64,000 nucleotides of DNA from an uncultured bacterium (GTDB lineage Bacteria > Verrucomicrobiota > Verrucomicrobiia > Verrucomicrobiales > Akkermansiaceae). How positions within the stretch are numbered: position 1 is the stretch's first letter; each line of letters starts with the position of its first letter. Both the position numbers and the translations under genes were made by a program. Location: positions 1 through 64,000 of the forward strand of contig CAMACY010000003.1 of assembly GCA_945831585.1 (NCBI GenBank). The letters are read 5' to 3'. The notes under the pieces were generated by a model. The model was not told the DNA's origin, did not search any database, and saw only the letters and a program-made list of their open reading frames with translations. Below are positions 1-64,000 of the stretch, piece by piece.

Positions 1-248
1 GTTTACGGCGGCTGAGCGGGACCTGGCGAGTGTCCACATCTGTGGCGCTCTGCGGGGAGGGGGGGGGAGCGCGAGCTGTCGCTCGGCGCTATCCCTTGTG
101 CGTCGTTCGCCGTCCTTCGGGCGCTTCTGTCCGAAGGGCGTATGGTAGGGTGGGGGCTCACAGAACACACGTGCGCCGCACTGCTGGGACGCAGCGCGGC
201 GCGTCCTATTCCCCAATGCGTTTGCCCTGCGTACCTGCGCCGCTGCGC

Positions 249-278
249 TTGACCCGGCGGCGCTGACTCTGCTACAAT
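249..278 (+). promoter_or_regulatory. sigma70-like promoter TTGACC-18-TACAAT, 6 nt before ATG of the ABC ATPase
   Basis: TTGACC 249-254, TACAAT 273-278, ATG 285. Confidence 0.65.
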
Positions 279-284
279 GCCCGC

Positions 285-1049
285 ATGGCCTACCTGGAAC
301 TCGAGAATATCTGCGTGCATTTCCCCCTGCGTGGCGGCGGCGTGCTGCGCGCGGTGGATGGCGTGAGCCTCTCCGTGCAGCGCGGGGAGATTCTCGGGCT
401 GGTGGGTGAATCCGGCTGCGGCAAGAGCACGCTTTCCCGTGCGCTCATGCAGCTGCAGCCGCTGACGGCGGGGAGTATCACGCTGGACGGCGTGAACCTC
501 AGCGCCTTGCCGCCGGCGCAGGTGCGGCGGCGGCGCTTGGATTTTCAGATGGTGTTCCAGGATCCCTATGCCTCGCTCAACCCGCGTATGAGTATCTACA
601 GCACGCTGCTGGAGGCGCTCACGCGGCGTGCTCCGCTGCCGCGCGCCGCGCGCGAGGAGGCCGTGGCGGCGCTCATGGAGCGCGTGGGGCTCGCCCCCGA
701 GCACATGTACAAATACCCGCACGAATTTTCCGGCGGGCAGCGGCAGCGCGTGGCCATCGCCCGTGCCATTGCGCCGCGCCCCGCTCTGCTGCTGGCCGAT
801 GAGCCCGTCTCCGCCCTCGATGTCAGCATCCAGAGCCAAATCCTCAACCTGCTCACCGACCTGCGTCGCGAGCTGGGGCTCACGATGATTTTCATTTCCC
901 ACGATCTCTCTGTGGTGCATTACCTCGCGGACAACATCGCCGTTATGCGCCGCGGGCGCTTGGAGGAATACGGCCGTGCCGAGCAGGTCTTCCGGCAGCC
1001 GCGCGCGGACTACACCCGCCGCCTGCTCGACGCCGTGCCGCGCCTGTGA
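285..1049 (+). CDS. ABC transporter ATP-binding protein, oligopeptide/dipeptide (OppF/DppF-like)
   Basis: Walker A GESGCGKST, signature SGGQRQRVAIARA, Walker B LLLADEPVSALD, FQDPYASLNPRM typical of OppF/DppF. Confidence 0.93.
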   Translation: MAYLELENICVHFPLRGGGVLRAVDGVSLSVQRGEILGLVGESGCGKSTLSRALMQLQPLTAGSITLDGVNLSALPPAQVRRRRLDFQMVFQDPYASLNPRMSIYSTLLEALTRRAPLPRAAREEAVAALMERVGLAPEHMYKYPHEFSGGQRQRVAIARAIAPRPALLLADEPVSALDVSIQSQILNLLTDLRRELGLTMIFISHDLSVVHYLADNIAVMRRGRLEEYGRAEQVFRQPRADYTRRLLDAVPRL

Positions 1050-1067
1050 GGGGGGCGCTCCCGTGGC

Positions 1068-3239
1068 TCAGCATTCGCCGCGCAGACGCTTGATTTTGTC
1101 GCGCAGCACCGCCGCTACTTCGAAATCCAGTCGCGCGGCGGCTTGGCGCATCTCCTTCTCCAGCGCGGCGATGGCGGCGGCGCTGTCGGGCTCCTCCTCG
1201 GCGGCGCTCAGGTCGCCGTCCGCCTCCTCGTCATCGGGTGTGTAGAGGCGCAGGGTGCTTTGGTCGCTGCGCGACACGCTGTGCGGCGTAATGCCGTGGG
1301 CGGCGTTGTAGGCCAGTTGCAGGCGACGGCGGCGGTCGCTCTCCTCGATGAGTCGGCGGATGGATTCCGTCTGCACATCCGCAAAGAGCACGCACTCGCC
1401 GTGCACATGGCGCGCCGCGCGCCCTGCCGTCTGCACCAGGCTGGTCTCGTTGCGCAGAAAGCCCTCCTTGTCCGCATCCAGAATGCAAACCAGCGACACC
1501 TCCGGCAGATCAAGCCCCTCGCGCAGCAGGTTGATGCCCACCAGCACATCCACCTTGCCCGCGCGCAGTTTGCGCAGGATTTCCACGCGCTCAATCGCGT
1601 CCACATCGGCGTGGATGTACTCCACCGCCAGCCCGATGCGGCGCAGGTAGTCCGTCAGATCCTCCGCCGTGCGCTTGGTCAGCGTTGTCACCAGCACGCG
1701 CTCGCGCCGGCGAATGCGCTCGCGACAGAGTTCGATGGTTTTGTCGATTTGCCCCTCCAGCGGCAGCACGGTAATCTTGGGCTCGGGCAGCCCCGTGGGG
1801 CGGATGACCTGCTCGACGATGAGCGGCTGCCCGAGGGCGCGGGGGTGAAAACTCTCCGGCGGCGCGTCGGAGGGGTGGGGCGGCACGCGCAGTTCTGAGA
1901 GCTTGTGGAAGAATACGCCGCGAAAGCCCTCCGGCGCGCGGGTGATGGCTTGGCTGGCTTTCTCGCTGCGGGCGTGGGTGTTGCCGCGCGTGGCTTTCAG
2001 CACGGGGATGTAGCTCGTGTTGCCCGCCACGCAGTTGACGTATTCAAAGGGACCGGGGGTGGCACTCAGGTAGAGCAGCTGGGCCTGGCGCGCCATGAAT
2101 TCGTCGAAGCGCAGCGGGCGGTTGTCCAGCGCGCTGGGCAGGCGAAAGCCGTGGTCGATGAGCACTTGCTTGCGCGAGCGGTCGCCCTCGTACATGCCGC
2201 CCAGCTGGGGGATGGTGGCGTGCGACTCGTCGATGATGGTCAGGTGGTCGGCGGGGAAATAGTCTTGCAGGGTGGAGGGGGTGGAGCCCGGCGCGCGCCC
2301 CGCGAGGTGGCGCGAGTAGTTCTCGATGCCCTTGCAGAAGCCGATTTCGCTGATGAGTTCCAGGTCGTACTCCGTGCGCATTTTGAGCCGCTGCGCTTCG
2401 ATGAGCTTGTTGTGCTGCTCCAGCCAAGCGACTCGCTCCGCCAGCTCCGCGCGGATGGATTGCAGGGCGGCGGCGCGCTTTTCCGGGGCGGAGACGTATT
2501 GTTTGACGGGGAAGAAGAGGTAGCTCTGTAGGGATTCGCGGCGGCGTCCCGTGCCGGCGTCGATGAGGGAAATGGCGTCGATTTCGTCGCCGAAGAACTC
2601 GATGCGGATGGCCTCGCCGTCGCTCTGCGCGGGGTAGACATCCACCACATCGCCGCGCACGCGGAAGCTGCCGCGGCGGAAGTCGTAGTCGCTGCGCTCA
2701 AAGAGCAGCTCCGTCAGGCAGGCCAGCAGGGCGTCGCGCGCCATGTCCTGCCCGCAGGAGACGGCGAGCGTCAGGTTGCGGTAGTCCTCCGGCGAGCCCA
2801 GACCGTAGATGCAGGACACGCTCGCCACCACGATGACATCGCGCCGCAGCAGCAGCGAGCGCATGGCGTTGAGGCAGAGTCGGTCAATTTCTTCGTTGAT
2901 GGCGCTGTCTTTCTCGATGTAGGTGTCCGTGCTGGCGATGTAGGCCTCGGGCTGGTAGTAGTCGAAGTAGGAGACGAAGTATTCTACCGCGTTGTGCGGG
3001 AAGAAGTTTTTGAGCTCGGAGTAGAGCTGGGCGGCGAGGGTTTTGTTGTGGCTGAGCACGAGGACGGGGCGCTCCTGCGCCGCGATGATGTTGGCCATCG
3101 TGAAGGTTTTGCCGCTGCCCGTGACGCCGAGCAGGCACTGGTGCTTGTTGCCCGCGCGCAGCGAGAGCAGCAGTTTCTCAATGGCCTGCGCCTGGTCGCC
3201 CGAGGGGCGGTAGTCGGTGACGAGTCGGTAGAGGGACAT
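1068..3239 (-). CDS. uvrB: Excinuclease ABC subunit UvrB
   Basis: GVTGSGKTFTMANII, YFVSYFDYYQPEAYIASTDTYIEKD, DESHATIPQLGGMYEGDRSRK, C-terminal UVR motif. Confidence 0.98.
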   Translation of the reverse strand: MSLYRLVTDYRPSGDQAQAIEKLLLSLRAGNKHQCLLGVTGSGKTFTMANIIAAQERPVLVLSHNKTLAAQLYSELKNFFPHNAVEYFVSYFDYYQPEAYIASTDTYIEKDSAINEEIDRLCLNAMRSLLLRRDVIVVASVSCIYGLGSPEDYRNLTLAVSCGQDMARDALLACLTELLFERSDYDFRRGSFRVRGDVVDVYPAQSDGEAIRIEFFGDEIDAISLIDAGTGRRRESLQSYLFFPVKQYVSAPEKRAAALQSIRAELAERVAWLEQHNKLIEAQRLKMRTEYDLELISEIGFCKGIENYSRHLAGRAPGSTPSTLQDYFPADHLTIIDESHATIPQLGGMYEGDRSRKQVLIDHGFRLPSALDNRPLRFDEFMARQAQLLYLSATPGPFEYVNCVAGNTSYIPVLKATRGNTHARSEKASQAITRAPEGFRGVFFHKLSELRVPPHPSDAPPESFHPRALGQPLIVEQVIRPTGLPEPKITVLPLEGQIDKTIELCRERIRRRERVLVTTLTKRTAEDLTDYLRRIGLAVEYIHADVDAIERVEILRKLRAGKVDVLVGINLLREGLDLPEVSLVCILDADKEGFLRNETSLVQTAGRAARHVHGECVLFADVQTESIRRLIEESDRRRRLQLAYNAAHGITPHSVSRSDQSTLRLYTPDDEEADGDLSAAEEEPDSAAAIAALEKEMRQAAARLDFEVAAVLRDKIKRLRGEC

Positions 3240-3242
3240 GGC

Positions 3243-4349
3243 TCAGTGCTTTTCGAGGATGAAGAGGTATTCCGTGACGCGCTTGGCGCGTGCGGCGAGG
3301 TTGCGACAGCCGCGGAAGGTGGCGTAGGGCTGCGCGAGCAGCTCCGTGCGCCCCAGGCGCTGCAAGCCCGCCAACAGCTCCTCGCGCGGCACGAAGCCCT
3401 CGCTGTTGTAAGAGATGAGCACAAAGCGTGCGGGGCAGCGCTCCGCCAGCGCCAGCAGGGCGGGGGCGGCTTCCGCGCGGCGGTTGTAGACCGAGCGGTT
3501 CCAGCTGCGCGGGATGCCCGAGACTGCCGAGAGCTCGCGCGGTTCGCGGTACTCCGTCAGCAGGTTGAGCATGAAGTAGTTGCTGCCGTAGGGGTGCTGG
3601 TTGTAGGGTGGGTCGAGGTAGGCGAGGTCGAGCTCAGGCAGCTCGGCGGCGCAGGCGGCGGCATCGCCGCAGCGGCAGTGCACGTCGCTGTCGAAGCGCG
3701 AGAAGAGCGGCAGGGGCAGGGCGATGTCGCCGCAGATGCGCGCGAGGGCGTGCCCGCCCGCGCCGCCGAAGCGACCAATGCCGTCGCGCCCCTTGTAAAA
3801 GCCTTTGAAGACGCCCGCCGTGTTGGTGTGCACCGAGGCCTCGCTGAGCAGCGGGGCGATGAAGTAGGGCTGCAACGCCTCGGGCAGGGTGGCGATGGCT
3901 TGGCGCGCGCTGTCGAGGAAGAGGGCGTTGCGGCGCGTGTAGAATACGCGGTCGTGGCGGGTGGGGTGCTGCTCGTCGCGCGGGGCGTAGAGGCGGGTGA
4001 TAAAGCCCTCGCGCGGCTGCGCGGCGATGGTGGCGAGCAGCTCGCGGTGGCGCTCGCGCAGTTCGGTGAGCAGCTCGGGGGTGGCGTTGCTCAGGTAGCA
4101 GCGGTTGATGCAGTGGGCGTAGGGCTCCAGGTCGTTGGCGTAGAGGGTGTGGGCGCTGCGTTTGAGGAAGCGCGCAACGATGCCGCTGCCCGAGAAGAGG
4201 TCGGCGCAGGCGAGCCGCTGCCGCCCCAGCCGCTGCTGCACATGGCGCAGCGCTTGCGCCGGCAGCTCCAGCAGGGCGCGTTTGTTGCCCAGGCAGGTGA
4301 TGAGCTGTTCGCGGAGGTAGCGCGGGTCTTCGGGGGGGAGCTCGGGCAT
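3243..4349 (-). CDS. D12-class N6-adenine DNA methyltransferase
   Basis: ADLFSGSGIVARFLK (SAM motif I) and DPPYNQHPYGSNYFMLN (catalytic DPPY). Confidence 0.9.
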   Translation of the reverse strand: MPELPPEDPRYLREQLITCLGNKRALLELPAQALRHVQQRLGRQRLACADLFSGSGIVARFLKRSAHTLYANDLEPYAHCINRCYLSNATPELLTELRERHRELLATIAAQPREGFITRLYAPRDEQHPTRHDRVFYTRRNALFLDSARQAIATLPEALQPYFIAPLLSEASVHTNTAGVFKGFYKGRDGIGRFGGAGGHALARICGDIALPLPLFSRFDSDVHCRCGDAAACAAELPELDLAYLDPPYNQHPYGSNYFMLNLLTEYREPRELSAVSGIPRSWNRSVYNRRAEAAPALLALAERCPARFVLISYNSEGFVPREELLAGLQRLGRTELLAQPYATFRGCRNLAARAKRVTEYLFILEKH

Positions 4350-4364
4350 GGAGGTGAGGGGGGC

Positions 4365-5798
4365 TCAGCGCGCCAGCACGGCGGGCGTGCCGGAGAGGCC
4401 GCTGCCGGAAATCGGGCGCAGGGCGATGCGGTCGGCGCTGCGCGCGACGGCGGGGTGCAGGGTGTAGCTCGTGATCTGCCCCGGCAGGATGGCCAGCGTG
4501 AACCAGCGCCCCTTGTTGGCCACCTGCAGGGCGTACTTGCGGGCGGTGCCGTCGTTTGTCCAGCGCAGGGTGCAGCCGGCGGCGCTGTCTTGCGCGCTCA
4601 GCGTGGGGGTGCCGGGGCGCACGGAGCTGCTCCAGGGCATGGGCGGCGGCAGGGCGAGCGCGGCGTAGCGCTTGGAGAGCTCGGTCTGCACGCCGCCGCG
4701 GTTGCTGCCCAGCGAGCGCCAGCTCCAGTAGAGCTGCCCTGCGCTTTGGCGCGCCAGCTTGCGCGACCAGTCCACCTGCGCGCCGATTTCGGAGGCGGGG
4801 CGACCGGGATCCTCGCTGCTGTTGATGCGCACCGAGGCAATGCCCGGCCACACGGGGCGCGCGGGGTTGATGCCGCTCCACCAGCGCATGAGCGCGGGGA
4901 AGCTCTGTGGCCCTTCACAGCGCCAGTAGAGCTGGGGGCTCAGGTAGTCCACCCAGCCGCGCGCCAGCCACTTGCGGGCATCGCAGGCCAGGTCCTCGTA
5001 GGCGTTCACGCCGCCCGTCACCCCCTCCGGGTAACCTGGCTGCCAGATGCCGAAGGGGCTGATGCCCACGCGCACGTATGGTTTGATGCGTTTGACTTCG
5101 GTATAGAGGCGGCTCACAAAGGCATCCACCGCCGCGCGGCGGCGGGCGGGGCTCTTGCCGTCCGCCACACGGTGGTGCGGTGGGTAGGGGTAGAAGTAGT
5201 CGTCCAGGTGCACGCCGTCGATGTCGTAGCGGCGCACGACGTCGGTGATAACGCTCAGCACATGGCTCTGCGTCTCCGCCGCCGAGGGGTTGAGGATGGT
5301 GGTGCTGCCGGCGCGCAGGGTCAGCTCCGGGCGGCGGCGTGCGATGTGCTTACGCCCCACCTCTTTGCCGCTCGCGGTGGCGCGGAAGGGGTTGAACCAG
5401 GCGTGCAGCTCGAGACCGCGCTTGTGCGCTTCGGCCACGGCAAAGGCCAGCGGGTCATAGCCGGGGTCGGTGCCGGGGCCGGAGAGCCAGTAGCTCCAGG
5501 GCTCCAGCGGCGAGCGGTAGAAGGCATCTGAGCAGGGGCGCACTTGCAGCAGAATGGCGTTGAGGTGCAGGCGCTGCGCCTGTTGCAGAATCCCCAGCAG
5601 CTCGGCGCGCTGCTGCGCGGCGGGCAGCCCCGGGCGCGAGGGCCAGTCCAGATTGTACACCGTGGCCACCCAGGCTGCGCGGAACTCGCGCACGGGCTCC
5701 GGCACGGGTTCCCGCACCGCTTGCCATGCCGCCAGTGGCAGCGCCGACGCCAAAAGCATCATGCTGAGAAGAAGCAGTCGTCTCACGCGCTTCAGCAT
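4365..5798 (-). CDS. Glycosyl hydrolase-like (GHL10 / YngK-like) secreted protein with C-terminal FnIII-like region
   Basis: EFRAAWVATVYNLDWPSRPG, LNAILLQVRPCSDAFY, LELHAWFNPFRA, DYLSPQLYW; N-terminal signal peptide; start could be GTG at 5786. Confidence 0.85.
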   Translation of the reverse strand: MLKRVRRLLLLSMMLLASALPLAAWQAVREPVPEPVREFRAAWVATVYNLDWPSRPGLPAAQQRAELLGILQQAQRLHLNAILLQVRPCSDAFYRSPLEPWSYWLSGPGTDPGYDPLAFAVAEAHKRGLELHAWFNPFRATASGKEVGRKHIARRRPELTLRAGSTTILNPSAAETQSHVLSVITDVVRRYDIDGVHLDDYFYPYPPHHRVADGKSPARRRAAVDAFVSRLYTEVKRIKPYVRVGISPFGIWQPGYPEGVTGGVNAYEDLACDARKWLARGWVDYLSPQLYWRCEGPQSFPALMRWWSGINPARPVWPGIASVRINSSEDPGRPASEIGAQVDWSRKLARQSAGQLYWSWRSLGSNRGGVQTELSKRYAALALPPPMPWSSSVRPGTPTLSAQDSAAGCTLRWTNDGTARKYALQVANKGRWFTLAILPGQITSYTLHPAVARSADRIALRPISGSGLSGTPAVLAR

Positions 5799-5829
5799 AG
5801 CTCGCCCCCGCCCGCGATGCAAGCCGTAA

Positions 5830-7002
<1,173 letters not shown>

Positions 7003-7053
7003 GGCGCACCGCGTCCTGCCCGGGGGGCGCGGCGATGTTTCTCCCGAGCAAAA

Positions 7054-7080
7054 GCCCCCGATGCCTGTGGCATCGGGGGC
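7054..7080 (-). terminator. Rho-independent terminator, oriented for the DUF805 gene
   Basis: GCCCCCGATGCC-TGT-GGCATCGGGGGC perfect 12-bp stem; T-tract on the minus strand. Confidence 0.8.
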
Positions 7081-7106
7081 GGGGGAAAACAGGGGGGGCG
7101 CAGGGC

Positions 7107-8177
7107 TTAGCGCGAGCGGGCTTGGGGATCCTCGCCCCAGCGGTTGGCCTTGCCACTGGGGATGACGGAAATCACGAGGAAGAATAGGCTGGCACCCATT
7201 TGGAGAAGCACCGTGAGCTCGTTCTCCCAGACGCAGGCGGGGAGGGTCAGGAGAAGGCCAACGAGGTACCACCAACCGCTCAGCCCGATATCGTGCAGGC
7301 GGCGCACCATCAAGGCGATGAAGGGCACAAGCGCAGCCAGATAGAGCATCAGCAGGATGATGATCAACACCAGCAGGGGGACGAAGTTTTCCGTCTGCAG
7401 CAGGGGAATGAGCGACTCGAAGACCAGGGTGTACAGGATACCGCAGAGGATGTAGAGCCCCATGCAGAATTGCCAGTACTCCGTGCGCGAGGCGCGCCCG
7501 CGGAAGTCGGCATAGCGCCGGAACAGCACCGTGCTGAGCGCGCGCAAGGGCGACCAGGTGTCGGGCGTCACAACCACGGGTCCTTGCGTCTGCTCGGGGC
7601 AGCGGCTCGGCAGCAGCGCCACCACGAGGCGGAAGAGAGCGATCGCCCCGCCAATGGCAGCGATCACGGCGCCTGCAACGGGCAGGGCGCCATTGCCGTC
7701 GTGGAGAGCCCCCAGTCCGGCGACCAGCGCTCCGGCGAACAGCAGGGGATATTCCAGCAGGAGCATGCACATCCACCACACGCTCAGCCCTGCATCGCGC
7801 AGGCGGCGGCAGAGCAGCGCCAGCCCGGCACCATGCGCCACAAAGGCCAGCATGGCGGGAAGGGACAGGATGCCCAGCGCATGCAGGGCATTGATGAGTA
7901 GCGGGCGGACAGACTCATCCGGTGCCCCTGCGTTCACGCAGTCGAACAGCAGCTGCCCCCAATCCTCGCCCGTGCCTAGGTAGAGCCCGTTGAGGAGCAA
8001 GGCGCACAGCCCCATCAGCAGCGCCGCCGTGATCAGGTAGCCCACCCAGCTCAGCCAGTATTCCGTGCGCGAGGCGCGCCCGCTGATGGCGGTGCAGCGG
8101 TACCAGTAAACCGTGACGAAGGAGTTCCACAGCCCCCATTGCGGGGCGGGGGGCGGCGCCGGAAGGTCGTTGTTCAT
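7107..8177 (-). CDS. Membrane protein with two tandem DUF805-like domains
   Basis: Two copies of SGRASRTEYWLSW / RGRASRTEYWQFC signature, multiple TM segments. Confidence 0.85.
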   Translation of the reverse strand: MNNDLPAPPPAPQWGLWNSFVTVYWYRCTAISGRASRTEYWLSWVGYLITAALLMGLCALLLNGLYLGTGEDWGQLLFDCVNAGAPDESVRPLLINALHALGILSLPAMLAFVAHGAGLALLCRRLRDAGLSVWWMCMLLLEYPLLFAGALVAGLGALHDGNGALPVAGAVIAAIGGAIALFRLVVALLPSRCPEQTQGPVVVTPDTWSPLRALSTVLFRRYADFRGRASRTEYWQFCMGLYILCGILYTLVFESLIPLLQTENFVPLLVLIIILLMLYLAALVPFIALMVRRLHDIGLSGWWYLVGLLLTLPACVWENELTVLLQMGASLFFLVISVIPSGKANRWGEDPQARSR

Positions 8178-8318
8178 GCTGCCATTGTATCATGCGCGCT
8201 CCGCGTGACAAGGCAAAATGATCCGTGCGCGTCGTTTTGCAGCGCCGCTGCCGCACACGGAGCTTGTCAGGCGGGCGGTGATGGGGTATGATGCCGCGCA
8301 GAGATCCCCCTGTTTCCT

Positions 8319-9593
8319 ATGCCAGACGCCCGTTTCTCCCCGCTCCCCGGTTTCCGCGATTTTGCCCCGCAAGAGTATGCCCTGCGCGCCTACCTCTTCT
8401 CGGTGTGGCGGCGCGTGGCGCAGCGCTACGGCTTTGCGGAGTGGGAGGCGCCCACGCTGGAGAGCACGGAGCTCTACCTCAAGAAGAGCGGCGGCGAGCT
8501 GCCGACCCAGCTTTTCCGCTTTCAGGATCAGGGCGAGCGCGATGTGACCCTGCGCCCGGAGCTCACAGCTTCGCTGGGGCGCATTGCGGCGGCCTGCCAG
8601 CGCGAGTACGCCAAGCCCCTCAAGTGGTTTGAAATCGGCAGCTGCTTCCGCTACGAGAAGCCGCAGAAGGGGCGTTTGCGCGAGTTCGTGCAGTTCAACG
8701 CCGACATTCTGGGCGAGGCCTCGGAGGGGGCGGATGCGGAGCTGCTGGCGCTGGCGATTGACTGTATGCGCGAGTTTGGCTTCACGGCGCAGGATTTCGT
8801 GGTGCGCGTGTCGGATCGCGAGGTGTGGCTGCGCTATGCGGCGGAGCACGGCGTGCCCGAGGAGCGCGTGGGCGACTTCCTGGCCGTCATCGACAAGTTC
8901 GAGCGCGACCGCCCCGAGTATTGCCAGGAGAAGCTCGATGCCTTTGGTCTGCGCCGCGAGGATCTGGTGGCGTTTATTCAGAATCCCCCGGCGGGTTGCT
9001 CGGCTCACTTCGACCGCGTGTACGAGGAGCTCTGCGCGCGCGGGCTGGAGGACTATGTGCAGCTCGATTTGTCGGTGGTGCGCGGTCTGGCGTACTACAC
9101 GGGGCTGGTCTTCGAGATTTTCGACAAGGGGCACACGCTGCGCGCGGTGGCGGGTGGCGGGCGCTACGACGGGCTGGTTGGCACGCTGTCGGGTGGGGCG
9201 GTGGACATGCCTGCTACGGGCTTTGCCATGGGCGATGCGGTGATTGCTCACCTCATCGAGGCCTGCCCGGCGGCGCGTGCACTGCGCGATGCGGCGTTGC
9301 GTCCGCACAGCTGCGATGTGTGCCTGGTGTTGGCCGCGCCCGAGATGCGCCCGCAGATGCTGGCGCTGGCCAGCGTGCTGCGCGATGCGGGGGTGCGGGT
9401 CGACCTGCCGCTGGCGCCGGCCAAGATGGGCAACCAGCTCAAGCGCGCGGAGAAAATCGGCGCGACCTACGCCGTCATTATCGGTGCGGAGTACCCCGAG
9501 GTGGAGCTCAAGAATCTCGCTACGCGCGAGTCGGCGCACACCACGCCCGACGGGCTCATGACGGAGCTGCTGGGCGAGGCGGACGAGGCCTGA
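8319..9593 (+). CDS. hisS: Histidyl-tRNA synthetase
   Basis: PLPGFRDFAPQE, LRPELTASLGRI, GSCFRYEKPQKGRLREFVQFNAD, GGGRYDGLVG. Confidence 0.97.
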   Translation: MPDARFSPLPGFRDFAPQEYALRAYLFSVWRRVAQRYGFAEWEAPTLESTELYLKKSGGELPTQLFRFQDQGERDVTLRPELTASLGRIAAACQREYAKPLKWFEIGSCFRYEKPQKGRLREFVQFNADILGEASEGADAELLALAIDCMREFGFTAQDFVVRVSDREVWLRYAAEHGVPEERVGDFLAVIDKFERDRPEYCQEKLDAFGLRREDLVAFIQNPPAGCSAHFDRVYEELCARGLEDYVQLDLSVVRGLAYYTGLVFEIFDKGHTLRAVAGGGRYDGLVGTLSGGAVDMPATGFAMGDAVIAHLIEACPAARALRDAALRPHSCDVCLVLAAPEMRPQMLALASVLRDAGVRVDLPLAPAKMGNQLKRAEKIGATYAVIIGAEYPEVELKNLATRESAHTTPDGLMTELLGEADEA

Positions 9594-9824
9594 GCGGCAG
9601 ACGGAGCCCACAAGTGTTGTCGGTGGTGGGGAGCCGGGTGTTGCCTGTGGGGCATCCGGCACGGGGCGTGCGTGCGCGTGCGGCCATAAGCTCGCGCTAT
9701 GGGGAAGATGGTGTCCGATTTATCGATAAAGCTTGGTTATGAACAACTTGTGCAAAGATGTATTGGCGCATTCGGTCGCGAGGGTGTAGGGTAGATGCCG
9801 GGCTGAGCAAGAGCCCGTGACATC

Positions 9825-10199
9825 ATGAAAACGCTGATTCATTGGTTGACGGCTTCCGCAACGCGGAAGGAATGGTGGCTGGAGACGCTGGCAACAGCGG
9901 TGTTGGCGGGCTTGGGGTGGTGGCTGTTGCCCTCGGTGGCGGCGTGGGTGGTGTCGGCGCTGCTGTTGTCGCTGTGGGTGCTGCTGAGCTGCCGCCGCCT
10001 GCGCAGCACGGGCAATCGGGCGGAGGTGTTCGTGTTCAGCGTGGCCTTGCTGGTGGCGGTGCCTGCCTTTGCGCTGACGCTGGGGATGCCGGCGCTCTCG
10101 CTGGCGGTGCCGATGGTCATGTTGGGCATTGTGCCGCTGAGCTATATGATTATGTGCGGCTGTCTGCCGTCGGTGGAGAAGCAGGGGGGGAAGGAGTGA
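9825..10199 (+). CDS. Small integral membrane protein translationally coupled to the antiporter
   Basis: 124 aa, several hydrophobic segments; stop overlaps next start (TGATG at 10197-10201). Confidence 0.7.
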   Translation: MKTLIHWLTASATRKEWWLETLATAVLAGLGWWLLPSVAAWVVSALLLSLWVLLSCRRLRSTGNRAEVFVFSVALLVAVPAFALTLGMPALSLAVPMVMLGIVPLSYMIMCGCLPSVEKQGGKE

Positions 10200-11794
10200 T
10201 GATGGAGATTGTCAGCAATCCGACCTTTGTGCTCTTCGCGGTGCTGGCGCTGGGCATGGCGCTGGGGCGCATCAGTGTCGGCGGGGTGTCGCTGGGCAGC
10301 TCGGGGGTTCTGTTTGTGGCGCTGTTGGCGGGGCACTTGGGGCTGCGGGTGCCGGAGGGGGTGACGGGCATCGGCACGGCGCTCTTCGTGTACTGCGTGG
10401 GGCTGGGGGTGGGCAACCGCTTCTTCGCGTCCCTGCGCAGCCGGGGGAGCCGGCTGGTGCTGCTGGCGCTGCCGGTGGTGGGCATGTCCTGGCTGCTGTG
10501 CCGAGTGGGCTGCAGCCTGCTGGGCATTGACCCCGCTGTGGGGGCGGGTATTTTCGCGGGTGCCTGCACCAGCACTCCGGGGCTGGCGGCGGCCATGGAG
10601 GCGTTGCAGAGCTCGGGGGGTAACACGGCGGGGTTGAACATCGGCTACGGCGTGGCCTACCCGATGGGGGTGGTGGGCGTGGTGCTCTTTGTGCAGTTGC
10701 TGCCGCGCCTGCTGCACCGCAGTCTTGATGGCGCGCCCGAGGTTTCCGGTGAGGATCCGGAGCAGATTATTACGGGGCTGGTGCGGGTGTGCCATCCGCA
10801 GCTCATGGGGCGGGGTGTGGTGGAGTTCATGGAGTCGGGGGCGATGGGTTGCCGCATCACGCGGGTGCTGCGCGAGGGGCGCTTGGTGCCGGTGACGGCG
10901 GAGGATGTGTTGACGCCGCAGACGGAGCTGCTGCTGGTCGGCACGCGCGAGCAGATGCGGCGCGATGTGACGCTGCTGGGCGAGGCGGACGCCGAGCCGC
11001 TGCCCCGCAGCGCCGATGAGCGCGCAGAGGTGATTTTGCTGGAGCCCGAGCTGAGCAACCGCACCCTGCGTGCGCTCGACACGCCGGGGCACGACGGCGT
11101 TATCGTCTCGCGCATCACGCGTCTGGGGCACACCTTCATCCCCACGGCAGACACGGAGCTCATCCGCAACGATGTGCTGACCGTGGTGGGCGAGCCGGAG
11201 GCCATCGCGCGCTTTCGGCAGCGCTGCCGCCACCGCAGCAGCGCCATCGGCATGGCGGACATCCTTTCGCTGACGGCGGGGGTGGCGCTGGGCATTTGGG
11301 TGGGCAGTATCTCGCTGGGCGGCGGGCCGAACAGCGAGGGCTTTTCGCTGGGCATGGCGGGCGGACCGCTGGTGGTGTCGCTGGTGCTGGGGCATTTCGG
11401 TCATGTGGGACCCATCGCGGGCTACATGCCGCGCGCCTCGCGCATGCTGCTGCTGGAGCTGGCGCTCATGCTCTTTCTCGCGGGCGCGGGCGTGTCCGGC
11501 GGCGCCTCGCTGGTGGAGACGCTGCGGGCGCAAGGCTTGCCCATGCTGCTGCTCGGCGCGCTGACCACGCTCGCCCCCCTGCCCGTGGGCTACTGGGTGG
11601 CGCGCCGCTGGCTGGGGCTCTCACTATCCGAGGCTCTGGGCGGCATCTGCGGCAGCATGACCTCCACCCCCGCGCTGGGAGCCATCACGGCCAAGACGGA
11701 GCACCAGAGCCCCGTCATCGCCTACGCCACCGCCTACCCCGCTGCGCTCATTCTCATGACTCTGCTCGCCAAGCTCTTCGTCAGCATTACATAA
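10199..11794 (+). CDS. AspT/YidE/YbjL-family antiporter-like transporter with central TrkA-C domains
   Basis: Duplicated membrane halves (ALGMALGRISVGGVSLGSSGVLF; CTSTPGLAAAMEAL; SMTSTPALGAITAKTEH) flanking two RCK_C-like regions. Confidence 0.88.
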   Translation: MMEIVSNPTFVLFAVLALGMALGRISVGGVSLGSSGVLFVALLAGHLGLRVPEGVTGIGTALFVYCVGLGVGNRFFASLRSRGSRLVLLALPVVGMSWLLCRVGCSLLGIDPAVGAGIFAGACTSTPGLAAAMEALQSSGGNTAGLNIGYGVAYPMGVVGVVLFVQLLPRLLHRSLDGAPEVSGEDPEQIITGLVRVCHPQLMGRGVVEFMESGAMGCRITRVLREGRLVPVTAEDVLTPQTELLLVGTREQMRRDVTLLGEADAEPLPRSADERAEVILLEPELSNRTLRALDTPGHDGVIVSRITRLGHTFIPTADTELIRNDVLTVVGEPEAIARFRQRCRHRSSAIGMADILSLTAGVALGIWVGSISLGGGPNSEGFSLGMAGGPLVVSLVLGHFGHVGPIAGYMPRASRMLLLELALMLFLAGAGVSGGASLVETLRAQGLPMLLLGALTTLAPLPVGYWVARRWLGLSLSEALGGICGSMTSTPALGAITAKTEHQSPVIAYATAYPAALILMTLLAKLFVSIT

Positions 11795-11871
11795 GGGCAA
11801 GTTATGGTTATATGCTCATTATTTATATTTCCCATCTCTGCCGAAGCTGCTAAAATATTCGTCAAGCCGAT

Positions 11872-12804
11872 ATGAGTGCGACCATGAACACACTGACCTT
11901 GCAGAAGATGCGCTACTTGGTGGCGGTGGCGGAGAAGGGCTCGATTACGGGGGCAGCGGGGGAGCTCTTCGTGTCGCAGCCCGGGCTGACCAAGACGATT
12001 CACGAGGTGGAGGACGAGGTGGGCATCCGCATCTTCGAGCGTTCGAGCAAGGGCATCACCGTCACCAAGCAGGGCGAGGAGTTCCTGGCCTATGTGCGCC
12101 AGGTGCTGGAGCAGGTCGACCTGCTGCAGGAGCATTTCATGCAGCAGGGGGCGCACAAGCGCCTCTTCTGCATCTCCTCGCAGCATTACGGCTTTGCCGT
12201 GCGCGCCTTTGCGGATCTTGTGCGGGAATACGCCGACGACCGCTACGACTTTTCTTTCCGCGAGACGGCGACCTACGAAATTGTCGAGGATGTGGCGGAG
12301 ATGCGGAGTGCGCTGGGCATCCTCTACCTCAACGATTACAACGAGACGGTGCTGCGCCGCCTCTTCAAGGAGCGCAACTGCGTGTTCGAGGAGGTGTGCG
12401 TGACGGTGCCGCACGCGCTGCTGAGCCGTCGGCATCCCCTGGCGCAGCGCGAGAGCCTGCTGCCGGAGGAGCTGGCGCCCTACCCCTACCTCTGCTACGA
12501 GCAGGGCACGCACAACTCCCTCTACCTGGCCGAGGAGATGTGCAGCAGCGTGGAGCCCTCGCGCACCATTCGCGTGCGCGACCGCGCGACGCTGTGCAAC
12601 CTGCTGACGGAGGTCAACGGCTACACGGTGAGCAGCGGGGGCATCGACCGCGAATTCCTGCACCCCGGGCTGCTGGCCATCCCTCTGCGCGGGCAGGGCA
12701 GCATCCACATCGGCTACATCACGCACCGCAACCGCCTGCGGGGGCCGCTGAGCCGCTTTTATCTGCAAGCGCTGCGGCGCTACACGAGCGCGGCGGAAGC
12801 GTGA
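11872..12804 (+). CDS. LysR-family transcriptional regulator
   Basis: N-terminal HTH LQKMRYLVAVAEKGSITGAAGELFVSQPGLTKTIHEVEDEVGIRIFERSSKGITVT. Confidence 0.93.
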   Translation: MSATMNTLTLQKMRYLVAVAEKGSITGAAGELFVSQPGLTKTIHEVEDEVGIRIFERSSKGITVTKQGEEFLAYVRQVLEQVDLLQEHFMQQGAHKRLFCISSQHYGFAVRAFADLVREYADDRYDFSFRETATYEIVEDVAEMRSALGILYLNDYNETVLRRLFKERNCVFEEVCVTVPHALLSRRHPLAQRESLLPEELAPYPYLCYEQGTHNSLYLAEEMCSSVEPSRTIRVRDRATLCNLLTEVNGYTVSSGGIDREFLHPGLLAIPLRGQGSIHIGYITHRNRLRGPLSRFYLQALRRYTSAAEA

Positions 12805-13969
12805 TGATGAAGGCCGTGCGTACGCCGGGGAGACTCTCGGCGGTGATGCGCCCGCCGTGCGCCTCCACCGCATGCTTGGCGATGGAGAGCCCCAGCCCCG
12901 TGCCCTTGACTTTGCCCGTCTTGTCGGCGCGGAAGAAGCGGTTGAAGATGTAGGGCAGGGCATCGGGCGCGATGCCCACGCCGTTGTCCTCCACCTCCAG
13001 GCGGGCGCTGCCGTCGGGCTGGAGCCGCCCGCGCACCAGCAGGTGCAGCCCCGGGGCGGGGTTGTTCTTGAGCGCGTTCTCCATGAGGTTGAAAAACACC
13101 TGCGACCAGTAAAACTTGTCGCCGTGTAGCACAAAGGGACGCGGGGAGAAATCCGTGTGCACGGCGGCGTTCTGCGCGCGCGCCATCGCCTCCAAGCGCA
13201 GCTGCACATCGTCGACCACCTGCGCGAGGTCAAAATCCGCCGCTTTCAGGTAGCTTTGGTCGGGGCTCTCGAGGCGCGAGACGGTCAGCATGTCCTCCAC
13301 CAGGCGCACGATGCGGTCGGCGTGCTTCCTCATGAGCGTGAGTGAGCGCGTGCGCATGGCCTCATCGGCTGCCAGCGAGGGCTCCTCCAGCAGATTTTCG
13401 AGATAACCGCGGATGATGGTGAGCGGCGTGCGCAGCTCGTGCGAGGCGTTGGCCACAAACTCGCGGCGGATGAGCTGCGCGCGCTGCATCTCCGTGATGT
13501 CGTGAAACACGATGCCGATGTGGCGGTCAACATTGCCCAGCGGGGTGGCGGTGCTGCGGTAGACATACTCGCGACCGTGGCGGGTGAGGCGCAGGGTGCT
13601 CTCCACGCGCCGCCGCGCGGCCACGGCCTCCTCCACCACGCGGCGCAGCTCGCAGTCCGGCAGCATGCGGATGAGGTTGACGGTGCTCTCGGGCGCGATG
13701 CCCAGCAGCTCGCTTGCCGCGCGGTTGCTCATGACGAGCCGCCCCGAGGGACGCACCAGCAAAAAAGGCACGCCCAGCGCCTCCAAAAAGAGCGCTTTGT
13801 CGTTGCGCACATGCTTTTCGAGCTCCTCGCGCATCTCGCGCAGGTACTCCAGCTCGCGAATGTCCTCCCTCGCGCGCTCGCGAAGCGCGACCAAGCGGTA
13901 GTGCAGGTAGATGAAGGGGATGGCGGCGGAGAGCAGCATCAACCCGATGGTGATGTTCCAGGTAACCAT
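12719..13969 (-). CDS. PhoR-like sensor histidine kinase (no response regulator adjacent)
   Basis: H-box ASHELRTPLTIIRGYLE, N-box NLMENALKN, G-boxes VEDNGVGI and GTGLGLSI; PAS-like segment. Confidence 0.93.
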   Translation of the reverse strand: MVTWNITIGLMLLSAAIPFIYLHYRLVALRERAREDIRELEYLREMREELEKHVRNDKALFLEALGVPFLLVRPSGRLVMSNRAASELLGIAPESTVNLIRMLPDCELRRVVEEAVAARRRVESTLRLTRHGREYVYRSTATPLGNVDRHIGIVFHDITEMQRAQLIRREFVANASHELRTPLTIIRGYLENLLEEPSLAADEAMRTRSLTLMRKHADRIVRLVEDMLTVSRLESPDQSYLKAADFDLAQVVDDVQLRLEAMARAQNAAVHTDFSPRPFVLHGDKFYWSQVFFNLMENALKNNPAPGLHLLVRGRLQPDGSARLEVEDNGVGIAPDALPYIFNRFFRADKTGKVKGTGLGLSIAKHAVEAHGGRITAESLPGVRTAFIITLPPRSCSAAALADKSGSAAPAGGCGA

Positions 13970-14105
13970 GCGTCGGGCTCAGGGTAGCGCAGCGCGGGGG
14001 CAAAAGCAAGTGTGCAGTGCGTGTCGCGCGACCCTCGTCCGGTGATTTTTACGCCACAAAGGGAGGGGCGCTTCGCCTTGTGAACAAGCACGCTATTTTT
14101 TCGCT

Positions 14106-14134
14106 TGACTTGTCCTTGGCTTTTCGCTTTAATT
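14106..14134 (+). promoter_or_regulatory. sigma70-like promoter for tRNA-Leu (TTGACT-17-TTTAAT)
   Basis: CTTGACTTGTCCTTGGCTTTTCGCTTTAAT upstream of the tRNA. Confidence 0.6.
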
Positions 14135-14147
14135 CCCCCACAGCATC

Positions 14148-14229
14148 GCCGGCTTGGCGGAATGGTAGACGCGATCGACTCAAAATCGATTTCCCGCAAG
14201 GAGTGTAGGTTCGAGTCCTATAGCCGGTA
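14148..14229 (+). tRNA. tRNA-Leu (anticodon CAA)
   Basis: Acceptor GCCGGCT/AGCCGGT, anticodon arm ATCGA-CTCAAAA-TCGAT, long variable arm, GGTTCGAGTCC T arm; CCA not encoded. Confidence 0.95.
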
Positions 14230-14238
14230 TGACAATTC

Positions 14239-14270
14239 AAGGGCACCGCTTTGTAGGCGGTGCCCTTATT
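14239..14270 (+). terminator. Hairpin terminator after tRNA-Leu
   Basis: AAGGGCACCGC-TTTGTAG-GCGGTGCCCTT. Confidence 0.65.
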
Positions 14271-14303
14271 CGTTGGAGCGCGGTGCCTGTTGTCCCAAAA
14301 CAG

Positions 14304-14331
14304 GCAGGGGAGCCCGGCGGGGCTCCCCTGC
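14304..14331 (-). terminator. Hairpin terminator after the 428-aa membrane-anchored protein
   Basis: GCAGGGGAGCCC-GGCG-GGGCTCCCCTGC. Confidence 0.65.
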
Positions 14332-14357
14332 GGTGGTGCGCGACTGAATCGCGGATT

Positions 14358-15644
14358 TTAGGGAACAGCGACCCAGATGTGCGAGTCTTGCGAGAAGAAG
14401 GGGGCTTCGAAATCGTTGCCGCCGCGCCAGCAGCCGGCTGCCTTGATCTGCTTCTTGAGCTCGGCCTCATCGGGCATGGAGAAGTTCGTGCGGAAGATTT
14501 CGATGTCCTCCTTGCGCGGCTTGCTCATGTCCTGGATGAGCAAGCAGAAGCCGAAGCCGCCGCCGGGAACTTCCGAGACGAGAATCTCGATGGGGCAAAC
14601 CTCGCCCTCCTTCACCTCAAAGACGGTGCCGGCCGCCAGACCGCCGACGTTGACGTTCCAGTCCTTGGTCTTGGGGTAGGGGATGAACTCGTAGCCCTTG
14701 TGCGTCTTTTCGCGCCCGGAGGCAATGGCTTCCTTGTAGGCCTGGGTGGTGCCCATGTTGCCGCAGGCAAGGGGTTTCTTGTCATCGTACATGGTGGGCA
14801 GGCACCAGCCGGCCTCCAGCACCAGCTTGCTCTTGAAACGCACCATGAGGGTTTCGTCGCCCACGCCGACAAAGCGGAACTTGCCCGTCTTGGGGGCTTT
14901 GACCTTGCCGCGATAGACCGCCAGCCAGGCCGAGGGCTTGCACTTGTCCTGGCAGTTGAAGGCGATGGGGGCGTATTTCGCCAGACAGGTGGGCAGGAAG
15001 AAGTTGGAGGCGTACAGCTTCGTGGGGGAGGAGTAGTACTTGTTGAGCACGCTGGGGCTCCAGCTCTTGGTGAAGTCGTAGAGAATCTTGTGCACCTTGG
15101 CGCGACCCTCGTCGCTCAGCGAGCCGTCTTCCTTGAGCTTGATGCCCGTGGAGGCACCGCCCTTGGTGAGCTTGAGGTCGTAGAAGGTGCCCTCGAGCGC
15201 CGAGCCGCCGGGCGAGCCGCCCATGCCGCCGCCCTCATCGCCCAGGCTGTCGCCCAGCCCGGCGTCAAGCCCCATGCCGATGTCGATGCTCATGCCGTCG
15301 TCCTGCGAGTCGTCCATGGGGATGTCGACCTGCGCCATAGCGACGGGCGCGGCACCGGTCGCCACGATGACGGAGGGTGCCACCGTGTTGGAGGGGGTGG
15401 CGGCCTTGGAGCTGAGCTGCTGGGTGGTGGGCACCGCGCGGGCGGGCAGGTTTTCGGCGGGCGGGGTGTAGCCGATGAATTCGGCCTCCTGTTCAATGGC
15501 GATGAGAATCACCGTGCCGTACAGGATGGCAGCGCCGAAGGCAATCAGCGCTGCCATGGCGCCGAAGGAGGTGAGTTTGCTGCGCAGAGCGTCCTTGCGG
15601 AGTTTTGCCTCCGCTTCTTCGCTCATTTGGATGTGAAGAGCCAT
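14358..15644 (-). CDS. Membrane-anchored exported protein, PA14-like fold suspected
   Basis: Single N-terminal TM, Gly/Asp-rich linker, then KTGKFRFVGVGDETLMVRFKSKLVLEAGW resembling PA14 beta strands. Confidence 0.6.
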   Translation of the reverse strand: MALHIQMSEEAEAKLRKDALRSKLTSFGAMAALIAFGAAILYGTVILIAIEQEAEFIGYTPPAENLPARAVPTTQQLSSKAATPSNTVAPSVIVATGAAPVAMAQVDIPMDDSQDDGMSIDIGMGLDAGLGDSLGDEGGGMGGSPGGSALEGTFYDLKLTKGGASTGIKLKEDGSLSDEGRAKVHKILYDFTKSWSPSVLNKYYSSPTKLYASNFFLPTCLAKYAPIAFNCQDKCKPSAWLAVYRGKVKAPKTGKFRFVGVGDETLMVRFKSKLVLEAGWCLPTMYDDKKPLACGNMGTTQAYKEAIASGREKTHKGYEFIPYPKTKDWNVNVGGLAAGTVFEVKEGEVCPIEILVSEVPGGGFGFCLLIQDMSKPRKEDIEIFRTNFSMPDEAELKKQIKAAGCWRGGNDFEAPFFSQDSHIWVAVP

Positions 15645-15739
15645 AGTCGGTTAGAGAGTTCGGATTGTTCTGCCTGTTGTTATCGCGCATGCGCCCGCTG
15701 CTGTCCAGCCAAAAGCGCGTGCGGAGCGTTACATTTGCG

Positions 15740-16534
15740 CTACAGGGTGATGCCCAGTTGCTCGGGCAGGGCGATGCGCGGGCGCTCGGTGAGGATGTCT
15801 CCGCCGTGGCTACCCACGGCTACCGTGTGCTCAAAGTGGGCGGCGAGCGAGCCGTCGGCGGTGACGGCGGTCCACTCGTCGTCCAGCACGCGCACGCGGA
15901 AGCTACCTAGCGTGATCATCGGTTCGATGGCCAAAATCATGCCGCGCTTGAGCCGGGGCAGGTGGTAGGAGGGGCGGTAGTTGGGGATTTGCGGTTCCTC
16001 GTGCAGGTGGCGCCCCACGCCGTGCCCCACGTAGTCGCGCACGATGCCGAAGCCGAAGGGGCGCACATAGTCCTCGATGGCGCCGCAGACCTCGAGCAGC
16101 GAGTTGCCCTGCTTGGCCTCGGCAATGCCGCGGAAGAGGGCTTCTTCCGTGACGGCGAGCAGGCGTAGCGCCTCTTCGCTGCAGCGCCCCACAGGCAGGG
16201 TCATGGCGTTGTCGCCGTACCAGCCGTCGACGATGGCGCCGGTGTCGAGGCTCACGATGTCGCCCTCGCGCAGTACGCGCGCGCCGCCGATGCCGTGCAC
16301 GATTTCCTCGTTGACGGAGATGCAAAGCTGCCCGGGGTAGCCGCCGTAGCCGAGGAAGGCGTTGCCGCATTTCTCGCGGCGGAAGAGCTCGGCGGCGTAG
16401 TTGTCAATTTCCTTGGTGGTGATGCCGGGGCGCACGATGGGCATGAGATCCATCAGGATGCGGGCGGAGACTTCGCCGGCGCGGCGCAGTTTGGCGATTT
16501 CGTTGGGGTTGCGGACGGGGATGCGGTCGGACAT
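15740..16534 (-). CDS. map: Methionine aminopeptidase, type I
   Basis: GYPGQLCISVNEEIVHGIG, DIVSLDTGAIVDGWYGDNAMT, VGHGVGRHLHEEPQIPNY, AIEPMI. Confidence 0.97.
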   Translation of the reverse strand: MSDRIPVRNPNEIAKLRRAGEVSARILMDLMPIVRPGITTKEIDNYAAELFRREKCGNAFLGYGGYPGQLCISVNEEIVHGIGGARVLREGDIVSLDTGAIVDGWYGDNAMTLPVGRCSEEALRLLAVTEEALFRGIAEAKQGNSLLEVCGAIEDYVRPFGFGIVRDYVGHGVGRHLHEEPQIPNYRPSYHLPRLKRGMILAIEPMITLGSFRVRVLDDEWTAVTADGSLAAHFEHTVAVGSHGGDILTERPRIALPEQLGITL

Positions 16535-16646
16535 GGCTGTGGATGCACTCAGTATAGCACGCCTGCGGCGATGCGCAACCCCGACTCCCCCGTTCTGACG
16601 CGAATTTGCCGTCGAGGGGGCGCATGGGTGTCGCGTTGTTCCGACA

Positions 16647-16682
16647 AAACAATGGCGATTCCCGAAAGAATCGCCATTGTTT
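16647..16682. terminator. Bidirectional terminator between lipoprotein gene and map
   Basis: AAACAATGGCGATTC-CCGAAA-GAATCGCCATTGTTT, 15-bp perfect stem. Confidence 0.75.
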
Positions 16683-16721
16683 ACGCGGGGCAGGGAGCTG
16701 CCCCGCTGAGGGGATGTGGCA

Positions 16722-17327
16722 CTAATTAGCCTGATCGAAGGTGATCAACCCGCCGTGAATCGTATTCTCATCGAGCAGAAAGGGGTCGCCGAGGCTTCCG
16801 GTACTGAGGACGGGGGTCACGGTGATCGGAAACACCGGCGTGTAGCTGCCGTTCGTGGAGGGTTTAACCTCACCGGGGATGTCGAGTGTAAAAGCGATGG
16901 GGCTTACGGAGATGGGATACGGATTGCCGGGTTGCCCGTAAAAGGCCTTGAAGTGCTCGTCAGAACCGATGCCCGAGCTATTGATGGTAATCTGGAGACG
17001 TGTGCGCCAGCCACCGTTTGTTTGGGTGGTGTTGCTGAACGAGAAGATGCAGTTGTACGGCGAAGAGTCACCCCATCTGGCGGTTCCGGTGTTGCGTCCG
17101 ACGCCGGTCGTATGCGTCACGAAGTTAATAGACAGCGTTTTCTCGCCGTCCAAAGTCATCTTGTGAGTGGCGAGCAGTTTGGCAACTTGGGCATCGGGAT
17201 TCGTATCCGAACCGCTCCCGCCTCCCCCGCAGGAGCTCAGCGAAATTGAGGTGAGAGCAAGAGTGCCGCATGCAAGCGCCGTCAGTGCACCTGCCTTGAA
17301 AAAGGAGGGAAGCAGAGTGATTTTCAT
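16722..17327 (-). CDS. Putative lipoprotein (LSSCGGGG leader)
   Basis: MKITLLPSFFKAGALTALACGTLALTSISLSSCGGGGSGSD: signal peptide II with lipobox LSSC. Confidence 0.75.
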   Translation of the reverse strand: MKITLLPSFFKAGALTALACGTLALTSISLSSCGGGGSGSDTNPDAQVAKLLATHKMTLDGEKTLSINFVTHTTGVGRNTGTARWGDSSPYNCIFSFSNTTQTNGGWRTRLQITINSSGIGSDEHFKAFYGQPGNPYPISVSPIAFTLDIPGEVKPSTNGSYTPVFPITVTPVLSTGSLGDPFLLDENTIHGGLITFDQAN

Positions 17328-17359
17328 GATGGTGGTAAAGAGCTTCAACGCTGTCATTC

Positions 17360-17380
17360 TACAGCTTTGCAAATGCTGTA
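17360..17380. promoter_or_regulatory. 21-bp palindrome upstream of the leftward lipoprotein gene
   Basis: TACAGCTTTGCAAATGCTGTA, palindromic except one pair; overlaps putative -10 on minus strand. Confidence 0.55.
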
Positions 17381-17490
17381 AATATAAATGCATTAAGCAT
17401 CAACTACTTATAATTACATCCCGCGCCGGGCGCGATACTGCACCACCGCCCAAGCGCTTTTTTTTTAAGGTTCTGAAAAAAAAACTTGCT

Positions 17491-17511
17491 TTCCGCATTT
17501 GCAATGCTGTA
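17491..17511. promoter_or_regulatory. Inverted copy of the same element upstream of the rightward lipoprotein gene
   Basis: TTCCGCATTTGCAATGCTGTA matches reverse complement of 17360-17380 at 18/21 positions. Confidence 0.55.
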
Positions 17512-17546
17512 GACTACAACTGCGGCAAGTCATGTCGGCGTACACT

Positions 17547-18146
17547 ATGAAGCAAAATCGTTTTCTCCTTTCGTTGGGCCGGGCTGCCCTGTTGGCCGTG
17601 GCTGTTGTTGGTACCTTTTTTGTGACGAGTACTGCGTTGAGTTCCTGTGGCGGCGGGGGGGGATCGAAGGATTCCCAAAGTATCACCTACGGGGAGTTCG
17701 CGCGCGGTCAGAAGAAGATTTATCTTCTCGGCAACTCGTGGATGGTCATGGAGGGCGGGGCAACTCATATCAACGGAGCTCCGCCTGTTCAGGGATGGTT
17801 TTATCCCTATGACGGAACGCTGGTGAAAGGTTCCTGCGCTTGCATCTTTACCCCGACCCCGGCTCCGAGCGGCTCCGACGATCAGCCCATGAGCGGTTCG
17901 GTGAGCATAGACGTCGCGATGGGCAGCAACCCGTTCAGAACGAGTACGGCGTATGCGTCTTTCCTGGGCTTGACGGATGTGGCAGAGCTGAATTTGAGCA
18001 GCAATGTCGTAACGCTCAATTTCGCCAACATGACCTGGTCTATTCAGGTGACGGGGTCGGTGAAATATTCCAGTGTGGATGCGACGAAAGACTTGAGCGA
18101 GGCGATTACGGAGAATCCGAAAGGGTCGTTCGTCATCGGCCGCTGA
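17547..18146 (+). CDS. Putative lipoprotein (LSSCGGGGG leader)
   Basis: MKQNRFLLSLGRAALLAVAVVGTFFVTSTALSSCGGGGGSKD lipobox. Confidence 0.75.
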   Translation: MKQNRFLLSLGRAALLAVAVVGTFFVTSTALSSCGGGGGSKDSQSITYGEFARGQKKIYLLGNSWMVMEGGATHINGAPPVQGWFYPYDGTLVKGSCACIFTPTPAPSGSDDQPMSGSVSIDVAMGSNPFRTSTAYASFLGLTDVAELNLSSNVVTLNFANMTWSIQVTGSVKYSSVDATKDLSEAITENPKGSFVIGR

Positions 18147-18167
18147 GGAGGCACTATCGGTGCATGC

Positions 18168-18201
18168 GAAAACGCCGCTCCGTTCAAGGGGCGGCGTTTT
18201 C
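18168..18201. terminator. Bidirectional terminator
   Basis: GAAAACGCCGC...GCGGCGTTTTC between convergent lipoprotein gene and ychF. Confidence 0.7.
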
Positions 18202-18226
18202 GCGGTTTTCGGCGGAACCCTCGACG

Positions 18227-19348
18227 TTATTTCGACACGTTGAAGCGGAATTCCACCACATCGCCGTCGCGGACCACGTAGTCCTTGCCCTCGATGCGGA
18301 GCTTGGCCGTCTCCTTGGCCTTGAGCAGGGAGCCGCAGGCCACGAGATCCTCGTAGGCCACCACCTGCGCCGCGATGAAGCCGCGCTCAAAGTCGGTGTG
18401 GATGACCCCGGCCGCCTGCGGTGCCTTGGCTCCGGCGGGGATGGTCCAGGCCTTGGTCTCCTTGACCCCCGTGGTCAGGTAGGTGCGTAGCCCGAGTAGG
18501 CGGTAGACCGCGCGGATGAGCTCGCTCACGCCGCTGTCGGGCACGCCGATGTCGTGCAGGTAGTCCTGCGCCTCGGTCGGGTCGAGCTCGGCGAGCTCCT
18601 CTTCGATGCGGGCGGAGATGACCACGGCCTCCGCATTGTGGTGCTCGGCCACGTAGCGGCGCACGGCGGAGACGTAGGGATGCGCGTCGGGCTGTTGCAG
18701 CGCCTCGGCCAGCTCCTCCTCGCTGACATTGCAGGCGAAAATGCTCTTCTTGGAGGAGAGTAGGTAAAAACTCTTGAGCAGCTTGCGCTCATCCTCGCTC
18801 AGCTCCAGGGTGGAGGCCGGCTTGCCCGCGTCCAGATGGGGGATGAGCTTCTCCATAAGCGCGACCTCGGCCTTGGCTTCCTTGTCGCCGCCGCGCGCCT
18901 TCTTGATGCGGCTCTCCAGGCGCTTCTCCATGGCGGCCAAGTCGGCCAGGATAAGCTCGTCGTTGATGATTTCGATGTCGCGCACGGGGTCGACCGAGCC
19001 GAGCTCGTGGATGATGTCGTCGTTCTCGAAGCAGCGCACGACCTGCACGATGGCATCCGTCTCGCGGATGTTGGCGAGGAACTTGTTGCCCAGCCCCGCG
19101 CCCTCGGACGCGCCCTTCACCAGCCCCGCGATGTCCACAAACTCGATGGCGGCGGGCACGATGCGCTCGCTCTTGCTCATCTCGGCCAGCACGGCGAGCC
19201 GGGGGTCGGGCACCTCGACCATGCCCACGTTGGGATCAATGGTGCAGAAGGGGTAGTTGGCCGCCTCGGCTTTGCGCGAGCGCGTGACAGCGTTGAAGAG
19301 GGTGGATTTTCCCACGTTGGGCAGACCTACGATACCGGCTTGGAGCAT
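18227..19348 (-). CDS. ychF: Ribosome-binding GTPase/ATPase YchF
   Basis: [68 protein letters not shown]-terminal TGS region. Confidence 0.97.
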
Positions 19349-19562
19349 AACGCCGTGCAGCCTAGCACGCAGGGCGCCCGAATGCAAGACCGAAGCACGG
19401 CATGAGCGCCCGCTGCCCGTTTTTAGTATTGCTATGGTGGGGGGATTGTGCTACCATCCCGCGCGGCGGGTATTTGCTGTGGAGCCTTTGTGCCGGTACA
19501 ATGCTGTGGATGCCGGGGCGGGGGCAAAAAATCTGTGCTTGCCCGCAACTCACAATCACACT

Positions 19563-20927
19563 ATGTCTGATTACACCACGAAAGTCATGGATCAGGTGCG
19601 CGCCAAGAATGCGCACGAGCCTGAGTTCATCCAAGCGGTGCAGGAGGTAATCACCACGATTGCCCCTGTGCTCGATGCTCACAAGAAGTACGAGGACAAC
19701 TGCATCCTCGAGCGCATCACCGAGCCGGAGCGCACCATCATATTCCGCGTGCCGTGGACGGATGACAAGGGCAACATCCATGTCAACCGAGGATACCGCG
19801 TGGAGTTCAACAGCGCTATCGGGCCCTACAAGGGCGGGTTGCGCTTTCACCCCTCCGTCAACCTCGGCATCCTCAAGTTCCTGGGCTTTGAGCAAATCTT
19901 CAAGAACTCGCTCACCACGCTCGCCATGGGCGGCGGCAAGGGCGGTTCCGACTTCGACCCCAAGGGCAAGAGCGACCGCGAGGTCATGCGCTTCTGCCAG
20001 AGCTTCATGACCGAGCTGCAGCGCCACATCGGCCCCGACACGGACGTGCCCGCCGGTGACATCGGCGTGGGCGGTCGCGAAATCGGCTACCTCTTCGGCC
20101 AGTACAAGCGCCTGCGCAACGAATTCACGGGCGTGCTGACGGGCAAGGCCCTGCACTGGGGCGGCTCGCTCATCCGCCCGGAGGCCACGGGCTACGGCTG
20201 CGTCTACTTCGCTCAGAACATGCTCGCCACCAAGGGCGACAGCGTGGAGGGCAAGGTCTGCGTCGTGTCCGGCTCCGGCAATGTGGCGCAGTTCCTCGTC
20301 GAGAAGCTCAACCAGCTCGGCGCCAAGGTCGTCACCATGTCCGACTCCGACGGCTATGTCTATGACCCCGCCGGCATCGACCTGGAGAAGGTGCACTGGA
20401 TCATGGAGCTCAAGAACGTGCGCCGCGGCCGCATCCGCGAGTACGCCGACGCCTTCCCCGGCGTGCAGTACTTCCCCGGGCAGCGGCCCTGGAGCGTGCC
20501 CTGCGACTGCGCCTTCCCCTGCGCCACGCAGAACGAAATCAACGGCGCGGAGGCCGCCACCCTCATCAAGAACGGCTGCAAGCTCGTGGCCGAGGGTGCC
20601 AACATGCCCACGGATCTGGACGGCATCAACGCCTACCTGGAGGCCAAGATTCTCTACGGCCCGGCCAAGGCGGCCAACGCCGGCGGCGTGGCCACCTCCG
20701 GTCTGGAGATGGCGCAGAACAGCCAGCGCCTCAACTGGACGAGCGAGGAGGTCGACGCCAAGCTCTTCGACATCATGAAGAACATCCACGAGAACGCCTA
20801 CACGCACGCGCAGGAGTTCGCCGCCGCTACGGGCAGCACGGATGGCTTCACCAACTACGTGGCCGGCGCGAACATCGCGGGCTTCGTCAAGGTGGCCGAT
20901 GCCATGATTGACCAGGGGCTGGTCTGA
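19563..20927 (+). CDS. gdhA: NADP-type glutamate dehydrogenase
   Basis: GPYKGGLRFHPSVNLGILKFLGFEQIFKNSLTTLAMGGGKGGSDFDPKGKSDREVMRFCQSFM. Confidence 0.97.
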   Translation: MSDYTTKVMDQVRAKNAHEPEFIQAVQEVITTIAPVLDAHKKYEDNCILERITEPERTIIFRVPWTDDKGNIHVNRGYRVEFNSAIGPYKGGLRFHPSVNLGILKFLGFEQIFKNSLTTLAMGGGKGGSDFDPKGKSDREVMRFCQSFMTELQRHIGPDTDVPAGDIGVGGREIGYLFGQYKRLRNEFTGVLTGKALHWGGSLIRPEATGYGCVYFAQNMLATKGDSVEGKVCVVSGSGNVAQFLVEKLNQLGAKVVTMSDSDGYVYDPAGIDLEKVHWIMELKNVRRGRIREYADAFPGVQYFPGQRPWSVPCDCAFPCATQNEINGAEAATLIKNGCKLVAEGANMPTDLDGINAYLEAKILYGPAKAANAGGVATSGLEMAQNSQRLNWTSEEVDAKLFDIMKNIHENAYTHAQEFAAATGSTDGFTNYVAGANIAGFVKVADAMIDQGLV

Positions 20928-20945
20928 TCGGGTTTTTCCCCATGC

Positions 20946-20985
20946 AAACAGCCGCAGCAGGTGAGACCTGCTGCGGCTGTTTTGT
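20946..20985 (+). terminator. Rho-independent terminator of gdhA
   Basis: AAACAGCCGCAGCAGGT-GAG-ACCTGCTGCGGCTGTTT, 17-bp perfect stem. Confidence 0.85.
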
Positions 20986-21000
20986 CATCGGCGGGGGCGC

Positions 21001-23223
21001 TTACCTGCTCGGGGGCAGGATGCCCGCCTCTTGCAGCAGCGCGTCCGGGTTCGGGTCGCGCCCCATGAAATCGCGGAAGAGCTCGGCGGCGGGCTTGCTG
21101 TCGCCCTTGGAGAGCACCGCCTCGCGGAAGGACGCCCCCGTCGCCGCATTCAGCACCCCCTCGCGGCGGAAGCGCGTGAACGCATCCGCCTGCAGCACCT
21201 CCGCCCACTTGTAGCAGTAGTAGCCCGCGCGGTAGCCGCCGCTGATGCAGTGCGTGAAGTGGCGCATGAGCGAGGGGCCGTGCTGCGTGAGCGGCAGCTT
21301 CCACGGCGCGAGCAGCTCGCGGGTGGCCGTGTCCAGATCCTTGCCCGCAAACACGCGATCGTAGTGTTCATGGATGTCGAAATCCAGCCGCGCGAGCACC
21401 AGCTGCCCCATGATGCTCGAAGCCGGGCGGAAGAAACGGCTGGCGAGCAGCCGCTGCTGCAGCTCGGTCGGCAGAGGCTCGCCCGTGGCGTAGTGGCGGG
21501 CAAAGAGCGCCAGCCCCTCGGGCTCCCAGGTCCAGTTCTCGTTGATCTGGCTGGGCAGCTCGACAAAATCCCAGGCCACGCGGGTGCCGCTGTGCGCGCG
21601 CAGCTCCGTGTCGCTGAGCATCACATGGAGCATGTGCCCGAACTCGTGGAAAAGCGTCTCTGCGTCGCTGTGGCTCAGCAGTGCGGGCTTGTCGCCCACG
21701 GGGGCCGTCAGGTTGCCGCACAGCGCCGCCAGGTGCGGGGTGTGCGGGCGTCCCCCCGCCGCCGGCTGCCCATAGCGCAGCGGCATGACCCAGGCTCCCG
21801 CCCGCTTGGTGGCGCGGGGGAAGGGGTCGAGGTAGAAGGAGCCCAGGTGCGCGCCCGTCTTGTTGTCGTAGACGGCGAACAGTTGGGTGTCCGGGCTCCA
21901 CACCTCGGCATAGCCGGCCGGCAGCTCCTGCCCCTCGCTCAGGCAGACCGAGGGCAGCTCGCGCACCGAGATGTCGTACAGGTGGCTGTAGAGGGCGAAC
22001 ATGCCCCGGCGCACGTTCTCATAGCTCAGGTAGGGGCGCAGCTCCTCGGGGTCGAAGTTGTAGGTGCGCTGCATCAGCTTGCGGGTGTAGTAGAGCGTGT
22101 CCCAGGGGGCGAGCGCCTCCACCTTTTCCCCGCGCAGCTCGCCGACAAAATCCAGCAGCTCGCGGCACTCGCGCTCAAACGCGGGGCGCAGCTCCTCCAT
22201 CATGCCGTAGATGAAGGCCTGCGCCTTGGCGGCGCTGTCGACCATGCGGTGCGCCGCCACCATGTCTGCATAGCCGCGGAAGCCCAGCAGCGCGGCCAGC
22301 TCGCGGCGCAGCTCCATGATGCGCTCCACCAGCGGGGCGTTGTCCCAAGGGGCGGTGCTGCCCACCGTGTCCAGCCCCTCGCGGCAGGCGCGGCGCGTGG
22401 ACTCGACATCGCAGCAGCGCAGCACCTCGTACACGCTCGTGGGGTCGAGCGTCACCAGATACTCGGGAGCCTCCGCGCTGCCGTAGCCCTTGGCCGCTGC
22501 GCGCTCGCGCGCCTTGAGCAGCCAATCCTCGCTCATGCCCGCCAGCGCGGCGGGGTCGCTCAGCCGCAGCTCCCAGGCGTTGGTCGCATCCAGCACATTC
22601 TTGTCAAAGCTGTCGCAGAGCTTGGCCAGCTCCTGCTCGATGGCGGTCTTGCGCTCCTTCTGCTGCGGCGTCAGCTCGGCGCCGCTGTCGCGGAAGGCAT
22701 CGCAGACCTGCTGCACAAAGCGCTGCTTCTCCGGCGAGAGCTCGCGCACCCAGGGCTGCTGCGCGGCCGATTTGAACACCGCCCACAGCCCGGCATCCGC
22801 GCTGAGCCCGGATTCAAAGGCGCTGACGAGCGGCGTGAGCTCCTCCTCGGCGGCGCGCAGCTCGGGGCTGTCCGTCGTCATGGACAGGTTCGCGAGAAAG
22901 GCCGTGGCCAGCTCCACATCATCGCACAGGGACTCAAAGGCGCCGAAGGTGTTGTCGTAGCTCGCCGCCTCCGGCGCCACGGCGCAGATGGCGGCGCGGC
23001 GCTGCTGCGCGCGCTCTAGGGCATACTTCGTGTCGCGCACGGCGCGCTCCCCGCTCATGCGCGACCAGCGCGGGTAGCCCTCGTGCTGCAGGAAGGGGTG
23101 CTCCGCTGCATCGGGCGCGGGCAGTGCGGCGGCCGTTGCGGCGGGGGCGGGCGGGGGCATGTCCGCCGGAGCTGCGGTGCAGCAGCCCAGCGCGATACTC
23201 ATCAAGATCAGGTGTTTGGTCAT
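21001..23223 (-). CDS. M3-family metallopeptidase (oligopeptidase A / Dcp-like), probable lipoprotein
   Basis: LFHEFGHMLHVMLS (HExGH), DFVELPSQINENW, N-terminal signal with Cys. Confidence 0.93.
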   Translation of the reverse strand: MTKHLILMSIALGCCTAAPADMPPPAPAATAAALPAPDAAEHPFLQHEGYPRWSRMSGERAVRDTKYALERAQQRRAAICAVAPEAASYDNTFGAFESLCDDVELATAFLANLSMTTDSPELRAAEEELTPLVSAFESGLSADAGLWAVFKSAAQQPWVRELSPEKQRFVQQVCDAFRDSGAELTPQQKERKTAIEQELAKLCDSFDKNVLDATNAWELRLSDPAALAGMSEDWLLKARERAAAKGYGSAEAPEYLVTLDPTSVYEVLRCCDVESTRRACREGLDTVGSTAPWDNAPLVERIMELRRELAALLGFRGYADMVAAHRMVDSAAKAQAFIYGMMEELRPAFERECRELLDFVGELRGEKVEALAPWDTLYYTRKLMQRTYNFDPEELRPYLSYENVRRGMFALYSHLYDISVRELPSVCLSEGQELPAGYAEVWSPDTQLFAVYDNKTGAHLGSFYLDPFPRATKRAGAWVMPLRYGQPAAGGRPHTPHLAALCGNLTAPVGDKPALLSHSDAETLFHEFGHMLHVMLSDTELRAHSGTRVAWDFVELPSQINENWTWEPEGLALFARHYATGEPLPTELQQRLLASRFFRPASSIMGQLVLARLDFDIHEHYDRVFAGKDLDTATRELLAPWKLPLTQHGPSLMRHFTHCISGGYRAGYYCYKWAEVLQADAFTRFRREGVLNAATGASFREAVLSKGDSKPAAELFRDFMGRDPNPDALLQEAGILPPSR

Positions 23224-23262
23224 AAAATCGGTGTGCTCGGTCGGTCGCGGGCTTCGGCGCGC

Positions 23263-25377
23263 TCAGCGTTGCGCCTCGGCCGCGCGACAGGCCCACTCGT
23301 AGCACAGCGGGTAGTTCAGCTGACCGCCGGGCAGGGTGGGGATGTAGGGCACGGGCACAATCATCTGCAGCTGCCATTGCGAGGGGCGCCCCTCGTTCAT
23401 GATGCTGTAGCGCAGCGACACAGTCTCATTGGGGTGTACTGTCTTGTGCAGCGCCGAGAGCAGCACCAGCCGCTCGCCGCACGCGCGGTCAGGGACGGCC
23501 ACCACCGCCAGCTGCCGCTGCGGCGCGTTCGGATCGGCCTTAAAGATTTTCAGCAGGAGATCCTCCAGCTCCTCGTGGGGCACGGGCTCGCCCTCCACCT
23601 GCGAAAAGCGGATCTTGCGCGCATCGATGACCAGGCGCCCCTCGGCGTTCAGGTGGCCGATGTCGCCCGTGCAGAACCAAGCCCCTCGGTGGCGTTCGCG
23701 GCTCGCCTCCTCATCGTCGGCATAGGCGGGCGCCACCATCGCCCCCTTGAGCCAGATCAGACCCGGCTGCTGCGGCGCGCTCAGCTCGTGCTCGCGGTAG
23801 GGGTCGGTGATGCGCAGGGCGATGCCGGGCGCAGGCTGCAATCCGCGGGGGTGGGGGGGCTCCGCCCCGGCCTGTGCCGGGCGCAGGTCGACGGCGACCA
23901 GCGGCGTGGCCTCGGTCAGCCCGTAGGCTTCGGAGAGTTGCAGCCCGTGCTCGCGCGCGGCCTGCGCGGCGAGGCGGCGGGGCAGGCGATCGCCCGTGGT
24001 GAGGCAGAGCCGCAGCCCCGTAAAGGCATCGCGCTCGGCCCCGCGCAGCAGCTCGGCCATGCGGCGGGGCGGCAGCGCCACCACGCGCACGGATTCGCGG
24101 CGGATGAGCGTGCGCAGGCGCTTGGCGGCCTGCGGGTCGGGGTAGGTGATGAGCCGGCAGCCCGCCAGCAGCGGCAGCAGCAGCGAGAAGAGCAGCCCGC
24201 CCGGCTCGTGCAGGGGTTGCGCGCAGAGCACGGGCTCGCCGGGGCGCAGGCGCAGCAGCTCCTGCGCCGAGCGCAGCGCCGCCATCAGCGCCTGTTGCGA
24301 CACGGGCACCGCCTTGGGTGTCCCCGTGGTGCCGCGCGTGAAGCGCAGGGTCGCCTCGTCCCCGGGGCGGGGCAGGCGCAGCAGCCGCAGCAGCTGCGGG
24401 CGGGGCAGGAAGCGCAGCAGCGCGCGCCACAGGCGCAGCCGCCCGCCCTGATCGCTCAGCAGCTCATCGATGAAAATGAGGTCGCGCTGGCGCGGCCAGG
24501 CAAAGCGGTTCTGCTTCTGCACAAAGCGTTGCTCGGTGATGAGGCGCGTGAGCCCCGCGCTCTGCATGATGCGGCGCAGCTCCTCGGCCGAGGCCGTGTA
24601 GTCCACGTTGACCGCCTCGATGCCGCAGAGCGCGCAGGCCGCATGCGCCACCACGGCCCAGCGCCCCGGCGGCAGCACAATGCCCAGGCGCCCGTGGCGG
24701 GAAAAGCGGCTCAGATCGCGGCGCAGCACGAGCGCGGGCGCCAGCAGGTCGCGGTAGCGCGTGGAGCTGTCGTCCACCCCGTCCGTCAGCACGGCATCCG
24801 GGTGCTCCAGCAGCGCATGCAGCAGCGCTTCGCCCGGGGATTCCGGCAGCGCGTGCCACGCCTGCGCCGCCGCCTCCGCCGCGGCCTCGGCCCACTGCAT
24901 CTGCACGCGCAGCCCCACCCCCTCGCCGGGAAGCTGCCGGGGCAGGAAGCGCAGCACGCTCTCCGCACCCGCCGCTCCCTGCCGCTGCCCCGACCAGAGA
25001 GCCTGCATCGGCAGGCGCAGGGATTCGGCCAGCTGCGTGAGCGAGGCGGGCGGGTGCGGCGGCTCGACCCGGTCGGCCTCGGCCGGCGGCAGCAGCACCA
25101 CATGGCGTCCGCTGTGCAGCAGGTCGCGCACGCGCTGAGCCATGAGCTCGCGGCTCATCTGCGCGGCATCGAGCCTGCCGCCCGCCGCGTGCGTCTCGAG
25201 CAGGTGCGCAATGACCTCATCCGTCGGTCGGTGGTGCAGCTCCGCCACCCAGGCCAGGCGCTCGCGCCCCAGCTCCTGCTCCAGCAGCTGCATCGTCGGC
25301 AGGTCAGCACGGTTGAGCAGGAACAACATCGCTTGTTCCGGCACATGCTCCCGACCCTCGACCCTCGGCTCGCTCAT
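23263..25377 (-). CDS. AMP-dependent acyl-ACP/CoA synthetase, Aas-like with divergent N-terminal domain
   Basis: FTRGTTGTPKAVPVSQQAL AMP-binding motif, EAYGLTEATPLVAV, WFCTGDIGHLNAEGRLVIDARK. Confidence 0.82.
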   Translation of the reverse strand: MSEPRVEGREHVPEQAMLFLLNRADLPTMQLLEQELGRERLAWVAELHHRPTDEVIAHLLETHAAGGRLDAAQMSRELMAQRVRDLLHSGRHVVLLPPAEADRVEPPHPPASLTQLAESLRLPMQALWSGQRQGAAGAESVLRFLPRQLPGEGVGLRVQMQWAEAAAEAAAQAWHALPESPGEALLHALLEHPDAVLTDGVDDSSTRYRDLLAPALVLRRDLSRFSRHGRLGIVLPPGRWAVVAHAACALCGIEAVNVDYTASAEELRRIMQSAGLTRLITEQRFVQKQNRFAWPRQRDLIFIDELLSDQGGRLRLWRALLRFLPRPQLLRLLRLPRPGDEATLRFTRGTTGTPKAVPVSQQALMAALRSAQELLRLRPGEPVLCAQPLHEPGGLLFSLLLPLLAGCRLITYPDPQAAKRLRTLIRRESVRVVALPPRRMAELLRGAERDAFTGLRLCLTTGDRLPRRLAAQAAREHGLQLSEAYGLTEATPLVAVDLRPAQAGAEPPHPRGLQPAPGIALRITDPYREHELSAPQQPGLIWLKGAMVAPAYADDEEASRERHRGAWFCTGDIGHLNAEGRLVIDARKIRFSQVEGEPVPHEELEDLLLKIFKADPNAPQRQLAVVAVPDRACGERLVLLSALHKTVHPNETVSLRYSIMNEGRPSQWQLQMIVPVPYIPTLPGGQLNYPLCYEWACRAAEAQR

Positions 25378-25503
25378 CTGCGGGGCAGTATAGCACAGCC
25401 CCGCCCGCCCGCAAAGCAGAAAGTGCGTGTGAGCGCCCGCGCCGGGACCATGGCGGAAAAATACTTTTCGCGACAAATATATCGTCAAATATCCTCTTTT
25501 CGC

Positions 25504-25532
25504 TTGACTTGTCGCTGTGAAAAGGGTATCAA
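25504..25532 (+). promoter_or_regulatory. sigma70-like promoter TTGACT-17-TATCAA for the autotransporter
   Basis: -35 25504-25509, -10 25527-25532, ATG at 25541. Confidence 0.6.
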
Positions 25533-25540
25533 GATGGGGT

Positions 25541-28500
25541 ATGAAACTTCATCTCCCTTTCCGCCTTCGGGCATCTTTGCTGGCCGCCATCGCCATGCTG
25601 GGCGGCATTGTCCCCACCTTGTCCACCGGTTCGCTCGCGGTCGGTGTCTGCGCCTACACGCTGAGTGTCAGCACCGCGCAGGCGAGTACCACCATCTCTG
25701 TGATGGGGGATGAGCTCATTAGTGATTGGCGCGATGGAAGCACCATCGCCGGTATGCCTTTTGCCAATGGAGACACAGTCCGCTTTGAGTCCTGGACGAA
25801 CAGCGCCGCAACACTGGGAGAGTCCGTTACCGCCAAGTTGGTGCTAGAGAAGAACAGCTCGCTTGAGCTCAATGCGGGAGCCGCCTTTGGCGCGGGGACG
25901 ACCATCAACAACAGCGGTACGCTCATCCTTCACTCGTCGACCGTTCTCGGTGCGGCAAAGCTCGAGCGGGCCTCGAACAACAACTCCTGGGTCGTGGTGG
26001 ATTGGGGGAACGACGCGACGGTTACGCTGGGGGGAGCGCTGGAGAACTATAGGGGGAACCTGAAAATTCAGAACTCGGCCTACACTCTGACCGCTGCGGA
26101 GAACCAGTACCTGTCTGTCTATCTCAGCGGCGGCAGTACGGAGGAGAAGCGTTCCATCTTGACGCTGGCGAATGCTGAGTACAAAAAGGCCTTCCGCTTT
26201 GAAGGCTTCTCGGAGCTGAAGGTCGAGGGCGGGAATACTGCCAAGCTCACGGGCACCACGTCCGGCAGCGGCACGCTGATCAAAAGCGGCGCGGGCACCT
26301 TGGCCTTGCAATATATCAACTCCACGCACAACGGTACCCTGGATATTCGCGAGGGCTCGGTTTTGTGGGGGCTGGATGGTGCTACGAGCAAGTATCAGGT
26401 GAATACCATTGAATTTGAACGGATTAACATTGCTTCGGGTGCTCAGTGGATCGACGGGCATGTCGGGGTCAACATGTCCGACCAAACCGATATCTATAGC
26501 ACGGGCGGCACGATCAAGACGGTCGATGTGGTGTTCACCACCGATGATTTCGGTCCGCTGACCAACTACTACCGCTCCCTGCATGTGAACGGTGGCGCGG
26601 CGACAACCCTGACCAGCACCTGGAAGGAGTCGCGCCGTTTCGCCCTGCTGACCACGGAGAGTGGCAGCGCCGCCTTGGTGCTCAACGATACGGCCTCCGC
26701 CTCGGAAGCCGTGCACAATGTCTTCGATGAGGTTAAGCATTTCAACGGCACCATTACCAGCCAAATCAATTGCGGCTACGGCACCAATAAGCATCTGGTG
26801 ATCGAAACTGTCGATTTGATGTCCGGCGATGGGCTGACCGTGAGGCACGGGCGCGATCAGGGTTCTCTGGAAATCGAGTCCTACGAGGGGCGCAAGATCG
26901 GGGAAGGCTCCTGGGTGGTTCAGGGCGGCTACTATGTGCATAACAGCTTCAGCATGGAGGAGGGCTCCCTTTCGGTGAGCGGCGCTCTGCGCTCGGATTT
27001 CGGCTCGGTGAGTGTGAGCGGTGGAAGCGCCACGGTCGGTTCGGTGGCGGTCGTGGCTCTGGAGGCCACGGGCGGCACCTTGAGCATCACCGGGAGTGCT
27101 GAGGCCACCGCTACGCAACTGGAGGTAGGCAGCCTGCACCTCAGCGGAGCGACAACGACAATCAGTGGCGGCGATGCAGGCGCCGGGCAGTTCGTGAATG
27201 CGGTGGTGCAGCACGATCTCGCGATTACTGACGGGGCTTCGCTGAATCTGAACGGTGATCTGCGTGCTTCCTCGCTGCGTGTCGAGGGGGGTACGCTGGC
27301 GGTGACCGACCTGAGCGCGGGGACGGCAAGCTTCGATCACGCTGTGATTACGGTGGGGGGTGCGTTGACCGTTACCAACTCCTTTGCCCTGACGGCGGGC
27401 AGTACGCTCACCGCAACGCAGGGAGAGTCGAACCTGGGGAGCTATGCCGCCATCGCCGGTCAAATGGATGCAACGGGGCAGAATGTGACGGCCGGAGCCC
27501 TGCAGTTGAGCGAGGGTGCTTCGTTGACATCCCGGAATCTGACGGTCGGGTCGCTGGATATCGGCGGCGGCACGTTGACCGTGGCAGACACAATCCGGGT
27601 GAAGGATGTGCTGACCATGAACTATGGCGGCACGCTGAATCTCGGCACGGGCGGCATTGAGCTCTCGGAGAACATCGTGTTGGCTTACAACAGCGGCAGG
27701 AATCTCGTGGACATCAGCGGGGTGACCTTGCAGAAGATGAATTTGGATTTGTCCGCTTTGACTGAGGGGGATTTTACCTATGTCGAAGCAAGCAACGAGT
27801 ATGAATTGGATTTGGGTATTTCTTCCGGGAACAGCACGGGGGCGGTTCATATCGCCTCGCTGACGTCGAGCCAATACCGTGTGGAGGCTGTCGGAGAGAC
27901 CCTCCATCTCTTCATCAAGGGGGGCACGCAGGCAGAAAATCCCTGGGATCAGAATTGGGGAGCAGCCGTGGCTTCCCGTGGGGCTTCCTACAGCGACATG
28001 GGTGCTCCCCTTCGTGTCGGTCAATACCAGCTGGGGCTTTACGGCACAGCTGCCGATGACCATAATCAGACGATTGCAGCCACTCTGGTAGGGGGTACGT
28101 CCAACTTGGACATGGGACGCGCCAACAACGTTTTCGGCGGTGCCTACTCCACGCGGGGAAGCAACTATGCCACCGGGGACGTACTGACACGCGATGTCTG
28201 GATGAAGCTGAAGGTCGAGCCCGGTTACGACAATGTCTTTAACATGGTGGCCGGCGGCAGCTACAACAATCAGGTGGACGAAAGTACTACAAATGGCTCG
28301 TGGAGCCTCCGGGGTGATGTGCATATCGATGTGGATGCCGGTGTGAAGGTCACCAGCATTGCCGGCGGTAATGTGTTCTCCCGCAGCGATAACCATGCCG
28401 ATTTTGAGGGCGATGCCTATATCTCCGTGCACGGGTCGGACATCATCGATTCGGTCATCGGCGGCAATATCTTGGCCGGTACGTCGGGGCAGCATATGAC

Positions 28501-31500
28501 GCACCGGGGCGATACCTACCTGTCTTTGTACAGTGCTTTGTCGCACGATGGGGGCTCTACGGAGGTCAGGGATTACGATGCAGTCGGTTATGTGCCGGGA
28601 GATGTCGTCAGCTTCAGCCCGAACGCTGTCATCGGTGGTAACTTCACCACCGGGCGCGGCGCCTTCACCACGACCGTGGAGGGAGACTCGCATCTGGTCT
28701 TTGCCGGCTTCAGTGGCACCACGAACAAAACGGTGGTCGGCGGCAACTACGGGTATGCGAACAACGGAACGCAGACTGTGGAAGGCGAGACCGAGATTGT
28801 CTTCCGCGGGCTCGGCGATGCGACCTTCGGCTATGCCGTGGTGGCAGGCAACGGATATTGGGATTGGAACAATAGTGTGACGCAGGCGCAGACGGCGGGG
28901 GACGCTGTCATTCGTGCGGAGGGTAGCCAAGATCTCGTGCTGAACGGTGTGATTGGCGGTCACATGCTGAGCGGGCGGTGGAACAATACCCACAGCCAAA
29001 GTCAGGGAGAAAATACGCTCATTGAGCTGGAAACAGGGGTCACTCTTAAAAGGGTTCATTTCGATTTTAATACCGAGATGGAGGCAAAGGAGACTTCCCT
29101 GACCGCCGCGCTGGTGGGCGGGAGCTTCTATTGGGACTATATGGACCAAGAGGCAACCTATGATTTGAGCCAGACGCATGACGGCAACACCGGAATTTCC
29201 CTCGGCAGCGCCACGGCGCCATCGAGCTCCGAGGCGAGTATTGTCGGTGGTCACTACCTGTACACAGACGATGTATATTCTCCTGCTAACAACAACTTCA
29301 GTGTTTGTGCTACCCAGACGCAGGGGGGGGCGGTGAGCATCTCGGTGACCAACATGGATTTGAAGAGCTCGTCCGCAGCGCTCGTTGCGGGCAACTCGGC
29401 AGAGGGCAAGGCGCAGAGCGTGACGCAGGTGGCCACGGATGCCCTGAGTGTGTGGGGACGGCAGCTGCGCGTCAGTGACACGAAGTGCGGTATCATCGGC
29501 GGTCATTTTGTCAACCTGGAGGGGAATGTGGAATCCATTTCCCAGCGCATCGCGGGTAATGTGAGTGTGGAGCTCGTCGACTCCTCGATCGCGGCCGCTA
29601 CCTACGGCGTCATAGGTGCGGGGGCGGTCTTTAGCACGAGCGCTGCCACGCAGACGCTGGAGGGCTCGGTGTCGTTGACTCTGGATGGGGTGCGTACCGA
29701 CATGACGGATCCCGATAATACGACCAATGCTGCCGTGGTGGGTGGGCACGTTTCCAACAACGGCACCTCTACCATCAAGGGCGACATTGCCCTGACGCTG
29801 ACGGGCGGCTCCTACAATGACACGGTGATCGGCGGTACGGCCGGTGCTAACAAGGCCACCTGCCACGACGTGTCGATCGTGGCACAGAATACGGAATTTC
29901 TCGGTAAGGTCGCCCTTATCGGCGGACACCGCAGCAGCAACGGCGAGCTTAACGATGTCAATATCACGCTGACCGACTGTACGGTCTCCGGCATCTTGTA
30001 CGGCGGTTCCTCCGGCTCGATATGGCAGGGGAACATCAGCATCGAGCTGGTCGGTGGGACATACAGCGGCGATATCATCGTCGCCGGCAACAATACCTCG
30101 TATACAGGCAGCACGACGCTCACCATCCATGAGGGAACGACGATTACAGCCTCGGCGGTACACGGTCAGGGCGCGAACTGGGTGGCGGGTAACAGCACGC
30201 TTCGCTTTGTGGATGAGGGCGTCTTCCAATATGGCTCGACCGTATTCTACAAATTCAACTATGTTGATGTGGAGCATGTGAACAGCGTGGTGAAGCTGCA
30301 ATCCAGCATGCAGGGGCTCGGGAAGATTGTCAACAAGGTGGGTGAAGGTACTCTGGAACTCACGGCGGGCAACAATATGGCGGAGTCGATGGATGTGCGC
30401 GAAGGTACGCTGACGCTGCCGACGGATGCGGCTCCTACCAGCCTCATGATCAATCACCTGTATGTGCGCAATGACGCCGTGCTGAATGTCGGCAATGGCG
30501 GGGTGAGCACGCGGGGTGAGCTGGTGCTCAGCGCCGGGTCCACCCTGCAGGTGGACGGAACCGGTATTCTTTCGGGCAATATGCGGAGTTCGGGCGCTGC
30601 CATGCAGGTCACCAACCTTGTGTGGGGCGACCAGACTGTCGATGAGAATAGCCGCGTGACGCTGGATCTCGGGGATCATCTGGAATCCATAGCGGATGCC
30701 GAGGGGCGTTACACGGTAGCGCTTTTCACCGGCCTGAGTCAGGAGACGATTCAGGGGATCGCCTTTACGAGTTCGGTGGGCGAGAACGACGAGAGCCTGC
30801 TTTGGGCCGATGCTGCGGATTATGTCAAGCTGGCGAACGGCGACAGCACCATGGGCGGTAAGCTGTGGCTGAAGGGCGAGACGCTCTACCTGACCAATTC
30901 GCTGATGAACAACCGCTACTGGACCGGAACGGCTGATGGCGAATGGAGCGTTGGCTGCGACCACTGGCATTGGCTGGATGATCAGTCCGCCAGCGATCCG
31001 AATACGGTCTTTGCTCAGCGCGATGCCGTCTTCTTCACCAAGGATGGTACGGAAGCTGACCCGGCAACCATCACCCTGACCGAGGACATCACCGCTGGCA
31101 ATATGGTGCTCCGGGGCGACGAGACCGGGAACGGGCATTATAAGTTCGTGACCAATGGGCATCAATTGACGGTTCGGGATGACATCCAGGCGGAGCAACA
31201 GGTGACGGCAAGCTTCAACGGCTCCGTTACGGTGCAGGGTGATCTCCTGCTCGAGGGCGAGTCCTCGTTGGATTTCAACAACCTGAGCCTGAGCGAGAGC
31301 GCCATTGTGTCGGTTCGGGAGAACAGCGATCTGCGCGTCGGCAATGATCTCAGCATCGGCAAGCTGACGGGCGACGGCAGCGGCAGCACGACCGTGGTCG
31401 GTGCCCTGAGCCTTGCCAATGGCAGCACGGGTGCCGGCTCGCTGGTTGCCCGGAGTCTCAGCCTCGGAGGTGACACGACCTTCAAGAAATTGGAGGTGGA

Positions 31501-33217
31501 TGGCGTGACGATTATTGCTGCCGACAAGACGCTGACGGTTTCGGAAAACAGCAGCATGGGCTCGGTCCGCGGTGGTTCGTTGGCGGTGAACAGCGGCACG
31601 ACGACGCTGCGCGGCGACTCGACCCTGACGGCTCTTTCCGGTAACGGCTCGGTGAATGCCGCCGGTCAATCACTGACGCTGCAATCCGTAAGCAGCATCG
31701 GCAACCTGACGGCCGGTTCGGTGACGGTGGGCGAGACCCTGTCCGTTACCGGGACACTGACGACGGATAGACTGAATGTCCAATCGCTGACGCTGGGGCA
31801 GCCCTCGGTGGAGGTCGGGAGCCTGCAGACGGCTACGACGGGGTCGGCGGTGCACATCGTGGCCGATGAGGCATTGGTTACATCGATGTCGCTCTCGAGC
31901 GGTACACAGACCCTGCTCCGGGTGACGACGGGCTCCGACCCCGTGACGTTTAACTGGCAGAACGGCGGAGTGTTGCTCCAAGGGGAGCACTACGCTTACC
32001 GACTGAGTCAGGTCGGCAATGATGTGGTGGTGAGCATCAGCTTGGGGAATGAGCACTACTTCGGCAACGGGTTGCAGGAGGAGAACGCCGGAGCCGGCGG
32101 CGCCTTGCTGGATCAGGTGCTGCAGGAGGGGACGGTGCTTGGTCGCGCGGAAAGCGAGACGCTGCGCGCCATCGTCGACAAGATGGATGAGCTGATGCGC
32201 AACGGCGGTGGCAGCAAGGCCGAACAGCTGGGGGCCTCGGTGGCCGGTTCCTCGATTGCCACGGTGGGGCTTGCCTTTGCCGAGGACATGCAGCGCCAGC
32301 TGAAGAGCATCCGCAACCGCACCACGGTCATGGGTGTGGACGGCGGCGTGGTCAACGAGGGCATGCCCTACTACAACGCCTGGATCAACGCTGAGGGCAG
32401 CTCGCACCAATTCGGCAACGACGGCACCAAGGCGGGCTACTCGCTCAACAGCTTCGGCGGCACCGTCGGCTTCGATGTGGATGTGAACCCCTCGCTGACC
32501 TGCGGCCTGGCGCTCACGGCGCTGACGGGCGACTTCACCTCCGACGATGTGGACAAGCTGGAGGGTGACCTCGATACGCAGTACCTGACGGCCTTTGCCC
32601 GCTACGTCCGCCGCGCGTGGACGCACACCCTCGTGTTCAGCGTGGGGCGCGCGGATGTGTCGGCCGACCGAACCGTCACCTGCGAGGATCTGAGCTACAA
32701 GACCAAGTACGACAGCGACGGCATGGCCTTCGGCTTCCTCTATGAGCTGGGTCGCGTCTTTGCGCTCAATGAGTCGCACACGGCCTGCATCCAGCCCCTG
32801 GTGAACGTGATGTGGACGCACAGCTCCGTCAGCGGTGCAGAGGAGACCGGCTCCGACGCCGGACTCAAGGTGGACGACATGACGATGGACACGCTGACCC
32901 TCGGCGCCGGTGCGCGCGTGCAGGCGCTGGTGGGCGAGGATATCTACAACCGCTCGTCCATTCTGGAAGCCCGCGCCCTGCTGAAGCTGGATGTGGGCGA
33001 TCGCCAGGGTGAGGCCGATGTCGCCTTTGCCGCGCTGAACACGCAGACGCAGAAGGTGAAGAGCGCCGAGGCCGGCCCCGTCGGTCTGGAAATCGGCGCC
33101 GGTATCACCATCCCGGTGGGTCCGGACAGCGCCTCGGTGTTTGCCGATGCCTCGCTGGAGCTGCGTTCGGGCTATGTGAACGGTGCCGGCACGGTCGGCT
33201 TCCGCGTCAATTTCTGA
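25541..33217 (+). CDS. Very large autotransporter adhesin-like protein
   Basis: Signal peptide, repetitive Gly/Ser/Thr beta-helix passenger with recurrent VxGG / IGGH motifs, C-terminal autotransporter beta domain ending GYVNGAGTVGFRVNF. Confidence 0.92.
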   Translation: MKLHLPFRLRASLLAAIAMLGGIVPTLSTGSLAVGVCAYTLSVSTAQASTTISVMGDELISDWRDGSTIAGMPFANGDTVRFESWTNSAATLGESVTAKLVLEKNSSLELNAGAAFGAGTTINNSGTLILHSSTVLGAAKLERASNNNSWVVVDWGNDATVTLGGALENYRGNLKIQNSAYTLTAAENQYLSVYLSGGSTEEKRSILTLANAEYKKAFRFEGFSELKVEGGNTAKLTGTTSGSGTLIKSGAGTLALQYINSTHNGTLDIREGSVLWGLDGATSKYQVNTIEFERINIASGAQWIDGHVGVNMSDQTDIYSTGGTIKTVDVVFTTDDFGPLTNYYRSLHVNGGAATTLTSTWKESRRFALLTTESGSAALVLNDTASASEAVHNVFDEVKHFNGTITSQINCGYGTNKHLVIETVDLMSGDGLTVRHGRDQGSLEIESYEGRKIGEGSWVVQGGYYVHNSFSMEEGSLSVSGALRSDFGSVSVSGGSATVGSVAVVALEATGGTLSITGSAEATATQLEVGSLHLSGATTTISGGDAGAGQFVNAVVQHDLAITDGASLNLNGDLRASSLRVEGGTLAVTDLSAGTASFDHAVITVGGALTVTNSFALTAGSTLTATQGESNLGSYAAIAGQMDATGQNVTAGALQLSEGASLTSRNLTVGSLDIGGGTLTVADTIRVKDVLTMNYGGTLNLGTGGIELSENIVLAYNSGRNLVDISGVTLQKMNLDLSALTEGDFTYVEASNEYELDLGISSGNSTGAVHIASLTSSQYRVEAVGETLHLFIKGGTQAENPWDQNWGAAVASRGASYSDMGAPLRVGQYQLGLYGTAADDHNQTIAATLVGGTSNLDMGRANNVFGGAYSTRGSNYATGDVLTRDVWMKLKVEPGYDNVFNMVAGGSYNNQVDESTTNGSWSLRGDVHIDVDAGVKVTSIAGGNVFSRSDNHADFEGDAYISVHGSDIIDSVIGGNILAGTSGQHMTHRGDTYLSLYSALSHDGGSTEVRDYDAVGYVPGDVVSFSPNAVIGGNFTTGRGAFTTTVEGDSHLVFAGFSGTTNKTVVGGNYGYANNGTQTVEGETEIVFRGLGDATFGYAVVAGNGYWDWNNSVTQAQTAGDAVIRAEGSQDLVLNGVIGGHMLSGRWNNTHSQSQGENTLIELETGVTLKRVHFDFNTEMEAKETSLTAALVGGSFYWDYMDQEATYDLSQTHDGNTGISLGSATAPSSSEASIVGGHYLYTDDVYSPANNNFSVCATQTQGGAVSISVTNMDLKSSSAALVAGNSAEGKAQSVTQVATDALSVWGRQLRVSDTKCGIIGGHFVNLEGNVESISQRIAGNVSVELVDSSIAAATYGVIGAGAVFSTSAATQTLEGSVSLTLDGVRTDMTDPDNTTNAAVVGGHVSNNGTSTIKGDIALTLTGGSYNDTVIGGTAGANKATCHDVSIVAQNTEFLGKVALIGGHRSSNGELNDVNITLTDCTVSGILYGGSSGSIWQGNISIELVGGTYSGDIIVAGNNTSYTGSTTLTIHEGTTITASAVHGQGANWVAGNSTLRFVDEGVFQYGSTVFYKFNYVDVEHVNSVVKLQSSMQGLGKIVNKVGEGTLELTAGNNMAESMDVREGTLTLPTDAAPTSLMINHLYVRNDAVLNVGNGGVSTRGELVLSAGSTLQVDGTGILSGNMRSSGAAMQVTNLVWGDQTVDENSRVTLDLGDHLESIADAEGRYTVALFTGLSQETIQGIAFTSSVGENDESLLWADAADYVKLANGDSTMGGKLWLKGETLYLTNSLMNNRYWTGTADGEWSVGCDHWHWLDDQSASDPNTVFAQRDAVFFTKDGTEADPATITLTEDITAGNMVLRGDETGNGHYKFVTNGHQLTVRDDIQAEQQVTASFNGSVTVQGDLLLEGESSLDFNNLSLSESAIVSVRENSDLRVGNDLSIGKLTGDGSGSTTVVGALSLANGSTGAGSLVARSLSLGGDTTFKKLEVDGVTIIAADKTLTVSENSSMGSVRGGSLAVNSGTTTLRGDSTLTALSGNGSVNAAGQSLTLQSVSSIGNLTAGSVTVGETLSVTGTLTTDRLNVQSLTLGQPSVEVGSLQTATTGSAVHIVADEALVTSMSLSSGTQTLLRVTTGSDPVTFNWQNGGVLLQGEHYAYRLSQVGNDVVVSISLGNEHYFGNGLQEENAGAGGALLDQVLQEGTVLGRAESETLRAIVDKMDELMRNGGGSKAEQLGASVAGSSIATVGLAFAEDMQRQLKSIRNRTTVMGVDGGVVNEGMPYYNAWINAEGSSHQFGNDGTKAGYSLNSFGGTVGFDVDVNPSLTCGLALTALTGDFTSDDVDKLEGDLDTQYLTAFARYVRRAWTHTLVFSVGRADVSADRTVTCEDLSYKTKYDSDGMAFGFLYELGRVFALNESHTACIQPLVNVMWTHSSVSGAEETGSDAGLKVDDMTMDTLTLGAGARVQALVGEDIYNRSSILEARALLKLDVGDRQGEADVAFAALNTQTQKVKSAEAGPVGLEIGAGITIPVGPDSASVFADASLELRSGYVNGAGTVGFRVNF

Positions 33218-33247
33218 TGTAGTGAACATCAAAGAGGGATAAACGGG

Positions 33248-33278
33248 CCGGGGGTGGCAACACCCCCGGCTTTTTTTG
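33248..33278 (+). terminator. Rho-independent terminator of autotransporter gene
   Basis: GCCGGGGGTG-GCAA-CACCCCCGGC-TTTTTTT. Confidence 0.9.
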
Positions 33279-33390
33279 CGGCATCAGCGCGGGCTCCGAT
33301 GTTCATCTCTTCCCGCGACGAAAAGCACGCCCCGCCTCGCCCCCCCGCACCCGAAAGCTCGCGCGCCGCCCCACGCCCGGAAGCCGCCGT

Positions 33391-33408
33391 CCCCCCCCCC
33401 AAAAAAAA
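33391..33408. repeat. Homopolymer tract C10-A8
   Basis: CCCCCCCCCCAAAAAAAA followed by CACACACAAAAAA. Confidence 0.9.
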
Positions 33409-33414
33409 CACACA

Positions 33415-33453
33415 CAAAAAACCCCCGCCGCGTTCGACCTCGCGGGCGGGGGT
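33415..33453 (-). terminator. Terminator of rpsO
   Basis: Minus strand CCCCCGCCCGCGAGGTCGAACGCGGCGGGGG followed by TTTTTTGTGTG. Confidence 0.8.
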
Positions 33454-33483
33454 GTTTGCTTGAATCGGTTGCGACGTCGCGCT

Positions 33484-33732
33484 TTAGTGGCGCAGACCGA
33501 GACGGGCGAGCAGATCCTTGTACAGGGGCTCGTTGGTACGCTTGGCGTAATCGAGCAGCTTGCGGCGCTTGGCCACCATCATGAGCAGACCGCGGCGGGA
33601 GGCGTGGTCATGCTTGTTCTCCACAAGGTGACCCGTCAGGTGCGCGATGCGCTTGGTGAGCACGGCCACTTGGAAGCCCGTGGAGCCGGTATCCTTCTCG
33701 TTCGTCTTGAAGTCGTTGACGTTGATTTCCAT
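33484..33732 (-). CDS. rpsO: 30S ribosomal protein S15
   Basis: GSTGFQVAVLTKRIAHLTGHL...DHASRRGLLMMVAKRRKLLDYAK. Confidence 0.97.
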   Translation of the reverse strand: MEINVNDFKTNEKDTGSTGFQVAVLTKRIAHLTGHLVENKHDHASRRGLLMMVAKRRKLLDYAKRTNEPLYKDLLARLGLRH

Positions 33733-33883
33733 ATCGATGTATCTTGTTTGTGTGGTTGATTTTTCGTGGCTGCGGCAAATCGACCTAGGACAAGGTGCGG
33801 CAATGATAGCATGAACACCCCCGTTTGCAAGCACAATTTCACACGAAAAGATGCGATTCGCCCGCGTAAGCCTCCCTTTGGGC

Positions 33884-33912
33884 TTGCCAAGGGAGCGGGG
33901 GGGAGCTAAGAT
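33884..33912 (+). promoter_or_regulatory. sigma70-like promoter TTGCCA-17-TAAGAT
   Basis: -35 33884-33889, -10 33907-33912. Confidence 0.55.
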
Positions 33913-33954
33913 GAGGGTGCTGTATCAGCACGACAACAGAACATTCTCTCAGAT

Positions 33955-34863
33955 ATGAAACCGACACTCCTTGTTCTTGCCGCAGGTATGGGCAGCCGCT
34001 ACGGCGGTCTCAAGCAGCTGGATCCCATGGGCCCCAACGGCGAAGTGATTCTCGATTATTCCGTGTATGATGCCATCCGCGCCGGTTTCGGCAAGGTGGT
34101 CTTCATCATTCGCAAGGACTTTGAAGAGGCGTTCAAGACGCAGGTGGGCGCCCGCTTTGCGGGCAAGATTGAGGTGGACTATGCGTTCCAGTGCCTCGAT
34201 GACCTGCCCGAGGGCTACACGGTGCCCGAGGGTCGCGTGAAGCCCTGGGGCACGGCGCACGCCCTGCTCGCCGCCCGCGACATCGTCAAAGAACCCTTCG
34301 GCGTGGTCAATGCCGACGACTTCTACGGCGCAGATGCCTTTGCCAAGGCCGCTGAGTTCCTGACCGCCCCCGCCGGCTGCGCCTGCAAGGAGCACTACGG
34401 CATGATTGGCTACCCGCTCAAGAACACCCTCTCCGACCACGGCGATGTGAACCGCGGCGTGTGCGGCATCAAAGACGGCTACCTCGACAGCGTGGAGGAA
34501 TACACCAAGATTCAGCGCGAGGACGACGGCGTTTGCCGCGGCAACAACCTGCACGGCGAGCGCAAGCCTGTGGACACGGAGGAGCTCGTCTCCATGAACT
34601 TCTGGGTGTTCCCCGCCTCCTTCATCGGCCGCATCGGCGCGCATTTCACGCAGTTCCTGGCCGAGCACGGCACCGAGCTCAAGAGCGAGTGCTACATCCC
34701 CACCGTGGTGGACGAGCTCATCCACAAGGGCGAGGCCGATTGCCGCGTCATCAAGACCACGGCCAACTGGCTCGGTGTGACCTACCCCAGCGACAAACCG
34801 GCGGTGGTGGAGAGCATCGCCCGCCTGGTCGAGGAGGGCGTTTACCCCGCAAAACTCGGTTGA
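33955..34863 (+). CDS. NDP-sugar nucleotidyltransferase family protein
   Basis: LLVLAAGMGSRYGGLKQLDPMGPNGEVILDYSVYDA, NADDFYGADAF. Confidence 0.88.
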   Translation: MKPTLLVLAAGMGSRYGGLKQLDPMGPNGEVILDYSVYDAIRAGFGKVVFIIRKDFEEAFKTQVGARFAGKIEVDYAFQCLDDLPEGYTVPEGRVKPWGTAHALLAARDIVKEPFGVVNADDFYGADAFAKAAEFLTAPAGCACKEHYGMIGYPLKNTLSDHGDVNRGVCGIKDGYLDSVEEYTKIQREDDGVCRGNNLHGERKPVDTEELVSMNFWVFPASFIGRIGAHFTQFLAEHGTELKSECYIPTVVDELIHKGEADCRVIKTTANWLGVTYPSDKPAVVESIARLVEEGVYPAKLG

Positions 34864-34866
34864 GCC

Positions 34867-35958
34867 ATGTACGACCTTCAAGCGATTGCCGACCTCTTTG
34901 ACCTGCGCGCTGATTTCGTGTTCGGCGAGCCCTACGGCAGCGGCCACATCAACGACACCTACCGCATCGAGGTCGACCAGGCCGGGCTGCGCGTGCGCTT
35001 CATTCTGCAGCGCGTCAACAGCAACGTGTTCCGCCAGCCCATCCCGCTGATGGAGAACGTCAAGCGCGTGACGGACGAGGCGCTGCGCGTGCTGCTGGCC
35101 GAGGGCTGCAAGGAGGCCTACCGCCGCACCCTCACCATCATCCCCGCCAAGGACGGCAAGCCCTACGCGCAGGATGCCGAGGGGAATGTGTGGCGCGTCT
35201 ACCCCTTCATCGAGCGCGCCCGCACCTACGACATGATCGAGAACCCCGGGCAGTGCATCGAAGTCGCCCGCGCCTTCGGCAACTTCCAGAAGCTCGGCGC
35301 CAACCTTCCCGGCGCGCCGCTCTTCGAGACCATCCCCGACTTCCACAACACCACCAAGCGCTTCCGCAACTTCCAGGCGGCCATCGCCGCCGACCCGCTG
35401 GGACGCGCCAAGGGCGTGCAGAAGGAAATCGACTGGTATCTCGCCCGCGAGGCCGACTGCCACAAGGTCGTCAACTACCTGAGCAGCGGCGAGCTGCCCC
35501 TGCGCGTCACGCACAACGACACGAAGCTCAACAACGTCATGCTCGATGATGTGACGGGCGAGGGCATCTGCGTCATTGACCTGGACACCACCATGCCCGG
35601 CTCTGCGCTCTACGACTTCGGCGACATGATCCGCACCTCCACCTCCCCCGCGGCGGAGGATGAGAAGGACACCTCGCTGGTCACCATGCGCATGGAGTAC
35701 TTCGAGGCGCTGGCCAAGGGTTACTGCGAGGCGGCGACCTTCCTCACCCCGCTGGAGAAGGAGCTGCTGCCTTTCTCGGGCAAGTTGCTGACCATGGAGT
35801 GCGGCATGCGCTTCCTCACCGACTATCTGGAGGGCGACACCTACTTCAAGATCCGCCGCCCCGAGCACAACCTCGACCGCACGCGCACGCAGATGGCGCT
35901 GGTCGAGTCCATCGAGGCGCAGATGGACGCCATGATGGCGGTGGTGGCGAAGTACTGA
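34867..35958 (+). CDS. APH-family kinase, N-acetylhexosamine 1-kinase-like (NahK-like)
   Basis: GSGHINDTYRI, FILQRVNSNVF, VTHNDTKLNNVML, VIDLDTTMPGSALYDFGDMIR. Confidence 0.82.
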   Translation: MYDLQAIADLFDLRADFVFGEPYGSGHINDTYRIEVDQAGLRVRFILQRVNSNVFRQPIPLMENVKRVTDEALRVLLAEGCKEAYRRTLTIIPAKDGKPYAQDAEGNVWRVYPFIERARTYDMIENPGQCIEVARAFGNFQKLGANLPGAPLFETIPDFHNTTKRFRNFQAAIAADPLGRAKGVQKEIDWYLAREADCHKVVNYLSSGELPLRVTHNDTKLNNVMLDDVTGEGICVIDLDTTMPGSALYDFGDMIRTSTSPAAEDEKDTSLVTMRMEYFEALAKGYCEAATFLTPLEKELLPFSGKLLTMECGMRFLTDYLEGDTYFKIRRPEHNLDRTRTQMALVESIEAQMDAMMAVVAKY

Positions 35959-36084
35959 GTACTTCCCCCGCACGGCATTTTCCGCCCGCCGCGAGCCCCG
36001 AGCCCGCGGCGGGCGCTGCGTGTCGGCGCAGGGCACATTTCGCGCTTGCGCCCGCACGGGCGGCGGCGTATGCTGGGAAGCACC

Positions 36085-36447
36085 ATGAGTGAGATTCTTT
36101 TTTTGGAATACCCCAAGTGCAGCACCTGCCGCAAGGCGCGCACCTGGTTGGAGCAGCAGGGCATTGCCTTTGCCGACCGCCACATTGTCGAGCAACAGCC
36201 GAGCGCGGCGGAATTGCGCGACTGGCAGCAGCGCAGCGGGCTGCCCCTGCGCCGCTTCTTCAACACCAGCGGCATGAAATACCGCGAGCTCGGGCTTGCC
36301 GCCAAACTGCCGGGCATGAGCGAGGAGGAGCAGCTCGCCCTGCTGGCCACGGACGGCATGCTGGTCAAGCGCCCGCTGCTTGTGACGGAGAGCGCCGTCA
36401 TCCCCGGCTTCCGCGAGGAGAGCTGGCGCGCCGCCCTCGGCCGCTGA
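36085..36447 (+). CDS. ArsC/Spx/YffB-family protein
   Basis: LFLEYPKCSTCRKARTWLEQ and conserved KYRELGLAAKL segment. Confidence 0.88.
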   Translation: MSEILFLEYPKCSTCRKARTWLEQQGIAFADRHIVEQQPSAAELRDWQQRSGLPLRRFFNTSGMKYRELGLAAKLPGMSEEEQLALLATDGMLVKRPLLVTESAVIPGFREESWRAALGR

Positions 36448-36533
36448 GCCTCCCCCCCCATGGGGTAGATGCAGGGCGCTTCAGGTGGACTGACTCACTC
36501 TCAGCGCTCAGCGAAAGCTGCCAAAGACCTAGC

Positions 36534-36562
36534 TTGACTCCGCGGCCTCGAACAACTAGAAT
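36534..36562 (+). promoter_or_regulatory. sigma70-like promoter TTGACT-17-TAGAAT upstream of GH109-like gene
   Basis: -35 36534-36539, -10 36557-36562. Confidence 0.6.
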
Positions 36563-36637
36563 AGGCAGAGCCGAAAGTGGAGCGCAGCCCGTTTCTGAGC
36601 GGCGCGCGATAACACTTTCTTAACATATACAAACAAT

Positions 36638-38272
36638 ATGGAACTGAACAAGATAATGGCTATGGCCTTTGCGGTGCTTTTCGCCGCTGGTGGCCTGAAT
36701 GCTCAGTCGCTGTCGCCCGATACCAAGACGCATTGGGACAAGGGTACGCTTGTTGTGGAGACTCCCGCCCGTCCAGAGGGTCAGCAGCATGTCATCGGTC
36801 TTAAGACTCCTGCTCTCAAGACTGTTCGTGTGGCTTTCGTTGGTCTTGGCATGCGTGGTGCCGGTGCCATTCCCCGTTTTACCCACATTCCCGGTGTGGA
36901 GGTGGTAGCTCTGTGCGACTACGAGAAGGAGCGCGCTGAGAAGTGCCAGAAGATCCTGCGCCAGGCAGGTCTGGCTCCCGCTGCTATTTACTACGGTCCC
37001 AAGGGCTATGAGGAGCTTTGCAAGCGCCCCGACATCGACCTTGTGTACGTGGCGACAGACTGGGATCACCACTTCCCCGTGGCTAAGGCCGCTCTGGAGA
37101 ACGGCAAGCACGCCGCCCTCGAGGTGCCCAGTGCCATGAACCTTCAGCAGTGCTGGGAGCTTGTGAACCTTTCCGAGAAGAATCGCAAGCACTGCATGAT
37201 TCTGGAGAACTGCTGCTACGACTGGTTCGAGCTGGACTCCCTCAACATGGCCCAGCAGGGCGTGCTGGGTGAGGTGCTCTATGCCAAGGGCGCTTACATC
37301 CACAACCTGGACGATTTCTGGGACGAGTACTGGGTGAACGAGGCCAAGGACCCCGACAAGCTCGGCTGGCGTATGAAGTACAACATGGAGAACCGCGGCG
37401 ATGTGTACGCTACACACGGCCTCGGACCCGTGGCTCAGGTGATGAACATTCACCGCGGCGACCGCTTCAAGACCCTCGTGGCCATGGACACCAAGTCCGT
37501 GCACGGCCGTGAGTACGTGGAGAAGAAGACCGGCAGACCCTGTCCGAACTTCCGCAACGGCGACCACACCACCACCCTCATGCGCACGGAAAACGGCAAG
37601 GTAGTGGAGATTCAGCACAATGTGATGAACCCGCAGCCCTACAACCGCCTCTTCCAGCTTGTGGGTACCCGTGGTTTTGCCAACAAGTACCCCATCGAGG
37701 GCTTCGCTATCGACGCTGATCAGCTTGCTGCCAAGGGCGCTGCTCCCAGCGTCGATGACCTCAGCTCTCACAGCTTCATGCCCGAGGAGGAGATGAAGGC
37801 TCTGCGCGAGCGCTATCGCCACCCCATCATCAAGAAGTTCGGCGAGATGGCCGAGAAGGTAGGCGGCCACGGTGGTATGGACTTCTTCATGGATGTCCGC
37901 ATGGTGTACTGCCTGCAGCACGGTCTGCCCCTGGATATGGACGTGTACGACCTTGCCGAGTGGTGCTGCCTGGCTGAGCTGGGTACCCTCTCCATGGACA
38001 ACGGTAACTGCGCTGTGTCCTTCCCGGACTTCACCCGCGGCTATTGGAACCTCGTGGACGGCTACGGCCACGCCTGGGCTACTGCTGAGCAGGAGGCTGC
38101 TGTGAACGCCGCTTCCGAGGCATACACCGCCGGCCAGAAGGCCGCTGTGCAGGCTTTCGACCTGTGGAACCTCTACGACGCCGCTCAGGCTGCTACCGGC
38201 GAGGCCAAGGAGGCCGCTGTAAAGGCCTACGAGGAGGCTGCCGTCAAGGCTCGCGCTATCTACAACAACTGA
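36638..38272 (+). CDS. Gfo/Idh/MocA-family exported protein, glycoside hydrolase family 109-like
   Basis: Signal peptide; VRVAFVGLGMRGAGAIPRFTHIPGVEVVALCDYEKERAEKC Rossmann; EVPSAMNLQQCWELVNLSEK; HNLDDFWDEYWVNE typical of GH109. Confidence 0.83.
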   Translation: MELNKIMAMAFAVLFAAGGLNAQSLSPDTKTHWDKGTLVVETPARPEGQQHVIGLKTPALKTVRVAFVGLGMRGAGAIPRFTHIPGVEVVALCDYEKERAEKCQKILRQAGLAPAAIYYGPKGYEELCKRPDIDLVYVATDWDHHFPVAKAALENGKHAALEVPSAMNLQQCWELVNLSEKNRKHCMILENCCYDWFELDSLNMAQQGVLGEVLYAKGAYIHNLDDFWDEYWVNEAKDPDKLGWRMKYNMENRGDVYATHGLGPVAQVMNIHRGDRFKTLVAMDTKSVHGREYVEKKTGRPCPNFRNGDHTTTLMRTENGKVVEIQHNVMNPQPYNRLFQLVGTRGFANKYPIEGFAIDADQLAAKGAAPSVDDLSSHSFMPEEEMKALRERYRHPIIKKFGEMAEKVGGHGGMDFFMDVRMVYCLQHGLPLDMDVYDLAEWCCLAELGTLSMDNGNCAVSFPDFTRGYWNLVDGYGHAWATAEQEAAVNAASEAYTAGQKAAVQAFDLWNLYDAAQAATGEAKEAAVKAYEEAAVKARAIYNN

Positions 38273-38298
38273 TAGTCGCTTCCACCCATTCCTTTACC

Positions 38299-38332
38299 GG
38301 CCGTGCGTCTTCCGGCGCACGGTCGTTTTTTT
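38299..38332 (+). terminator. Terminator of GH109-like gene
   Basis: GGCCGTGCG...CGCACGGTC followed by GTTTTTTT. Confidence 0.75.
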
Positions 38333-38346
38333 CGCGTATCCCACGA

Positions 38347-38408
38347 GCGGCGCTGCCAATCGCTCAGCCACTCCGCCTGCTCCGCCAGCTCGCGCACGGC
38401 GGCGGCGC
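38347..38408 (-). pseudogene. Chimeric hrpB-derived remnant abutting the hrpB stop codon
   Basis: AGCGGCGCTGCCAATCGCTCAgCCACTCCGCC matches hrpB around 38724-38755 with 1 mismatch; CTCCGCCTGCtCCGCCAGCTCGCGCACGGCGGCGGCGC matches hrpB around 40266-40303 with 1 mismatch. Confidence 0.7.
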
Positions 38409-40923
38409 TCAGTCGCGCGCGTCGGGGGCGCGCTCGGGCCAATCGTGGCGCGGGTAGCGCCCCGCCAAGTCCTTCTTCATCTGCGGGTAGCCTGTGCGCC
38501 AAAAGGAGGGCAGGTCACGCGTCACCTGGTAGGGGCGCTGGTTCGGCGCCAGCACCTCCACCAGCACCGGCACACGCCCCTCGGCGATGACGGGTGTCTC
38601 CGGCACCCCGAAGAGCAGCTGGCACTTGAGCCCGAAGCTCGGCGTGCCGTCCTCGCGGTACAGCAGCTTCACCTCGCGCCCGTTGGCTAGCCGCAGCGTG
38701 CGCGGGGCGTAGCGGTCCAGGCAGCGGCGCTGCCAATCGCTCAACCACTCCGCCAGCACCGGCAGCACCGGGCGCGCCGCAATCTCCTTGTAGCTCACCG
38801 CCCCCTCGCAGAGCAGGGTGATAGCCAGCAGCCGTTCCTCCTCGCCGAAGGGCGGTAGCTCCAGCTCGGGCATCGCCTCGCGCAGGCAGCGCAGGCGGTG
38901 AATCCACTGCAACACATGGCCATCCCAGCCCTCGAGCCGCAGCTGCCCGCGCAGCACCTGCTCGGCCAGCAGCGGGGCGGCCTCCTCGGGCGCGGCATCG
39001 CCCGTCTCGCGCTCCGACACCACCAGATCGCGGTAGAGGGAGCGGTGGTGGTTGAGCACGCGGCGGCGTGCCGGGTCGTACACCGCCACATCGTCCTCGC
39101 GCAGCGGCAGGAGCTCGGCGGGCAGCAGGGTGCAGCGCGACAGGCGCGTCTCCACCGTGCGCCCGCCGATTTCCGTGATGTCGGCGGCCAAAAACAGCTC
39201 GGCGCGGCGCGCGACGGAATCGGCGGCGATGCTGCCGCTGCGCTTGCCCGTGAGCCGCGCCGTGGCGCTCGTTGCACTGTGGCGCACCGCCACCGCGTCG
39301 GGGAAGGAGCCGAGCAGCGCGCGCTGCAGCGGCTCGCGGTAGCTCTCCCAGTCGGGCTCGCTCGTGCGGCACAGGCGGCGGAACACCTGGCGCACCTCTC
39401 GCGCCGCGCGCCCCATGACGCCCAAGCGGCTGCAAGCCGCTCCCTCGAAATGCAGCGCCTCGGCCGCCGCCACCGCGCGCCACTCGGCCTGAAAATCTGT
39501 CCAATCCTCCTCGCGGCGCAGGCTCTCGTGCAGCCCCGTGTTCAGCGCCACCTCTTCGCCCTGCAACAGCGCTGCCACCGCCGCTGCCTCCGCCGCGCAG
39601 CCGCTCGCCTCACCCTCCGCCAGCAGGCGCGCCAGCACCGGCGGCAGGGGGTAGCGCAGCATCTGTCGCCCCAGAGCGGTGAGCCCCTGCGCATCCGCTG
39701 CCCCCAGCTCCAGCAGCAGCTGCCAAGCGCGCGCCGTCTCCGCCTCCGTGGGCGGCTCCGGCCAGGGAAAGGCGCGGATATCTGCCAGACTGTGGCAGCC
39801 CCACGAGAGCAGGTGCAAAAACGCCTGCGAGAGGTCGGCGCGGCGCACCTCGGGCTCGGGGAAGGGCGCGCGGCGGCGCTGCTCGGCCTCGCGCCACAGG
39901 CGGATGCACTGCCCGGGCGCCAAACGTCCCGCGCGACCCGCGCGCTGCTCCGCCTGCGCCTGCGCGATGGGCACCACATGCAGCGTGGAGAGCCCGCGCA
40001 GCGGATCCCAGCGTGCCTCGCGCACCGTGCCGCTGTCTACCACCGAGCGCACCCCCTCAATGGTCAGCGAGGTCTCCGCGATGTTGGTGGAAACGATGAT
40101 GCGCGGCACTCCGCGCGCCTCCACCGCCCGCGCCTGCGCCTCCGGCGGCAACTGACCGTGCAGCGGGCAAATCTCGTAGTCCCGCAGCGCGGGTAGGCGC
40201 TCCAGCAGCTCCGCCGTGCGGCGAATTTCATACACCCCCGGCAGAAAGACCAGAATATCCCCGCTCTCCGCCTGCCCCGCCAGCTCGCGCACGGCGGCGG
40301 CGCACTGCTCCCACACGGGAGGCGGCGCCACGCTCCCCCGCGCATCGCGCTGCGGCACGGGCGGGCGGTAGCGCACGCTCACGGGGTAGAGCCGCCCCTC
40401 CGCGCGCAGCACCCGCGCCTGCGGCAGGTAGCGCTGCCACTTGTCCAAGTCCGGCGTGGCCGACATGAGCAGCACCCCCAAATCGCGGCGCGCGCCCTGC
40501 TGCAGTTGTAACACCCGCGCCAGGCACAGGTCGCTCGCGAGGCGGCGCTCGTGCACTTCGTCAAACACGACCGCCCCCACCCCCTCCAGCAGCGGATCAT
40601 CCGTCAGCCGCCGCTCGAGAATGCCGTCCGTCAGGTAGAGAATGCGCGTGCGCTCCCCGTAGCGCGCGTCGAACCGCACGGCGTAGCCCACCTCTTGCCC
40701 CGAGGGGGCAGGGAAATTGCCGCGCGGTGTAGCCGGCCAGCAGCCGCGCGGCCAAGCGCCGCGGCTGCACCACGAGAATCGTGCCGCGCACCCCGGCCTC
40801 GAGCAGCATGCCCGGCACGCGGGTGGACTTGCCCGAGCCCGTCGGCGCACTGAGCAGGGCGCAGAAGCCCGGCTCGCGCGCCAGTGCCAGCAGCTCGGGG
40901 CGTATGCGTTCGATGGGCAGCAT
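38409..40923 (-). CDS. hrpB: ATP-dependent helicase HrpB, reading frame interrupted near 40704-40708
   Basis: LSAPTGSGKSTRVPGMLLEAG (one frame) joined to EVGYAVRFDARYGERTRILYLTDGILERRL, VVFDEVHERR, STNIAETSLTIEGVRSVVDSG (other frame). Confidence 0.9.
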
Positions 40924-40954
40924 GCCCCCTTGTACCATGCCCCGCCCCCGCTTG

Positions 40955-41740
40955 TCAAGGCTCGGCGGGCGCGGTGAGCAGCGCATCCACCGCCGAGCTG
41001 CGCGACAGGCTCGCGGCGTCGCGCCCCTCGGCGTTGCAGCGGGCGGCATCCGCCCCGTGCTCCAGCAGCAGCCGCACCATGCCGGGGTGACCGTTGAGCG
41101 CGGCATGCATCAGCAGGGTGTTGCCCTCCGCATCGGCGGTGTTTGCATCGGCGCCCGCCTCCAGCAGCACGCGCAGCGCCGGCAGACGACCGCTGTTGAC
41201 CGCCGCCTCCGCCACCCCGGGAGCTGTGGGCGGCAGCCCGGCCTCTAGCAGCGCACGCAGCGCCGCAGCATCGCCTCGCTCCGCCGCGCGTAGAGCCGCT
41301 GCCGCCAGCGCAGGGGCATCCGCCGCCGTCGGGGGAGCCTGCGCCAGCAGGCGGCGCAGCGCGCGCACCTGCCCCATCTCCGCCGCCAGACTCAGCGGGC
41401 AGTCGCCCTCGGCATCGGCGGCGTAGGGCGCGCGCCCCTCTGCCTCAAAGGCGCGGTACTTGGCTCGCGCCTCGGGGCTGACTCCCTGCTGCTGCGTCAG
41501 GTAGACCCAAGCCCCGCTGCCGAGGATGAGAAACACCATGCTCCACACCGTCAGCATCAGCGCGGGGCGCTGCGTCAGCCCGCGCGCCAGCGCCAGCACG
41601 GCATTGAGCGCAAAGACCGTGAAGCAGAGCACCGTCACCCCCGTCTCGGCGCTCGGGCAGGGGGTGTCGCTCATGAGCATCACGCCGAACAGCAGCATGG
41701 CCGTCAGCAACAACAGGGGATTGACCCAGAGTTTCCACAT
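40955..41740 (-). CDS. Ankyrin-repeat protein with N-terminal membrane segments
   Basis: NTADAEGNTLLMHAALNGHPGMVRLLLEHGADAARCNAEGRDAASL and further ankyrin-like units; hydrophobic N-terminus. Confidence 0.8.
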   Translation of the reverse strand: MWKLWVNPLLLLTAMLLFGVMLMSDTPCPSAETGVTVLCFTVFALNAVLALARGLTQRPALMLTVWSMVFLILGSGAWVYLTQQQGVSPEARAKYRAFEAEGRAPYAADAEGDCPLSLAAEMGQVRALRRLLAQAPPTAADAPALAAAALRAAERGDAAALRALLEAGLPPTAPGVAEAAVNSGRLPALRVLLEAGADANTADAEGNTLLMHAALNGHPGMVRLLLEHGADAARCNAEGRDAASLSRSSAVDALLTAPAEP

Positions 41741-41886
41741 GCTCCCCAGCATAGCAGATGCCGCGCGCGAGGTCGAGCCGCTTTCTGCGGCGTATGGACT
41801 CAAAAAACGACGGCGCGCGTAGCGAGTCGGCGCCTTGCTTCCGAAAAATTCGCCGTAGGGGGGAGGCTTTGGCGGCAAACAGTCGG

Positions 41887-41915
41887 TTGACATCCGCTGC
41901 AGAAGCGGTTACAAT
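41887..41915 (+). promoter_or_regulatory. sigma70-like promoter TTGACA-17-TACAAT
   Basis: -35 41887-41892, -10 41910-41915, ATG 41925. Confidence 0.7.
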
Positions 41916-41924
41916 GGGGATGTT

Positions 41925-42767
41925 ATGGAATATGTGACACTCAGAGGCGGGGTGCAGATGCCGCTGCTTGGTTTCGGTGTGTACCAGGTGACTCCCGATG
42001 CCTGTGCACGCTGCGTGACCGATGCGCTGCGCTCCGGCTATCGGGCGATTGATACGGCACAGGCCTATGAGAACGAGGAGGGCGTGGGGCAGGCGCTTGC
42101 GGCGGGCGGCTGGCCGCGCGAGGATGTGTTTATCACCACCAAGGTGTGGGTGAGTCATGCAGGGGAGAAGCAGGCGGCGGCCTCCATCGATGCCTCCCTG
42201 CGCAAACTGCGTACGGATTACATCGACCTGCTGCTCATTCACCAGCCCTACGGGGATTATTACGGAACCTGGCGCGCCATGATTGCGGCGCAACAAGCGG
42301 GCAAGGTGCGCGCCATCGGGGTGTCGAACTTCCTCCGCGACCGCTACCAGGATCTTGTGGAATTTTCGGGGGTGGTTCCCGCCGTGAATCAGGTGGAGAC
42401 GCATGTCTTTTGCCAGCAGCGTGCGCTCCAGGCGCAGATGGCGCGCTACGGCACGGTGACGGAGTCCTGGGGGCCGCTGGCCGAGGGCAAGAACGACATT
42501 TTCCGCAACGAGCTGCTGCGCCGCATCGGCGCCGCGCACGGCAAGACCGCCGCTCAGGTGGCGCTGCGCAGCCTGGTGCAGCGCGGCATTGCCTGCATCC
42601 CCAAAACCACGCACGCGGAGCGCATGCGCGAGAATATCGCCATCTTCGATTTTGAGCTTTCCCCCGCTGAGATGGAGCAGATTGCGGCGCTGGATACAGG
42701 TGCCCCGCTGATTTGCCGCCACGATGACCCGGCCTTCATCCGCTACATCGCCGATTTGTGCGAATGA
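41925..42767 (+). CDS. Aldo/keto reductase
   Basis: MPLLGFGVYQV, YRAIDTAQAYENEEGVGQAL, DLLLIHQPYGDYYGTWRAM, IPKTTHAERMREN. Confidence 0.95.
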   Translation: MEYVTLRGGVQMPLLGFGVYQVTPDACARCVTDALRSGYRAIDTAQAYENEEGVGQALAAGGWPREDVFITTKVWVSHAGEKQAAASIDASLRKLRTDYIDLLLIHQPYGDYYGTWRAMIAAQQAGKVRAIGVSNFLRDRYQDLVEFSGVVPAVNQVETHVFCQQRALQAQMARYGTVTESWGPLAEGKNDIFRNELLRRIGAAHGKTAAQVALRSLVQRGIACIPKTTHAERMRENIAIFDFELSPAEMEQIAALDTGAPLICRHDDPAFIRYIADLCE

Positions 42768-42772
42768 GTGCC

Positions 42773-43495
42773 TCAGCCCGCATCCTCGAAGATGATGCGG
42801 GTGATGACGGCGGAGGGTGCCGGGCTGTCGTCGGCGCGGCGAGCAGGGTAGAAGCTCCAGCGCGCGAGAATCCACGCGCGGGTGCGGCGGTCGAGCTCGC
42901 TCTGCCCGCTGCTCTCCAGAATCTCCACGGCGGTGGGCTCGCCCTGCGCCGAGACGCTGATGCGCACGCGCAGCTGCGCGGCGTGGGGCGGGACGGGCGG
43001 CGGCGGCGCGGGCGTGTGGCGGTAGCGGGGCGGGCGGAGCGGCGGTGCCGTGTCCGTGGGCGGTGTCGCGTGGCGCGCTACCGCGATGCGGCGGGAGGGT
43101 GCCCCTGTCGGCGTCGCCTCGGGGGGGGCGTCCCACTCGGCTTCCGGCGGGAGCTCAGGCAGTTCGGGCAGTTCCGGTGCCGGGGGCATCTCGGCCATGA
43201 CGTGTTCCGCTCCGGAAGCGCACAGGCGGATGTCCGCCTCCGGTAGCGGGGTAGGTAGGGGGGCGGGTGTATGGGGGCGCTGCGGCCGTGGGGCGGCGGC
43301 TTCGCAGAGCCTCGCTGTCAGGGGCGCCTGGGCGCCTGCGGCTGCGCCTCGTGGGTGTGGAAGCCGCATCGCTGCCATGGCCGATGCACCGAGCAGGGTA
43401 AGCACGGCGAGCGCGCGACCGCGCGCGGCGGCCAGCAGGCGTGCGCGGCGTTGTGCTGCGCGGTCGCGGGTGCATCGCTCGAAGCGGCGGCTCAC
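42773..43495 (-). CDS. TonB-family protein (GTG start overlapping upstream stop)
   Basis: N-terminal TM, Pro-rich linker, C-terminal VRISVSAQGEPTAVEILESSGQSELDRRTRAWILARWSFYPA. Confidence 0.85.
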   Translation of the reverse strand: MSRRFERCTRDRAAQRRARLLAAARGRALAVLTLLGASAMAAMRLPHPRGAAAGAQAPLTARLCEAAAPRPQRPHTPAPLPTPLPEADIRLCASGAEHVMAEMPPAPELPELPELPPEAEWDAPPEATPTGAPSRRIAVARHATPPTDTAPPLRPPRYRHTPAPPPPVPPHAAQLRVRISVSAQGEPTAVEILESSGQSELDRRTRAWILARWSFYPARRADDSPAPSAVITRIIFEDAG

Positions 43496-45294
43496 GGCTC
43501 TGTCCAGTAGAGATGAGCCTGCCCCAGCTCGTAGGGCGCGGCGGCGGTGAAGATCCCCTCCTGCTCGCTCGGGAGATGCAGGCGCGGCGCATGCAGCAGG
43601 TACACTTGGTTCTCGCGCCAGCCGGGCAGCCACAACGCCAGCTCGCGCACGCGCTGCTCGATGGCGGCGAGCGCGGCGGCATCGGGCGCGGCTTCGTAGC
43701 GCTCAATCAGAGCATCCAGCGCGGCATCCTGCGCGCCGAAGGGTGCATCGTAGCCCGAGGCGCTGCTGTGGAGCAGGCGGCGCGGGCGCGGTAGGGGCGT
43801 GTCCGCAGCCGTCGCCCAAAAGAGCAGCTCGTGGCGTCCCTCCTGCACCTGTTGTGCCGCCGACTGCCAAGGCTGGGCATCCGGCACCAGCTCCGCCCCG
43901 CAGCGCCGAGCTCCCGCGACGAGCAGCTGCACCAGCGTGCTCACCTTCTCGTTCGGCGTGTAGCAGAGTCGCACCCGCAGCGGCTCGCCCGAGGGGCGGC
44001 GCAGGATGCCGTCGCTGCCCGACTGTGTGTAACCCGCCGCGGCAAAGGCGGCGCGCGCGGCGGCCGGGTCATAGCGTGGCGGCTCGCCCTCGGGCGCGCT
44101 CAGGGCGCCGTATCCTTCGAAAAGCTTGGCGGCGCGCTCGGCCTCGCCTCGGAAGAGTAGCTCGGTGGCGCGCCCCATGTCCAGCGCGTGCAGTAGCCCG
44201 CGGCGCAGCTGCACATCGGGCAGGGTGCGCGCGTTGAGGGCAATGCCGTAGGGCGGCAGCGGGTACTCCGCCGCCCGCAGCTGCACCCGCCGCAGCCCCG
44301 CCGCCTCGCACTCCTCCGCGCGGCGGTGCCAGGCCGTCAGGTTGCGCGTTTGCAGGGCATCCAGCCGCCCGCGCAGCAGGAACTCCCAGGCCTGCGCCTC
44401 ATCGGTGAGAAAATGGTACTCCACGGCATCGGCGTTGCAACTGTGGCGCAGGTAGGGCTGCTCGCGTCCCCACCAATGGCGCACGCGCTCCAGCACCACC
44501 AGCCGCCCGCGCTCACAACGCCCCACGCGGTAGCCCCCCGTGGTGGGGGGAATGCGCTGCGCGTAGCGCTCGCGGTAATCGCTGCCGAACGCGGCGTAGA
44601 AGGAGGGCTCTGCCGCCGTCAGCAGTGCGGCGGCGCTCTGCTCGGGACAGGGCGAGGGGTGCCGCAGCGTCAGCGAGAGAGCACCGTCGCCGTACACCCG
44701 AAGCTCCTCGGCCTCCTCCGCCAGCCGCTGCGCTCCCCCGTCGCCGCACTCCGCGCGCAGCAACGCCCCCAGCAAGTAGTCCCCCGCGCGCAGCGGGCGT
44801 CCATTGCTGTAGCGCACCCCCTCGCGCAGGAAAAAGAACACTTGTTGCCCCCGCACTGCCCAGGTCGCTGCCGTTCCGGGCAGGGACGCTCCCGTCTGCG
44901 GGTGCCGCATCACCAAGGGAATATCCACCGTGCGGAAGGCGTTGTCGTGGAAAAATTGCGGCTGTGTGCTGCCGAAGCGCAGCCAGTGTGCGGGGTAGGG
45001 GCCGGGGCAGCTCAGCCGCACCCGACCGCCGAGGACGGCGCGCGGCGAGCCGATGTCCGGCTGCCCGGCGCCGTCCTGTCGCTGCAAGTCTGCGGGAATT
45101 TCTTCCTCTGAGCCCCAACAGAGGCGCAGCCCCCCCACCCGCGCCGCGCGCTCGCGCCAGTCCGCAGGGTAGGGGGCAGGGCGGGTGTCTGCCGCCGCCG
45201 CCGTGGGCGCGGCGGAGGGCGTGAACGCCCGCGGCACCGCCCAAAGGAGCAACGCCGGAACGGCAAGCAGCGGCAGAACCCAAAACGCGCGCAT
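43492..45294 (-). CDS. Extracellular solute-binding protein, family 5 (peptide/nickel type)
   Basis: FFLREGVRYSNGRPLRAGDYL, YGIALNARTLPDVQLRRGLLHALDM, YDPAAARAAFAAAGY; N-terminal signal/TM. Confidence 0.85.
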   Translation of the reverse strand: MRAFWVLPLLAVPALLLWAVPRAFTPSAAPTAAAADTRPAPYPADWRERAARVGGLRLCWGSEEEIPADLQRQDGAGQPDIGSPRAVLGGRVRLSCPGPYPAHWLRFGSTQPQFFHDNAFRTVDIPLVMRHPQTGASLPGTAATWAVRGQQVFFFLREGVRYSNGRPLRAGDYLLGALLRAECGDGGAQRLAEEAEELRVYGDGALSLTLRHPSPCPEQSAAALLTAAEPSFYAAFGSDYRERYAQRIPPTTGGYRVGRCERGRLVVLERVRHWWGREQPYLRHSCNADAVEYHFLTDEAQAWEFLLRGRLDALQTRNLTAWHRRAEECEAAGLRRVQLRAAEYPLPPYGIALNARTLPDVQLRRGLLHALDMGRATELLFRGEAERAAKLFEGYGALSAPEGEPPRYDPAAARAAFAAAGYTQSGSDGILRRPSGEPLRVRLCYTPNEKVSTLVQLLVAGARRCGAELVPDAQPWQSAAQQVQEGRHELLFWATAADTPLPRPRRLLHSSASGYDAPFGAQDAALDALIERYEAAPDAAALAAIEQRVRELALWLPGWRENQVYLLHAPRLHLPSEQEGIFTAAAPYELGQAHLYWTEP

Positions 45295-47270
45295 CAGAAG
45301 CTGAGCGTGCAGCCCGCGTGAACACTCGTGCCGGCGTTGAGCAGGGCGTCCGCATCCGATACCCACGACGGCTCCGCCACGAAGCGCTGATTGGTGAGGT
45401 TCTCCACGCGCAGGTGCAGCCGCAGATGCTCACTGAGCGTGTAGTGGGCGTACCAGCGCAGGATGTAGTAGTTGTCCTGCCGCTGCTGATTCCAATCTGT
45501 GCGACCGACGGCGGCGCTCAGCCCCACACCGGTGGTGAAGCGCTCCGTGGGGCTGGTGTGGATGTCACCTGCCCAGACCTGCCGCGCGGTTTCGGCCAGC
45601 TGTTTGTCGCCGGACTTGGGCTGCGTCAGCGTGTAGGAGAGGCTGTAGCCTGTGTTCCACGCGCGCTCCCAAGTGCCGCGCAGCGCCAGCTCGACCCCCT
45701 GCGCGGTGCTGTGCCCGTGTGCGTTGATGTAGTGGTAGCCATCGGCTCGCTCCTCCGTACCGATGTGATCCTCCAGCCGCGTCCAGAACAGGGTGACCGA
45801 AGCGCGGTGGTCGCGCAGGTACTCCTGCTCGAAACCCGCATCAACCGTCAGATTCTGCTCGACATCCAAGTCGGGATTGCCATGGTAGAGAGCCCCCCAG
45901 GAGCTGACATAGGTGCTGTTGCTGCGCTGGAAGGAAGTGGGGGCGAGGTAGCCCCTGCCGATGCTGCCGAAGAGCCGGCTGCGCTCGCGGTTGAAGCGGT
46001 AGGAGCTCGCAGCGCGTGCCGTTGGCAGACCGGAGAAAACGCTGCTCTGATCCCAGCGCAGCGCTAAGCTGTTTTCCCAGCTCTTCCTCGGGCTGTAGAC
46101 ATGCTCGGCAAAGAGCGCGTACACATTTTCAAGACTGCGGCTGTCGTTGCGTGTGCCGCTGCCGCTGTCTGCTGTGTACAGGCTGCGGTTCCACGCCAAA
46201 CCGCCTGTGCTGCGGTGATGCTCGTTCCAGCGGTAGGCGTTGCGCCACTCCACTTGCACATTGCGGAGATTCGCGCTGTACGGCGAGCCCGGGGCGGGCA
46301 TGCTGCTGTCGCTGCCGTAGTAGCCGGCCATGAGGCTCGTGCTGTAGCGCGTGTTGACCTTCGACTCGACCTTGCCCGTCAGCAGGTTGCTGATGAACAC
46401 ATAGGGGGAGACAGCGGGGCTGGGCGGGTAGCTGCTCCAATCGAAGTCGCGGTATGCGTAGTCGGCATCCTCGCGGCGGTAGCTGAGGGTGACATGGGTC
46501 GATTCATTGAGCGCGTAGTCCAGGCGCAGCGCTTCGGCACGGTTGGTGTAGCGCCCGGCATGCTTGAGCCGCACCTTCCCCTTGCCGAGCGTCTCCAAAT
46601 CGTTGTTCGTGTGCTCGTAGGTCGCGGAGAGGAAGTAAGCCAGCTTGCCCGCCTCGCCCTGCGCGGTGAGATTGCCGAGGTAGCTGTCGTGACTGCCGCC
46701 CTCGTTGAAAAGCGTCAGGCTCGGCTTGCCCGCGCCCTTGGGGGTCTGCATATACAGCACACCCGCCATGCAGCCGCCGCCGTAGGTGGCAGCCTCTGCC
46801 CCGCGCAGCAGCTCCAGCTGCCCCAAATCGAAGGTGTTGGCACGCGCCAGTACATTGCTCGTCACCAGCCCGTTGCCCGAACCGGAGTTGAGGCGCATGC
46901 CGTCGAGCATGGTCTGCGTGTAGGCATCGCTCTTCAGACCGCGCACCACCAAGTAGGACGCATTGCCCCGCTGGTTCATGCCGCCACCGGGCATCACATA
47001 TACCCCGGGCACCTGCGTCGTCAGCGCATCGGACACGTTGTAGAGCTGCTGCGTGTCGCGCAGCTCGGCGGGGTTGAGGACAGTGACGGAGACACCCGTG
47101 TCGTTGTAGGGCACGGCTTGACCTCCGTGTGCCGAGACGGTGACGGGAGCGAGCTCCGTTTCAATTTCCGCCTGAAGCTCATTCTGAGCCCAGGCGCAGG
47201 AACCTGCCAACACAAGGGCAGGCACAACGCGCGCAGCACCCCACAGGGGCGCATTCTGTTTCTGTTTCAT
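45294..47270 (-). CDS. TonB-dependent outer-membrane receptor, putative corrinoid (BtuB-type) receptor
   Basis: Plug domain (NVSDALTTQVPGVYVMPGGGMNQRGNASYLVVRGLKSDAYTQTMLDGMRLN), beta-barrel, C-terminal aromatic LSF; preceded by cobalamin riboswitch. Confidence 0.88.
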   Translation of the reverse strand: MKQKQNAPLWGAARVVPALVLAGSCAWAQNELQAEIETELAPVTVSAHGGQAVPYNDTGVSVTVLNPAELRDTQQLYNVSDALTTQVPGVYVMPGGGMNQRGNASYLVVRGLKSDAYTQTMLDGMRLNSGSGNGLVTSNVLARANTFDLGQLELLRGAEAATYGGGCMAGVLYMQTPKGAGKPSLTLFNEGGSHDSYLGNLTAQGEAGKLAYFLSATYEHTNNDLETLGKGKVRLKHAGRYTNRAEALRLDYALNESTHVTLSYRREDADYAYRDFDWSSYPPSPAVSPYVFISNLLTGKVESKVNTRYSTSLMAGYYGSDSSMPAPGSPYSANLRNVQVEWRNAYRWNEHHRSTGGLAWNRSLYTADSGSGTRNDSRSLENVYALFAEHVYSPRKSWENSLALRWDQSSVFSGLPTARAASSYRFNRERSRLFGSIGRGYLAPTSFQRSNSTYVSSWGALYHGNPDLDVEQNLTVDAGFEQEYLRDHRASVTLFWTRLEDHIGTEERADGYHYINAHGHSTAQGVELALRGTWERAWNTGYSLSYTLTQPKSGDKQLAETARQVWAGDIHTSPTERFTTGVGLSAAVGRTDWNQQRQDNYYILRWYAHYTLSEHLRLHLRVENLTNQRFVAEPSWVSDADALLNAGTSVHAGCTLSF

Positions 47271-47289
47271 TGGGTTCGGCCATGGGTTG

Positions 47290-47475
47290 GGGGCGGTGCA
47301 TCGCCACCCCGCATTCCGGCAAGCCCCCATGGCTGGCATTCCGACTCGGCGCTGCTTGCAGCGCGCCACACGGTTGCGGCACAGCGGCGGATTCTCACCG
47401 CCTTCCCCATCTATTTCCTGCGGCATCCCGCCGCCTCCCGGGGGCTCTGGCACGCGCAGCGGACGCGCGTGCCGC
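47290..47475 (-). ncRNA. Cobalamin riboswitch
   Basis: Minus-strand GCCGCAGGAAATAGATGGGGAAGGCGGTGAGAATCCGCCGCTGTGCCGCAACCGT ... CCGAGTCGGAATGCCAGCC (conserved core and B12 box), then hairpin near the receptor start. Confidence 0.9.
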
Positions 47476-47481
47476 GGCGTC

Positions 47482-47510
47482 ATTCTATCGAGTGAGCCTA
47501 GGCGGGTCAA
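47482..47510 (-). promoter_or_regulatory. sigma70-like promoter TTGACC-17-TAGAAT for the riboswitch transcript
   Basis: Minus-strand TTGACC (47510-47505), TAGAAT (47487-47482). Confidence 0.7.
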
Positions 47511-47558
47511 GCGCAAAGTGGCTTCAGGTAAAGCGTATCACACGCATCCAAAGGATTC

Positions 47559-47839
47559 ATGAATCTGATGACAAGACGAACGATAGGGAAGCATGAAACG
47601 CTGCTTTGCCTCGTTGTGACTGTGGTGTATCTGCTGTTCTTCAGTCCCATGACGTTGCCGATACATCCGTATCATTATGATGGCGTGGCTATCTACGCTT
47701 GTGTAGGTAAGGGTATGACGCACGGTTTGTTGCCGTATCGGGATTTGTTTGATCACAAGGAGCCGCTATTGATCGCCGCTACGGTTGCGTGCTGGAAGAC
47801 GCGCGCAGCGGCCTCGTCTTGCTGCGGCTCAAGGAGTGA
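47559..47839 (+). pseudogene. Truncated membrane glycosyltransferase-like gene (N-terminal fragment plus possible C-terminal tail)
   Basis: MNLMTRRTIGKHETLLCLVVTVVYLLFFSPMTLPIHPYHYDGVAIYACVGKGMTHGLLPYRDLFDHKEPLL then loss of homology; YGCVLEDARSGLVLLRLKE* in another frame. Confidence 0.55.
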
Positions 47840-47863
47840 CGCGAGCCCTCCCCCGGAACGGGC

Positions 47864-48838
47864 TCAGAGCTGCACACGGGCAGCGACGGAGCGCGTCTGC
47901 GGCAGGATGTACTTGTGCAGTTCCACGCAGGCTCGGCACGCGCCGAACTCGGCGATGCAGGCGGCGGCGAGCTTGTACGCCAGCGTTTCGAGCAGGACGG
48001 TCGGCTCCGCCGCAGCGATGGCGGCCAAGCGGCGGCAGAGGCGGTCGTAGTCGATGGTGGCGTCCAAATCCTCGCCCATGGCGGCGAAGCGTCGGGGCGG
48101 TGTGATGCGGATGTCGGCGCTCAGGGGCTGGGCGGTGGCGCGCTCCTCCTCCGGCACCCCGATGCGGGCGCTGAGCCGCAGTTGGTGAATGCAGATGCTG
48201 TCGTCGTCAGGGGCGGGGCAGCGCTCCATGAGGCGGCGCAGGGCATCGAGGTCGGGCACGATGAGGTCGGGGCCGGCGGCGGCGAGCCGCGCGGGGCTGT
48301 TGTAGCCGGTGAGCACGCCGATGCCGGTGATGCCGGCGTGGCGGGCGGCGTGGATATCGTGCTCCATGTCGCCGATGAAAGCGGTATCGGCTGCGAGCAG
48401 CCCGTGCTGCGCCATGAGGCTGCCGATGTGCTCCACCTTGTTGCGGATGCCGGAGTGGACGGCCTCGAAGTAGGGGTAGAGCCCCAGCGCACGCGCCTGC
48501 GCCTCAAAAGCGGCGGGATCCATGCTGGTGAGCGCCAGGCAGCGGATGCCCCGCGCGCGGCAGTACTCGAGAAAGGTGCGGGCGTGCGGCAGGATGGTGA
48601 CCCCTACCGGCGAGCGGTCAAAGGCATAGCGGTAGTGGTGCTCCAGCTCCTCCAGCGGCACGCCCGGGGTCTTGCGGGCGTAGTAGTCGGGGTAGGGGAG
48701 CTGAAACTCCTCGCGGAACGCTTCAAGACTCAGCGGCGCACACCCGTATTGCGCGAGCACATAGTTGGTGGCATCGAGGGTGAGCGCGAGGTCGTTGCAG
48801 AGGGTGCCGGACCAGTCGAAGAGGAGGTTGCGGAACAT
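47864..48838 (-). CDS. Fusion of HAD-superfamily hydrolase and dihydroneopterin aldolase (FolB) domain
   Basis: HAD motifs FDWSGTL, LALTSMD, NKVEHIGSLM, FIGDMEHDI; C-terminal ICIHQLRLSARIGVPEEERATAQPLSADIRI...DATIDYDRLCRRLAAIAAAEPTVLLETLAYKLAAACI FolB-like. Confidence 0.85.
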   Translation of the reverse strand: MFRNLLFDWSGTLCNDLALTLDATNYVLAQYGCAPLSLEAFREEFQLPYPDYYARKTPGVPLEELEHHYRYAFDRSPVGVTILPHARTFLEYCRARGIRCLALTSMDPAAFEAQARALGLYPYFEAVHSGIRNKVEHIGSLMAQHGLLAADTAFIGDMEHDIHAARHAGITGIGVLTGYNSPARLAAAGPDLIVPDLDALRRLMERCPAPDDDSICIHQLRLSARIGVPEEERATAQPLSADIRITPPRRFAAMGEDLDATIDYDRLCRRLAAIAAAEPTVLLETLAYKLAAACIAEFGACRACVELHKYILPQTRSVAARVQL

Positions 48839-48844
48839 GGAAAA

Positions 48845-49822
48845 TCAGCGTTTCGCCGGGTCTTGGGCATAGCCCTCCTTGGCGCTGGTGGTGATGATGC
48901 GGTTTTTGAGCTGGTACTTGCGGATGCTTTGCTTGAGCTCGGGGTTGATGAAGGGGTTGTCCTTGCCGTAGCGCGCCCAGGGACCGCCCGGCACGAGGGC
49001 GAACTCCACAAAGCGCCAGTGGACGGTGGCCATGCCCCCGGTGATGCCCAGATAGTCGCGCACGGCGGGCGAGATATCGATGCCGGCGGCCTTGTTGGCC
49101 TGATTCTTGGGGCGCTTGTTGCCGAACACATACTCCCAATCATCGGTGGTGAAGGGGCCGCAGTCCTCCCACTGGGCGTAGCAGTAGCGCCCCTTGTAGT
49201 AAATCTGCACCCACATGCCGCGGCAGACCGACTCGTACTTGCCGCCCTTGTCGCGCCGATACCAGGGGATAACCTTGGCGGCCTCGGGCTTGGGCCCTCC
49301 CTTGTCGATGTCGTTGTAGGGCAGAGCGACGTAAAAGGGATTGAGTAGGGGGGTGAAGCCCTTGGGCGCAAAGGTCTTGGGGTCGCGGTTGGCGGGGTTG
49401 GGGTCGTCGAAGCCGCCGTAGTTGTCGTCCCAGTTGCTATCCCAGCTGCTGGCGGTGTTGGGGGTGGGGTTGCGCTTGGTGGCCAGCTCGCCGATGTAGA
49501 AGTAGGTCGCGGTGATGTCGAAGTGCCAGGGGTAGACGCCGATGCGGCGCACTTGCGGCAGCTTCTTGGGGTCGGGGAAGTTGCGGCGGTGGCTTTGGTC
49601 AAAGGTGGGGCGGATGGGGCCGGCTTTGATGGCGGCGGCGCGCAGACTTTCCTCGCTCATCTGCCGCCGGGTTTCGGAGGCAATGCGGGTGCTGAGCTTG
49701 GAGGCGGGGATGCTGCTGCGCTTTTTGCCGCTGCCGCTCAGCCCGGCCGCACCCGTTGGCAGCGCGCCGAGCAGGAGCGCGGTGAGCAAGAGGGCGGCAA
49801 GAGAGTGACGGAGCAGCGGCAT
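48845..49822 (-). CDS. Secreted protein, possible RlpA/expansin-like double-psi beta-barrel
   Basis: Signal peptide; ATYFYIGE...NPFYVALPYNDID...GRYCYAQWEDCGPF...AGIDISPAVRDYLGI. Confidence 0.6.
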   Translation of the reverse strand: MPLLRHSLAALLLTALLLGALPTGAAGLSGSGKKRSSIPASKLSTRIASETRRQMSEESLRAAAIKAGPIRPTFDQSHRRNFPDPKKLPQVRRIGVYPWHFDITATYFYIGELATKRNPTPNTASSWDSNWDDNYGGFDDPNPANRDPKTFAPKGFTPLLNPFYVALPYNDIDKGGPKPEAAKVIPWYRRDKGGKYESVCRGMWVQIYYKGRYCYAQWEDCGPFTTDDWEYVFGNKRPKNQANKAAGIDISPAVRDYLGITGGMATVHWRFVEFALVPGGPWARYGKDNPFINPELKQSIRKYQLKNRIITTSAKEGYAQDPAKR

Positions 49823-49843
49823 GGGGCAGAGCGGGGCGGGGCG

Positions 49844-51442
49844 TTACCAGGCGTGCAGCACGCTGGGGCGCGCCTGTGGCAGCTTGTCGGGCGCATCGAG
49901 GGTGTAGTGCAGCCCGCGGCTTTCTTGGCGGCGGATGGCGCAGTCCACAATGAGCGAGGCCGTGAGCGCCAGGTTGCGCAGGTCAATAATCTCGGGCGTG
50001 ACGCGGTAGCCCCAGTAGTACTCGTTGATTTCGCGGTTGATGTTGCGCAGGCGTGTGGCCGCGCGCTGCAAGCGGTGGTTGGTGCGCACAATGCTCACAT
50101 AGTCGGTCATGGTGCGGCGCACCTCGTCCCAGCAGTGGTAGAGGATGGCGAGGTCATCGCGCTCGGCCTTGGCACCGTGGCGCCAGGCGGGAATGGGATA
50201 GTCCTCCATGCTGTGCGCCAGCGGTAGGGTGCGCAGCATGCGGCTGAGGGCGCGCTTGGAGATAACCACGCACTCCAGCAGCGAGTTGGAGGCCAGTCGA
50301 TTAGCTCCGTGCAGCCCCGTGCAACCCGTCTCGCCCGCTACGAACAGCCCGCGCAGCGTGCTCGCGCCGTCGATGTCGGTCTGCACCCCGCCGCACTGGT
50401 AGTGGGCAGAGGGCACCACGGGAATCATGTCCTTCTCCGCGTCGATGCCGTAGCTCTTGCAGGTCTCGTAGATGTAGGGGAAGCGCTCCGCCATGAATCC
50501 CTTGGGCTTGTGGGTCATGTCGAGGTACATGCAGGGGTGCCCCGTGCGCAGAATCTCGCTGTTGATGGCGCGCGCCACGATGTCGCGCGGCGCCAGACTC
50601 TTGCGCGGGTCGTACTTCTGCATAAACTCCTTGCCGTCCGGCCCTTTGAGGATGCCGCCTTCGCCGCGCACCGCCTCGGAGATGAGGAAGGTGAGCCCGT
50701 CGCGGTCGCTGCTCTTGGGGTTGTAGAAGGTGGTGGGATGGAACTGGACAAACTCAAGATTGCTGATGTTGGCTCCCGCGCGCCAGGCCATTGCCACGCC
50801 GTCGCCGGTGGCCGTGGCGGGGTTGGTGGTGTACATGTAGACGCGCCCCGTGCCGCCCGTGGCGAGCAGGACGCGGTCGCTGCGGAAGATGTCGACCTCA
50901 CCCGTGGCGGGATCGAGCACATAGGCACCCAACACACGATCCTCCGTCACGCAACCGAGCTTGGCCGTGGTGATGAGGTCGATGGCAATGCGGTGATCCA
51001 GCAGGGTGATGTTCGGGTGCGCTTGAGCGGCGTGGAGTAGTTTGGTGCTGATTTCCAAGCCGGTGGTGTCCTTGGCGTGCAGGATGCGGCGCTTGCCGTG
51101 ACCGCCCTCGCGCCCGAGCTCGAACTCGCCGTCCTTCTCGGTGTCAAAATCGACCCCCCAGGAGAGCAGGTCGCGGATGGCGGCGGGAGCCTCCGTCACG
51201 ATCGTGCGCACGGCGGCCTCATCGCAAAGTCCGGCTCCGGCATCGAGCGTATCGGCTACGTGCTCCTCAAAGCTGTCATTCTTGTCCGTCACGGCGGCAA
51301 TGCCACCCTGAGCCTTGGCGGAGCTGGAGACAAGGGGGTCGCTCTTGCACAGGACAATCACCTTACCGTGTTCGGCGGCGCGCAGAGCAAAACTCAGCCC
51401 CGCGACACCGCTGCCGATGACGAGGAAATCTGTTGTAATCAT
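49844..51442 (-). CDS. nadB: L-aspartate oxidase
   Basis: TDFLVIGSGVAGLSFALRAAEHG, AQGGIAAV, EGGHGKRRILHAKDTTG, CGGVQTDIDGASTLRGLFVAGETGCTGLHGANRLASNSLLE. Confidence 0.97.
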   Translation of the reverse strand: MITTDFLVIGSGVAGLSFALRAAEHGKVIVLCKSDPLVSSSAKAQGGIAAVTDKNDSFEEHVADTLDAGAGLCDEAAVRTIVTEAPAAIRDLLSWGVDFDTEKDGEFELGREGGHGKRRILHAKDTTGLEISTKLLHAAQAHPNITLLDHRIAIDLITTAKLGCVTEDRVLGAYVLDPATGEVDIFRSDRVLLATGGTGRVYMYTTNPATATGDGVAMAWRAGANISNLEFVQFHPTTFYNPKSSDRDGLTFLISEAVRGEGGILKGPDGKEFMQKYDPRKSLAPRDIVARAINSEILRTGHPCMYLDMTHKPKGFMAERFPYIYETCKSYGIDAEKDMIPVVPSAHYQCGGVQTDIDGASTLRGLFVAGETGCTGLHGANRLASNSLLECVVISKRALSRMLRTLPLAHSMEDYPIPAWRHGAKAERDDLAILYHCWDEVRRTMTDYVSIVRTNHRLQRAATRLRNINREINEYYWGYRVTPEIIDLRNLALTASLIVDCAIRRQESRGLHYTLDAPDKLPQARPSVLHAW

Positions 51443-51528
51443 CTTCAGTTCGGAGAACGCGCGATTCTACCAGCTTTTGTCGCCCTTGTCACGCCGAAAT
51501 CCTATCCCGTTGCGTGTGCGTCGGCGAC

Positions 51529-52938
51529 TCAGGCGGGGGCGTTTTCGGGCTCCTGCTCAGCGCGGGGGCTGTGCTCGAGGTGCACTTGGGTGACGCGGCG
51601 CCCGTCGCTGCCGGTGACGGTGACGAGGTAGTCTTTGATGCGCAGCTGTTCGCCGCACTCGGGCAGGTGCCCCAGCGCATCCGTGATGTAGCCGCCGAGG
51701 GTGGCGGCTCCGCCTTCGCTTTCCAGCTCACCGAGCTCCGGCAGCTCTTCTTCGAGGTCGAAGAGCGAGAGCGCGCCGCTGGCCATGTATTGCCCCTTGC
51801 CGGTGCTCATGAACTCGCTCTTGTCCTCGGCCTCAAACTCGTCGCAGATGTCGTCGCCCACGATTTCTTCGAGCACATCGTCGAGGAACACCATGCCCTG
51901 CGCGTCGCCGTACTCATCCACCACCAGCGCAAAGTGCGTGTGCTCGCGGCGGAAGAACTCCAGCAGGGTGTCGAGCCGCATGGTGTCGGGCACGAGCTTG
52001 AGCTTGCGCTTGTAGCGGTTGAGGTCGCTCTGCCCCTCGCGCACCATGCGCAGTACGTCTTTCACGTGCAGCCAGCCGGCGGCGTTGTCCAGATGCCCGG
52101 AGACGAGGGGGAAGCGGCTGTGGCTGCTGTTGGTGACTTGCTCCAGCAGCTGGTCGAAGGGTTGGGAGATGTCGAGCACCTGCAGCTTGTTGCGCGGCAC
52201 CATGATGTCGTAGACGCTGCGGTCGTTGAGCTCCAGCGCGTTCTTGGAGATTTCGGCTTCGGTCTCTGTCACCTCCTCGGCGCGGCCGCTCTCCTCCACG
52301 ATGAGGGCGATTTCCTCTGCGCTGTGGGTGTTGTTGGCCACGTAGTGCGGGTCGACGCCGAAGAGGGCGTGGGCGATGGCGTTGGCGGTGTTGTTGAAGG
52401 CTTTGACGATGAGCGAGGTGGAGCGGGCGAAGCGCTGCATCCACGGCGCGGTGGCCATGGAGATTTCCAGCGGATGGCGCAGGGCGAGGCTCTTGGGTAC
52501 CAGTTCGCCGAGTACGACGTGGGCAAAGGTGAAGAGGCTGTAGGCGACGATGTAGGAGGTGATGCTGACGACTTCGGACGAAAGGTGCAGGAAGTAGCTC
52601 AGCGGCGGTGCAATGAGGCTTTCGATGAAGGGTTCACCCAGATTGCCTAGCGCGAGTGAGGCGAGGGTGATGCCCACTTGGTTGGCGGAGAGGTAGGTGT
52701 CGAGGTGGCGGACGATGTGCAGGGCGGTGGCGCGGCGGCGAGCCTCGCCTTTGCTGTCGTCCTCATTTTCGGCCAGTTGGCTCTGGCGCACGCGCGAGCT
52801 GGCGAATTCGTTGGCGACGAAGAAGGCGTTGAGGAAGAGGAAGAAGCCGATGCCGAGCAGGAAGAGTACGATGGAGGCCACGCTGGGGTATTCCCAGTGT
52901 AGCTCGGCAATCTCTTCGGGGGTCAGGAAGAAGTTCAT
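51529..52938 (-). CDS. CNNM/CorC (HlyC) family membrane protein with CBS domains
   Basis: FLFLNAFFVANEFASSRVR, VLGELVPKSLALRHP, DIMVPRNKLQVLD, C-terminal CorC_HlyC region. Confidence 0.93.
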   Translation of the reverse strand: MNFFLTPEEIAELHWEYPSVASIVLFLLGIGFFLFLNAFFVANEFASSRVRQSQLAENEDDSKGEARRRATALHIVRHLDTYLSANQVGITLASLALGNLGEPFIESLIAPPLSYFLHLSSEVVSITSYIVAYSLFTFAHVVLGELVPKSLALRHPLEISMATAPWMQRFARSTSLIVKAFNNTANAIAHALFGVDPHYVANNTHSAEEIALIVEESGRAEEVTETEAEISKNALELNDRSVYDIMVPRNKLQVLDISQPFDQLLEQVTNSSHSRFPLVSGHLDNAAGWLHVKDVLRMVREGQSDLNRYKRKLKLVPDTMRLDTLLEFFRREHTHFALVVDEYGDAQGMVFLDDVLEEIVGDDICDEFEAEDKSEFMSTGKGQYMASGALSLFDLEEELPELGELESEGGAATLGGYITDALGHLPECGEQLRIKDYLVTVTGSDGRRVTQVHLEHSPRAEQEPENAPA

Positions 52939-53195
52939 TGCTTTTCGTAGACACCAGTGTCGCGCTTTTCCAGCACGGTAAAGCCGGCTTTCTTCGCATC
53001 GCTGACGGAGAGGGGCGCGGTGATGTGCGGCACGTTGACGACCCCGATTTTCTTGCGGACGGGGTTTTTGCAGTAGAAGCAGCGCGTGAGCGGCTCGCGG
53101 CTCAGCGGGCGCATGAGCTCGAAGCCCCGGCGACACATGGGGCAGGAGCGCGCAGGGTCTTCGGGGTGCTCGGAGATGTATTCGTAGATTGGCAT
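52935..53195 (-). CDS. FmdB-family zinc-ribbon protein
   Basis: MPIYEYISEHPEDPARSCPMCRRGFELMRPLSREPLTRCFYCKNPVRK. Confidence 0.8.
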   Translation of the reverse strand: MPIYEYISEHPEDPARSCPMCRRGFELMRPLSREPLTRCFYCKNPVRKKIGVVNVPHITAPLSVSDAKKAGFTVLEKRDTGVYEKQ

Positions 53196-53267
53196 AGGCG
53201 AGCGCGGGCTATCCTCATTCAGAATAGCCCGCGCCAAGGAAGATTGTCAAGTTCGGAACTGTGGCGA

Positions 53268-53537
53268 TTACCAGCTCGACTTGGTCACACCGGGAATCTG
53301 CCCGGCGTTGGCCAACTCGCGGAAGGCGATACGGGACAGGTGGAAACGGCGCAGGAAAGCGTGGCGACGCCCCGTGAGCTCGCAGCGGTTCACCAGGCGA
53401 ACGGGAGAAGCATTGCGCGGCAGCATCGTCAGACCGATGTAGTCGCCTTCAGCCTTCAGCTTGGCACGGAGGTCTGCATAACGAGCCGCGACAGCTGCCT
53501 TCTTCTTGTTTCTTTCAATCCAGCTTTTCTTAGCCAT
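53268..53537 (-). CDS. rpsN: 30S ribosomal protein S14
   Basis: [66 protein letters not shown]. Confidence 0.97.
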
Positions 53538-53616
53538 AACTTTGTGGGGGGCTTGTATACACTCTCTCAGTGTCTTTGTCAAGCTGAATTCAAAACTTTT
53601 TGCGCTATTCGGAGGA

Positions 53617-54552
53617 TTACTTCTTCATGCGTGCGCGGATCTCGGCGGCGCGCTTGAGCAGGCGCTCGGGGTCGCTGAAGGCGGCTTCGATGCGTTGACG
53701 TAGCTCGGGGGTGGCCTGCGGGTCGAGCTCGAGCGCTTTGAGGGCGGTCTGTTTGGCTGCGGCGATATCGTCGGCGTTCTGCGCGAGGGTGAGCAGGATT
53801 TGCGCTTTGATGCTGAGCAGATCCGCTTGATTGGCGGCGGCTAGTTGCTCGCTGTTCAGCCATTGGTCGATGATGACGAGCATGGCCTCGGGGTCTTGCG
53901 CCTGCTGGAGCTGCTGCGAGATGCCCTCTCGCTGGAGCTCGGCTTCGCGCTCGCGGCGCAGGCCGCTGCTGTCCTCGGGGTCGAGGGCGATGAGGCGCTC
54001 GCGCAGGCTCTCGGCGTGTTCGCGCACATCCTCGGGGATGCTGCGGTAGACGTGCAGCAGGGCGCTGAGCTGCTCGTCGGGCTCGGTCTGTCGGGTGGCC
54101 TCGGCGTAGGCGCGGGCGTTGTCAAGGGCCGCTTCCAGGGGTTCGCGCGCCGTCGCGACGTCGGGGAGTCCTCCCCCGAAGCCGCCGACCACGGTGCCGT
54201 CCGGTGCCAGCACGAGGATGGTGGGGAAGCCGGAGATGTTGTAGCGCTCGACGAGGGCTTCGTTGGCGGCGCGCAGCGCGGCGGGGAAGTCCTTGCGCTG
54301 CGGCAGGTCGATTTCGAGGGGGATGAATCGCTCGGCGGCGAATTGCTCGAACTCCGGGGTGTCGAGGACATTTTTCTTCAGCCGGATGCACCAGCCGCAC
54401 CAGTCGGAGCCGGTGAAGTCGGCTAGAATCACCTTGCTCTGTTCGTTGGCTCGCTGTTGGGCGGTGGGCAGGTCGCTGAGCCATTCGAGCGCGCCGAAAG
54501 CGGGCAGCAGACCGAGGAGGGCGGCGGCAAGGGCGAGGTAAGATTTCTTCAT
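53617..54552 (-). CDS. Exported thioredoxin-family protein with C-terminal helical/TPR-like region
   Basis: Signal peptide; [42 protein letters not shown]. Confidence 0.88.
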
Positions 54553-54643
54553 GGGGACATTGTAGTCTGCCCCTGCGCCGGGGACAAGCCCCTTTTCTGC
54601 CTTTTCGGCATGTGAACGCTGTTTTTTCTGTCAGGTGGTCATT

Positions 54644-54672
54644 TTTCTGTTGACGCGGGGGGTCCCGCCCGC
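54644..54672 (+). promoter_or_regulatory. sigma70-like promoter TTGACG-17-TATACT for tRNA-Ser
   Basis: TTGACGCGGGGGGTCCCGCCCGCTATACT. Confidence 0.65.
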
Positions 54673-54695
54673 TATACTTCGCGGCACATGGCATT

Positions 54696-54786
54696 GGAGC
54701 GGTGGCTGAGAGGCTGAAAGCAACCGTTTGCTAAATGGTCGTACGGGCATTAACCCGTACCGGGGGTTCGAATCCCCCCCGCTCCG
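54696..54786 (+). tRNA. tRNA-Ser (anticodon GCT)
   Basis: GGAGCGG/CCGCTCC acceptor, TTGCTAA anticodon loop, long variable arm, GGTTCGAATCC T arm. Confidence 0.96.
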
Positions 54787-54792
54787 TCCCTT

Positions 54793-54837
54793 AACAAGGC
54801 AGTTTCCACTCAGGGGACTGCCTTGTTGTGTGTCGAG
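54793..54837 (+). terminator. Hairpin terminator after tRNA-Ser
   Basis: AACAAGGCAGT...ACTGCCTTGTT. Confidence 0.65.
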
Positions 54838-54884
54838 GGGGGGGTACACCGATGCCGCGTGGCAGAGCGGCATTGATGACCGGG

Positions 54885-56450
54885 TTAGTTCAGGGGCAGG
54901 GTGAGGAGGAAGCTACAGCCGCTGTTGTCGCTTTTTTCCAGTGTCAGGTCGCCGCCGATGCTGCGGGCGAGGTCGCGGGAGAGGGCGAGTCCGAGCCCGA
55001 CACCCGGTTTGCCGCCTCGGTCGGAGCCTGCGGAGCGGGCAAAGGGGCGGAAGAGCCCGTGCCGCCGGATGTCGTCGGCGATGCCGGGGCCGTTGTCGGT
55101 CATGCGGAGGGCGAGTCGGTCGTGGCGGCGCAGGATGCTGAAGGTGATGGTGGGCTGCGGGGCGGTGGCGGCGTATTTGATGGCGTTGTCGCTGAGGTTG
55201 GTCAGGATTTGTCCAAGGGAAATCAGGTCGGTGCGCAGGGTGATGAGGTCGGTGTTCTTGTCTTGCGTGATGCGCACGCGGAAGCCCGCCTGCCGCAGGT
55301 GCTCGGCGCTCTTGTTCAGCACGCTGTCGAGCAGCTCGCGGCAGGGGCCGCTGTCGAGCCGCCCGCGGCGCTTGCCTCGGGTGAGCCGGGCAAAGGCGAG
55401 CACATTCTCGACCAGATGCCCGAGCCGTCGGGTTTCATCGCGGAGGTCGGCGTGGTATTGGGCAATTTTGTCGGCGGGTACAAGCCCGTCGGCAAGCATA
55501 TCGCTCATGAGCTGCAGCCCGGTGAGGGGGGTGCGTAGCTCGTGGGTGACGGCGGAGACAAAGTCGCTGCGCCGCCGCTCGATGCGGGCGCTGAAGCCGA
55601 GCAGGGTCAGGAGGATGACGATGGTGCAGCCCGCGAGGAACCAGGCGGCGCAGACGGCGCTGCGGATGGCCGCGCGACGCGCGCTGCTGTCGGGCAGTTC
55701 CACGGCCTTGCCGGGTCGCAGCACGAGGGGGAGGGGGGCGAGGTTGGAGCTCTCGCCGGGGCGGGCGAAGTCGATTTCGGGTTGCAGTAGCTGCGGCTCG
55801 ACGAGCGGCAGCAGGTGGGCGGCGAGCTTGTGCGTATCGATGATCATGCCTTCTGCAGCGGCGCCGTGGGTGGTGGGCACGCAGCGCATGTAGACGAGAT
55901 TGTCTTTGTAGTGCCAGGCAAAGAAGGGCGAGGGGCTGCCTTTGAGTTCGAGCGGGCTGCTGAAGTCGGGGTCGAGCACTTCATACACGCCGAAGACGGG
56001 AAGTTGGCTGCGTGGGTCGTAGCTGCCGGGCTTGCTGACATCGTAGACGGGTGCGGCGGGGTTGTAGGCTTTGCGGCGGATGGTGTCGATGACGGGCGTG
56101 GCGCGGTTGAGCCGATTGGCAAAATCCTCCTCGCCCTCGGGGACCTGCAAGCCCGCCGGGCTGAGGAAGAAGAAGCCGCAGTTCCAGTCGGCCTTGCCGC
56201 CCTCGGGCATGTCGTAGTGCGCGCCGAGGAGGGGAGAGTCGCCCAGCTTGGCGCGCTCCTGGGTCAGCAGCACATCCAGCTCGGCCTGCACGCGGGGTAG
56301 GGAGAGCTCGGTGAGGCGGTGCAGCTGGCTCTCGCGGTCGATGTCCAGCAGGCGGCTGCCGAGCAGGTTGGCCTCGCGCGCCTGCCAGAGGACAGCACCG
56401 AGGGTGAGCAGGGAAAAGACGAGCAGGATGGCGAGGAAGCGCTTGTTCAT
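54885..56450 (-). CDS. Sensor histidine kinase
   Basis: SAVTHELRTPLTGLQLMSDML, NLSDNAIKYA, MTDNGPGIADDI, GVGLGLALSRDLARSIGGDL. Confidence 0.94.
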   Translation of the reverse strand: MNKRFLAILLVFSLLTLGAVLWQAREANLLGSRLLDIDRESQLHRLTELSLPRVQAELDVLLTQERAKLGDSPLLGAHYDMPEGGKADWNCGFFFLSPAGLQVPEGEEDFANRLNRATPVIDTIRRKAYNPAAPVYDVSKPGSYDPRSQLPVFGVYEVLDPDFSSPLELKGSPSPFFAWHYKDNLVYMRCVPTTHGAAAEGMIIDTHKLAAHLLPLVEPQLLQPEIDFARPGESSNLAPLPLVLRPGKAVELPDSSARRAAIRSAVCAAWFLAGCTIVILLTLLGFSARIERRRSDFVSAVTHELRTPLTGLQLMSDMLADGLVPADKIAQYHADLRDETRRLGHLVENVLAFARLTRGKRRGRLDSGPCRELLDSVLNKSAEHLRQAGFRVRITQDKNTDLITLRTDLISLGQILTNLSDNAIKYAATAPQPTITFSILRRHDRLALRMTDNGPGIADDIRRHGLFRPFARSAGSDRGGKPGVGLGLALSRDLARSIGGDLTLEKSDNSGCSFLLTLPLN

Positions 56451-57157
56451 GGAGTGGGGGGGGCGGGGCTGTTCCAGCGGTAGCCGCGCCCGCGCACGTT
56501 CTCGAAGCAGGCGGCGGCGGCGGGCGGGAGCTTGTCGCGCAGGCGGGTCAGGGTGACGGCGACGGTGCGGGTGCGGGCGGCGGGGGTGCGGCTGCCCCAG
56601 ACGCGCAGCAGGAGCTCCTCCTGCGGCAGCAGTCGGTCGGGGTGGCTCAGGAAGTAGCGGAAGAGCTCGAATTCGCGCTCCGTCAGGGGTAGGGGGCTGC
56701 CGTCGGCGGCGCAGGCGCCGTGCGTGGCGCCGTCGAGCACGCCGCCGGGGAAGGAGAAGCGCTGTGCGGTGGCCAGATGCCGCCCGGCGGAGCGCCGCAG
56801 GACGGCGGCGACCCGCGCCAGCAGCTCGGCCATCGAAAAGGGTTTGACCACGTAGTCATCGGCGCCCAGCTCGAGCCCGCGCACGCGCTCCTGCTCATCG
56901 CCGTGGGCGGTGAGGATGATGCTCGGTGTGCCGGGGCATTCGCGCTGTATGAGGCGCAGCAGGCGAAAGCCGTCGATTTCGGGCATGTTGATGTCCAAGA
57001 GTGCCAGGTCGATCGGCTCGCGCAGCAGCAGCCCGAGCGCCGCGCGCCCGTCGGCCGCGCTGAGTACGGCGTAGCCCGCCCCTGCGAGCGCATCGCCCAA
57101 AATGCGGCGGATGGTGGGGTCGTCCTCGGCAACGAGAATGAGTTTCTCGGTGGTCAT
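56447..57157 (-). CDS. OmpR/PhoB-family response regulator
   Basis: LILVAEDDPTIRRIL, LALLDINMPEIDGFRLL, winged-helix LTEREFELFRYFLSHPDRLLPQEELLLRVWG. Confidence 0.95.
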   Translation of the reverse strand: MTTEKLILVAEDDPTIRRILGDALAGAGYAVLSAADGRAALGLLLREPIDLALLDINMPEIDGFRLLRLIQRECPGTPSIILTAHGDEQERVRGLELGADDYVVKPFSMAELLARVAAVLRRSAGRHLATAQRFSFPGGVLDGATHGACAADGSPLPLTEREFELFRYFLSHPDRLLPQEELLLRVWGSRTPAARTRTVAVTLTRLRDKLPPAAAACFENVRGRGYRWNSPAPPTP

Positions 57158-57448
57158 CGCCCCAGTCTAGCACAGGAGGGGCGCAGCGCAAAGGGGGAAA
57201 TGCGCGATCGGCGTGGTTTTGCCGCGCGTTGGGACGTTTTGCCCCGACAAATTTGCCGTAGGGGGGAGGATGTCCTCATCATTTGCTCTGCGAAGTTCGT
57301 TGCGAAACAGTTGTTTGAGCGATAGATGAATCATTGATGCGCTTCATGTTGAGGCGTTCAGTATTTTACGCGTCGTCACTCACCCGTGAGATGGGTTCGT
57401 TCTGTGACCGGATTGTTGAGGCACACCGGCGCGTGGCGCCGTTTCTGA

Positions 57449-57477
57449 TTGACTTGTTATGGGGGGCGCTCTATAAT
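57449..57477 (+). promoter_or_regulatory. Near-consensus promoter TTGACT-17-TATAAT, 7 nt before ATG of sua5
   Basis: -35 57449-57454, -10 57472-57477, ATG 57485. Confidence 0.75.
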
Positions 57478-57484
57478 CGCGCGC

Positions 57485-58522
57485 ATGGAAACCCGAGTGT
57501 CGGAATTGGATCCCCTGGAGGATAATCGCGCCCTGTATCGCGAGGCCGCCGAGGTGTTGGCGGGGGGCGGACTGGTCGCCATCCCCACGGAGACGGTCTA
57601 CGGGCTGGGCGGCGATGCCTTCAACGCCGAGGCGGTGGCGCAGATTTTTGCCGTCAAGGAGCGCCCGAGTTTCGACCCGTTGATTTGCCATTTGTCGGGG
57701 GCGAATCAGCTGCGTGACATCGCCGTGGTGCCGGCGGAGCTGCAAGGGCTGGTGGACAGGCTGGCCGAGGAGTTTTGGCCGGGGCCGCTGACGATGGTGC
57801 TGCCCAAGGCACCCTGCGTGCCCGACATTGTGACCAGCGGGCTGCCCACGGTGGCCTGCCGCGTGACGGCGCACGAGGCGATGCGCGGCGTGGCGCGCGC
57901 GCTGGGGCACCCCATCGCCGCGCCCAGTGCCAACCGCTTCGGCCACATCTCGCCGACCTGTGCGGGCGCCGTGCTCAAGGAGCTGGGCGGGCGCATCCCC
58001 CTGCTGCTGGACGGCGGCGCCTGCTCCGAGGGGCTGGAGAGCACGATTGTGCAGCCCCTGACGGACGAGAAGGGGCGCCCCGCCGTGCGCGTGCTGCGCG
58101 ACGGTCCTGTCACCCGCGAAAAACTGCGCCGGATTTGCCGCATTCTTAAGCCGGAGCGCCGCTCGGAGGGCGATGCCCGCCCCACGGCGCCGGGGCAGCT
58201 CACGAGCCACTATGCGCCCGGCAAGCCGCTGGTGCTGCACGACCCCAAGACTCCCTTTGAGCCGAGGGAGGGCGTGTCTTACGGGTTGATAAGCTATCAG
58301 GGAGATTCGCTGCTGGCGGCGCAGGAGGGCTGGGCGGAAGTGATGCCGCTCTCCCCCGGCAGCGGGCGACTGGCGGAGGCGGCGGTGCGCTTGTTTGCCG
58401 TGATGCGCGCCATGGATGAGAACCCGGCGGTGCAGGTCATCGTGGCCGAGACGCTGCCGGAGACCGGGCTCGGGGTGGCGATGATGGATCGCCTGCGCCG
58501 TGCGGCGGCGGAGAAAGCGTGA
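57485..58522 (+). CDS. sua5: L-threonylcarbamoyladenylate synthase (Sua5/YrdC type)
   Basis: AEVLAGGGLVAIPTETVYGLGGDAFNAEAVAQIFAVKERPSFDPL, C-terminal Sua5 domain. Confidence 0.95.
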   Translation: METRVSELDPLEDNRALYREAAEVLAGGGLVAIPTETVYGLGGDAFNAEAVAQIFAVKERPSFDPLICHLSGANQLRDIAVVPAELQGLVDRLAEEFWPGPLTMVLPKAPCVPDIVTSGLPTVACRVTAHEAMRGVARALGHPIAAPSANRFGHISPTCAGAVLKELGGRIPLLLDGGACSEGLESTIVQPLTDEKGRPAVRVLRDGPVTREKLRRICRILKPERRSEGDARPTAPGQLTSHYAPGKPLVLHDPKTPFEPREGVSYGLISYQGDSLLAAQEGWAEVMPLSPGSGRLAEAAVRLFAVMRAMDENPAVQVIVAETLPETGLGVAMMDRLRRAAAEKA

Positions 58523-59043
58523 GCATGATTGTGCCGATGAAGAGGGCTTTGCAGAGCATGGTGGTGGCGCTGGTGCTGCGCGTGGTGCATGCGGCGCTGA
58601 CGGAGCTGCAGCGGCTCGACAGCCGCGTGCGCCGCGAGTTGGAGCAGATGCCCGAGGGCATGGGCTACGCCGTGGAGACGGGCTACCGCGCGCCCACGCT
58701 CTATGTGCGCTGGAGCGGGGGGCAGTTGCAGCGCTGTGCGGCGGCTCCGCCCGCGCCCTGCTGCGCGCTGCGGTTGAAGAATTTGCCGCTGGCCTTTCTC
58801 TTCTGCACGGGGCAGATGGGCGTGGCGCAGGCTTACGCCCGCCATGCGTTCACCATCAGCGGCGATGTGGCGGATGTCATGAAGCTGGCGCGCCTCATCA
58901 ACCTGGTGGAGGCCTACCTCTTCCCTCCGCTCATCACCCGCCGCATCATGACGGATATCCCGCCGTTGCAGGTCAACCCGCTGCGGGTCTACGGGGGCAT
59001 CGCCTTCGGTTTCCTTTGCAACCGCTACCGCCTTTCCCGATGA
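58519..59043 (+). CDS. SCP2 sterol-carrier-like small protein
   Basis: Overlaps sua5 stop (GTGA); FTISGDVADVMKLARLINLVEAYLFPPLI resembles SCP2-like domains. Confidence 0.6.
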   Translation: MSMIVPMKRALQSMVVALVLRVVHAALTELQRLDSRVRRELEQMPEGMGYAVETGYRAPTLYVRWSGGQLQRCAAAPPAPCCALRLKNLPLAFLFCTGQMGVAQAYARHAFTISGDVADVMKLARLINLVEAYLFPPLITRRIMTDIPPLQVNPLRVYGGIAFGFLCNRYRLSR

Positions 59044-60224
59044 ACGCTTATTTTGAGTTCCGAAACGCTGTGAAACTCCTCTGCGGCGAGCTGGCACTGG
59101 AGCGCATTCCCTCTGAGCTCGCGGCTCTGGGGAGCGAGCGCCCGCTGCTGCTTTCCGACGCTGTGCTGTCCAAAATCGGCACCCTGCGCCTCGTGCAGCA
59201 GGCGATGGAGAGTGAGGGCTGCCCGCCCGCGCAGGTCTACACGGATATTCCGGTGGATTCCTCGCTGGAGGTGGTCAACCGCATTGCCGCCCTGTACCGC
59301 GAGCTGGATTGCGATGCTCTGGTGGCCGTGGGGGGAGGCTCGGTCATCGACACGGCCAAGGGGGTGCGGCTCGTGCTTTCGCAGGACACGGATGATATTC
59401 TCGCGCTGAGCGGGGTGGAGAATCTGCCGCTCGGCGCGCATGTGCCTTTCATCGTGGTGCCCACGACGGCGGGCACGGGCTCGGAATGCACGGGGGTGGC
59501 GGTGATTCGTAACGACGCGAACGGGGTGAAGATGGAGTTCCTCTCGCCCTTTGTGGAGCCCGATGCCGCTGTGATCGACCCGCGCATGACGCTGGGCTTG
59601 CCGCCCAAGGCGACGGCCTCCACGGGCATGGATGCGCTTTGCCATGCCATCGAGGCGCTGACCTGTCTGCAGGCGAACCCGCTGAGCAGTGCCTACGCGA
59701 TGGAGGCCATTCGGCTGATTGTCCGCCACCTGCCGGAGGCGACTCGCCGGGGCAGCAACCGCGAGGCGCGCTTTGCCATGGCGCTGGCCTCCACGATGGC
59801 GGGAATCGCGTTCTCGAACTCGATGGTCGGGGCGGTGCATGCCATCGGCCACGCGCTCGGCGGGGTGTGCCATGTGCCCCATGCGGTGGCGATGACGATT
59901 TTGCTGCCGCATGTGATGGCGTACAACGCGGAGCGCTGCGCGGCGGACTATGCGCGCTTGCTGCCCCTGTTGGTGGGCGAGGAGCGGGCGGCGGCAACGC
60001 TCCCCGCGGAGCGCGCCTTGGCAGCGGTGGAGGCGGTGCGTGCGCTGTCCGCTCGCTTGTCGGAGCTCTGTGGGCTGCCCCTGAGCCTGCACGCCGCCGG
60101 GGTGGAGAATCGCCTGGACTTCCCGCGCGTCGCCGCTGTGGCGGTGAACGACGGGGCGCTTATCGTCAATCCCCGCGCGGCGGGTGAGGAGGATGTGCTC
60201 GCTATTCTGAACGCCGCTTTCTGA
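59040..60224 (+). CDS. Iron-containing alcohol dehydrogenase
   Basis: DALVAVGGGSVIDTAKG, PTTAGTGSECTGVAVI, ASTGMDALCHAIEA, MVGAVHAIGHALGGVCHVPHA. Confidence 0.95.
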   Translation: MNAYFEFRNAVKLLCGELALERIPSELAALGSERPLLLSDAVLSKIGTLRLVQQAMESEGCPPAQVYTDIPVDSSLEVVNRIAALYRELDCDALVAVGGGSVIDTAKGVRLVLSQDTDDILALSGVENLPLGAHVPFIVVPTTAGTGSECTGVAVIRNDANGVKMEFLSPFVEPDAAVIDPRMTLGLPPKATASTGMDALCHAIEALTCLQANPLSSAYAMEAIRLIVRHLPEATRRGSNREARFAMALASTMAGIAFSNSMVGAVHAIGHALGGVCHVPHAVAMTILLPHVMAYNAERCAADYARLLPLLVGEERAAATLPAERALAAVEAVRALSARLSELCGLPLSLHAAGVENRLDFPRVAAVAVNDGALIVNPRAAGEEDVLAILNAAF

Positions 60225-60229
60225 CCGCC

Positions 60230-61594
60230 ATGCACGCACTGATCCGCCGCCAACGCGACTACTACCTGAGCCATGCCACGCGCGAGCTCGCCGCCCGCCG
60301 CGAAGCCTTGCGCCGCTTGCGCGCGGCGCTGCTCGCCTGGGAGCCCCGGCTCTGCGAGGCGCTGCAGAGCGACCTCGGCAAGCAGCCCACGGAGTCCTAC
60401 ATGAGCGAAATCGGCATGGTGCTCAGCGGCATCCGCGACCTGCTCGCGCACCTGCGCCGCTGGTCGCGCCCGCGCTCCTTTTGGGGGCCTTTGGCGCAGT
60501 TTCCCTCGCGCTGCCGCGTGGAGCGCGAGCCCTACGGGGTGACGCTGGTGGTGAGCCCGTGGAACTACCCCCTGCTGCTGGCGCTCGATCCGCTGGCGGC
60601 CTCGCTGGCGGCGGGCAACACGGTCATTCTCAAGCCCTCGGAGGACGCGCCGGCGACCTCGGCGGCGCTGGCGGAGATGCTGGCGGAGACCTTTTCTCCG
60701 GAGCTGGTGGCGGTGGTGCAGGGCGGTCGCGAGGTTGCGGAGCAGCTCCTGCAACAGCAGGTCGATTACATCTTTTTCACGGGCTCGCCCGCCGTCGGCA
60801 AGCGGGTGATGGCCGCTGCTGCGGCGCACCTGACGCCTGTGACGCTGGAGCTGGGCGGTAAGAGCCCCTGCATTGTCGCGGCGGATGCGGATGTGGCGCT
60901 CGCGGCGCGCCGCATCGCCTTCGGCAAGGTGCTCAACGCGGGGCAGACCTGTGTGGCGCCGGACTACGTGTTCGTGCACCGCTCGCGCCGTGAGGAGTTT
61001 ATCACGGCCTACCGCCGCGCGGTGGAGCAGATGGTGGGCTTTGACCCGCTGCACAATGAGGCGCTGCCGCACATCATCAACCGCCGCCACTACGAGCGCG
61101 TGATGCGCCTGCTGGAGGGGGTGACGCCCGCGCTCGGCGGGCAGGGAGACCCCGAGAGCCTGCGGATTGCGCCCGCACTGCTCACGGGGGTGACGCCCGA
61201 GAGCCCCTGCATGCAGGAGGAGATTTTCGGCCCGCTGTTGCCGCTGATGACCTTTGAATCTCTTGAGGAGGTGGAGGCCTTTGTGCAGGTGCGCCCGCGC
61301 CCGCTGGCCTGCTACCTCTTCACCCGCGACCGCGGGACGGAGCAGCGCTTCATGAGCCTGCTATCCTTTGGCGGTGGCTGTGTTAATGATACGGTGATTC
61401 ATTTGGCCGTGCCGGAGCTGCCTTTCGGCGGTGTGGGTAACAGCGGCATGGGGGCTTACCACGGTCGCACCGGTTTTGAGACCTTTACGCATGCCAAGTC
61501 GATCTTGCGCAAGGGAACTTGGCTCGACCTGCCGTTCCGCTATCAACCTTACAGCCGTTTTAAGGCTTGGGTGCTTCGTTTGTTCCTGCGCTGA
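60230..61594 (+). CDS. Aldehyde dehydrogenase, ALDH3-like
   Basis: VVSPWNYPLLLALDPLAASLAAGNTVILKPSE, FFTGSPAVGKRV, LELGGKSPCIV, NAGQTCVAPDYV, GNSGMGAYHGRTGFETFTHAKSIL. Confidence 0.94.
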   Translation: MHALIRRQRDYYLSHATRELAARREALRRLRAALLAWEPRLCEALQSDLGKQPTESYMSEIGMVLSGIRDLLAHLRRWSRPRSFWGPLAQFPSRCRVEREPYGVTLVVSPWNYPLLLALDPLAASLAAGNTVILKPSEDAPATSAALAEMLAETFSPELVAVVQGGREVAEQLLQQQVDYIFFTGSPAVGKRVMAAAAAHLTPVTLELGGKSPCIVAADADVALAARRIAFGKVLNAGQTCVAPDYVFVHRSRREEFITAYRRAVEQMVGFDPLHNEALPHIINRRHYERVMRLLEGVTPALGGQGDPESLRIAPALLTGVTPESPCMQEEIFGPLLPLMTFESLEEVEAFVQVRPRPLACYLFTRDRGTEQRFMSLLSFGGGCVNDTVIHLAVPELPFGGVGNSGMGAYHGRTGFETFTHAKSILRKGTWLDLPFRYQPYSRFKAWVLRLFLR

Positions 61595-63438
61595 TGGTGC
61601 TTGCTGCTGAGCGATTCCGCTGCCCTGAATGCGGGCACGAGGATGATATTGCCGACTTGGGCTTTTTTGCCGAGTGGACCTGCCCGGGCTGCGGCTCTGT
61701 GCAGCGCGTGCACACGCTGTTGGCGAATTTTCGGCTGCTGGAGGTGCTGGGCTACGGCGGTATGAGCACGGTTTACCGCGCGGAGGACTTGGTGCTGGGG
61801 CGTGCCGTGGCCATCAAGATTCTGCACGGCGATTTCCAAGATGCCCCCGAGCGCCGCCGAAGTTTTGAGCAGGAGTGCGCCAACCTGGCGCGCGTGCGCC
61901 ATGAAAATGTGGTGTCGCTGTACTCGGCAGGCTGGTCGCGCGGGTATTTTTACATCGTGATGGAGGTGGTGGAGGGGACGAATCTGGAGCTGATGCTGGC
62001 CGAGCGGCACGCACTCTCCCCCCGCGAGGTGCTGGATGTGGCGCGGCAGGTGGTGCGCGGGCTGCGGGCGGCAGCGGCGCGCGGCGTGTTGCACCGTGAT
62101 ATTAAGCCCGGCAACATGATCTTGACACCCGAGGGCACGGTGAAGCTGCTGGATTTCGGCTTGGCGCAGGAGTCGCAGGCGGCGGAGAACGCCTCGGGGA
62201 TGATTTGGGCGACGCCGTTTTATGCGTCGCCCGAGACGCTGCGCCGCGAGCGGGAGGATGAGCGCTCGGATCTGTATGCGCTGGGGATGACCTTGCGCCA
62301 TGCCCTCACGGGGGAGAACACGCTGCCGCTGCCCGAGGGGCAGGCGGTGACGCCGGAGCTTCTGCTGGAGCTCAAGCGGCAGTTGCCCCCTTTGGCGGAG
62401 TGTTACCCTGAGGCCGGGGCGGCGCTGCGGCGCTTGGTGGATGGTCTGACGGCCTTTGACCCGGCGGAGCGTCCTGCCGATGCCGACGAGGCGTTGCGCC
62501 TGGTGGAGCAGGCGCTGCGCGATCCGGGGCGCGTGCTGCCGTGGCTGGGGATGGGGGCGGCCGTCGCTGCCGCCGCGATGGGCTTTTCTGCGGCCTTTCT
62601 CGGCGCAGAGAAGCACGTTGCACTGGCGGTGGAGGATGTCCCGGTCTGGGAGGAGGCGGCGAGCTATCGGCAGATGATGGAGGAGATGCGGCAGGGGCAG
62701 GTGGGGCAGGCGCTGCCCGGTGCCATGGAGCTGGCGCGCACGAGTCGCTACGCTCCTCTGCGGGCGGCGGCCGCGCAGCTGGCGCGGGCGGCGGTGCTGC
62801 TGGGAGAGGGCTCTGCGCAGCTACTACAGGAGCTTCCGGCTCTTCCCGAGGAGGCGGGGGAAGAGTCACCGCTGTTGGCGGTCGCGAGGGCGCTGTGCCG
62901 GGCACAGGCAGCGGCGGAGGCGGGGGATTATCCTGCCGCGCTGGAGGCGATGGAGGCGGCGCGTGCTGCCCTGACGGAGCGTGAGACCGCGATGATGCCG
63001 GCGCTGAAGACCTACCGCAGCCGCTTGTCACAGGTGACGGCTGAGGCACTGCGGGGGCGGGCGCAGCGCGCCATGCGCCAGGACAGTCCGGCGGAGGCGT
63101 GCCAAATTCTGGCGATGTGGAAGGCGCTGCCGGGGCGCACGCCGCGCGAGCGGGAGGAGATAGAGGTGCAGACGGAGATTTGTGAGGTCGCGGAGGCGCT
63201 GCTGGCCGCTCTGGAGAAGCAGGGTGTGCCGCTCGACACGCATCCGCTGGATGTCGAGGCCGTGGCGCAGCAGCTCAAGCCCGGACCGTTGGCGGCGGAG
63301 GCTCGCTGCCTGCTGCTGTTGCTGCACGGCGAGCGGGAGCGCGCTTTTGCGGCTGACCCCTACGCCGCCGCGCCCGATGCGCGCGAGCCCTTTGCCGTGA
63401 TGCTGCGCGATTGGAAGCGGCGCTGCACGCAGCCCTGA
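61594..63438 (+). CDS. Ser/Thr protein kinase with N-terminal zinc-ribbon-like motif and one TM helix
   Basis: CPECG...CPGCG; LGYGGMSTVYRAEDLVLGRAVAIKIL; VLHRDIKPGNMIL; LLDFGLAQ; hydrophobic segment VLPWLGMGAAVAAAAMGFSAAFL. Confidence 0.9.
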   Translation: MVLAAERFRCPECGHEDDIADLGFFAEWTCPGCGSVQRVHTLLANFRLLEVLGYGGMSTVYRAEDLVLGRAVAIKILHGDFQDAPERRRSFEQECANLARVRHENVVSLYSAGWSRGYFYIVMEVVEGTNLELMLAERHALSPREVLDVARQVVRGLRAAAARGVLHRDIKPGNMILTPEGTVKLLDFGLAQESQAAENASGMIWATPFYASPETLRREREDERSDLYALGMTLRHALTGENTLPLPEGQAVTPELLLELKRQLPPLAECYPEAGAALRRLVDGLTAFDPAERPADADEALRLVEQALRDPGRVLPWLGMGAAVAAAAMGFSAAFLGAEKHVALAVEDVPVWEEAASYRQMMEEMRQGQVGQALPGAMELARTSRYAPLRAAAAQLARAAVLLGEGSAQLLQELPALPEEAGEESPLLAVARALCRAQAAAEAGDYPAALEAMEAARAALTERETAMMPALKTYRSRLSQVTAEALRGRAQRAMRQDSPAEACQILAMWKALPGRTPREREEIEVQTEICEVAEALLAALEKQGVPLDTHPLDVEAVAQQLKPGPLAAEARCLLLLLHGERERAFAADPYAAAPDAREPFAVMLRDWKRRCTQP

Positions 63439-63472
63439 GGCGGATGGCGCAGAGAGCTGCCCCACCCAAAAA

Positions 63473-64000
63473 TTATTCGGGGAGGCGCAGCGAGGCGATG
63501 TAGTCGCGCACGCCCTGCGTGATGGCGGCGCCTACCTGCGCGAACTGCGTGGCAAACTTGGGCATGAACCAGGGGAACGCGCCCATGGCATCGTGCAGCA
63601 CCAGCACCTCGCCGTCGCAGGTGCCGTGCCCCGCGCCGATGCCGATGGTCACGACGGGACAGGCGCGCGTCACCGCTGCGGCAACGGCGGATTTGGTGCA
63701 TTCCATGACCAGTGAGAAGGCTCCGGCGCGTACCACGGCTTCCATATCGCGCATGATGGCGGCGGCTTCCGCGTCGGTCTTACCCTTCATGTGGTAGCCG
63801 CCTTCCTCCAGCACCTTTTGCGGCAGCAGACCGATGTGCCCCTGCACGGGGATGCCCGCTGAGGTGATGGCGCGGATGACCTCCTCCTTGTCGGCTCCGC
63901 CTTCCAGCTTGACGGCATCCACCCCCGTGTCCATCAGGCGGCGGGCGTTGGCCAGCGCCTGTTCGGGCGTGTCGAAGCTGTGGATGGGCATGTCGGCGAT
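63473..64000 (-). CDS. panB: 3-methyl-2-oxobutanoate hydroxymethyltransferase, partial (gene runs off window end)
   Basis: AVKLEGGADKEEVIRAITSAGIPVQGHIGLLPQ, TIGIGAGHGTCDGEVLVLHDAMG, FATQFAQVGAAITQGVRDYIASLR. Confidence 0.95.
   Translation of the reverse strand: MADMPIHSFDTPEQALANARRLMDTGVDAVKLEGGADKEEVIRAITSAGIPVQGHIGLLPQKVLEEGGYHMKGKTDAEAAAIMRDMEAVVRAGAFSLVMECTKSAVAAAVTRACPVVTIGIGAGHGTCDGEVLVLHDAMGAFPWFMPKFATQFAQVGAAITQGVRDYIASLRLPE

Follow-up and report, generated by a model that had tools for sequence, protein, structure and literature searches.

A HAD-FolB fusion protein of gut Akkermansia and its relatives as a candidate phosphatase of the pterin branch of folate synthesis

According to PMC1971073, the product of GTP cyclohydrolase I (FolE) is passed to a Nudix pyrophosphatase, then to a phosphatase that is "believed to be" non-specific, and then to FolB, the dihydroneopterin aldolase. 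The literature that we consulted assigns no gene to this phosphatase of the folate pterin branch and puts the activity down as non-specific (PMC1971073). The same paper describes the specificity of Nudix enzymes as hard to predict by homology, and it marks FolQ, the Nudix dihydroneopterin (DHN)-triphosphate pyrophosphatase, as fused to FolB in Parachlamydia. This fusion, from a neighbouring phylum, is a precedent for joining FolB to the dephosphorylation that precedes it, and it is the nearest precedent found for the HAD-FolB and HAD-NUDIX combinations reported here.

Among HAD proteins, the phosphoglycolate-phosphatase-like HAD-IA structures 2ah5, 3sd7, and 3mc1 resemble the protein under study (P0001) in fold (TM-scores on target of 0.87, 0.78, and 0.85-0.86, respectively) and in the order of their motifs. 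They were solved as single-domain HAD proteins, whereas the P0001 family has Ser two residues past the nucleophile (motif I +2) and a GDMxHD motif IV and is partnered with FolB or NUDIX. LHPP, a member of the NagD clade with a cap type other than that of the P0001 HAD, differs from the P0001 family in having no folate link. It is a HAD protein that shares with P0001 the Ser in place of Asp at motif I +2, and its substrates are pyrophosphate, phosphohistidine, and phospholysine (PMC11277029).

P0001 is encoded in a window of 64,000 nucleotides, and its host is a gut Akkermansia. It has a HAD domain and no NUDIX, whereas no HAD is mentioned for Parachlamydia in the passages of PMC1971073 consulted. 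A keyword search of the literature, which covered few subscription journals and in which most matches were judged by title and abstract, retrieved no paper describing this HAD-NUDIX or HAD-FolB protein. The individual domains are already known; it is their combination that gives a candidate for the phosphatase step.

The HAD-FolB protein of Akkermansia

The original prediction described a single 324-residue ORF with HAD motifs I-IV followed, with no break, by a FolB-like C-terminus. Its coordinates, strand, and Pfam content all agree with our analysis (Table 1). HAD_2 (PF13419; 60.1 bits against a gathering cut-off of 23.8) and FolB (PF02152; 66.9 against 31.8) lie in one frame, at the N- and C-terminus, respectively. 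The domain search proposed as a check thus recovered both domains above their gathering cut-offs, and the C-terminus, whose failure to match FolB profiles had been named as grounds for abandoning the prediction, matches PF02152. The HAD motifs read DWSGT (I), TSMD (II), K134 (III), and GDMEHD (IV).

Table 1 Features of the P0001 gene and its neighbours in the window
Feature	Position	Strand	Remarks
HAD-FolB fusion ORF (P0001)	47864..48838	-	324 aa plus stop; same ORF in 23/25 Akkermansia genomes sampled; AlphaFold2 model
HAD_2 domain (residues 5-175), candidate DHN-monophosphate phosphatase	48314..48826	-	PF13419 E 3.9e-16; top PDB fold match 2ah5 (HAD-like hydrolase)
HAD motif I D8-W-S-G-T12, Ser10 where second Asp is usual	48803..48817	-	invariant in 35-member alignment A1
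HAD motif III Lys134	48437..48439	-	invariant in alignment A1
HAD motif IV G156-D-M-E-H-D161	48356..48373	-	G156, D157, M158, H160, D161 invariant in alignment A1
FolB domain, residues 215-319, dihydroneopterin aldolase with catalytic E232, Y264, E284, K309	47882..48196	-	PF02152 E 2.7e-18
nadB	49844-51442	-	neighbour of P0001 gene
Secreted protein	48845-49822	-	neighbour of P0001 gene

Because the same unbroken ORF recurs in 22 other Akkermansia genomes (51-65% identity), the fusion is real rather than a frameshift artefact. These counts come from a whole-protein search of an order-level genome sample, and a second search recovered the unbroken ORF once more. The phyletic survey called for by the prediction therefore places the fusion in nearly all Akkermansia sampled, and five further genomes, two from the same family (G131 and G093) and three from the same order (G006, G009, and G014), also encode a HAD-FolB fusion without NUDIX. 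The nearest public locus belongs to an Akkermansia MAG (64% identity). The gene had also been placed in a minus-strand run with nadB and a gene for a secreted protein. Both neighbours are present on that strand; the other Akkermansia examined do not share the arrangement, which so says little about function, and we discarded it as a clue.

An AlphaFold2 model of P0001, built from an alignment of 25 rows, has a mean pLDDT of 87.7. The best matches of this model in a search of PDB folds were HAD phosphatases, with 2ah5 first. The top 50 matches listed span the HAD part alone; FolB was assigned from its sequence profiles and its catalytic residues. P0001 has a full-length match to the FolB domain with all four catalytic positions intact (E232, Y264, E284, and K309, which correspond to Glu22, Tyr54, Glu74, and Lys99 in Mycobacterium tuberculosis numbering). 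These four residues are kept without exception in 109 classified FolB sequences (41 fused and 68 operonic). P0001 differs from canonical FolB in that the domain sits behind a HAD domain and scores below the TIGR00525 equivalog cut-off (55.1 against 72.15 bits). A separate canonical folB would have weighed against the prediction; P0001 is the sole PF02152 match in its genome. In genome G295 of family f8, where the HAD is a separate, unlinked gene, a circularly permuted YpsA (SLOG) domain precedes FolB in one fusion (L201:3710-4621).

The HAD domain has the attributes of the HAD_2 superfamily: the profile match, the nucleophile Asp, Thr/Ser in motif II, Lys in motif III, and two Asp in motif IV. 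D8, K134, D157, and D161 are invariant in alignment A1, in which identity to the domain of P0001 is 25-66%. The second Asp of motif I is the general acid/base in most HAD phosphomonoesterases. This residue, which defines the classical DxD type, is replaced by Ser10 in P0001 and by Ser throughout the family, as the prediction had noted for this one protein. Among 123 homologues readable at motif I +2, 119 have Ser; the exceptions are two Clostridia homologues with Asn and two generic HADs with Asp. The stand-alone HADs encoded in Clostridia at L134:143-727 and L135:232-804 are 25-26% identical to the P0001 HAD and have the motifs DWNGT and GDMEHD.

NUDIX and folB partners of the HAD in other genomes

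In other Verrucomicrobiota, a HAD domain 40-50% identical to that of P0001 runs on into a NUDIX domain, and folB follows. A HAD fused to a NUDIX with folB directly downstream is the arrangement in most of the other Verrucomicrobiota loci examined. We quantified it by scanning genome contigs with a FolB-containing protein as the query; the resulting 71 HAD loci are thus not a blind sample, though it was chiefly the HAD part that anchored the matches. HAD and NUDIX share one ORF at 67 of the 71 loci, and NUDIX is the next ORF at one (L080). The folB gene lies directly downstream at 51 loci and further downstream within 2.5 kb at seven. Two loci encode HAD-NUDIX-FolB as a single ORF and one (L062, Akkermansia) encodes HAD-FolB without NUDIX. 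No folB was found within 2.5 kb at six loci despite sufficient room, and the contig edge was reached at the remaining four. Pfam annotation identified the triple fusion in three genomes (L122, L127, and L212). At L158/L204, L041, and L050, the HAD adjoins folB without a NUDIX. HAD and folB are unlinked in family f8, and the HAD family does not occur everywhere: within the order, many genomes with a FolB have no strong HAD orthologue.

The NUDIX domains of these relatives match PF00293 with E-values of 1e-15 to 1e-25, and the Nudix-box residues G40, E46, R54, E55, E58, and E59 are invariant in the NUDIX alignment A2. All 27 sequences compared with NCBIfam PRK09438 (DHN-triphosphate diphosphatase, NudB/FolQ) match weakly and miss its cut-off (member 1, 29.2 against 103 bits). 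On the HAD tree, the presence or absence of NUDIX requires at least five changes, and genomes sharing a state form clustered groups. The branches are long and the order of NUDIX gain and loss is uncertain, so we do not claim a single sequence of events.

HAD-NUDIX proteins also occur in a distant taxonomic class, represented by a MAG titled Deltaproteobacteria (L133), whose HAD is 25% identical to that of P0001. Its gene order (L133:3759-7080) is folB, a RibD_C-type reductase, folE (GTP cyclohydrolase I), PTPS, and finally HAD-NUDIX, the start of which overlaps the PTPS gene. The substrate of the RibD_C-type reductase could be a pterin or dihydrofolate. Within the same class, folE-PTPS-[HAD-NUDIX] recurs in L265 and L267, with a methylenetetrahydrofolate reductase gene near the former, and PTPS-[HAD-NUDIX] in L264. 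In L268, folB lies opposite folE, PTPS, and a NUDIX that lacks the HAD (L268:6193-6669; 53% identical to the L133 NUDIX), with an MTHFR-like gene a few kb further on. Since the FolE product is dihydroneopterin triphosphate, the folE linkage in this class strongly suggests that this compound is the starting substrate of the enzymes encoded after folE, including HAD-NUDIX.

Proposed function and competing readings

NUDIX, HAD, and FolB fit three consecutive steps one to one, and we therefore propose the HAD for the middle one. The domains, their fusions and gene order, the conservation of catalytic residues, and the phylogenetic spread are all direct observations, from which we infer the substrates of the HAD and NUDIX domains. 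The NUDIX fused to the HAD in most other Verrucomicrobiota loci would convert dihydroneopterin triphosphate to the monophosphate and pyrophosphate. The HAD would then strip 7,8-dihydroneopterin monophosphate of its remaining phosphate, Asp8 acting as the nucleophile and Asp157 and Asp161 binding Mg2+, and would hand dihydroneopterin to FolB, although any such channelling is likewise our reading of the fusions. FolB would cleave dihydroneopterin to 6-hydroxymethyl-7,8-dihydropterin, and HAD-NUDIX plus FolB would thus cover every step between the product of GTP cyclohydrolase and the substrate of FolK.

Judging from sequence and gene context, we assign a probability of roughly 0.6 to the HAD domain of P0001 being a dedicated dihydroneopterin-monophosphate phosphatase and to P0001 being a bifunctional folate enzyme. 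On balance we also favour the broader proposal that the DxS-motif HAD family of Verrucomicrobiota and the distant class, fused to NUDIX, FolB, or both, has this dedicated function, and that in some members a single polypeptide takes DHN triphosphate through all three steps to hydroxymethyldihydropterin. The original prediction had argued from the FolB fusion that the HAD carries out the missing dephosphorylation; HAD-NUDIX genes next to folB, the triple fusions, and the folE-PTPS clusters lend this further, comparative support. Several observations count against the assignment. Motif I lacks its second Asp, and the Ser variant LHPP acts on substrates of other kinds (PMC11277029). The HAD is missing as a strong orthologue from many FolB-containing genomes of the order, and it is without a nearby folB at six of the 71 loci and in family f8. 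NUDIX scores far under the DHN-triphosphate diphosphatase cut-off and a FolB score under the TIGR00525 equivalog cut-off also count against it.

The shared Ser of LHPP keeps alive readings in which the HAD acts on pyrophosphate or another phosphoanhydride. One is that the HAD is an inorganic pyrophosphatase that clears the pyrophosphate released by NUDIX and pulls that reaction forward, another enzyme being the DHN-monophosphate phosphatase. HAD-NUDIX is the commonest arrangement, LHPP with its Ser at +2 is active on pyrophosphate (PMC11277029), and the inorganic pyrophosphatase BT2127 is among both the sequence and the fold neighbours of the HAD; however, generic phosphatases outrank BT2127 in both searches. 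This reading also gives no obvious reason for pairing the HAD with FolB where no NUDIX intervenes, as in the fusions of Akkermansia and the five related genomes and at the loci where the HAD simply adjoins folB, and we regard it as a genuine rival, though an unlikely one. We give still less credence to a HAD that attacks DHN triphosphate directly at its phosphoanhydride bonds, either alone or jointly with NUDIX, and that can replace NUDIX where that domain is absent. Ser at +2 would suit good leaving groups, to judge from the description of LHPP (PMC11277029), and none of the four Nudix matches in the P0001 genome, one of which looks RppH-like, was recognised as an orthologue of the linked NUDIX. 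An unrelated Nudix could nevertheless perform the step, specificity being hard to predict by homology (PMC1971073), and the HAD would be redundant in carriers of both domains.

A HAD that no longer works as a phosphatase and has become a structural or regulatory partner for FolB and NUDIX is about as improbable as direct cleavage of DHN triphosphate. It would account for the loss of the second motif I Asp in every family member, but members with as little as 25% identity to the P0001 domain all keep the nucleophile Asp, the motif III Lys, and the two Mg-binding Asp, which suggests retained catalysis. The least probable of the readings considered is that FolB takes DHN monophosphate directly and frees glycolaldehyde phosphate, which the HAD dephosphorylates. 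The top-scoring models for the HAD are phosphoglycolate phosphatases, whose substrate is also a two-carbon phosphate, and an archaeal protein is annotated as a DHN-monophosphate aldolase (PMC5041015). The score is 47 bits against a cut-off of 180, though, as any HAD-IA protein would give, and the FolB catalytic residues are those of an ordinary FolB.

Since the candidate DHN-monophosphate phosphatase is physically linked to the enzymes that precede and follow its step, the question is directly testable with one purified protein. If the function is confirmed, a DWSGT...GDMxHD HAD next to a NUDIX or folB would become an annotation rule, the pathway would be completed in many Verrucomicrobiota, and small-molecule phosphatase chemistry would extend to HADs without the second Asp.

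Folate genes of Akkermansia with and without FolB

The P0001 genome encodes folE2, with no PF01227 folE found, a QueD-like PTPS, and a weaker second PTPS match. Its folK lies about 16 kb from the P0001 gene on the same contig, just beyond the end of the window. In three Akkermansia genomes (G010, G057, and G087), Nudix matches occur 4-5 kb from folE2 with other genes between them, and a dedicated NUDIX next to folE2 was therefore not upheld.

Two of the 25 Akkermansia genomes, both near-complete, lack the HAD-FolB fusion and any FolB: G057, apparently A. muciniphila ATCC BAA-835, and G073. Both keep folE2, folK, and a PTPS of the same type. Replacement of FolB by a PTPS-III was rejected for these genomes, in which the PTPS corresponds to the one of relatives with FolB and retains the QueD-type Cys motif. 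These two Akkermansia may depend on folate or pterin from outside or may use another enzyme. The published minimal medium includes a vitamin solution (PMC5902328) and therefore gives no verdict on their folate need. The apparent loss of FolB in ATCC BAA-835 bears on predicting which Akkermansia make folate. Separately, a KsgA-like rRNA methyltransferase with a C-terminal Nudix domain is encoded as one ORF at L179, L181, and L183, in Akkermansia G010, G057, and G087, respectively.
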